A DNA stretch of 33,212 nt from Nitrospinota bacterium. Lineage in GTDB: Bacteria > JADFOP01 > DATKYB01. Positions 1 to 33,212 of the stretch are shown here, piece after piece. The notes under the pieces were generated by a model. The model made no database searches, was not told the origin of the DNA, and saw only the letters and a list, made by a program, of their open reading frames with translations. Position numbers and translations under genes: made by a program. The DNA is taken from positions 1-33,212 of the forward strand of contig DATKYB010000053.1 in NCBI GenBank assembly GCA_035528715.1, read 5' to 3'. Numbering within the stretch: the stretch's first letter is position 1; every line of letters begins with the position of its first letter.

Positions 1-2
1 TT

Positions 3-515
3 ATTATGAGCGAAGGAGAAATGGGCGGCAAAGGAAACATCAGAAAGGCTGAGCAAATGAAGTCTGCTAAGATCATCAATGTGAAAAAGGTCTTCTGGGG
101 AGGATTTAAAGACACCAAGATGCAAATAAATAAATATGTGATATCAAAGATTGAAAGAATACTGAGTCAAATAGAGCCAGACTTTATATTTACGCCTTAT
201 TTTGATGACACACATCAAGACCATAGAAATTTATCCCGGGCTACTATCTCAGCCACCAGATATATTCGAAATGTGCTTTTTTATGAAGCCCCAACAACAC
301 AAAATTTTACTCCAAATGTGTATGTTGATATCAGCACAGTTTTTGATGGAAAAATCTCAACTCTCAAAACCCACGAATCACAGGTAAACAAGACCAATAT
401 AGAGGGACTAAATATTATAGAGATTGCTACATCCACCGCAACTTTTAGAGGGGTTCAGGCAAGGGTAAAATATGCTGAGGGCTTTAATTCCCTCCGTTTA
501 TTTATTAATATTTAA
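3..515 (+). CDS. PIG-L/LmbE family deacetylase, C-terminal part (cut by window edge)
   Basis: The family comprises zinc-dependent N-deacetylases acting on GlcNAc-containing substrates such as sugar-nucleotide or lipid-linked sugars. The frame is open to the left edge, so the true start and the N-terminal HPDDE zinc motif lie outside the window; the first ATG (position 6) is internal. What is visible fits the family: an SEGEMGG stretch followed by R..E (the usual GE.GG...R..E block just after the first motif), and DDTHQDHR at about residues 67-74, which is the second metal-binding D.H.DH motif. The gene ends 12 bases before a DegT-type aminotransferase and is followed by a WecA-type transferase, so it is probably part of an operon making an amino sugar for LPS or another surface glycan. 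The exact substrate cannot be read from the sequence. Confidence 0.85.
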   Translation: MMSEGEMGGKGNIRKAEQMKSAKIINVKKVFWGGFKDTKMQINKYVISKIERILSQIEPDFIFTPYFDDTHQDHRNLSRATISATRYIRNVLFYEAPTTQNFTPNVYVDISTVFDGKISTLKTHESQVNKTNIEGLNIIEIATSTATFRGVQARVKYAEGFNSLRLFINI

Positions 516-527
516 AGATCTTTATTT

Positions 528-1580
528 ATGAAAGAATCTATTATTCCTCACTCAAGACCAACTCTCTCAGAAACAGATATTCAAGTTGTCTCGCAAGTAT
601 TGAAATCAGGAAATATTGCTCAGGGAGAGCATGTTGGTAATTTTGAAAAGAGTCTCTCTACGTTTATCGGACATAAGGGAGGCGTGGCTACAAATTCTGG
701 AAGCTCTGCCTTGCATCTGGCCTTACTGGCTCTTAAGATATCAAAAGGCGATGAAGTGGCCCTTCCAAGTTTCGTATGCACCGCACCTCTAAATGCTATT
801 AAATATGTAGGCGCAATGCCTCTTTTGATTGATATAAACCACGAAACAATGAATATGGATTTTGCTAATCTCAAAAGAAAAATAAACCCTGAAACCAAGG
901 CAATCATCCTTCCCCATATGTTCGGGCTGCCTGCAGATCTTGATGAAATCATGGAATTTGACACACCTCTCATAGAAGACTGCGCCCATTCCTTAGGGGC
1001 CAAATACGTTGATGAAAGGGTCGGCAGTTTCGGCATCTTATCCATATTCTCATTCTATGCCACAAAGATGATATCGACAGGAGAGGGAGGAATGATAACC
1101 TCCGCGTCTTTAGACTTAGTAGAAAATATCAAAGACCTCAGAGAATATGATAAGAAGGAAGAGTGGAAGGTTCGTTATAACTACAAAATGACAGATTTTC
1201 AAGCAGCCATGGGTTTAAGCCAAATTTCCAAACTCCCGGAGTTTGTTCAAAAGAGAAGAGCAATAGCGAAACTCTACAACCAAGAATTTAAAGACCTTCC
1301 TATTGAGACGCCTAAAGAATATGACGACCGAAGTCATGTCTTTTACAGATATATCATTAAGGTGGATAAAAATCTTCTGGGAATAAGAAAAAGATTAATG
1401 GATGAGGGTATTATATGCGAAAGACCTGTTTACAAGCCACTGCACCAATATCTCGATAATACAGAATGTCTCAGCGCACAAAGGACATGGAACAGAAGTC
1501 TCTCCATACCAATCTATCCTTCTCTAACAGATAATGAAATTGAAAGAATCATTTCTTCGGTTAAGAAGATATTTTTATGA
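528..1580 (+). CDS. DegT/DnrJ/EryC1/StrS-family sugar aminotransferase
   Basis: A PLP-dependent aminotransferase of the family that converts keto-sugars of nucleotide-activated sugars to amino-sugars. Its 350 residues are slightly short for the family. Visible landmarks are the NSGSSALHLAL phosphate-binding segment (about 56-66), EDCAHSLGA with the PLP-pyridine Asp at about 151, and SFYATKMISTGEGGM with the Schiff-base lysine at about 180. The C-terminal half has the usual ERPVYKPLHQ segment. It starts 12 bases after the deacetylase gene, and its stop overlaps the start of the next gene (ATGA), so the three are probably translationally coupled. Together with the deacetylase and the WecA-type transferase it suggests synthesis of an amino-sugar destined for an undecaprenyl-linked glycan. 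The sugar itself is not identifiable. Confidence 0.9.
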   Translation: MKESIIPHSRPTLSETDIQVVSQVLKSGNIAQGEHVGNFEKSLSTFIGHKGGVATNSGSSALHLALLALKISKGDEVALPSFVCTAPLNAIKYVGAMPLLIDINHETMNMDFANLKRKINPETKAIILPHMFGLPADLDEIMEFDTPLIEDCAHSLGAKYVDERVGSFGILSIFSFYATKMISTGEGGMITSASLDLVENIKDLREYDKKEEWKVRYNYKMTDFQAAMGLSQISKLPEFVQKRRAIAKLYNQEFKDLPIETPKEYDDRSHVFYRYIIKVDKNLLGIRKRLMDEGIICERPVYKPLHQYLDNTECLSAQRTWNRSLSIPIYPSLTDNEIERIISSVKKIFL

Positions 1581-2740
1581 ACCTGAAAACAACCCTTGGA
1601 AAGATTTTTTATATCTTAGTCCTGTTGGCTCTTCTCTTTCTGATTTCACCCATTGGAAAGGAACTCTGTTGCCGAACAGGGGTTAGGTGGTTATATATCG
1701 TTCTTGTTTCTTTCTCCCTCTCTTATTTTCTCGTTCCCATCATAAGTTATATAGCCTTAAAAAAACAAATCCTAGATTATCCTGATCAAAGAAAAGTTCA
1801 TAACGCCCCCACACCTCTCCTTGGAGGAATTGCAGTATACGTGGCGTTCTTTTTTGCAATATTTTCCAACTTTATATTCTCTGCGGAGGTCAAAGGAATA
1901 ATCATAGCTGGAACCATTATACTGATAATAGGGACTTTAGATGATATCAATAGAGGAGGGATTTCTGCAAAAATAAAGCTCGCCGTACAACTACTGGCTG
2001 TATTTGTTGTTATAAAATCGGGTGTCTCTCTGATTTTATTTCATGAGACTTCTCTTTTGGGAAAAATGGGAAATATATTTTTGACAATCTTTTGGATTGT
2101 GGGGCTTACCAATGCCATGAATTTCTTTGATGGGATGGATGGCCTGGCTACTGGCTTAAGTGCTATTATCGCCTCTTTCTTGGGTATTGTGGCCTTTCAG
2201 ACAAATCAACCCTTTTTTGGGTGGCTCGCAGGGGGAATTTTTGGAGCATGTCTTGGATTTTTGCCATATAATTTTAAACTCAAAAAACCAGCAAGTATAT
2301 TTTTAGGAGACTCAGGCAGCACCTTTTTAGGCTTTACCTTAGCATGCCTTGCTATACTTGGAGAATGGTCTGATCTTAACCCTATTGTATCTTTGACTGC
2401 TCCTCTCCTTATATTTGGAGTCCTGATTTTTGATATGAGTTATATAACAGTTACGAGACTGCTCACAAATAAAATAAAAAACTTCAATGACTTTATCGAA
2501 TATGTAGGAAAAGACCATCTCCACCACAGGCTGGAGGCCCTTTTTAGGAGCAAGAACAAAACCGTTATATCGATATATTTTCTAAGCATTGCCTTAGGAC
2601 TCACAGCCATTGTTCTTCGGTATGCCAGAACTGTCGATGCATTTATCCTCATCCTCCAGGCGATCATTATCCTCTTTATCGTAACAATACTGGAGCGAAG
2701 AGGAAATGAATTGGAGCGAAGGGCAAACAGAAGGGGATAA
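1577..2740 (+). CDS. WecA/TagO-type undecaprenyl-phosphate glycosyl-1-phosphate transferase (MraY superfamily)
   Basis: An integral membrane enzyme (387 residues, about 10-11 hydrophobic segments) that transfers a sugar-1-phosphate, typically GlcNAc-1-P, from UDP-sugar to undecaprenyl phosphate. This starts O-antigen or other surface glycans. Family motifs are in order: PTPLLGG (about 78-84), LDD at 121-123 (Mg-binding Asp pair), NAMNFFDGMDGLATG (Asp at 185 and 188), FLGDSGSTFLG (about 242-252) and DHLHHRL (about 313-319), the last being typical of WecA/TagO rather than MraY. The start overlaps the preceding stop by 4 bases. The last 15 residues are Arg/Glu-rich and cytoplasmic-looking. Choice among WecA, TagO and WbpL specificity cannot be made from sequence alone. 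Confidence 0.92.
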   Translation: MNLKTTLGKIFYILVLLALLFLISPIGKELCCRTGVRWLYIVLVSFSLSYFLVPIISYIALKKQILDYPDQRKVHNAPTPLLGGIAVYVAFFFAIFSNFIFSAEVKGIIIAGTIILIIGTLDDINRGGISAKIKLAVQLLAVFVVIKSGVSLILFHETSLLGKMGNIFLTIFWIVGLTNAMNFFDGMDGLATGLSAIIASFLGIVAFQTNQPFFGWLAGGIFGACLGFLPYNFKLKKPASIFLGDSGSTFLGFTLACLAILGEWSDLNPIVSLTAPLLIFGVLIFDMSYITVTRLLTNKIKNFNDFIEYVGKDHLHHRLEALFRSKNKTVISIYFLSIALGLTAIVLRYARTVDAFILILQAIIILFIVTILERRGNELERRANRRG

Positions 2741-3084
2741 ATATAAGGATTCTTTTCAAAAACCGCTAACCCCTTCTCTTTCAGACTATTAATCTCCTAT
2801 TCCTTTCAATCATCATATCCTCTCCATACCTTTTTCCTGCCCATAAAAAAATATCGCATATCATAAATCATATTTTTACACCACTTCACCCCGTCTCAAA
2901 CAATCCCACATCATCCATAACTTTCCATAATTCAGTGTATTAAATAGGAGTTATTTTTGTCTTTAGTGCCTTTATTCTTTTAATTTTTAGTTAAAGATAA
3001 CTTAAAAATTTCCGATAAAATATAAATGGTATAGTAAAAAAATCTTTCAGATCTATAATATCTTTGGATAAAGAATAACCATTT
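2741..3084. other. Intergenic stretch after the WecA-type gene, no gene found
   Basis: A 344-base gap that is pyrimidine-rich on the plus strand and holds no convincing ORF or RNA gene. An 8-bp inverted repeat (AGAAGGGG at 2729-2736 and CCCCTTCT at 2770-2777, 33-base loop, followed by CTTTC) might act as a weak terminator for the upstream operon, but it lacks a clear T-run. Further on there is an A/T-only dyad around 2985-3010. A TATAGT lies about 50 bases before the HD-GYP start without a recognisable -35 box, so the promoter of that gene is unassigned. Confidence 0.5.
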
Positions 3085-4038
3085 ATGAACGATATGAAAA
3101 GACATCTCAAGGTTGATAACGAGCTTATCATTGTATTCTTATTAGTAGTCATCATCGGATTAATCTACTTCCTCGTACCTCATCAGAAGGTATTCCTTAA
3201 TTTCTTCTATATCCCCGTTCTTTTAGGGTCATATCTCTTCGGAAAGAAACACGGAACATACTCTGCTTTTTTATCTGTTCTTATGGTCTTTTCTATAGCC
3301 TATTTTATCCCAGAGACATTCACAGATAAAAACAATATCAGTATGAGTCTCTCTAAGTGGTTGGATATTACGACATGGGGTTGTTTTCTTATCATCGTTG
3401 GCTACTTAATGGGTGCCCTTTATGAAAAAAAGGAGAAATATAACAGAGAGATCAAAAAGACATATCAGGGAATTATCACCATGCTCTCACTTATCTTAGA
3501 TTCTGTGGATCAATACACCCAGAACCACTCCATTCGTGTTGCGAAATATTCTGAAAAGATAGCAAAGGAGGCAGGGCTGTCGAACTCTGAGATTGAGGAT
3601 ATAAAAATCGCTTCCCTCCTTCATGACCTTGGGAAGATCGGTGTAAGCGCAGAGATTCTCCATAAGATAGGGAAGCTTTCAGACGAAGAGAAAAAAGAAA
3701 TAACCGGCCACACAGGAAATGCAAAAGATATATTAGAGCCCATTGGCGGGCGAGTGTTAAGAATTCTTCCCCTCATCATCAACCACCATGAAAGACAGGA
3801 TGGAAATGGCTATAATGGACTTTTAGGCGATTCTGTTCCCATGGGTGCCAAGATCATCGCTGTGGCAGATGTCTATGATGCCCTCACTGCTGATAGACCC
3901 TACAGAAAGGCCCTCTCACCCTTAGAGGTAAAGGAGGAGATTGTTAAAGGCTCGGGCACACACTTCGACCCAGAGGTTGTAAAGTATTTTGAGAATGTCT
4001 TCCCAACACTCGAGATAGAGGAGCCTGCCCTTACCTAA
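3085..4038 (+). CDS. Membrane-anchored HD-GYP domain protein (putative c-di-GMP phosphodiesterase, GYN variant)
   Basis: 317 residues. Residues about 13-33, 38-75 and 95-113 are hydrophobic and form an N-terminal membrane sensor of the short four-helix type. A charged linker (about 114-125) leads into an HD-GYP domain (about 128-312). Metal and catalytic landmarks are present: H148, the HD pair 180-181 with DLGKIG following, H209, HHE at 234-236, and D262 in ADVYDALTADRPYR. The signature loop reads DGNGYNG instead of DGxGYPxG, so the proline of GYP is asparagine at 244. HD-GYP proteins hydrolyse c-di-GMP to pGpG or GMP; whether this variant is active is uncertain. The gene converges on the last gene of a riboswitch-controlled pilin operon with only 22 bases between the two stops. 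No strong Shine-Dalgarno precedes ATG 3085; an in-frame ATG three codons later is an alternative. Confidence 0.9.
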   Translation: MNDMKRHLKVDNELIIVFLLVVIIGLIYFLVPHQKVFLNFFYIPVLLGSYLFGKKHGTYSAFLSVLMVFSIAYFIPETFTDKNNISMSLSKWLDITTWGCFLIIVGYLMGALYEKKEKYNREIKKTYQGIITMLSLILDSVDQYTQNHSIRVAKYSEKIAKEAGLSNSEIEDIKIASLLHDLGKIGVSAEILHKIGKLSDEEKKEITGHTGNAKDILEPIGGRVLRILPLIINHHERQDGNGYNGLLGDSVPMGAKIIAVADVYDALTADRPYRKALSPLEVKEEIVKGSGTHFDPEVVKYFENVFPTLEIEEPALT

Positions 4039-4060
4039 AAAATAATAGAAAATAAAATGA

Positions 4061-5302
4061 TTAATACTTCTGAGTAAGAGCTAAAAGCCACGGCGCATCA
4101 TTCTTAAGGGGATTATTTATTAAATCGCTGTTATAATTAATCTTTGAATCTCCACCTCCAGCAGTAAAAAACCGAGCTGGCTCGAATGCATCATCAGCAT
4201 TTAAGGGTATGCCGTCCAAACCGTCGATATCAGCAACAATGATGGAACCATTAATCGTCCCAGTCCCAGCCCCATATCTGATAAAATTTCCGCGTCCCAC
4301 CACTAAAATCACACCATTATAATTAAAGTCTCCTCGAAATGTCAGCGTGTCAGTCACAACCAATATCCCATGACCTGACTTGGAATTGACAGAGTTCGAA
4401 TCAAAGCTTCCGTCGATAAAGACAACTGATGGGTTATCTTCTGTTCCAAGATTAAAACCAGGGTCACTGGTAGAGGTAAAATCTGCGTGGGCTTTCATAA
4501 TCTCAAGAATATTGTGGAGGTTCTCGATGCTGTCAAGACCAGCTTGGCTAATGGCGCCAGGGTTCGCTGCGACAGAAGGGATGACCTGTCCCGCACCCTG
4601 AATCTGGTCACATCTCGGTTTACAACCATCAGCAACGCTCTGCTCTGCCTGTGCGTTAGACACAATAATAGCAGGAACACTCTCTCCCCCTGCAGTATCA
4701 TTTCCGTTGATAAAGAATGAATTACTATTACCCGGCTCAAATTGCTGCACACCTGGCCCGAGTAAAACGATGGGAGCTGGAGAGGAAAAAGAGATTTCTG
4801 GTTTTTTAATAATCCCCTGAACAATTGATAGGGAACTTGATGGTCCATATCCAAAGGAGGTAATGGTTATCCGGTCATTGGTATCATTGACATTGGTAAC
4901 CCCATCATCAGCATCATTGGTGAGATATACGGTATAGGAACTGCCTCCAATGGTCTGGCCCGAGTAAATAGGGATATCATCCCCAGGGAAGCTATTGATA
5001 TCTTTGCTGTTGACCAGCTGATTGTCCCCGCCAGCAGCCTTGATTAGCTCTGTTTTAAAATCCAGACCGCGAAGGTATTCCCTTGCCCGCTCAATACCGG
5101 CCTCAGCAGCATAAAAGCTCTCTGTGTTGCTTCGATAATTTATTGTTATCATATTATCGATAAGGCTTGAAGTGACCCCCCATAAACCCAAGAGAGTCAA
5201 AGACGCCATTATCATCATTGAGGCAATAAGGGCAACCCCTCTTTTTTGCTTTAAAACCCTTAAAGTAAATTTCTTAGCAATGTTACAAAATGATCTCTTC
5301 AT
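4061..5302 (-). CDS. PilX-like minor pilin / pilus assembly protein (copy 1)
   Basis: 413 residues. After a basic N-terminus comes the PilX-type segment KRGVALIASMMIMASLTLLG (about 20-40): one hydrophobic helix without the Glu+5 of ordinary prepilins, as is usual for PilX. YAAEAGIERAREYL (about 64-77) follows, also a PilX hallmark. The mature region has Asp-rich loops (NDADDGVTNVNDTND about 129-143; DIDGLDGIPLNADD near 349-362), a C217-x3-C221 pair followed by DQ, and a Gly/beta-rich C-terminal domain (GHGILVVTDTL ... NGVILVVGRGN ... GSIIVADI). It is the last gene of the operon, 21 bases after copy 2, with no strong Shine-Dalgarno. The mature part aligns along its length with copies 3 and 4; the N-terminal segment is closest to copy 2. 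A role in minor-pilin tip assembly is inferred from the family. Confidence 0.85.
   Translation of the reverse strand: MKRSFCNIAKKFTLRVLKQKRGVALIASMMIMASLTLLGLWGVTSSLIDNMITINYRSNTESFYAAEAGIERAREYLRGLDFKTELIKAAGGDNQLVNSKDINSFPGDDIPIYSGQTIGGSSYTVYLTNDADDGVTNVNDTNDRITITSFGYGPSSSLSIVQGIIKKPEISFSSPAPIVLLGPGVQQFEPGNSNSFFINGNDTAGGESVPAIIVSNAQAEQSVADGCKPRCDQIQGAGQVIPSVAANPGAISQAGLDSIENLHNILEIMKAHADFTSTSDPGFNLGTEDNPSVVFIDGSFDSNSVNSKSGHGILVVTDTLTFRGDFNYNGVILVVGRGNFIRYGAGTGTINGSIIVADIDGLDGIPLNADDAFEPARFFTAGGGDSKINYNSDLINNPLKNDAPWLLALTQKY
5205..5283 (-). repeat. 79-bp direct repeat, copy in pilX copy 1
   Basis: Positions 5205-5283 are identical base for base to 6549-6627. Both encode the PilX N-terminal segment. 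Identity stops abruptly at the codons next to the start codon and decays gradually on the other side. This points to recent duplication or gene conversion of the export/anchor part of the gene. Confidence 0.9.
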
Positions 5303-5323
5303 TTTTCTATATTTTTCTTTTTA

Positions 5324-6646
5324 TTAAAATTCCTCTCGCCAGGATGAAACCATTAAGCCTGACGAAGGTCCTGTCCTTCCTAAGGACTCATCATAATGGA
5401 TTCTGGCATTTGAGTTTAATGTTATTCTATTGGCAATCAAAGCACCGTGTATTTCTACATTGCTACTCACAGTAATATCAGAATTCCTTGCATAAAGAGT
5501 TCCAAAGTAACCGCCGTTGGATGATAATGAACAATTTGTAAGGCTATCTGTTCCAAAAATGTTCATCTTTGTCGGGTCTTTCGTATTACTATTAATCTTG
5601 GCATTGCTGCTCACAGATAAAGAATCTGAAACAAAAATGGTTACGCTTGTAACCCCAGAGCCGACATTCAATTGCGTGTTGCTATTCAGACTGAGAGTAC
5701 CTGTTGATATGACCACCTCACCACTACCACCAATGGTTAACTGCGAGTTACTGCTAAGGGTTATGGATGAATAACTCCCGCTACCACTTATGATCTGTTG
5801 ATCGTTACTGCTCAGTGATATCGAACCCATACTCGGAAGACCAGAAGGAGCACTCATCAAAGGTAGCTCTACCGGCTCATTAATCGCTGTTTTTTCTCCT
5901 GTAATCTCTGCATTGCTCGATAGGGATATAGCACTGCTAGGATCACCGCCCTCTCCTATAAAGGCATCTCCATATATCTTGGCATTGCTTGAGAGGGAAA
6001 CTGCAGCTGGGCTTGTAGATGTCCCATTTGTGCCCACATCTCCTTTACTCCCTATATTGCTTCCACCATAAACACCCAGCTTTGAATCGTAGCTATCTGT
6101 CTTGGCATTTGAAGAGATGGTTATCCTCTCATCTGCAAATATCCCCATATTAAATATGTAGGCAGGTTTTATGCCGACCCCGATTGTCTTAACAGCATTG
6201 CTGTTATTAACCCTCCCTCTTGAGGCAAGGACAATCATCTTATCAGAGTCACTAAAGAGGTCACCATCCCCATCATCATTATCTTTAACCCGAACCTCAT
6301 ACGCTCCGCTCCCAAAGCTAATAGATGGACCTAAACTCAAGATGCCATCATCAGAGGTGTTTGGAACTCCATCGCTCCCAAGCAAAAGATCATCTAAGCT
6401 GGTTGTACTGGCCTTTAAGATATTGACCGCATGCTCGATCCCTGCTTCGGCATTATAGAATGCCTGGATATGATCGCGGTAATTGCTTGTTATTTGGTTA
6501 TCGATGAGGCTTGAAGTAACCGCCCATAAACCCAAGATAGTTAGAGCTGCCATTATCATCATTGAGGCAATAAGGGCAACCCCTCTTTTTTGCTTTAAAA
6601 CCCTTAAAGTAAATTTCTTAGCAATGTGATAAGAAGACCTCTTCAT
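5324..6646 (-). CDS. PilX-like N-terminus fused to an SSN-repeat, beta-helix-like mature region (copy 2)
   Basis: 440 residues. The first 75 are almost the same as in copy 1 (KRGVALIASMMIMAALTILG, then YNAEAGIEHAVN). The mature region is unrelated to the other copies: from about 170 to 415 it carries ten short strands of the form (V/I/L)-(S/T)-(L/V/I)-S-S-N or the NSN variant, at about 178, 219, 243, 279, 298, 321, 346, 375, 394 and 411, often followed by A-(K/E/R)-I. Such regularly recurring hydrophobic/Asn turns suggest a parallel beta-helix or beta-solenoid. An Asp-rich loop (KDNDDGDGDL about 121-130) lies before it. GAGG seven bases before ATG 6646 (GAGG-TTAAACA-ATG) supports the start. 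Probably an exposed pilus-associated or adhesin-like component; this function is inference. Confidence 0.82.
   Translation of the reverse strand: MKRSSYHIAKKFTLRVLKQKRGVALIASMMIMAALTILGLWAVTSSLIDNQITSNYRDHIQAFYNAEAGIEHAVNILKASTTSLDDLLLGSDGVPNTSDDGILSLGPSISFGSGAYEVRVKDNDDGDGDLFSDSDKMIVLASRGRVNNSNAVKTIGVGIKPAYIFNMGIFADERITISSNAKTDSYDSKLGVYGGSNIGSKGDVGTNGTSTSPAAVSLSSNAKIYGDAFIGEGGDPSSAISLSSNAEITGEKTAINEPVELPLMSAPSGLPSMGSISLSSNDQQIISGSGSYSSITLSSNSQLTIGGSGEVVISTGTLSLNSNTQLNVGSGVTSVTIFVSDSLSVSSNAKINSNTKDPTKMNIFGTDSLTNCSLSSNGGYFGTLYARNSDITVSSNVEIHGALIANRITLNSNARIHYDESLGRTGPSSGLMVSSWREEF
6549..6627 (-). repeat. 79-bp direct repeat, copy in pilX copy 2
   Basis: Partner of 5205-5283, identical over all 79 bases. 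Outside this stretch the two genes are still alike for about 100 further bases encoding residues up to about 60, then diverge completely. Confidence 0.9.
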
Positions 6647-6808
6647 TGTTTAACCTCATTGAAATAAATCCAAAATTTTTTATAAAGAGGTAATCTATCT
6701 AAAACGAGAGTATTTTTCTTTAGTCGAATTTCTTTGAAATCACCGCTATTGTCGCTTCCTTGGCTTAGGCTGGCTGTTTGAGCTATTTTCAATCAGAAAA
6801 AAGAGAAA

Positions 6809-8056
6809 TTATTGTCCATACTTCTGCGTAATCGCTATTGTCCTTGGGGTGTCGTTCTGCATAGGATTTCTCGCTACATCACTATTATAAACGAAGCTTG
6901 AACTTCCACCTCCACTCGTCACAAATTCTGGTGATTCCCATCTATCATCAGCTGTAAAAGGCGTTCCGTCCCGACCATTGATATCAGCAACAATGATGGA
7001 ACCTTCAACCGTGCCGGTTCCACCACCTCTTTTATAATATTCTCCCTCTCCCACCACAAGAATCACGCCTTTATAATCAAATTCTCCCCTTACAGTGAGT
7101 CTGCCTGTAACGAACAGTATCCCTTGACCAGATTTGGATCCCAGACCAGTATCAAAATCACCATCAATAACCACTATCTCTGGATTAGTTTCAGTCCCAA
7201 GATTAAAACCAGGGTCATTCGGATCTGTATAATTTGCACGGGATTTCAGGTCATTATAGAGATCTTGGTAGTACTGAATGCTATCGAGCCCAGCCTGATT
7301 GAGGGCCCCTGGATCAGAATCGATGGAAGGGGTTCCACCAGCACCGATGACCTGGTCACACCTCCTCCTACAGGCTCTCTTTGCTTGATACTCCGCCCAC
7401 CAATTTGACACAGTAACTGCCGTAGCTGGGTCTCCTCCAGCTGCATCATTCCCGTCAACTAACCATGCATTACTCCTCCCCGGTCGAAAAGTTAAGGATG
7501 GACCAGGCAGAACAACAGGGCTTACTGGAGTAAAAGAGGCGGTTGGCTGTGCAACAATCGCCTGAACAACGGATGTGGAGCCGTCAGGCCCCGTCCCAAA
7601 TGCGGTAATGGTAATCCTGCCATTTGTGTCGTTGCTGTTGGTAACGCCGTCTGCAGCATCATTGGTTATATAGACGGCATAGGTGCTGTTCCCGATCGTC
7701 TGGCCCGAGTAAATAGGGATATCATCTCCAGGGAAGTTATCGACATTGGTGCTGTTCACCATCTGATTGTCACCACCAGCTGCATTTTGGAGCTCTGTGC
7801 TAAAATTCAGACTCTTAAGATATTCCCTTGCCCTCTCCAGGCCAGCCTCTGCAGCGTAGTAGGCCTGGGTGTGATCGCGATAATTGGATGTCACTCGATA
7901 ATCGATAAGATTCGAGTTAATTCCCCATACACCTAAAACAGCCAGGGATGTGAGTATCATCAGCGAGGCGACAAGAGCCACACCTCTTTGATCTGTTAGG
8001 GTTAAAAGAGCCCTTTTTGCGATGATTTTATATAATCTCTTCATATTTTCCCTCAT
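6809..8056 (-). CDS. PilX-like minor pilin / pilus assembly protein (copy 3)
   Basis: 415 residues with the same layout as copies 1 and 4: hydrophobic helix QRGVALVASLMILTSLAVLG (about 23-43), YAAEAGLERAREYL, an Asp-rich loop (TNDAADGVTNSNDTN), a PGPSLTFRPGRSN block, C-x3-C-DQ (ACRRRCDQ), and the C-terminal GVILVVGEGEYY / GSIIVADINGRDG block. Two starts are possible. ATG 8056 (MREN...) has GAGG six bases upstream. The in-frame ATG at 8044 gives MKRLYK, matches the MKR start of all other copies and is preceded by GAGGG; I prefer 8044. The gene follows pilW by 16 bases and precedes copy 2 by a 162-base gap in which I see no gene and no clear terminator. Confidence 0.85.
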   Translation of the reverse strand: MRENMKRLYKIIAKRALLTLTDQRGVALVASLMILTSLAVLGVWGINSNLIDYRVTSNYRDHTQAYYAAEAGLERAREYLKSLNFSTELQNAAGGDNQMVNSTNVDNFPGDDIPIYSGQTIGNSTYAVYITNDAADGVTNSNDTNGRITITAFGTGPDGSTSVVQAIVAQPTASFTPVSPVVLPGPSLTFRPGRSNAWLVDGNDAAGGDPATAVTVSNWWAEYQAKRACRRRCDQVIGAGGTPSIDSDPGALNQAGLDSIQYYQDLYNDLKSRANYTDPNDPGFNLGTETNPEIVVIDGDFDTGLGSKSGQGILFVTGRLTVRGEFDYKGVILVVGEGEYYKRGGGTGTVEGSIIVADINGRDGTPFTADDRWESPEFVTSGGGSSSFVYNSDVARNPMQNDTPRTIAITQKYGQ

Positions 8057-8072
8057 TTTTTCCTCATTTTGA

Positions 8073-8696
8073 TTATAATCCCATATTTCTTAAATTAACC
8101 CTTGATGTTAATGTTCTGATCCTAAAACCACCATTTTGACTGAAATAGGGATCGGGATTGCCTGTCCTCACGGTTATTGATATCTCTACAATCCGAACAT
8201 TTGCTGCACTCACAGGGGATGGCAGGAGATTTCCATTCTGATCGAAGTATTGAAACGTTAAACCCTGGATATTATCAACCAGTATCTGAAACTGTTCACT
8301 TGTCGTGCTCCTTCTTTGAATCACAAGACTGCTTGCATCGTATCGATAGGTGATATCTTCGTTTGGCTCGCTTGCGCCAATCACCCCATTCTCATTCACA
8401 TCTCCTGTGAAAGAGAGAGCCGGGGTCGCCTCATCAATGTTTGTAATCCCCATGCCTCCTGCCTCTGTGGGATCAAATCCAGCCATCCTGATATCCCTTG
8501 CCATGATATCCATGGCAGCCCTTACATTCTCCTGCATCTCTACGATCTGATCCTGGGCTATATAGGTCCTGTGCTGGCTCAAAAATATATTAAATATCCC
8601 CACGAGAAGAATGCTGGTTACAGCCAGGGCAATCAGGAGCTCGATGAGGCTAAAGCCCCTCTCATTATTTTTTAATTGTAAAATAAAAGTCCTCAA
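8073..8696 (-). CDS. pilW: PilW-like minor pilin (prepilin-type)
   Basis: 207 residues. A type IV prepilin leader ends in RG14 followed by FSLIE with Glu at +5 (residue 19), then the helix LLIALAVTSILLVGIFNIFL, and SQHRTYIAQDQIVEMQENVRAA leading into MARDIRMAGFDP, the PilW/PulJ-type hallmark. The start is TTG at 8696, immediately after the TAA stop of pilV; an AGGAG seven bases upstream decides it. PilW, PilV, PilX and FimT form the minor-pilin complex that primes type IV pilus assembly and displays the tip. At nucleotide level it is about 95% the same as the second pilW (11794-12423) over the first 150 bases or so, and clearly a paralogue throughout. Confidence 0.9.
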   Translation of the reverse strand: MRTFILQLKNNERGFSLIELLIALAVTSILLVGIFNIFLSQHRTYIAQDQIVEMQENVRAAMDIMARDIRMAGFDPTEAGGMGITNIDEATPALSFTGDVNENGVIGASEPNEDITYRYDASSLVIQRRSTTSEQFQILVDNIQGLTFQYFDQNGNLLPSPVSAANVRIVEISITVRTGNPDPYFSQNGGFRIRTLTSRVNLRNMGL

Positions 8697-9074
8697 TTAC
8701 TCACTCCTTAGTGTATCGACTGTAAAAGTGCTGGTCCCCCCTTGTCTGTTGGGCCAGCTTACTGTTAAGGTAATTTGTCTTAAGGTCGCGCTGATATTGG
8801 TCACAACCCACTGCCTTGTGTAATCACCCGCAGTATCATTTCCACTATTAAGGTTATTAAAAGGGATGTTTTTCAGCTCTTCCATCTTATCCTGAGCAAC
8901 GGTTGCCGCCTGTGTTACCATGTCATTTGTAGCATTTCCCCTGATAACAGAAAGGGATGTCATCGCCATTGCCAAAAGCGCAATGGAGAGAACCGCCAGG
9001 GCAATCAACACCTCAATCAGCGTCATCCCTTTTGAATCGAGTTTAAAAAGTTTAAATCTTATTTTTTTTATCAT
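8697..9074 (-). CDS. pilV: PilV-like minor pilin (prepilin-type)
   Basis: 125 residues. The leader ends in KG16 followed by MTLIE (Glu +5 at 21) and the helix VLIALAVLSIALLAMAMTSL, then SVIRGNATNDMVTQAATVAQDKMEELKNIPF, the pattern of type IV pilus modification protein PilV. It lies between fimT (5-base gap) and pilW (stop TAA directly abutting the next TTG start), consistent with one polycistronic message. No PilY1 gene follows in this window, although many fimT-pilV-pilW-pilX operons have one. Confidence 0.88.
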   Translation of the reverse strand: MIKKIRFKLFKLDSKGMTLIEVLIALAVLSIALLAMAMTSLSVIRGNATNDMVTQAATVAQDKMEELKNIPFNNLNSGNDTAGDYTRQWVVTNISATLRQITLTVSWPNRQGGTSTFTVDTLRSE

Positions 9075-9078
9075 CGCT

Positions 9079-9504
9079 TTAATTTATCCTGACTCTTCCT
9101 GTTCTAAGGACGACGACATCTCTTGTTGAACCTACTGAATTTCTTAAAGTTATTGTATTATTGTTGGCTAATCCCCTTGAGTTGAACGTCACATTATTAA
9201 AGTTGGTTAGGGTAACCCCTGTATAATCATTATTTAAATTCCTCTCTGGAAGAAGGTCTGTCCCATTCGTTAGTTCAACCACGTATCTTTGATTGCTCAT
9301 ATAACTCATCCTTACTGACTCATTTCGAGAAATCGCCATCATTTTCACCAGATTGAGATCTGAGGCAACAGTTCTTGCAGCACCGTTCAGTCTCCATCCC
9401 TCAAAGCCAGGAAAGAAATTGACAAGAGCAAGAAGTGCTAATATAGCAATAAGGGAAATAACAATTAGCATCTCCACAAGAGTATATCCACCCTCACCTT
9501 TCAT
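9079..9504 (-). CDS. fimT: GspH/FimT-family pseudopilin
   Basis: 141 residues. A very short leader ends at G6, followed by YTLVEML (Glu +5 at 11) and the helix LIVISLIAILALLALVNFF, then GWRLNGAARTVASDLNLVKMMAISRNESVRMSY, the characteristic R..A..la.dL...r..Ai..n..v block of GspH/FimT. The C-terminal half is beta-rich (FNSRGLANNNTITL, VVLRTGRVRIN). It is the first gene of the riboswitch-controlled pilin operon. AAAGGGG six bases before ATG 9504 is the ribosome-binding site, and it lies immediately after the leader terminator. Confidence 0.9.
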   Translation of the reverse strand: MKGEGGYTLVEMLIVISLIAILALLALVNFFPGFEGWRLNGAARTVASDLNLVKMMAISRNESVRMSYMSNQRYVVELTNGTDLLPERNLNNDYTGVTLTNFNNVTFNSRGLANNNTITLRNSVGSTRDVVVLRTGRVRIN

Positions 9505-9518
9505 CTCTTGCCCCTTTA

Positions 9519-9556
9519 ATAAAAAAGCCTATTCCCTCTCGAAAGAATAGGCTTTT
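9519..9556 (-). terminator. Intrinsic terminator of the riboswitch expression platform
   Basis: On the minus strand a 12-bp perfect stem (AAAAGCCTATTC / GAATAGGCTTTT, at 9556-9545 and 9534-9523) with a 10-base loop is followed by a T-run. It sits between the aptamer and the fimT ribosome-binding site, as expected for a transcriptional riboswitch. CCTATTC of the 5' arm (9545-9551) can alternatively pair with GGATAGG of the aptamer (9609-9615), seven pairs including one G-U, giving a candidate antiterminator in the ligand-free state. Confidence 0.9.
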
Positions 9557-9561
9557 CATTT

Positions 9562-9646
9562 TTATATCAAGGCAACCCTGCTGCCCAAAAGGGCCAGTGG
9601 CTTTGCGTCCTATCCTTTCGGAGTAGTTTGCCTTTATCTGATATAA
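9562..9646 (-). promoter_or_regulatory. c-di-GMP-I (GEMM-I) riboswitch aptamer
   Basis: The minus strand shows the GEMM-I core in order: GGCAAAC (9633-9627), a P2-type stem closed by a GAAA tetraloop (CTACTCC-GAAA-GGATAG), GGACGCAAAGCC, a second hairpin (CTGGCCC-TTTT-GGGC-AG-CAG), and the closing GGGTTGCC. P1 is AAGGCAA with TTGCCTT, extended by TTATATCA with TGATATAA across a small bulge. The base two positions before the C of GGCAAAC (G20 in V. cholerae Vc2 numbering, A in the cGAMP-selective subclass) is G, so c-di-GMP is the predicted ligand. It controls the fimT-pilV-pilW-pilX operon; GEMM-I riboswitches upstream of pilus genes are known in other bacteria. Confidence 0.95.
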
Positions 9647-9666
9647 CTTCTTATTATAGTTATATC

Positions 9667-9695
9667 AAATTACTATCTTTTAAATATTTTGTCAA
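9667..9695 (-). promoter_or_regulatory. Sigma-70-type promoter upstream of the riboswitch
   Basis: TTGACA (9695-9690) and TAATTT (9672-9667) are separated by 17 bases. The -10 box is poor against TATAAT, but the same element including AAAAGATAG before TAATTT recurs upstream of the sugar-nucleotide operon (20087-20115), and the same -10 with TTGACT recurs before ilvD. Transcription would begin near 9660, about 15 bases before the P1 stem. Confidence 0.6.
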
Positions 9696-9734
9696 TACCC
9701 TGCTCTAGCTTTACCTTTTTCATTCTCTATTTTA

Positions 9735-9752
9735 TGCGATATCCGTGCCAAA
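9735..9752 (-). promoter_or_regulatory. Sigma-54 (RpoN) -24/-12 promoter
   Basis: The minus strand reads TTGGCACG-GATA-TCGCA. It has TGGCACG at -24, and the invariant GG and GC are separated by exactly 10 bases; the only departure from TTGGCACG-N4-TTGCA is one base in the -12 box. It lies about 57 bases upstream of the sigma-70-type promoter and about 110 bases upstream of the aptamer, pointing at the same pilin operon. Pilin genes are classic RpoN/PilR targets in Proteobacteria. No PilR-type activator gene is in the window. Confidence 0.75.
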
Positions 9753-10036
9753 GTGTTAGAAAGATTTATATTTTATAATCCTTTTTATTACAAGGAGTTG
9801 CAGTTACTTTCTCCTCTCTAAAAAATCTCTTTTTTGTCCGGAAGATTTAAAAAGTAACAACCATAAAATAAAATCCCTTTCATATGGAGATTTTTCATAT
9901 TAACCTATTGATACTAAAGACATTTAAAGATATTTTTAATATGGTTTAAAATAGACCACCATTGATTCAAAATATACCTCAAAAATCTCAAAAATCAAAA
10001 AGAAAAAGAATATTTAAAATAAAAAGGGGAAAGGCT
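9753..10036. other. Intergenic region upstream of the sigma-54 promoter
   Basis: About 280 AT-rich bases between the divergent promoters of the pilin operon and the response regulator, with no gene. A perfect inverted repeat GTTACTTT (9803-9810) / AAAGTAAC (9851-9858) lies 50-110 bases upstream of the -24 box, the usual distance for an enhancer site of a sigma-54 activator; this reading is tentative. Confidence 0.4.
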
Positions 10037-10077
10037 TAAGATATTCTCTTGCAATATCTTAGGCGATTTGTTAATAT
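10034..10077 (+). promoter_or_regulatory. Response-regulator promoter with overlapping palindrome
   Basis: TTGCAA (10049-10054), 17 bases, TAATAT (10072-10077) is a plausible sigma-70 promoter 30 bases before the response-regulator start. A perfect 9-bp inverted repeat TAAGATATT / AATATCTTA (10037-10045 and 10053-10061, 7-base spacer), extended by a GC pair on each side, overlaps the -35 box. It has the size and position of a repressor or activator operator. Confidence 0.5.
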
Positions 10078-10106
10078 AAAATATTATTAATTTCACAGAA
10101 ACCAAA

Positions 10107-10466
10107 ATGAATAATAATAAGATTTTGGTCGTTGATAATGAGCTGGAAATATTAAATGTCCTTCAAGATGTCCTCAATATCTTAGGATACGCACCTGTTG
10201 TGGTCACGAGCGGAAAAGATGCCTTAGAAATCTTTGAAAAAGGGAAGTTCTCTTTAGTCATCACTGATATGGTTATGCCAGATATCAATGGGCTTGACCT
10301 TCTTAAAGAAATAAAAAAATTAGACTCAAATATTCCGGTAGTTATTATTACTGGTTTTGGTTCAGAAGTTATTGAAGAGGCAATTCAGGCCGGAGCGGAT
10401 GGATATATCGAAAAGCCTTTTAAAATAGAGGATATTAAGAATATCCTTGAAAAAAACCTGCGATAG
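10107..10466 (+). CDS. Single-domain response regulator (CheY-like receiver)
   Basis: 119 residues, a complete receiver domain with nothing attached. The phospho-acceptor Asp is in VITDMVMPDINGLDLL (about residue 52). VIITGFG carries the switch Thr, and EKPF the conserved Lys. The acidic pocket near the N-terminus reads VVDNE, so the second acidic residue of the usual DDE is Asn; phosphorylation is probably still possible because one Asp remains, but Mg binding may be altered. No kinase is adjacent. It sits alone between two pilin clusters, transcribed divergently from the riboswitch-controlled one and convergently with the second, suggesting but not proving a role in pilus or motility control. 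No clear Shine-Dalgarno precedes the ATG. Confidence 0.9.
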   Translation: MNNNKILVVDNELEILNVLQDVLNILGYAPVVVTSGKDALEIFEKGKFSLVITDMVMPDINGLDLLKEIKKLDSNIPVVIITGFGSEVIEEAIQAGADGYIEKPFKIEDIKNILEKNLR

Positions 10467-10557
10467 ACCCTCCCCTTTTTAATCTTTTTTCACATAGTAA
10501 TTCTTTTAATTTGCTTATAAGCTTACTTATCTTTAACTAAAAAAATAGAGGATGAGA

Positions 10558-11781
10558 TTATTCATATTCATGCTTCTGTGCTATAAGCTGGGGCGGGATA
10601 TTTGTAGGAGGGTTATTTGCTAATTGACTGTTATAAATGATGTTTGAATTTCCACCGCCTGAAGTTGTGAAAATAGGATTTCCTAAACTATCATCAGCGG
10701 TAAAAGGTATATTGTCCGGACCATTGATATCAGCAATGATGATGGAACCTCTAACCGTACCGCTTCCACCTCCATGTCTTATCAAATTTCCCCGTCCCAC
10801 CACAAGTATCACACCATTATAACTAAAGTTTCCTCGCAAGGTCAGTGTTCCTGTAACAATCAATATCCCATAGCCGGTTCCAGGTCCAGTATTAAGGTCT
10901 CCATTGATATAGACAATGCTAGGTTCTTGCTCAGTCCCCAGATTAAAGCCAGTGTCAGATGTTGAGGTATAATCTGCAAATGCTGCCAGATTTTGAATCA
11001 TACTTTTTAATTGCTGAGGGTCATCCAGACCGGCCTGGCTTAGGGCCACAGGGTCTGCTACGACAGAAGGGCTCACACCGTTGCTTACTATCTGGTCGCA
11101 TCTGGGATTACAACCATTTCTTACAGAATTCTCTGCAGTCACATTCGACACCGTAACCGTTGGAACATTTGAGCCCCCTGCTGAATCATCCCCGCTGAAT
11201 TGGAATGCATTGCTATTACCAGGTTCAAAATATACATCTGGTCCCGGCATAACAATAGGACTTGGGGGAGAAAAAGGGAGAGAAAATTTTTTAACGATCC
11301 CCTTCACAACGGCCTTCGAATTTCCAGGCCCGTATCCAAAAGAGATGAGGTTTACTTTGCCATTTGTGTCATTGTTGTTCGTAGCTCCATCTGCTGCATC
11401 ATTTGTTAGATATACGGTATAGGAACAGTTTCCAATCGACTGATTAGATAAAAGAGGGATATCATCTCCAGGAAAGTTATTGATATTGGTACTGTCGACC
11501 AGCTGATTGTCTGTACCATCGGCATTCTTTAGCTCTGTATCAAAATTGAGACCAGCAAGAAAATCCCTTGCTCTTTCTACACCAGCCTCTGCAGCGTAGT
11601 AGGCCTGTGTATGATCGCGATAATTTATTGTTATCCGATTATCGATCAGGTTTGAAGTGATCCCCCATACACCTAAGATAGCTAGGGATGTCATGATCAT
11701 CAGCGAAGCGATAAGAGCCACTCCTCTTTGGTCTGAAAGGATCAGAAAAGACCTTCTCAGGATGTACAATAATCTTTTCAT
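10558..11781 (-). CDS. PilX-like minor pilin / pilus assembly protein (copy 4)
   Basis: 407 residues, same architecture as copies 1 and 3: helix QRGVALIASLMIMTSLAILG, YAAEAGVERARDFL, the Asp-rich loop TNDAADGATNNNDTN, PGPDVYFEPGNSNAF, a C-x3-C-DQ motif (GCNPRCDQ), and a C-terminal GVILVVGRGN / GSIIIADINGPDN block. It lies 12 bases after the second pilW and is the last gene of this two-gene cassette. Its 3' end faces the 3' end of the response regulator, with 91 bases between that hold no obvious terminator. Paralogue of the first cluster, presumably by duplication, but transcribed from a promoter without a riboswitch. Confidence 0.85.
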   Translation of the reverse strand: MKRLLYILRRSFLILSDQRGVALIASLMIMTSLAILGVWGITSNLIDNRITINYRDHTQAYYAAEAGVERARDFLAGLNFDTELKNADGTDNQLVDSTNINNFPGDDIPLLSNQSIGNCSYTVYLTNDAADGATNNNDTNGKVNLISFGYGPGNSKAVVKGIVKKFSLPFSPPSPIVMPGPDVYFEPGNSNAFQFSGDDSAGGSNVPTVTVSNVTAENSVRNGCNPRCDQIVSNGVSPSVVADPVALSQAGLDDPQQLKSMIQNLAAFADYTSTSDTGFNLGTEQEPSIVYINGDLNTGPGTGYGILIVTGTLTLRGNFSYNGVILVVGRGNLIRHGGGSGTVRGSIIIADINGPDNIPFTADDSLGNPIFTTSGGGNSNIIYNSQLANNPPTNIPPQLIAQKHEYE

Positions 11782-11793
11782 CTTTTTATCTCA

Positions 11794-12423
11794 TTAAGGT
11801 GAAAACCCAAGATTTCTTAGATTGACTTTTGATGTTAATGTTCTCGTTCTAAAGCCACTATTTTGGCTATAATAAGGGTCTGGGTTGCTTGCTCTTGATG
11901 TTATCGATATCTCTACGATCCGAACATTTGCTGCACTCACAGGGGATGGCAGGAGATTTCCATTCTCATCAAAGTATCGAAAGTTCAAGCTCTGGATATT
12001 GCTAACCAGAGGAAGGAGGTTATCATTTGTCGTACTTTTTCTTCTAATCACAAGATTATTTGCATCGTATCGATAGGTAATATCTTCGTTCGACTCACTT
12101 GCACCAATAACTCCATTCTCATTAATATCTGCTGTAAATGATAGGGAAGGGATCGCTTCATCAATGTTCGTTATCCCCATCCCCCCTGCCTCTGTGGGAT
12201 CGTATCCAGCCATTCTGATATCCCTTAACATGATATCCAGGGCAGCCCTTACATTCTCCTGCATCTCTACGATCTGATCCTGTGCCATATAGGTCCTGTG
12301 CTGGCTCAAAAATATATTAAATATCCCAACGAGAAGGATGCTGGTTACAGCCAGGGCAATCAGGAGCTCTATGAGGCTCAAGCCCCTCTCACTCCTCTTT
12401 ATCTCTGAAACAAAACTTCTCAA
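11794..12423 (-). CDS. pilW: PilW-like minor pilin, second copy
   Basis: 209 residues: prepilin leader ending at G14, then LSLIE with Glu +5, the helix LLIALAVTSILLVGIFNIFL, QHRTYMAQDQIVEMQENVRAALDIMLRDIRMAGYDP. The protein matches the first PilW nearly residue for residue over the N-terminal 90 positions and diverges mainly around 120-190. The start is TTG at 12423, preceded by GGGGTG; the same unusual TTG start is used in the first copy. fimT and pilV are not duplicated here, so this PilW-PilX pair would have to use FimT and PilV from the other operon or work as an alternative tip pair. Confidence 0.88.
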   Translation of the reverse strand: MRSFVSEIKRSERGLSLIELLIALAVTSILLVGIFNIFLSQHRTYMAQDQIVEMQENVRAALDIMLRDIRMAGYDPTEAGGMGITNIDEAIPSLSFTADINENGVIGASESNEDITYRYDANNLVIRRKSTTNDNLLPLVSNIQSLNFRYFDENGNLLPSPVSAANVRIVEISITSRASNPDPYYSQNSGFRTRTLTSKVNLRNLGFSP

Positions 12424-12473
12424 TCATTCACCCCAAAATTTTAATGATTGTAAAAGTTCTGAATTCGTAATCA

Positions 12474-12503
12474 ATATTAGATAAATATTTGGATTTTTGT
12501 CAA
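12474..12503 (-). promoter_or_regulatory. Sigma-70 promoter of the second pilW-pilX cassette
   Basis: TTGACA (12503-12498), 18 bases, TAATAT (12479-12474), about 50 bases before the pilW TTG start. The 195-base gap to nrdR shows no GEMM aptamer, no terminator-antiterminator pair and no sigma-54 box, so this cassette looks uncoupled from the riboswitch. Confidence 0.65.
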
Positions 12504-12618
12504 GATTATATTTAAGATTATTTATTTAAGGAAAGAGTTGATATTTGTTATGGTCTGTTATTTTGGGAACTCACCGACAATAGATAGCAAAAAGGGATAT
12601 TAAGACACTATCAAAAAT

Positions 12619-13101
12619 CTAAGATAGATCCTCTTCTTTATCTCTCTTTTTTTCATCAAGGAGTTCCTTTAACTCACTCATGAACTCATTGATATCTCTG
12701 AATTGTCTATATACCGAGGCAAACCTAACATAGGCCACTTCATCGAGTTCGTGAAGCTCCCTCATTATCTTTTCCCCGATAATTCCACTTGGTATCTCCT
12801 TATCACCTATCTCTAAGAGAGATTTTTCAATCCTGCTTATCAATTCTTCCATCGTGGTAAGGCTAATAGGCCTCTTTTCACAGGCCTTTTTAATTCCTGT
12901 TAAGATCTTTTCCCTGTCAAAGGGCTCTCTTCTTCCGTCTTTCTTAATAACAAAGGGGAGGTGTTCTTCGATTTTCTCATAAGTGGTAAATCTTCTTCCA
13001 CACTCAAAGCACTCCCTTCTTCGTCTTATCACATCTAATTCTTTTGTTAGACGAGAGTCTACGACCTTGTTCTCCTTGAATCCGCATCCAGGACACTTCA
13101 T
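12619..13101 (-). CDS. nrdR: Transcriptional repressor NrdR
   Basis: 160 residues, the usual length. A zinc ribbon (C3, C6, C31, C34; CPGCG ... CFECGRRF) is followed by an ATP-cone domain (about 49-139: [20 protein letters not shown] and later SVYRQFRDI). NrdR senses ATP/dATP and represses ribonucleotide reductase genes through NrdR boxes. ATG 13101 overlaps the TGA stop of glyA (ATGA), so it is translationally coupled to glyA; an rpiB-glyA-nrdR order is common in deltaproteobacteria. No ribonucleotide reductase gene is nearby. Confidence 0.96.
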
Positions 13102-14357
13102 ATATTCAATCTCTCAGAATAAAGAGGAAACTTAAGGCAGAGCTCCTTGACTTTGTCTCTGACCTTTTTTTGGGTTTCCTTGTTATCAATATGTTCCAAA
13201 ACCTCTTTAATAAAATCTCCAATAAGCTCCATCTCTTTTTCCCTCATTCCTCTTGTCGTAACCGCTGGAGTCCCTATCCTTATCCCACTGGTTACAAAGG
13301 GGCTTCTGGTCTCAAAAGGAATCGTATTTTTATTTACGGTTATTCCAGAAACATCAAGGGCCTCCTCGGCCTGCTTTCCTGTAAGGCCTGTATCCGTAAG
13401 ATCTACAAGCATAAGGTGAGTATCTGTTCCTCCACTAACCAATCTCAAACCCTTTTCCGTTAACCGATTGGCCAGTGTCTTTGCGTTGTTTATGATCTGT
13501 TTCTGATATTCGTTAAATTCCTCTGTTAAGGCCTCCTTAAAGGCAACAGCCTTTGCTGCGATAACATGCATCAAAGGACCTCCCTGCGAACCAGGAAAGA
13601 TGTTCTTATTGATGAGTGGTCCAAATTTTTCCTTACACATGATCATTCCGCCCCTTGGGCCTCGAAGGGTCTTATGGGTTGTGGTGGTTACGAATTCTGA
13701 ATGGGGAATGGGGCTTGGATGGAGTTTGGCAGCAATAAGGCCTGCAATATGAGCAATATCAACCATGATTAAGGTCTCAACCTTGTCTGCAATCCTTCTA
13801 AATGCCTCAAAATCGATTATCCTCGGATAGGCACTTCCTCCAACAACGATAAGCTTCGGTCTGTGCTGTTGGGCAAGGTTTTCTACTTCTTCAAAATCAA
13901 TGGTCTCTGTATCCTTTCTTACACCATAAGATACGACCTTAAACATTCTCCCTGAGTAATTCACAGGGCTTCCATGCGTCAGGTGCCCTCCGTGTGAGAG
14001 GTTCATGCCCATGAAGGTATCGCCTGGTTCCAAAACAGCGTTATATACAGCAATATTGGCCTGAGTCCCTGAGTGAGGCTGGACATTGACCCATTCCGCA
14101 CCAAAAAGCTCCTTCGCTCTTGAAATAGCAAGGTTTTCTGCGATATCTACAAATTCACAACCCCCATAATACCTCTTTCCTGGATAGCCCTCAGCATACT
14201 TATTTGTCATTACACTCCCTGCAGCTTCCAATACAGCCTCGCTGACGAAGTTTTCAGATGCAATCAGCTCCAGCTTATAAGCCTGTCTTTCTGTCTCTAA
14301 TTTTATTGCTTCAGCTATCTCTGGATCTACATCTATCAACCGTTTCATTCTGATCAT
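13098..14357 (-). CDS. glyA: Serine hydroxymethyltransferase
   Basis: 419 residues, full length. A cytosolic PLP enzyme interconverting serine plus tetrahydrofolate and glycine plus 5,10-methylene-tetrahydrofolate, feeding one-carbon metabolism. Landmarks: [10 protein letters not shown] (about 30-39), YPGKRYYGG (about 58-66), [17 protein letters not shown] with D200 and H203, and [14 protein letters not shown] with the PLP lysine at 229. Two ATGs are possible, 14357 and, three codons later, 14348. The AGGAGG is only 2 bases from the first and 11 from the second; I keep the first but the second (MKRLID) is plausible. It begins 6 bases after rpiB. Confidence 0.97.
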
Positions 14358-14363
14358 ATCCTC

Positions 14364-14825
14364 CTAAGATAACGATTTTCTAATCCTTTCCTCAATCTCC
14401 ATAAGTTTATCTAATCTTCTCTTATGTCTCCCTCCTGCAAATTCGGTATTTAACCAGGTCTTCACAATCTCTTTAGCCTGTTCTATATCTGTTACTCTTC
14501 CTCCTAAGGTCAGGATATTCGAATCATTATGTTCTCTGCTCATTTTTGCTGTATAAATATCATGGCATAGCCCAGCTCTTACATTGGGAAACTTATTTGC
14601 AACCATTGACATCCCAATCCCTGTCCCGCATACCAGAATACCCCTTTTTACTTCTCCCTTGGAAACCGAAGATGCAACCTTCTCCGCATAATCAGGATAA
14701 TCTACGGATTCATCATCCTTAGTTCCAAAATCAATGCAGCCAAATCCTTCTCTATCTAAAAACCTCTTTATTGCCTCTTTTAATTCAAAACCACCATGAT
14801 CCGAGGCAATTGCAATATTCTCCAT
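14364..14825 (-). CDS. rpiB: Ribose 5-phosphate isomerase B
   Basis: 153 residues. RpiB of the LacAB/RpiB family interconverts ribose 5-phosphate and ribulose 5-phosphate in the pentose phosphate pathway. [10 protein letters not shown] (about 7-16) forms the phosphate/substrate site, C66 in [11 protein letters not shown] is the catalytic base of the family, and H99 in SREHNDSN is the expected ring-opening histidine. First gene of the rpiB-glyA-nrdR operon with its own promoter upstream. It does not carry the LacA/LacB-type changes I would look for, but family members on allose phosphate cannot be excluded. Confidence 0.95.
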
Positions 14826-14890
14826 ATTTCAACTATATATTGTATTTCCTAAAAAATTTTAAACTATATTTTGTGCATCACCGAGAATTG

Positions 14891-14919
14891 ATACTAATTG
14901 AAGGTATGATTTTTGTCAA
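14891..14919 (-). promoter_or_regulatory. Sigma-70 promoter of rpiB-glyA-nrdR
   Basis: TTGACA (14919-14914), 17 bases, TAGTAT (14896-14891). It lies 66 bases before the rpiB start in the gap between aroA and rpiB and is the best consensus promoter in the window. Confidence 0.75.
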
Positions 14920-15006
14920 GTAAATTATCCTTTTATACGGAATAAACAAGGAAAAAGGAGAAGGATTAACTCGTCAAAAAATCTAGAGGGAAAATAAGTT
15001 TATCAG

Positions 15007-16281
15007 TTAATCGTCTATCAGACTCATATCCGCACCAAGATTCTTCATAAGAGTAATAAAATTTGGAAAGGTTATCTTTATGGCCTCAGCAGTGCTGATT
15101 TCAGTCACACCCTCTGCTACCAAACCTGCTATAGCCAAACCCATCACAACTCGATGGTCTGAGTGACCATGAACTTTTGTCCCTTTTAATGGACTCTTTT
15201 TTATGATTAATCCATCAGGCATCTCCTCAATTTGAGCCCCCATCTTTTCTAGCTCTTTCTTCATAACCGCAATCCTATCTGTCTCTTTAATCCTCGCTTG
15301 AGAAACATTCTTTAAGACGGTTTTCCCTTCTGCAATACAAGCTGTTACTGCAAGGGATGGGAGCGCATCTGGAATATTACTCAGGTCAAATTCTCCACCT
15401 TGTAATGGACTTCCCCCTCTTACCTCTATCAATTGTGGAGCGATATCAATAGAAGCTCCTAAATCTCTCAATACATCTATAACCTTTTTATCTCCCTGAG
15501 GGTCACTCATATTAAGACCCTCTAGTTGAATATGAGAATCTGACAGAGAACCCGCACAGAAAAAAAAGGTAGCAGAGGAAAAATCACCTGACATTTCTTC
15601 CTGAAACGGTTTGTATGATTGTCCACCCTTTATTTCAAATTCTTCAAAATCTCTATTTTTATACTCTATCCCTCTCCTGTCCAACCAACTTAAAGTCATC
15701 TCAACATATGGCCTTTCCCTAAGATTGGAAACACATATCTTAGAATCCCTATCAGCTAAGGGAGAGCTAATAAGGAGGGAACTGAGAAACTGCGATGTTA
15801 CTCCATCTACCTCAGTCACACCCCCTTTCATTCTTCCTCGAACAACAACGGGAAGCTGGCCACCCTCCCCTGTGGAAAAGACACGAGCGCCTAAATTATT
15901 CAATGCATTGATCAACGACTGCATCGGTCTTTTTCTCGTCTGCTCATCACCTGTGAAAACAGAATAGCCCTCGCACAGAGATGCCATCCCTAGCCCTAGC
16001 CTGCAGCTTGTTCCTGAGTTTCTAATATCAATAATATTTTGTGGTACTTTGAGATCCCGCCCCCCTCCTTTGACAATCCAATGAGTTCCCATCTCAATCT
16101 TCGCACCAAAAGCCCGACACATCTTTACACAAGAAAAGGTATCTGAGGATTCCAGGGGATTTTTGATTTGAGATTCTCCAGAAGCTAGCGACCCAATAAT
16201 TAAAGCCCTGATGGTTTGTGATTTTGAAGAGGGTATTCTAATTCTTCCCTTTAGGCTAGATTTTTTTACGATCAGTTTCAA
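15007..16281 (-). CDS. aroA: 3-phosphoshikimate 1-carboxyvinyltransferase (EPSP synthase)
   Basis: 424 residues, full length. Cytosolic sixth step of the shikimate pathway, joining shikimate 3-phosphate and phosphoenolpyruvate. PSSKSQTIRALIIGSL with K20 and S21 is the substrate loop; DIRNSGTSCRLGL, GDEQTRKRPMQSL and the C-terminal DHRVVMGLAIAG are further family blocks. The start codon is TTG at 16281, supported by AAGGAG a few bases upstream. It lies 21 bases after rmlB and is probably the last gene of the sugar-nucleotide operon, an uncommon neighbour for aroA, which is more often with tyrA/cmk. Confidence 0.95.
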   Translation of the reverse strand: MKLIVKKSSLKGRIRIPSSKSQTIRALIIGSLASGESQIKNPLESSDTFSCVKMCRAFGAKIEMGTHWIVKGGGRDLKVPQNIIDIRNSGTSCRLGLGMASLCEGYSVFTGDEQTRKRPMQSLINALNNLGARVFSTGEGGQLPVVVRGRMKGGVTEVDGVTSQFLSSLLISSPLADRDSKICVSNLRERPYVEMTLSWLDRRGIEYKNRDFEEFEIKGGQSYKPFQEEMSGDFSSATFFFCAGSLSDSHIQLEGLNMSDPQGDKKVIDVLRDLGASIDIAPQLIEVRGGSPLQGGEFDLSNIPDALPSLAVTACIAEGKTVLKNVSQARIKETDRIAVMKKELEKMGAQIEEMPDGLIIKKSPLKGTKVHGHSDHRVVMGLAIAGLVAEGVTEISTAEAIKITFPNFITLMKNLGADMSLIDD

Positions 16282-16302
16282 ATATCTCTCCTTTAACCAG
16301 AC

Positions 16303-17310
16303 CTAAAGACCTTTATACATTCTTTTATAATACTCCATATATTCTCCGCTCTTGATCTTCTTCCACCACCATTCATGATTCACATACCATTTAATGGTCT
16401 TCTCCAAAGCCTCTGAAAAGCCTGTGGCAGAATCCCATTTGAGCCGATTTTTTATCTTCCTCGTATCTACGGCATGACGCCTCACATGTCCTGGTCTGTC
16501 TTTAACAAATTTAATAAGAGATTTTGGCTTATGAAGAATGACTAAAATCATCTCAGCGATATCTAATATGCTTTTTTCAATCCCTGAACCGATATTAAAA
16601 ACCTCTCCTTCAACCCCTTTACTATGAAGAGTTACATCCAATGCCTGACAGTGGTCCTCTACATAGATCCAGTCCCTAGTATTTTCGCCATCACCATATA
16701 CAGGAAGGGGCTTATTCTCTAGTGCATTTGTAACAAACAGGGGGATCATTTTTTCTGGATATTGGTTTGGACCATAATTGTTGGTGCATCTTGTAATGAC
16801 TACAGGAAGATTATATGTTGCCCAGTAAGAAAAAACGAGTCTGTCGGCTCCTGCCTTGCTTGCCGCATATGGACTTTTTGGCATCAGGGGGTCTGTTTCT
16901 AAGCATGGTTCGTCAATAGCTTCTCCATACACCTCATCAGTTGAAATCTGGATAAATCGATCTATCTTGTACTTTCTTGCCATCTCCAGAAGAACATACG
17001 TTCCATATACGTCTGTCATAATGAATTGAGATGGATCCCCTATTGATCTGTCAACATGGCTTTCAGCAGCAAAATTGATGATAACATTGATATCTTTTCC
17101 TATCTTATTTACGAGCTTTTCGTCTGTAATATCTCCTTTGATAAATTGATAATTTTTAAAATTCTCGATATCTTTTAGGTTGTCAAGATTTCCGGCATAG
17201 GTGAGTTTGTCCAGATTGACAACAAAATATTCAGGGTATTTATTAAGAAAATACCTTACAAAATTGCTACCTATGAAACCTGCACCGCCTGTAACAAGAA
17301 CCCCTTTCAA
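16303..17310 (-). CDS. rmlB: dTDP-glucose 4,6-dehydratase
   Basis: 335 residues, typical length. An extended short-chain dehydrogenase converting dTDP-glucose to dTDP-4-keto-6-deoxyglucose. TGGAGFIGSNF (7-17) binds NAD; STDEVYGE (about 123-130) holds the catalytic Thr-Asp-Glu triad of the dehydratase, and Y148-x3-K152 (YAASK) the catalytic pair. NNYGPNQYPEKMIP and the RPGHVRRHAVD block are also typical of RmlB. The start is TTG 17310, decided by GGAGG four to five bases upstream. With the long RmlA two genes upstream it forms the first two steps of dTDP-deoxysugar synthesis. Confidence 0.93.
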   Translation of the reverse strand: MKGVLVTGGAGFIGSNFVRYFLNKYPEYFVVNLDKLTYAGNLDNLKDIENFKNYQFIKGDITDEKLVNKIGKDINVIINFAAESHVDRSIGDPSQFIMTDVYGTYVLLEMARKYKIDRFIQISTDEVYGEAIDEPCLETDPLMPKSPYAASKAGADRLVFSYWATYNLPVVITRCTNNYGPNQYPEKMIPLFVTNALENKPLPVYGDGENTRDWIYVEDHCQALDVTLHSKGVEGEVFNIGSGIEKSILDIAEMILVILHKPKSLIKFVKDRPGHVRRHAVDTRKIKNRLKWDSATGFSEALEKTIKWYVNHEWWWKKIKSGEYMEYYKRMYKGL

Positions 17311-17388
17311 TCTTCCTCCGCAAAAAAAGTCATGTTTAGAAAAATCTTTATCTGAGATTACCTCTTTCTTTACAAGATAACCTCACAT

Positions 17389-17844
17389 CTAACCATCCCT
17401 GTCAGCCCAATCATATGGAATGTCATTTTTATGGGGATCTATCCTAAACTCATCAGGGTCTTCATAATTATAGACCTCTGAAGGACAGTTAATAACAATG
17501 GCTTCTGTTTCACTTATACATTTAAATCCATGGATAACCTCTTTTGGAACTGAAATAAGCAGAGGATTATAATCCCCCATGAAGAACTCATTGACTTCAC
17601 CATATGTAGAAGAGCCTTTACGATTATCATAAAGGACCACTTTCATCATTCCCTTTACAACGGCAAAATTATCAGTCTGTTTTTTATGATAGTGCCATCC
17701 CTTAACCACACCAGGATATGCAGCAGTCATATAGACCTGGCCAAACTTTACAAATAGGTCATCATCCGCTCTTAAGATCTCCATAAGTCTTCCCCTTGTA
17801 TCAGGCATGACTTTCAATTTTTTAATCTTAACCCCTTCTATCAT
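17389..17844 (-). CDS. RmlC-like cupin sugar epimerase (dTDP-4-dehydrorhamnose 3,5-epimerase family)
   Basis: 151 residues, about 30 shorter than classical RmlC. A single cupin: DTRGRLMEI near the N-terminus, GWHYHKKQTDNFAVVKG (about 49-65) with His51 in the position of the RmlC catalytic base, H105 in VIHGF, and a C-terminal PYDWADRD. These blocks match the RfbC-like branch, acting on the product of RmlB. Because no rmlD follows, and a DegT aminotransferase is in the same operon, the final sugar may be an amino-dideoxyhexose rather than rhamnose; a keto-isomerase (FdtA-like) or epimerase role cannot be separated by reading alone. AGGAAA before ATG 17844 is the ribosome-binding site. Confidence 0.75.
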   Translation of the reverse strand: MIEGVKIKKLKVMPDTRGRLMEILRADDDLFVKFGQVYMTAAYPGVVKGWHYHKKQTDNFAVVKGMMKVVLYDNRKGSSTYGEVNEFFMGDYNPLLISVPKEVIHGFKCISETEAIVINCPSEVYNYEDPDEFRIDPHKNDIPYDWADRDG

Positions 17845-17863
17845 AGGATTTCCTTTATATAAA

Positions 17864-18928
17864 TTATATGAGCCCTATTTCGCTATAATCTCCCAACATG
17901 AGACGATAGACCTCTGGTTTATGCGGTAACTTAGATACCTTGACATTTTTACCTATTAAGCTGTCGGCAATTCTTATCTTGACATTTAAAATTGAACTCG
18001 ATTCCAAGACAATGCTATGCTCAACTTCAGTATTTTCGATGATGACATCCTTGCCAATAGAGGTAAATGGTCCTACATAAGAGTTTATGATCTTAGACCC
18101 AGCCCCTATAATCGCTGGCCCTCTGATAATACTATGGGTAACTGATGACCCTTCTTCTAATACTACCTTAAAATCGATATGGGAGTCTTTATCAACCTCT
18201 CCTTTTATATCGGTCTTCAATGTATCTAAAATGATTCGATTAGCCTCTAGCATATCCTCGAGCTTCCCCGTATCCTTCCACCATCCATTAATGATATGGG
18301 ATTGAACGTTAAAGCCATTGTCAATAAGGTATTGAATGGAATCAGTAATTTCTAATTCCTTTCTCCGTGAGGGTTTTATATTTTTGACAGCCTCAAAAAT
18401 AGTATGATCAAACATATATACCCCCACCAAGGCTAAATTGCTCTTAGGTTTCTTTGGTTTTTCCTCCAGGTTGATGACCCTTCCTTCTGAAAGCTCTGCC
18501 ACTCCAAATTGATGGGGATTGGGAACCTCAGCCAACAAAACCTGCGCATTTGGCTTATGGGATAAGAATTCATTAACAAAATCCTTTATCCCATATTTGA
18601 TAAGATTATCGCCTAAATACACGACAAAAGGTGATCGATTAATAAATTCTTCAGCAATAAGAACGGCATGGGCAATCCCAAGGGGACTCTCTTGCTCAAT
18701 ATAGGTAACTTTAACATCCCATTTCGAACCATCCCCAACGGCATCCATTATCTCTTTTTTAGTATCGCCTACAATAATCCCAATATCCTTAATACCAGCA
18801 TCCCTGATAGCCTCTATTCCATAAAAAAGAACGGGCTTATTGGCTACAGGAACCAGTTGTTTTGCCTGGGTGTGAGTTATGGGTCTAAGTCGCGTTCCTT
18901 TTCCACCGCTTAGAATAAGTCCTTTCAT
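17864..18928 (-). CDS. rmlA: Glucose-1-phosphate thymidylyltransferase, long form
   Basis: 354 residues: a nucleotidyltransferase domain (SGGKGTRLRP at 7-16, PVANKPVLFYGIEA, YLGDN near 104-108, EEKPKKPKS) followed by a C-terminal left-handed beta-helix of hexapeptide-like repeats from about 250 (SSVTHSIIRGPAIIGAGSKI). The length and the C-terminal helix match the long RmlA type rather than the 290-residue allosteric RmlA. It would make dTDP-glucose from glucose 1-phosphate and dTTP, feeding RmlB. It starts five bases after the stop of the DegT gene. Confidence 0.9.
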   Translation of the reverse strand: MKGLILSGGKGTRLRPITHTQAKQLVPVANKPVLFYGIEAIRDAGIKDIGIIVGDTKKEIMDAVGDGSKWDVKVTYIEQESPLGIAHAVLIAEEFINRSPFVVYLGDNLIKYGIKDFVNEFLSHKPNAQVLLAEVPNPHQFGVAELSEGRVINLEEKPKKPKSNLALVGVYMFDHTIFEAVKNIKPSRRKELEITDSIQYLIDNGFNVQSHIINGWWKDTGKLEDMLEANRIILDTLKTDIKGEVDKDSHIDFKVVLEEGSSVTHSIIRGPAIIGAGSKIINSYVGPFTSIGKDVIIENTEVEHSIVLESSSILNVKIRIADSLIGKNVKVSKLPHKPEVYRLMLGDYSEIGLI

Positions 18929-18933
18929 TTTTA

Positions 18934-20058
18934 TCAGCTCTCCTCTTCAATAAATCTTTTTATTGCTTGAGAAACCTTCTTAGCATTATCCTTCTCTAAT
19001 TCAGGGTACATAGGAAGTGATAAAACTTCTCTTGTTGCTCTATAACATTCTGGCAAATCATCTTCTCTGTATCCTAAATCTTTATAAATTCTCTGCCCAG
19101 GAATAGGCAAGGGATAATAGACCATGGTTGAAATATTCTGATCTGCAAGGTACTTCTTGCACTGATCCCTCTCTTTAAGCCTTATGGTATACTGATGATA
19201 AACATGCTTAAAGCCGTCTTCCTCATAGGGAAGAGCAATATCGAGATCTTTTAATAGGTCGTTATACAAATGGGCTCTCTCTCTTCTCATATTGTTCCAA
19301 CGATCTACTCGCTTAAGCTTTACCCTTAATATGGCAGCTTGTATCTCATCCAATCGACTATTATAGCCCAAAGTGGAATGAAAATATTTATCTTTACTGC
19401 CATGAACCCTTAGCATTCTTACCTTCTTTGCTATCTCAAGATTATTTGTTACTACCATACCCCCATCACCATAACCCCCAAGGTTTTTTGTAGGGAAGAA
19501 ACTAAAACACCCCGCATCACCAATCGCTCCAACTTTTTTACTTTTATATTCTGAGCCAAAGGCCTGAGCCGCATCTTCGATAACATGAATTTGATACTTC
19601 TTTGCAATTCTTAAAATGGCATCCATATCTACGGGATACCCAAAGATATGGACCGGAATAATCGCCTTCGTTCTTTTTGTAATCTTTTCTTCTATCTTAT
19701 GAAAATCAATATTAAAAGTTCTTGGGTCTATATCTACAAATACGGGGGTTGCCTGACAGTAGGTAATGGCTTCTGCTATTGCAATAAAACTAAAAGGGGT
19801 TGTAATCACTTCATCCCCTTTTTTTATATTACAGGCGAGAAGGGCGAGGTGTAAAGCATCCGTACAAGAGGCAACTCCAATACCATATTTCACCCCGCAA
19901 TAAGCAGCTACCTCTTCTTCAAAAGAAGAAACCTCTGGTCCAAGAACAAAATGCCCTTTGGACAAGACACCAGCAAGGATACTATCGATCTCTTCCTTTA
20001 TCTCTCTATACTGTTCTGTTAAATCAAAAGATTTAATTTCTCTGTTTTTACCTAACAA
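18934..20058 (-). CDS. DegT/DnrJ/EryC1/StrS-family sugar aminotransferase
   Basis: 374 residues, full length. PLP-dependent aminotransferase for keto-sugars: GVASCTDALHLAL (about 61-73), VDIDPRTFNID, EDAAQAFGSEY with D162, and SFFPTKNLGGYGDGG with the Schiff-base lysine at 191. It is closer in motif content to FdtB/WecE/DesV-like enzymes (the FFPTKNLG form) than the other DegT copy at 528-1580. The start is TTG 20058 with AGGA six to ten bases upstream; the protein then begins MLGKNREIKSFDL. It opens the sugar-nucleotide operon, directly downstream of a promoter. Confidence 0.9.
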   Translation of the reverse strand: MLGKNREIKSFDLTEQYREIKEEIDSILAGVLSKGHFVLGPEVSSFEEEVAAYCGVKYGIGVASCTDALHLALLACNIKKGDEVITTPFSFIAIAEAITYCQATPVFVDIDPRTFNIDFHKIEEKITKRTKAIIPVHIFGYPVDMDAILRIAKKYQIHVIEDAAQAFGSEYKSKKVGAIGDAGCFSFFPTKNLGGYGDGGMVVTNNLEIAKKVRMLRVHGSKDKYFHSTLGYNSRLDEIQAAILRVKLKRVDRWNNMRRERAHLYNDLLKDLDIALPYEEDGFKHVYHQYTIRLKERDQCKKYLADQNISTMVYYPLPIPGQRIYKDLGYREDDLPECYRATREVLSLPMYPELEKDNAKKVSQAIKRFIEEES

Positions 20059-20086
20059 AAATAGTCCTTTTCTAAATTAAAAAATG

Positions 20087-20115
20087 AAATTACTATCTTT
20101 TATAGATATTGTCAA
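20087..20115 (-). promoter_or_regulatory. Sigma-70-type promoter of the sugar-nucleotide operon
   Basis: TTGACA (20115-20110), 17 bases, TAATTT (20092-20087), about 30 bases before the TTG start of the DegT gene. Fifteen bases ending in TAATTT (AAAAGATAGTAATTT) are identical to the promoter upstream of the riboswitch. Confidence 0.6.
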
Positions 20116-20130
20116 TATGTATTCATTATC

Positions 20131-22353
20131 CTATCTTCCAAGCCTTTCAAAACTACCTAAACCTCTTTGAAGAGTAGACAGACTAAATCCTTTCCCTATT
20201 TCTCCAATCCCTACTAAGCTAACCAAAAAGAAAAACTGAGTCTCATCAGGCCTGTCAAGTAAATTGAACTCTAATGCCCAACATTGAGATTTATATTTGG
20301 CCCTGAAATAGTTCTCATCGGTTTTATTATCCAGGTCATCATATCTGATATTATACTCAAACTCCCATTTTTTGAAATAATCAGTTCCAACCCCACCAAT
20401 ATAATATCTGGTATCTGTAATGCCTGTGAGGGCATCTTGAGAAAACCTTGTTTCTAAATCAACATAACCCAAATCTTTTAAACTATATCGAAACACACTG
20501 TTTACAGTAGAGAACTTATCGCCTTCTATATTATAATTAGTGTCCACATTAAATTCTAAGTTTCTAAAAATATTTGTGTCCAAACTTAAAGTGATACCAG
20601 AAAACGCTCTTTTCCAAGGAACATCAGTATCTCTCGCTACATTAATACTATAACTATTAGATATGACGAATTTTAGAATCTGTCTGGTTTCAAACTCTCC
20701 TTCCCCTAATTCTTCTTTTGCCAGTATTCGATTCGTCAAAGAATAAGTGGCACTATTTTGGGGACCAAAAGAGTCGACACTATCAAAGACATTGATATCA
20801 TCGTTTATCTCATCATCAGAATCGGATATATAATCATAGGATACTGTCGGTTCGATGAGATGTTTTACCTTAACAATATCACCGATATTCGCATTAAAGA
20901 TATTATAATATGTAGGTCCTTGAAAGGTCGTCCCTGCAACAAAAAACTCCCTCGTTGCTTCCTTACTCGTCTCTCTCTGCTCTGAATAGGCAGTCTCCCT
21001 AAAACCAACTTTTGGAGTAATCGTAAACCAAGGTAATTTCGTTAAGGGAAGGGAAATCTGAGGAAAGAAATCACCTCTAAAAACTTCGGTTTTATTATTA
21101 TCCTTGTCTTGAAAGAAGTTTACAACTGATGAATCCATTTTTAAAAACAAGGGGGTATTTTTTATTTTCTCGTCAGAAATCGTAAAGGTCAAACTTGGCA
21201 ACCTTCCAAAGATATCATCTGGTCCTTCTTGAAGGCCCTCTATACGCTCTGTAATAAACTCCAAAGAGCGGGTCTCCCAGTTCTTTGTCAATGATAAAAA
21301 GCTCCTAGCATCTCTTCTCGATCTGAGCTCAAGATCATTCATAAATTCTCTACTAAAGTTCTCACCTTGGTTCTCAATATCGATTTGCAATAATCCTTTG
21401 ACATCATGCTTAAATATTTGTTCATGGTCCAGCTTCGCAATATAATATTCCTTACCTGTAGAGGTCTTTTGCCCTGAACCATCCGTACCATCAAAGAGTA
21501 TTGAATTCTGTTCTATACTTTGATTAAAAAATTCCCCGTCCTTGAGATAGGCACCATCAAACTGTCCAAAGGTATCCTCGCTCAGCATGTATCGGAATTG
21601 GAAATTGTATCGCGTCCCCCGGCGTCTGAGATAGTCCAAACCAATGGTGGCATCCATATAATCATTAATTGCCCAGAAAAAGAGATTATTCAGAAAAAAA
21701 CCATCTTGATTACTGGAACCTATCTCTGGGAAAAGAAAGCCTGTTGACCTTTTTGTCTTTATTGGTACAATCGCGTATGGAAAATAGAGGATGGGAAAAC
21801 CGAGGATATGAAAAGAAGGATGTTGAAGCTTGGCAAATTGTTCTATCTGAACATTAGATGTCTTCGATTTGAACTCCCACGGAACCCTATCTTCAGGACA
21901 GTCTCTTTTACACGAAGTAATCTTTCCTTGTTGGATTCTCAATCGATCTTCTGCTATCCTTTCAACCATATCACCAGAAAAATAAAAGAAAGGAGCTGCA
22001 AATCCAGAAGCATCAAACATAATTCCTCTTTCAGTATAGATATTGAACAAAAACTTTTTTCCTGAAATTCTGCTCCCTTTTCCCTCGACAAGGACATTCC
22101 CTATAGCGATACCATCACCCGTCTTTGTATTTATCTCTATCCTATCCCCCAATAATTTTATTTCTTCATATCGAACATCTACTGAGCCTTTTCCTATAAT
22201 GAGATTTTCTACTTTTTTATAAACGATCTCATCGGCAATGATATTTGTTTGTTTATCATCCCCAAAGGTTTTAGATGGAAGTAAAAGAGCTGTCAAAAAA
22301 AATAGAATGAAGATATATGACCTAAATCTTTTCAGAATAAATCTCCCAAACAT
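20131..22353 (-). CDS. lptD: LPS-assembly protein LptD
   Basis: 740 residues, typical length. The outer-membrane beta-barrel that, with LptE, inserts lipopolysaccharide into the outer leaflet. A signal peptide (about 1-31, ending near SKTFG) is followed by an N-terminal OstA/LptA-like beta-jellyroll (NIIADEIVYKKVENLIIGKG ... GDRIEINTKTGDGIAIGNV), then the LptD barrel with the DCPEDRVPWEF and FPILYFPYAIVPIKTKRSTGFLFPEIG blocks. Cysteines 148 and 152 in the plug region and one at about 691 (SQCWALE) near the end fit the inter-domain disulfide of the family, though only one C-terminal Cys is visible where E. coli has two. It starts 4 bases after folC and is the last gene of that operon. Confidence 0.93.
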   Translation of the reverse strand: MFGRFILKRFRSYIFILFFLTALLLPSKTFGDDKQTNIIADEIVYKKVENLIIGKGSVDVRYEEIKLLGDRIEINTKTGDGIAIGNVLVEGKGSRISGKKFLFNIYTERGIMFDASGFAAPFFYFSGDMVERIAEDRLRIQQGKITSCKRDCPEDRVPWEFKSKTSNVQIEQFAKLQHPSFHILGFPILYFPYAIVPIKTKRSTGFLFPEIGSSNQDGFFLNNLFFWAINDYMDATIGLDYLRRRGTRYNFQFRYMLSEDTFGQFDGAYLKDGEFFNQSIEQNSILFDGTDGSGQKTSTGKEYYIAKLDHEQIFKHDVKGLLQIDIENQGENFSREFMNDLELRSRRDARSFLSLTKNWETRSLEFITERIEGLQEGPDDIFGRLPSLTFTISDEKIKNTPLFLKMDSSVVNFFQDKDNNKTEVFRGDFFPQISLPLTKLPWFTITPKVGFRETAYSEQRETSKEATREFFVAGTTFQGPTYYNIFNANIGDIVKVKHLIEPTVSYDYISDSDDEINDDINVFDSVDSFGPQNSATYSLTNRILAKEELGEGEFETRQILKFVISNSYSINVARDTDVPWKRAFSGITLSLDTNIFRNLEFNVDTNYNIEGDKFSTVNSVFRYSLKDLGYVDLETRFSQDALTGITDTRYYIGGVGTDYFKKWEFEYNIRYDDLDNKTDENYFRAKYKSQCWALEFNLLDRPDETQFFFLVSLVGIGEIGKGFSLSTLQRGLGSFERLGR

Positions 22354-22357
22354 TAGC

Positions 22358-23662
22358 TCAACCGGAATTGACAGAAACTGATTCTAATATTTGCAATGCC
22401 TCTGAAACAAGATACAGGGAACCAATAATACATATGATATCCTTCTCGCTAGCCCTAGATAGTGTATGATCAATGGCTGCTCCTACATTTTTGATAACCA
22501 ATACCTCTTTCTTATATCTTTTGAATTCACTTAACATAATCTCTGGATCAAGAGCCCTCTCAACATTTGGCTTGACCAGAATGAGGCTATCAGCGTGAGG
22601 AATAATACATTCCCCCATTTTTGAAAAATCTTTGTCACTCATGACACCAAATATTACAAATAACCGATCATAGGTAAAAAGCTGAACAAAACTCTCCATA
22701 AAAGATTTTATGCCGGAAGGATTATGAGCTCCATCACAGATGACGATAGGATTTCTCTTTGAAACATCAAACCTTCCTCTCCAACGCACATCCCTCAAGC
22801 CTCTTTTAATATCCTCTTCTCCAATCTCCCAACCCAAATCGTTTAATATCACAGAAGTTTTGATGGCACAAGCTGCATTATCAACCTGATACTCCCCTGC
22901 TAAAGGAATCTCTATACTCTCAAATAAATTATCTTCATCCTTAAAACGAAATCTTGTTCTCGTTATCTCAAAAGAATCTGTTCTGACTTCAAAATCCCTG
23001 TCGATGGCAAACATCTGGGCATTTAAAGAATGACATATTTTTTTCATTATAGATAAAATCTCGGGCTCTCTGATAGCAGTAACTAAAATTCCTTCTTTTT
23101 TAATAATTCCTCCCTTTTCAGTAGCAATCTTTCTCAAATCTTTTCCAAGATAATCTGTATGCTCATACTCAATATTGGTAATGATAGAAACTTTAGGATG
23201 TATTAAATTTGTAGCATCAAATCTTCCTCCCATTCCAACCTCGATTACTGCCCAATCTACCTTTTGATCAAAAAAGTACCTTAGGGCCATGGCCGTTAAA
23301 AACTCAAAAAATGTCACCTCCAAGTCTTGGGGAATCACATCTTTAACCTTCTTAAATAGACCAATAAATTCTTCTTTGGGAATGGGAGTATTATTAATCT
23401 GAATCCTCTCTAGTATGCTAAAGAGGTGAGGAGAGGTAAAGAGACCGACTTTATATCCTTTGGCATTTAATATATTATAAATAAAGGCAGCGGTAGAGCC
23501 TTTTCCATTTGTTCCCCCAACATGAATAGCATTAATATATTTCTGGGGTTCTCCTAATTCAGATAAAAGACTGGAAATATTCTCGAGACCAAGCCTTATG
23601 CCAAATCTCTTGAGTCCATATAAATTGTCGAGGATGGCTTGAAAAGAACTTCCCTTATGCAT
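22358..23662 (-). CDS. folC: Bifunctional folylpolyglutamate synthase / dihydrofolate synthase
   Basis: 434 residues. Mur-ligase-like ATP-dependent enzyme adding glutamate to dihydropteroate and to folates, in the cytosol. GGTNGKGSTAAFIYNIL (49-65) is the P-loop; GLFTSPHLFSILERI, EVGMGGRFDATN, NIEYEHTDYLG and CDGAHNP are in order as in FolC. The start is ATG 23662, 6 bases after the accD stop. Downstream gene lptD begins after 4 bases. Confidence 0.93.
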   Translation of the reverse strand: MHKGSSFQAILDNLYGLKRFGIRLGLENISSLLSELGEPQKYINAIHVGGTNGKGSTAAFIYNILNAKGYKVGLFTSPHLFSILERIQINNTPIPKEEFIGLFKKVKDVIPQDLEVTFFEFLTAMALRYFFDQKVDWAVIEVGMGGRFDATNLIHPKVSIITNIEYEHTDYLGKDLRKIATEKGGIIKKEGILVTAIREPEILSIMKKICHSLNAQMFAIDRDFEVRTDSFEITRTRFRFKDEDNLFESIEIPLAGEYQVDNAACAIKTSVILNDLGWEIGEEDIKRGLRDVRWRGRFDVSKRNPIVICDGAHNPSGIKSFMESFVQLFTYDRLFVIFGVMSDKDFSKMGECIIPHADSLILVKPNVERALDPEIMLSEFKRYKKEVLVIKNVGAAIDHTLSRASEKDIICIIGSLYLVSEALQILESVSVNSG

Positions 23663-23668
23663 CCTTTT

Positions 23669-24523
23669 TTATTCATCCTTGAAAAAGTCGAGTAACTTTT
23701 CTAAAGTTGATTTTAAATTCTTTCTCATTACCACCATATCTACCATACCATGCTCTAACAAAAATTCTGCCCTCTGAAAGCCCTCGGGAAGTTTCTGTTT
23801 AATCGTCTGTTCAATAACTCTTGGCCCTGCGAATCCAATCAAGGCTCCTGGCTCAGCAATATTGATATCCCCCAGCATGGCAAAGCTTGCTGTAACTCCG
23901 CCTGTTGTCGGATCGGCTAATATCGATATATAGGGTATCTTGGCATTGGAAAGTTTAGCTAATGCTGCGCTTGTTTTGGCCATCTGCATGAGAGAAAGAA
24001 TACCCTCTTGCATTCTCGCTCCACCAGAACAAGAAATAATAATTAATGAAGATTTCTTCTTTAGTGCTCTTTCAATACTCCTTGTAATCTTCTCTCCTAC
24101 TGCTGATGCCATGCTGCCCCCCAGAAATCCAAAATCTAAAACGCACAGCTGCACTAAAGAATTATTTAATTTCCCTTCGCCACATAAAACAGCTTCTTTT
24201 ATACCGAGCTTCTTGATCGAATCCTTGATTCTGTCTTTATATTTCTTTGAATCCTTAAATTTAAGGGGATCGACAGAGGTCAAGCCTGAATCATATTCAG
24301 AAAAACTTCCATCGTCTAATAAGAGTAAAACCCAATCTCGAGCCCCTAATTTATAATGATGATTACACTTAGGACAAATATTTAAGTTATTGACAATATC
24401 TTTTTTATAAACAATCTCTTTACATTTTTCGCATTTAACCCATAACCCTTCGGGTATTTGAATTTTCTTTGTTCTAATCTTAACTTTTGGTTTTTTCAGC
24501 TTTTTAAGCCACTCCATTTCCAA
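23669..24523 (-). CDS. accD: Acetyl-CoA carboxylase carboxyltransferase subunit beta
   Basis: 284 residues. With AccA it transfers carboxyl from biotin to acetyl-CoA, the committed step of fatty-acid synthesis. A four-cysteine zinc ribbon (C31, C34, C50, C53) at the N-terminus distinguishes it from propionyl-CoA carboxylases. The crotonase-fold domain follows with [33 protein letters not shown] and [16 protein letters not shown], and [12 protein letters not shown] near the end. No accA is in the window. It lies 76 bases after leuA, preceded by a weak AAGGG, so it may be on the leuA transcript. Confidence 0.96.
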
Positions 24524-24599
24524 CCCTTATACACTAATTTCAGAATTTTTTAAAAAGACAGGCAAGGAAAAACACACCGTTATTTTTGAATAAGAAACT

Positions 24600-26114
24600 C
24601 TATTTTTTCTGCCTGTAAGCAACCTTATTCACGGCATTCAAATAGGCTTTAGTACTGGCCTCTATAACATCTGTACTCGCACCAACACCTGTAACGATCT
24701 CTCCATTAAACTGAACTTTTATAACAACTTCACCTAAAGCATCCTTTCCCCCTGTAACTGCTCTTATATTATAAGAAACAAGTTTTCCAGGTATTTTTGT
24801 TATGCGATCAATCGCCTGATAAGAAGCATCTACTGGTCCATCTCCTATAGCTGCATCTTGGTATATCTCATTATCCTTTTTCAATTTTACAGTAGCCGTA
24901 GGAACAGTCTGGTTGCCCGTGCTTGCCTGGATATAAATCAACTCGAAGGTCTGGGGAAAGGTCGCAATTTCGTCTTGAACGATAGTCTCTAAATCCTCAT
25001 CGAATATCTCTTTTTTCATATCTGCCAGTCTTTTGAAGCGAATAAAGGCTTTTTCTAAATCATCAGGATGCAAATCAAAACCCAATTCCTTTAGTCGATT
25101 AGAAAACGCATGTCTTCCAGAGTGCTTCCCTAACACCAAATTGCTCTTAGTCAATCCGATAGATTCAGGAGTCATTATCTCATAGGTCGTTCTCTCTTTT
25201 AAAACACCATCTTGATGGATTCCTGCTTCATGAGCAAAGGCATTCTGTCCAACAATGGCCTTATTCGGCTGGACAGACACCCCTGTAATATTGGTTAGGA
25301 GCCGGCTGGTCTTATAGATTTCTTCTGTTTTTACTGTGGTATAATGTTTTAAATGGTCTTTTCTTGTCTTGATTGTCATGACAATCTCTTCTAAGGAAGC
25401 ATTTCCAGCTCTCTCGCCAATTCCATTAATTGTACACTCTACCTGTCTTGCCCCATTCTCTATAGCTGCAATGGAATTTGCAACAGCTAATCCTAGGTCA
25501 TTGTGACAGTGGACACTGACTCTCGCTTTACTAATGTTTGGCACCTTATCCATTATACATTTAATTAAGGCACCAAATTCATAGGGAATCGCATATCCTA
25601 CAGTATCTGGAATATTGACAGTACCCGCCCCAGCATCGATAACTGATTCTACTATCTTACACAAAAAATCTAAATCGCTTCTTGCCGCATCCTCAGTAGA
25701 AAACTCGACATCATTAGTTAGGGTCTTGGCATAACCAACAGCTTCAACAGCCTCTTTAAGAACCTCTTCCCTCGTCTTTTTTAATTTGTATTCGAGATGG
25801 ATATCTGATGTGGCTACAAAGGTATGTATCCGAGCTCTTTCAGCATATTGAAGGGCTTCCCATGCTCTGTCGATATCCTTTTTCTTTACTCGACACAAAC
25901 CAGCAATTATGGGACCCTTTACTGTCTTTGAGACCTCCCTTACCGCTTCAAAATCTCCCTCTGAAGCGATAGGAAACCCTGCCTCAATAATATCAACTTT
26001 TAATTTTGCCAGCTGTAAGGCTAGATTAATCTTTTCATCTATATTCATACTAAATCCTGGTGCCTGTTCTCCATCTCTTAAAGTCGTGTCAAAAATATAT
26101 ATCTTGTCACTCAT
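24600..26114 (-). CDS. leuA: 2-isopropylmalate synthase
   Basis: 504 residues, LeuA type I. It condenses 2-oxoisovalerate and acetyl-CoA, the first committed step of leucine synthesis. Catalytic TIM barrel: [16 protein letters not shown] (8-23) with the metal Asp, H202 and H204 in VHCHNDLG, and [13 protein letters not shown]. From about 370 on, the C-terminal leucine-binding regulatory domain includes [13 protein letters not shown] and [17 protein letters not shown] eight bases before ATG 26114 is a perfect ribosome-binding site. An attenuator-like leader precedes it, consistent with regulation by leucine both of the enzyme and of the gene. Confidence 0.96.
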
Positions 26115-26183
26115 ATTATTTCCTCCTGTAATTTATTTTTTTATCCTACAGTAACAAACTGTTTGTTAAATTATTAAGCTTTG

Positions 26184-26237
26184 AAAAAAAAGCCCTCATC
26201 CTAAATCCTGATAGATAATTGATAGGGACGAGAGCCT
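26184..26237 (-). terminator. Leader terminator upstream of leuA
   Basis: The minus strand reads AGGCTCTCGTCC (26237-26226) and GGATGAGGGCTT (26201-26190), twelve pairs including G-U pairs, followed by eight T. It is a strong intrinsic terminator positioned 70 bases before leuA, between pssA and leuA. Confidence 0.85.
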
Positions 26238-26277
26238 ATTTTTTCTTGGTAGCAGTCTACTTCACCGAGTTAAAAAA

Positions 26278-26322
26278 TTAAATATGCCCTCCTTTAGGGG
26301 GCAAATTCAATTGAAGAAGCAT
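26278..26322 (-). CDS. Putative leucine leader peptide (14 aa)
   Basis: ATG 26322 to TAA 26278: MLLQLNLPPKGGHI, with Leu codons CTT, CTT, TTG and TTG at positions 2, 3, 5 and 7, four of the first seven codons. GAG of TGAGAG lies 8 to 10 bases upstream as a weak ribosome-binding site. It is enclosed in alternative RNA structures between pssA and leuA. The function (regulatory peptide whose translation reports charged leucyl-tRNA) is inferred from position and codon content. Confidence 0.6.
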   Translation of the reverse strand: MLLQLNLPPKGGHI

Positions 26323-26373
26323 TTTTACTCTCAGCTACCATCAGCTCTCAGAATATAAGCAATATATTGAATT

Positions 26374-26403
26374 ATTATTCTCTTAAATCAGCCCCTTTGT
26401 AAA
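26374..26403 (-). promoter_or_regulatory. Candidate promoter of the leuA leader
   Basis: TTTACA (26403-26398), 18 bases, AATAAT (26379-26374), starting just after the pssA stop and 52 bases before the leader-peptide ATG. Both boxes are 5/6 matches. It would make leuA-accD-folC-lptD separable from the upstream ilv/pss genes. Confidence 0.5.
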
Positions 26404-26408
26404 TTGTA

Positions 26409-27146
26409 CTAATGATTTCTGGTTTTATCTTTTACTTCAACCATCGACTCAGATTTTCTGGAGGCTAAAACACTCTCCAGAGGACCCGATAAAACATATA
26501 AAAAGAATATGAAAAAGATCATGACCTCAGGGATGGTCACTATAATATAGATAAATAAGATAGTGAATATTAAAATCCCAAATGACCTTCTCTTTCTCAG
26601 CTCAAAATACTTAAAGCTTCTGTATTTTATATTACTTACCATCAAAAATGAAAGAAGATAAACAAACATCGCTATCACTACTGGATTAATCTTGCTAAAC
26701 AAGATAGAATCATAGCTTAGAATCACATAAGATGCGACCACTCCAGCTGAAGCAGGGATAGGAAGGCCAATAAACTTATAACTTTTTTCTTCGGATAGTT
26801 GCACATTAAACCTTGCCAGCCTCAAAGCCCCACAGATTATAAATAAGAATACTGCTAACCATCCAATCCTTCCAAAGGGTCTTAATACCCACAAATAGAG
26901 CAGTAACCCTGGTGCCAAGCCAAAAGAAATAATATCTGCTAAAGAATCATATTCTATACCAAAGTCGCTTGTGGCCTTTGTCATCCTAGCGATTCTTCCA
27001 TCCAAACCGTCAAAAACTATAGCAATCAAAATTGCAACAGCGGATTTATAATAATCAACATTAATTGCAGCAATAATCGCATAAAACCCACAAAATATAT
27101 TTCCAGTTGTAAAGAGGCTTGGTAATATTTTTACCCCGGTTTTCAT
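26409..27146 (-). CDS. pssA: CDP-diacylglycerol-serine O-phosphatidyltransferase
   Basis: 245 residues, membrane protein with six to eight hydrophobic segments. It makes phosphatidylserine from CDP-diacylglycerol and serine. The CDP-alcohol phosphatidyltransferase motif is complete: D46-G-x-D49-G50-R-x-A53-R54, then G63, D67 and D71. It begins 3 bases after psd, whose product decarboxylates phosphatidylserine to phosphatidylethanolamine, so the two form the PE pathway pair. It lies in the common ilv-psd-pssA-leuA arrangement. Confidence 0.94.
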   Translation of the reverse strand: MKTGVKILPSLFTTGNIFCGFYAIIAAINVDYYKSAVAILIAIVFDGLDGRIARMTKATSDFGIEYDSLADIISFGLAPGLLLYLWVLRPFGRIGWLAVFLFIICGALRLARFNVQLSEEKSYKFIGLPIPASAGVVASYVILSYDSILFSKINPVVIAMFVYLLSFLMVSNIKYRSFKYFELRKRRSFGILIFTILFIYIIVTIPEVMIFFIFFLYVLSGPLESVLASRKSESMVEVKDKTRNH

Positions 27147-27149
27147 ATG

Positions 27150-27803
27150 TTAAAACTCCTCTAAATTTAATCTACCAATGATAGTTTCCCCGCCTCTAAC
27201 TCTATCACCTAACCTTACCATAACCTCTGTATCTAAAGGTAACAAAATATCTACACGAGAACCAAATCTTATAAATCCTAATCGCTGGCCTCTATCAAGA
27301 TAGTCTCCTTCTTTGACCCAGCATACGACCCTCCTCGCAATTACCCCTGCTATCTGTCGAACTAAAATAGTCAGATCTCTGTAGCTGATCAAAATAGAGT
27401 TATGTTCGTTTAGAAAAGAAGCCTTTTCTCGAAAGGCAGGGAAAAAACTTCCCTTCGAATATTCCATCTTTTTAACAACCCCTAAATAAGGAGCTCTATT
27501 GATATGGACATTAAATATCGAAAGAAATATACTTATAGATATCATTTCTCTCTTCAAATACATCTCTTCTCTAATCTTTTTTATATCTACAATCTTTCCA
27601 TCTGCCGGGGAGAGGATTGTTCCTTTTCCATCAGGAATTATCCTCCTAGGGTTTCTAAAAAAGAAGAGGACAAAAAGGGCCAAGAAAAAGAGTGTTATTG
27701 AAATGAAAATAAGCCCCAATAGATATAGAAAAATTGATAGGGAAAAAATAATTAGGGCTAAATAAAAACCCTCTTTAATTATGGGAAAATCCCTTTCCTT
27801 CAT
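27150..27803 (-). CDS. psd: Phosphatidylserine decarboxylase proenzyme (short type)
   Basis: 217 residues. Two N-terminal membrane segments (about 12-50) are followed by the PSD domain: ILSPADGKIVDI, SIFLSIFNVHINRAP with the conserved His, and the C-terminal self-processing site FGSRVDILLP. Cleavage between G181 and S182 would yield the pyruvoyl alpha chain; the motif is FGSR rather than the LGST of E. coli, as in the short PSD group found in deltaproteobacteria and Bacteroidetes. It produces phosphatidylethanolamine in the inner membrane. ATG 27803 overlaps the stop of a 9-codon ORF (ATGA). Confidence 0.92.
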   Translation of the reverse strand: MKERDFPIIKEGFYLALIIFSLSIFLYLLGLIFISITLFFLALFVLFFFRNPRRIIPDGKGTILSPADGKIVDIKKIREEMYLKREMISISIFLSIFNVHINRAPYLGVVKKMEYSKGSFFPAFREKASFLNEHNSILISYRDLTILVRQIAGVIARRVVCWVKEGDYLDRGQRLGFIRFGSRVDILLPLDTEVMVRLGDRVRGGETIIGRLNLEEF

Positions 27804-27829
27804 GAGACGCGTTCCTTGATTTTTGCCAT
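27800..27829 (-). other. 9-codon mini-ORF overlapping the psd start
   Basis: ATG 27829 to TGA 27800 encodes MAKIKERVS and its TGA overlaps the psd ATG (ATGA). It contains the AAGGA that serves as psd ribosome-binding site. The first four residues equal the usual start of ketol-acid reductoisomerase (MAKI), the gene often found at this spot, but nine codons are too few to prove a remnant. It may simply couple psd translation, or be chance. Confidence 0.3.
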
Positions 27830-27867
27830 AAAACTATTGTCATCAAAACATAAGATTTAAAATATAA

Positions 27868-28398
27868 CTAAGGAGTATTCAAAACCTTACTCCCTCTGGA
27901 AATCGCTATCTTTCCAGTTTTCACAATCTCTTTTATCCCCATTGGTTTCATTAAATCGATTATTGCCTGAATCTTATCTTCGTCCCCAGTAACCTCTATG
28001 GTATACGTGTCTGAGTTGACATCAACAATGTTTCCGCGAAAAATATCAGTAATCCTTAAAAGCTCTGCCCTCACTGAGGATTTGGCATTCACCTTAATTA
28101 ATACCAACTCCCTATCAACATACTTTTCCTCACTCAGATCAATAACTCTAATAACATCAATCAACTTATTAAGTTGCTTCATTATCTGTTCTATGATATG
28201 TTCATTTCCTTTTGTAACGATAGTCATCCTTGATACTGTAGGATCAAGGGTTTCGGCTACAGAAAGGCTGTCAATATTATATCCTCTACCGCTAAATAGT
28301 CCTGCAATACGTGACAATACACCAAACCTGTTTTCGACTAAAACCCCAATCGTATAACATTTTTCATCAGTATTCTTTTCACGATTCTTATTTTTCAT
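27868..28398 (-). CDS. ilvN: Acetolactate synthase small (regulatory) subunit
   Basis: 176 residues. An N-terminal ACT domain (about 16-95: [20 protein letters not shown] ... GYNIDSLSV) binds valine for feedback control of IlvB, and a C-terminal ACT-like domain (about 96-170: [10 protein letters not shown] ... [14 protein letters not shown]) follows, as in IlvN/IlvH long forms. It begins 14 bases after ilvB. The gene normally expected next, ilvC, is not here. Confidence 0.94.
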
Positions 28399-28412
28399 CG
28401 ATATTTAATTTC

Positions 28413-30098
28413 CTATGCTAATAACATATCTTTTATAGATTTACCTGATGGGACCATGGGATAGACATTCTCTTCTCTTTCTACAATAAAATCCATCACT
28501 ACCGGTTTAGGAGTAGCAATAGCTTTTTTAAGAATCCTTTTAACATCCTGAGGTTTCTCTGCCCTCAGACCCACAGCCCCAAACGCCTCTGCCAATTTTA
28601 CAAAATCTGGAGCCACTGCAATATCCGAATACGAATAACGCTTATTAAAAAATATCTCCTGCCACTGCCTTACCATTCCTAGATATCCGTTATTTATGAT
28701 AGCAATCTTCACTGGCAGATTATATTCTATTGCTGTAGCTAATTCCTGCATATTCATTTGAAAACTACCATCTCCACTAATACTGAAAACTAAGCTCTTT
28801 GGAAATGCCACCTGCGCACCAAGGGCAGCAGGAAAACCATAACCCATTGTTCCCAAGCCACCTGATGTGAGCCATGTTCTCGGCTTTATAAACTTATAGT
28901 ACTGGGCTATCCACATCTGATGTTGACCCACGTCTGATGCAATAATCGCATTTCCTTTTGTCAGGTCATAAATCTGCTCTATTACATACTGGGGTTTAAT
29001 CTTTGACTTTCCTTGTTTATAAGCAAGAGGAAAGGTTTTTCTCCATTTCTCAATTTGATTCAACCACGGCTGATGATCCTTCTTCCAATTGTTTTCTTCT
29101 TTTTTCACTATGGTAAGCAACTTATTCAAAACATCCTTTGAATCGCCCACGATAGGAATATTAACAGGAACATTTTTACTAATAGAGGTAGGATCGATAT
29201 CAATATGGATCACTACTGCATCTTGAGCAAATTCATCGAGCTTTCCTGTAATTCTATCATCAAACCTTGCACCGATAGCAATAATAAGATCAGCCTCTAC
29301 CATTGCCATATTTGCCCTGTATGTGCCGTGCATCCCTAACATTCCCAAAGAAAGCTTATGATCTTCAGGAAAAGCCCCAAGCCCCATAAGAGTTGTCGTG
29401 ACAGGGGTTTGGGTCAACACAGCCAATTGCTTCAATTCATCAGAGGCCTCAGAAAGAATGACCCCTCCTCCTACATAGATTACTGGTCTCTTCGCCTGAA
29501 CCAAAGCTTTAGAAACCCTCTTGATCTGTCCCATATGACCAGAATAAGTAGGATTATAACTCCTTATCTTTGCTTCTTTAGGATAATCAAACTCTGTCTT
29601 ATCAGTTACAACATCCTTTGGCAGATCGACTAAAACAGGACCTGGTTTCCCTGTGCTGGCTATATAGAAAGCCTCTTTAATTGTTTTTGCCAGTTCATTA
29701 ACATCCTTTACGAGATAACTATGCTTTGTACAGGGCCTTGTTATACCAATAATATCTGCCTCTTGGAAGGCATCATTCCCTATAACAGAGGTAGGAACCT
29801 GCCCTGTAAAGACTACAATCGGTATAGCATCCATGTAGGCAGTGGTAATCCCCGTTACCGTGTTTGTAGCACCCGGACCAGAGGTTACGATACAGACCCC
29901 TGTTTTTCCTGATGCTCTTGCAAATCCATCAGCTGCATGAACAGCGCCCTGTTCGTGGCGGTTAAGTATAAGTTTTATCGGGGAGCCTAACAACACATCA
30001 AAGATATTCAACACAGCTCCACCAGGAATTCCAAAAACAGTCTTCACCCCTTCTTTCAAAAGACTCTCGATAAATATCTCAGCCCCTGTCAATTTCAT
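28413..30098 (-). CDS. ilvB: Acetolactate synthase large (catalytic) subunit
   Basis: 561 residues, full length. A TPP- and FAD-dependent enzyme joining two pyruvates (or pyruvate and 2-oxobutyrate), the first common step of valine/leucine/isoleucine synthesis. [13 protein letters not shown] (22-34), catalytic E49 in [23 protein letters not shown], and TPP/Mg motif GDGSFQMN starting at 442, with [12 protein letters not shown] about 25 residues later. The presence of ilvN just downstream makes it biosynthetic. AAGGAG nine bases before ATG 30098. Confidence 0.96.
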
Positions 30099-30121
30099 TT
30101 CTGTATCACTCCTTTACTCTT

Positions 30122-31789
30122 TTAAGGTGAGACCTTTAAAACAGCACCTGTACTCGCGGAGGTTACTAGCTTGGCATATCTCAGGAGATATCCTCTATTT
30201 ATCTTGGGCTTTGGTGGTTTCCAATCTTTCAAGCGCTTCTTCAACTCACTTTCTTCCAACTTAACATCCACTCTCTGATTCTGGATATCTATCGTTATCG
30301 TATCACCATTTTTAACAATAGCTATAGGACCACCAGCCATGGCTTCAGGAGATATATGACCAATACATGGTCCTCTTGTAGCTCCTGAAAAACGCCCATC
30401 TGTCAAGAGGGCAACCGATTCTCCCATGCCTCTTCCCATGATTGCTGCTGTCGGTGATAACATTTCTCTCATGCCAGGACCGCCCTTTGGACCTTCGTAC
30501 CTAATAACCACGACATCTCCTGGGTTTATTTTCCCTCCAAAGATAGCCTTTGACGCCTCTTCTTCAGAATTAAATACCCGTGCAGGACCACTATGTTTAA
30601 ACATCTTCTTTGATACTCCTGAACGTTTTATAACAGCTCCATCAGGTGCAAGATTACCCCAAAGGATTGACAGTCCTCCTCTTTTATCATATGGATCATC
30701 ACAGGTTCTAATAACGTCTCTTCTCAAAACCTTAGATCTCTTTAAGTTTTCTCCAACCGTCTTTCCTGTAACGGTCATGGCCTTTTTACGGATCAAACCC
30801 TTTTTAGACACCTCTTTCATCAAGGCCTGAACCCCACCTGCTTCATACAGATCTTGTAAGTGATGGCTCCCTGCTGGACTAAGTTTAGCGAGCAATGGGG
30901 TTTTTTCACTTATCTTATGAAAAAGGTCCAAATCAAAACTGATACCTGCCTCATCGGCAATAGCAAGAAGATGGAGAATCGTATTTGTTGAGCAACCAAC
31001 AGCCATATCAAAAGCAATGGCATTTCGTATTGCATCCATCGTAACGATATCCCTTGGTTTTATATCCTTTGCAATCAGCTTCATCACCTGCATACCCGCC
31101 TCTTTAGCAAGTCGATACCGAGCAGACATGGGTGCAGGAATTGTCCCATTTCCCGGCAGCCCCATTCCTAGAGCTTCAGTCAAACAATTCATGGAGTTGG
31201 CTGTAAACATTCCAGCACAAGAACCACAAGTAGGACAGGCGCTTTCTTCTAATTCTTCCAACTCTTTCTTGGTCATCTTTTTTGCCTGAACAGCACCAAC
31301 AGCCTCAAAAACAGTAGCAACATCCACATCCCTTTCCTGAAATTTACCGGACAGCATAGGACCGCCGCTAACAACAACAGAAGGAATGTTTATCCTTAAG
31401 GCAGCCATTAACATGCCGGGAACGATCTTATCACAATTCGTTATAAAGACGAGACCATCAAAGGGATGGGCAATAGACATGATTTCTATGGAATCAGCAA
31501 TGACCTCTCTGCTCGGAAGAGAATAGAGCATCCCTAAATGGTTCATGGCAATCCCATCGCAGACTCCGATTGTATCAAACTCAATAGGGGTCCCTCCTTT
31601 TAAACGGATCCCCTCTTTTACTGCTTTTACGAGATTATTCAGATGAATATGACCGGGAATGATTTCAGTAAAAGAGTTAGCTATACCAATAATGGGTTGA
31701 TTTATCTCTTCATCTGTCAAACCCAATGATTTCATTAAGGACCGGTGAGGTGCCCTTGCAACCCCTTTTTTCATCAAATCACTTCGCAT
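30122..31789 (-). CDS. ilvD: Dihydroxy-acid dehydratase
   Basis: 555 residues. Iron-sulfur enzyme dehydrating dihydroxy-isovalerate and -methylvalerate to the 2-oxo acids. C119 in [11 protein letters not shown] and C191 in [15 protein letters not shown] are cluster ligands. [12 protein letters not shown] (about 39-50) has Gly where [2Fe-2S] plant/mycobacterial enzymes have the third cysteine (PCN), resembling the oxygen-labile E. coli type [4Fe-4S] enzyme. [19 protein letters not shown] is another family block. First gene of the ilv operon with a promoter upstream; GAGGGG six bases before ATG 31789. Confidence 0.96.
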
Positions 31790-31843
31790 AAATCACCCCT
31801 CTCTTGATTCACTTCTTATAAAACAGTTAATTATAAATATTTA

Positions 31844-31872
31844 AAATTAACATACCTTATTATGATAGTCAA
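31844..31872 (-). promoter_or_regulatory. Sigma-70-type promoter of the ilv operon
   Basis: TTGACT (31872-31867), 17 bases, TAATTT (31849-31844), with TG one base before the -10 box (extended -10). It lies 55 bases before ilvD. I see no leader ORF or terminator between it and ilvD, so this operon does not appear to be attenuated at its head. Confidence 0.6.
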
Positions 31873-31973
31873 CAGAAAAGAAATATAGAGTTTTGATTCT
31901 AAACACCTTAACCTTCTCAAACCATAAGTTTCTCTTACTCTTGATACCTCTCTTTTTAATGGAGATGATAAAA

Positions 31974-32732
31974 TTAAGCTTTTTTAACATGGTTTTTTAA
32001 TGTACCAATACCTTCTATCTTAATCTCGATAACATCTCCACTGTTCATTGGCCCTACTCCATAGGGAGTGCCGGTAGCTATGATATCACCAGGAAGCAAA
32101 GTCATTACCTTAGATATGAAACTGATGAGTTTTTCAACCTTAAAAATAAAATTTTTTGTATTTGAAGATTGTTTCAACTCACCGTTTAAATAGGATTCAA
32201 CAAGGACATTGTTTGGATCGATATCATCAACGATATAAGGACCTACAGGAGAAAAAGTATCAAAGGCCTTTGCCCTTGTCCACTGGATATCCTTTTTTTG
32301 AAGGTCTCTTGCTGTAACATCGTTAAAACAAGTGTATCCCAAAACATGTTTGGAGGCATCATTTTCGTCTATATCTTTGATCTTATCCTTTATTACAATG
32401 GCCAACTCAGCTTCATAATCGACTCTACTCGTCATCGAGGGATAGATAATAGCGTCTTCATGGCCTATGATACCTGTCGTTGGTTTGAAAAAGATTATGG
32501 GTTCATCTGGAAAGGGAAATCCCAGCTCTTCTATATGGTCTTTATATATCAATCCTATTGCTACTATCTTGGTAGGAATACATGGTGGAAGAATTTTGAC
32601 ATCTTCATTTTTATACTCTTTGTCCGTTATGCTATACTCATTAAAAAAATCTCCTTTGATCTCTTTAATGATATCATTTTCAATAATACCGAGCTTTTCC
32701 TTAGCTTCTATTGAAAATCTTACAAATTTCAT
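31974..32732 (-). CDS. Fumarylacetoacetate hydrolase (FAH) superfamily protein
   Basis: 252 residues, a one-domain FAH-fold protein. Visible blocks: AIGLIYKDHIEELG (about 58-71), FFKPTTGIIGHEDAI, VDYEAELAIVI (metal Glu), GYTCFNDVTARDLQ, FDTFSPVGPYIV, and PGDIIATGTPYGVGPMNSGD. These match the YcgM/2-hydroxyhepta-2,4-diene-1,7-dioate isomerase-like group, which hydrolyses or decarboxylates beta-dicarbonyl acids; the true substrate is unknown. No aromatic-degradation genes lie nearby. A perfect TATAAT (32781-32776) about 44 bases upstream may be the -10 box, without a clear -35. Confidence 0.9.
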   Translation of the reverse strand: MKFVRFSIEAKEKLGIIENDIIKEIKGDFFNEYSITDKEYKNEDVKILPPCIPTKIVAIGLIYKDHIEELGFPFPDEPIIFFKPTTGIIGHEDAIIYPSMTSRVDYEAELAIVIKDKIKDIDENDASKHVLGYTCFNDVTARDLQKKDIQWTRAKAFDTFSPVGPYIVDDIDPNNVLVESYLNGELKQSSNTKNFIFKVEKLISFISKVMTLLPGDIIATGTPYGVGPMNSGDVIEIKIEGIGTLKNHVKKA

Positions 32733-32813
32733 CCTTTTCCCCTCTACTATTTTAAAAGATTAAAATAAAAAAGTTATTATACTAAAAATCTTATGAAAAA
32801 GATAGAAGATATT

Positions 32814-32851
32814 AAAAAAACCGCTCTATCTATCCTAAATAGAACGGTTTT
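32814..32851 (-). terminator. Rho-independent terminator after the epimerase gene
   Basis: The minus strand has AAAACCG-TTCTAT / ATAGA-GCGGTTTT as a stem with one mismatch and a 9-base loop, followed by seven T. It lies 19 bases after the stop of the partial epimerase and ends its transcript. The hairpin is symmetrical and may work in both directions. Confidence 0.85.
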
Positions 32852-32869
32852 ATAATGACTATTAAAGGG

Positions 32870-33211
32870 TTATTCCTTTAGCATATTTTCTTTACAATCT
32901 TTTATAGCCTCTTTTAATAATTTCTTTGCTTCATCATTAGGATAGAGAGGAGAAAATCCTAAAAGGTCTCCTAGCTTCTTGTAAGTTAAATTCCACTCAT
33001 CTGCAATGAAAGAACTCCCCTTCCATTCTGATTGTGATACTGTCTCCACACTCCCCAAACCAGCAATCTCAACAATCATCTTGGCTACCTCTTCCCAGGT
33101 TATATAAAAAGAGGATAAGTTAAATGTTTCACCCCATGCCTTCTCGTTCAACAATACCTTCTCCAAACCTAAAAGAAAATCATCAAAATGAAGAAAACTT
33201 CCACCTGCACC
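32870..33211 (-). CDS. NAD-dependent epimerase/dehydratase family protein, C-terminal part (cut by window edge)
   Basis: About 113 residues are visible and the frame is open to the right edge, so the N-terminal NAD-binding domain lies outside. The part seen fits the C-terminal substrate-binding region of extended short-chain dehydrogenase/epimerases: GGSFLHFDDFLLGLEKVLLN (the usual F.HvdDl..a...al block), KAWGETFNLS, then YITWEEVAKMIVEIAG. An internal TTG at 33166 is not the start. It probably acts on a nucleotide sugar. It is separated from the FAH gene by a terminator. Confidence 0.8.
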   Translation of the reverse strand, partial: GAGGSFLHFDDFLLGLEKVLLNEKAWGETFNLSSFYITWEEVAKMIVEIAGLGSVETVSQSEWKGSSFIADEWNLTYKKLGDLLGFSPLYPNDEAKKLLKEAIKDCKENMLKE

Positions 33212-33212
33212 C

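Follow-up and report, generated by a model that had tools for sequence, protein, structure and literature searches.

A c-di-GMP riboswitch probably turns type IV pilus genes off at high signal in the bacterium whose DNA was analysed here. The element is encoded by the minus strand of the window (the whole 33,212-nt stretch of DNA that was analysed), directly upstream of a minor-pilin operon, and is likely to be a c-di-GMP-I transcriptional OFF switch that operates kinetically, with an antiterminator that runs through the P2 helix of the aptamer. Deployment of the P2 hairpin loop and strand as the holder of the terminator-open state would be an unusual use of the sensor. Accessible descriptions of GEMM-I switches have the 3' end of P1/P3 as the moving part and P2 as a stable scaffold. 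If the platform works as proposed, invasion of P2 through its tetraloop means that the scaffold itself is able to act as the switch, and the P2-invading platform provides a compact and testable strand-displacement design.

The riboswitch and its operon

A covariance-model search with Rfam located a GEMM-I (c-di-GMP-I) aptamer on the minus strand at 9641-9567, the sole match at the gathering threshold within the window. The best model was RF03167 (c-di-GMP-I-GGC; 62.5 bits, E 1.1e-12, cut-off 59), and the aptamer also passed the c-di-GMP-I model RF01051 (60.4 bits, cut-off 35), in agreement with the original prediction of a GEMM-I aptamer. P2 carries a GNRA loop (GAAA, 9619-9616) and P3 is short (GGCCC UUUU GGGCAG). 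The classical 11-nt tetraloop receptor (CTAAG...TATG) was not matched in this short P3, where a non-classical receptor is possible. Docking of the tetraloop as a protective step, although attractive, is not claimed, as no classical receptor is visible and lineage confounds the interpretation of its absence. Downstream of the aptamer an intrinsic terminator hairpin (9557-9522, minus strand; -17.9 kcal/mol) leads into UUUUUU (U-tract 9526-9521). Aptamer and terminator have no nucleotides in common and fold together in the full-length RNA.

The first gene of the operon (9504-9079, minus strand, as are all genes of the run) encodes a minor pilin of the GspH/FimT family (PF12019, 44.2 bits; N_methyl PF07963). 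It is followed by genes for a PilV/GspI-like prepilin-like protein (9074-8697; PF07963; TIGR02523 at 40.9 bits, below its cut-off), a PilW/GspJ-like prepilin-like protein (8696-8073; PF07963; NF007848 at 57.8 bits, below its cut-off) and a PilX N-terminal protein (8056-6809; PF14341, 47.9 bits). The spacing between these first four genes is 4, 0 and 16 nt. The fifth gene, which lies beyond a gap of 162 nt and is less surely part of the transcript, encodes a PilX N-terminal protein with DUF7305 (6646-5324); the run ends with another PilX N-terminal protein (5302-4061; PF14341, 34.8 bits). A possible -10 hexamer, TATAAT (9658-9653, minus strand), read directly from the DNA, would place the RNA start at ~9646, just 5' of P1; a consensus scan found no standard -35 at 16-18 nt from it. 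TTGACA (9695-9690, minus strand), also read directly, makes a weak case for a -35 hexamer, with only a poor -10 at 17-nt spacing; it was absent from the output of the consensus promoter scan, and no promoter is firmly placed.

An inverted repeat, GATATAAC...GTTATATC (9639-9666, minus strand), lies just 5' of the aptamer. The 3' half of this repeat extends over the 5' strand of P1 and, if transcribed, could compete with P1. Upstream of the riboswitch and outside its transcript, 10558-12423 of the minus strand encodes another PilX_N protein together with one that is prepilin-like. A gene that converges with the pilin operon (3085-4038, plus strand) codes for a membrane-anchored HD_5 (HD-GYP-like) protein, the motif of which, HHERQDGNGYN, has the GYP signature altered to GYN.

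Pairing of the terminator arm with P2

The original prediction paired GGATAGG of the aptamer (9615-9609) with CCTATTC of the terminator 5' arm (9551-9545) as a seven-pair antiterminator with one G-U. Both heptamers are present and complementary as claimed; the extent of the pairing was underestimated, its true length being 11-12 contiguous pairs that include the entire GAAA tetraloop. Eleven contiguous pairs are formed by GAAAGGAUAGG (9619-9609) with CCUAUUCUUUC (9551-9541), and pairing of 9620 with 9540 provides the twelfth. The aptamer half of the predicted antiterminator is CGAAAGGAUAGG (9620-9609), which consists of the closing C, the GAAA tetraloop and the P2 3' strand; the other half, which is indicated by both complementarity and folding energies, is the terminator 5' arm and loop, CCUAUUCUUUCG (9551-9540). 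The 12-nt complementarity contains a single G-U. When the terminator arm was dinucleotide-shuffled 1000 times, no shuffle reached the P2-site pairing (p=0.001), and apart from the P2 3' strand this arm had no significant alternative partner. At the window locus the shuffle test gave no signal for the aptamer 3' strand as partner (p=0.61-0.69), and an antiterminator with that strand, like the one in Cd1, the riboswitch of the Clostridioides difficile flagellar operon, was rejected.

Energies were followed along the growing transcript, in a trajectory that omits ligand and tertiary contacts. With 7 pairs the antiterminator stood at +5.3 kcal/mol relative to the aptamer; with 11 pairs the difference was -1.1 kcal/mol, and with 12 pairs it was -3.5 kcal/mol. 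Because seven pairs leave the antiterminator 5.3 kcal/mol worse, whereas 11-12 pairs make it better, it is the tetraloop pairs that pay for the opening of P2. The earlier proposal that the pairing blocks the terminator without ligand therefore stands with respect to the competing strands, but the seven pairs it named are energetically insufficient and those of the tetraloop are needed. The antiterminator was favoured at transcript lengths 104-116, while the aptamer together with the terminator wins from 117. In the full-length RNA the terminated state always has the lowest energy, which leaves only kinetic switching. On this energy model the ligand must keep P2 closed for ~13 nt of transcription, otherwise the polymerase escapes.

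In the mechanism that we propose the aptamer would be transcribed before the terminator. When c-di-GMP is bound, the P1/P2/P3 junction would be locked and P2 would remain closed, leaving the terminator 5' arm with only its own 3' arm, and transcription would stop ~20 nt before the GspH/FimT start codon. When no ligand is present, the emerging arm and loop would invade P2 at the end that faces the junction, base-pairing with its 3' strand and its GAAA tetraloop. The resulting antiterminator would keep the terminator open until RNA polymerase enters the minor-pilin operon. In Cd1 a mutation of the P2 tetraloop, A24-26U, abolished binding (PMC9262584), and pairing of the P2 loop with the terminator arm should therefore also exclude the ligand.

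Recurrence, ligand and genomic context

Loci with GEMM-I aptamers were collected through a pattern scan of public genomes and through whole-genome searches, and 115 of them had a strict terminator. P2-site pairing at p<0.01 was found at 2/3 loci of the genome itself, 13/19 loci of the phylum Aerophobota and 4/93 other loci. The first two groups taken together differ from the remainder (15/22 versus 4/93; Fisher p=2e-10); among all these loci, those found by the pattern scan over-represent GAAA loops and P2 helices whose basal pair is U-A. Assignment to Aerophobota is based on L051, the named copy of the G029 locus, and on a phylum search around G029. The genes behind the Aerophobota copies include those for sigma-54 activators, HD-domain, MshEN-domain and T2SSE-related proteins, and a subtilase. 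The P2 platform was not found (p=0.15) in the same-class relative L014, the only one with a GEMM-I aptamer among three genomes of the class. At two further loci, L232 and L260, from two genomes of one family, a terminator 5' arm with the sequence GCGUCC matches the conserved core, GGACGC, and part of the P2 3' strand, a platform related to that of the window that reaches into the universal core.

P2 and the terminator covary clearly, unlike the antiterminator helix alone, for which column covariation is weak (the observed score and percentage paired were equalled or exceeded in 24-47 of 500 shuffles). Much of the antiterminator complementarity is conserved sequence among related, non-independent loci. 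Column covariation was thus dropped as proof of the antiterminator, and was replaced by a permutation test in which the fit of each arm to its own P2 was compared with its fit to the P2 of related loci. For the 22 own and Aerophobota loci, which were unselected and which relatedness leaves less than fully independent, the cognate mean was -14.70 kcal/mol versus -12.56 kcal/mol for swapped partners (p=0.00014). For the 93 other loci the values were -6.95 and -6.64 kcal/mol, respectively (p=0.06).

These data bear on whether the terminator responds to the aptamer at all. It could be constitutive, or shield the operon from transcription coming from upstream, in which case the match to P2 would be incidental or derived from shared sequence motifs; the weak column covariation is consistent with this view, as is the recurrence across the surveyed loci of terminators with GCC/GGC ends before the U-tract. 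We consider such a role improbable, however, in light of the p=0.001 obtained per locus, the reappearance of the pairing in another riboswitch of this genome and across Aerophobota, and the co-adaptation of arm and P2, for which the 93 other GEMM-I loci display no comparable signal. The separate terminator, the P2 3' strand as its sole significant competitor and the reappearance of the OFF platform architecture in the genome and in Aerophobota uphold the original prediction with respect to the class of aptamer, the terminator, the strands that compete and the direction of switching (OFF).

In an alignment with Vc2 numbering the window aptamer displays the ligand-contact residues G20 (in AAAGGCAAAC), A47 (in GACGCAAAG) and C92 (in GUUGCC), the roles of which are taken from Bc1 and Vc2 (PMC11218506). 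G20 resides in the P1-P2 joining strand, and not in P1, where the c-di-GMP-type G had been placed. All three residues agree with those of c-di-GMP binders. That c-di-GMP-I-GGC is the top-scoring Rfam model might indicate a different nucleotide, either cGAMP or whatever ligand the GGC variant binds, with the same OFF switching. Such a ligand is quite unlikely in view of the pocket. Judged by the RF03167 consensus, from which the GGC criterion (G at the A47 equivalent) was read, the window aptamer passes on score (62.5 versus 59) but has A in place of the key G, and was not classified as a GGC variant. Riboswitches that bind cGAMP have A at position 20, whereas G20 is present in all three riboswitches of the genome, and membership of GEMM-Ib was rejected; selectivity at position 20 is, however, not absolute (PMC9262584). 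We infer that the ligand of the OFF switch is c-di-GMP.

The genome, the assembly of which is fragmented (152 contigs), holds two GEMM-I aptamers besides that of the window, on contigs C109 and C108. The C109 riboswitch is located 5' of a gene for a flagellar hook/rod-like protein (FlgE/F/G D1 domain), and its platform matches that of the window riboswitch: GAAAGGAUAGG faces CCUAUCCUUUA in 10 pairs (p=0.001), and the antiterminator is favoured at lengths 106-123. In the C108 riboswitch the 3' strand of P3/P1 of the aptamer doubles as the 5' arm of the terminator; aptamer and terminator are therefore mutually exclusive, and the platform is ON-type. Its pocket retains G20, A47 and C92, while the 21-46 pair is swapped (C-G for G-C). 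The first gene behind it encodes a FlgM-family anti-sigma-28 protein (PF04316, 40.4 bits), the riboswitch locus (L285:4360-4784) lying directly upstream. FliA and flagellins are present in the genome, as are two GGDEF proteins. Both GGDEF genes (L288:2495-4602, contig C74; L289:2417-3828, contig C130) are divergent from an adjoining FlgM-family gene; with the riboswitch-controlled copy, 3/3 FlgM-family matches are linked to c-di-GMP.

As the ON-type switch precedes the FlgM-like anti-sigma gene, the three riboswitches all predict less motility at high c-di-GMP. From the sequence we predict that high c-di-GMP leads to lower levels of minor pilins and of the flagellar part, and to a higher level of the flagellar anti-sigma factor, such that OFF and ON switches of one genome would point in the same physiological direction. 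These are concrete predictions on the control of pili and flagella by c-di-GMP in a rarely sampled bacterial lineage. On balance, we lean towards the view that this is a distinct, lineage-specific GEMM-I platform in which arm and loop complement the P2 GNRA loop and 3' strand and the antiterminator unzips P2. The platform would be reused for minor pilins, a flagellar rod/hook-like gene and sigma-54 activators, and with the ON-type GEMM-I that drives a FlgM-like gene in the same genome would constitute a two-sign motility circuit read from RNA.

Comparison with known GEMM-I switches

The window riboswitch resembles the c-di-GMP-I-GGC group (RF03167) in scoring above its gathering cut-off and in the short P3 shape common to both, and differs from it in the A found at the Vc2 A47 equivalent, where the consensus is G. 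With the ON switches Bc3-5 (Bacillus thuringiensis) and pilM (Geobacter metallireducens), in which the terminator uses the aptamer's own 3' strand (PMC4759541, PMC9262584), it shares the aptamer fold and an intrinsic terminator. That ligand binding prevents termination in the window as it does in these two is very unlikely: some GEMM-I riboswitches are ON and the third riboswitch of the genome, in front of the FlgM-like gene, has the matching anatomy, but the window terminator is separate from its aptamer and folds alongside it at full length, which rules out ON switching by overlap.

No description of a P2/tetraloop antiterminator was found in the accessible GEMM-I literature, a scope outside which key GEMM papers lie, and no priority is claimed. 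The predicted OFF switch is in several respects like Cd1, the OFF member that has been studied most, with a GEMM-I aptamer, a separate downstream intrinsic terminator, termination favoured by ligand (predicted in the window), kinetic competition with an antiterminator and motility genes under control. Of the Cd1-type OFF platform the window thus displays the separate terminator, but not an antiterminator formed with the aptamer 3' end. The Cd1 antiterminator includes the pairs G147-C87 and C148-G86, which involve the 3' end and pocket of the aptamer, and a formed P2 was observed in the full-length RNA (PMC9262584). The linker is shorter in the window, and the predicted antiterminator resides not on the aptamer 3' end but on the P2 3' strand and GNRA loop.
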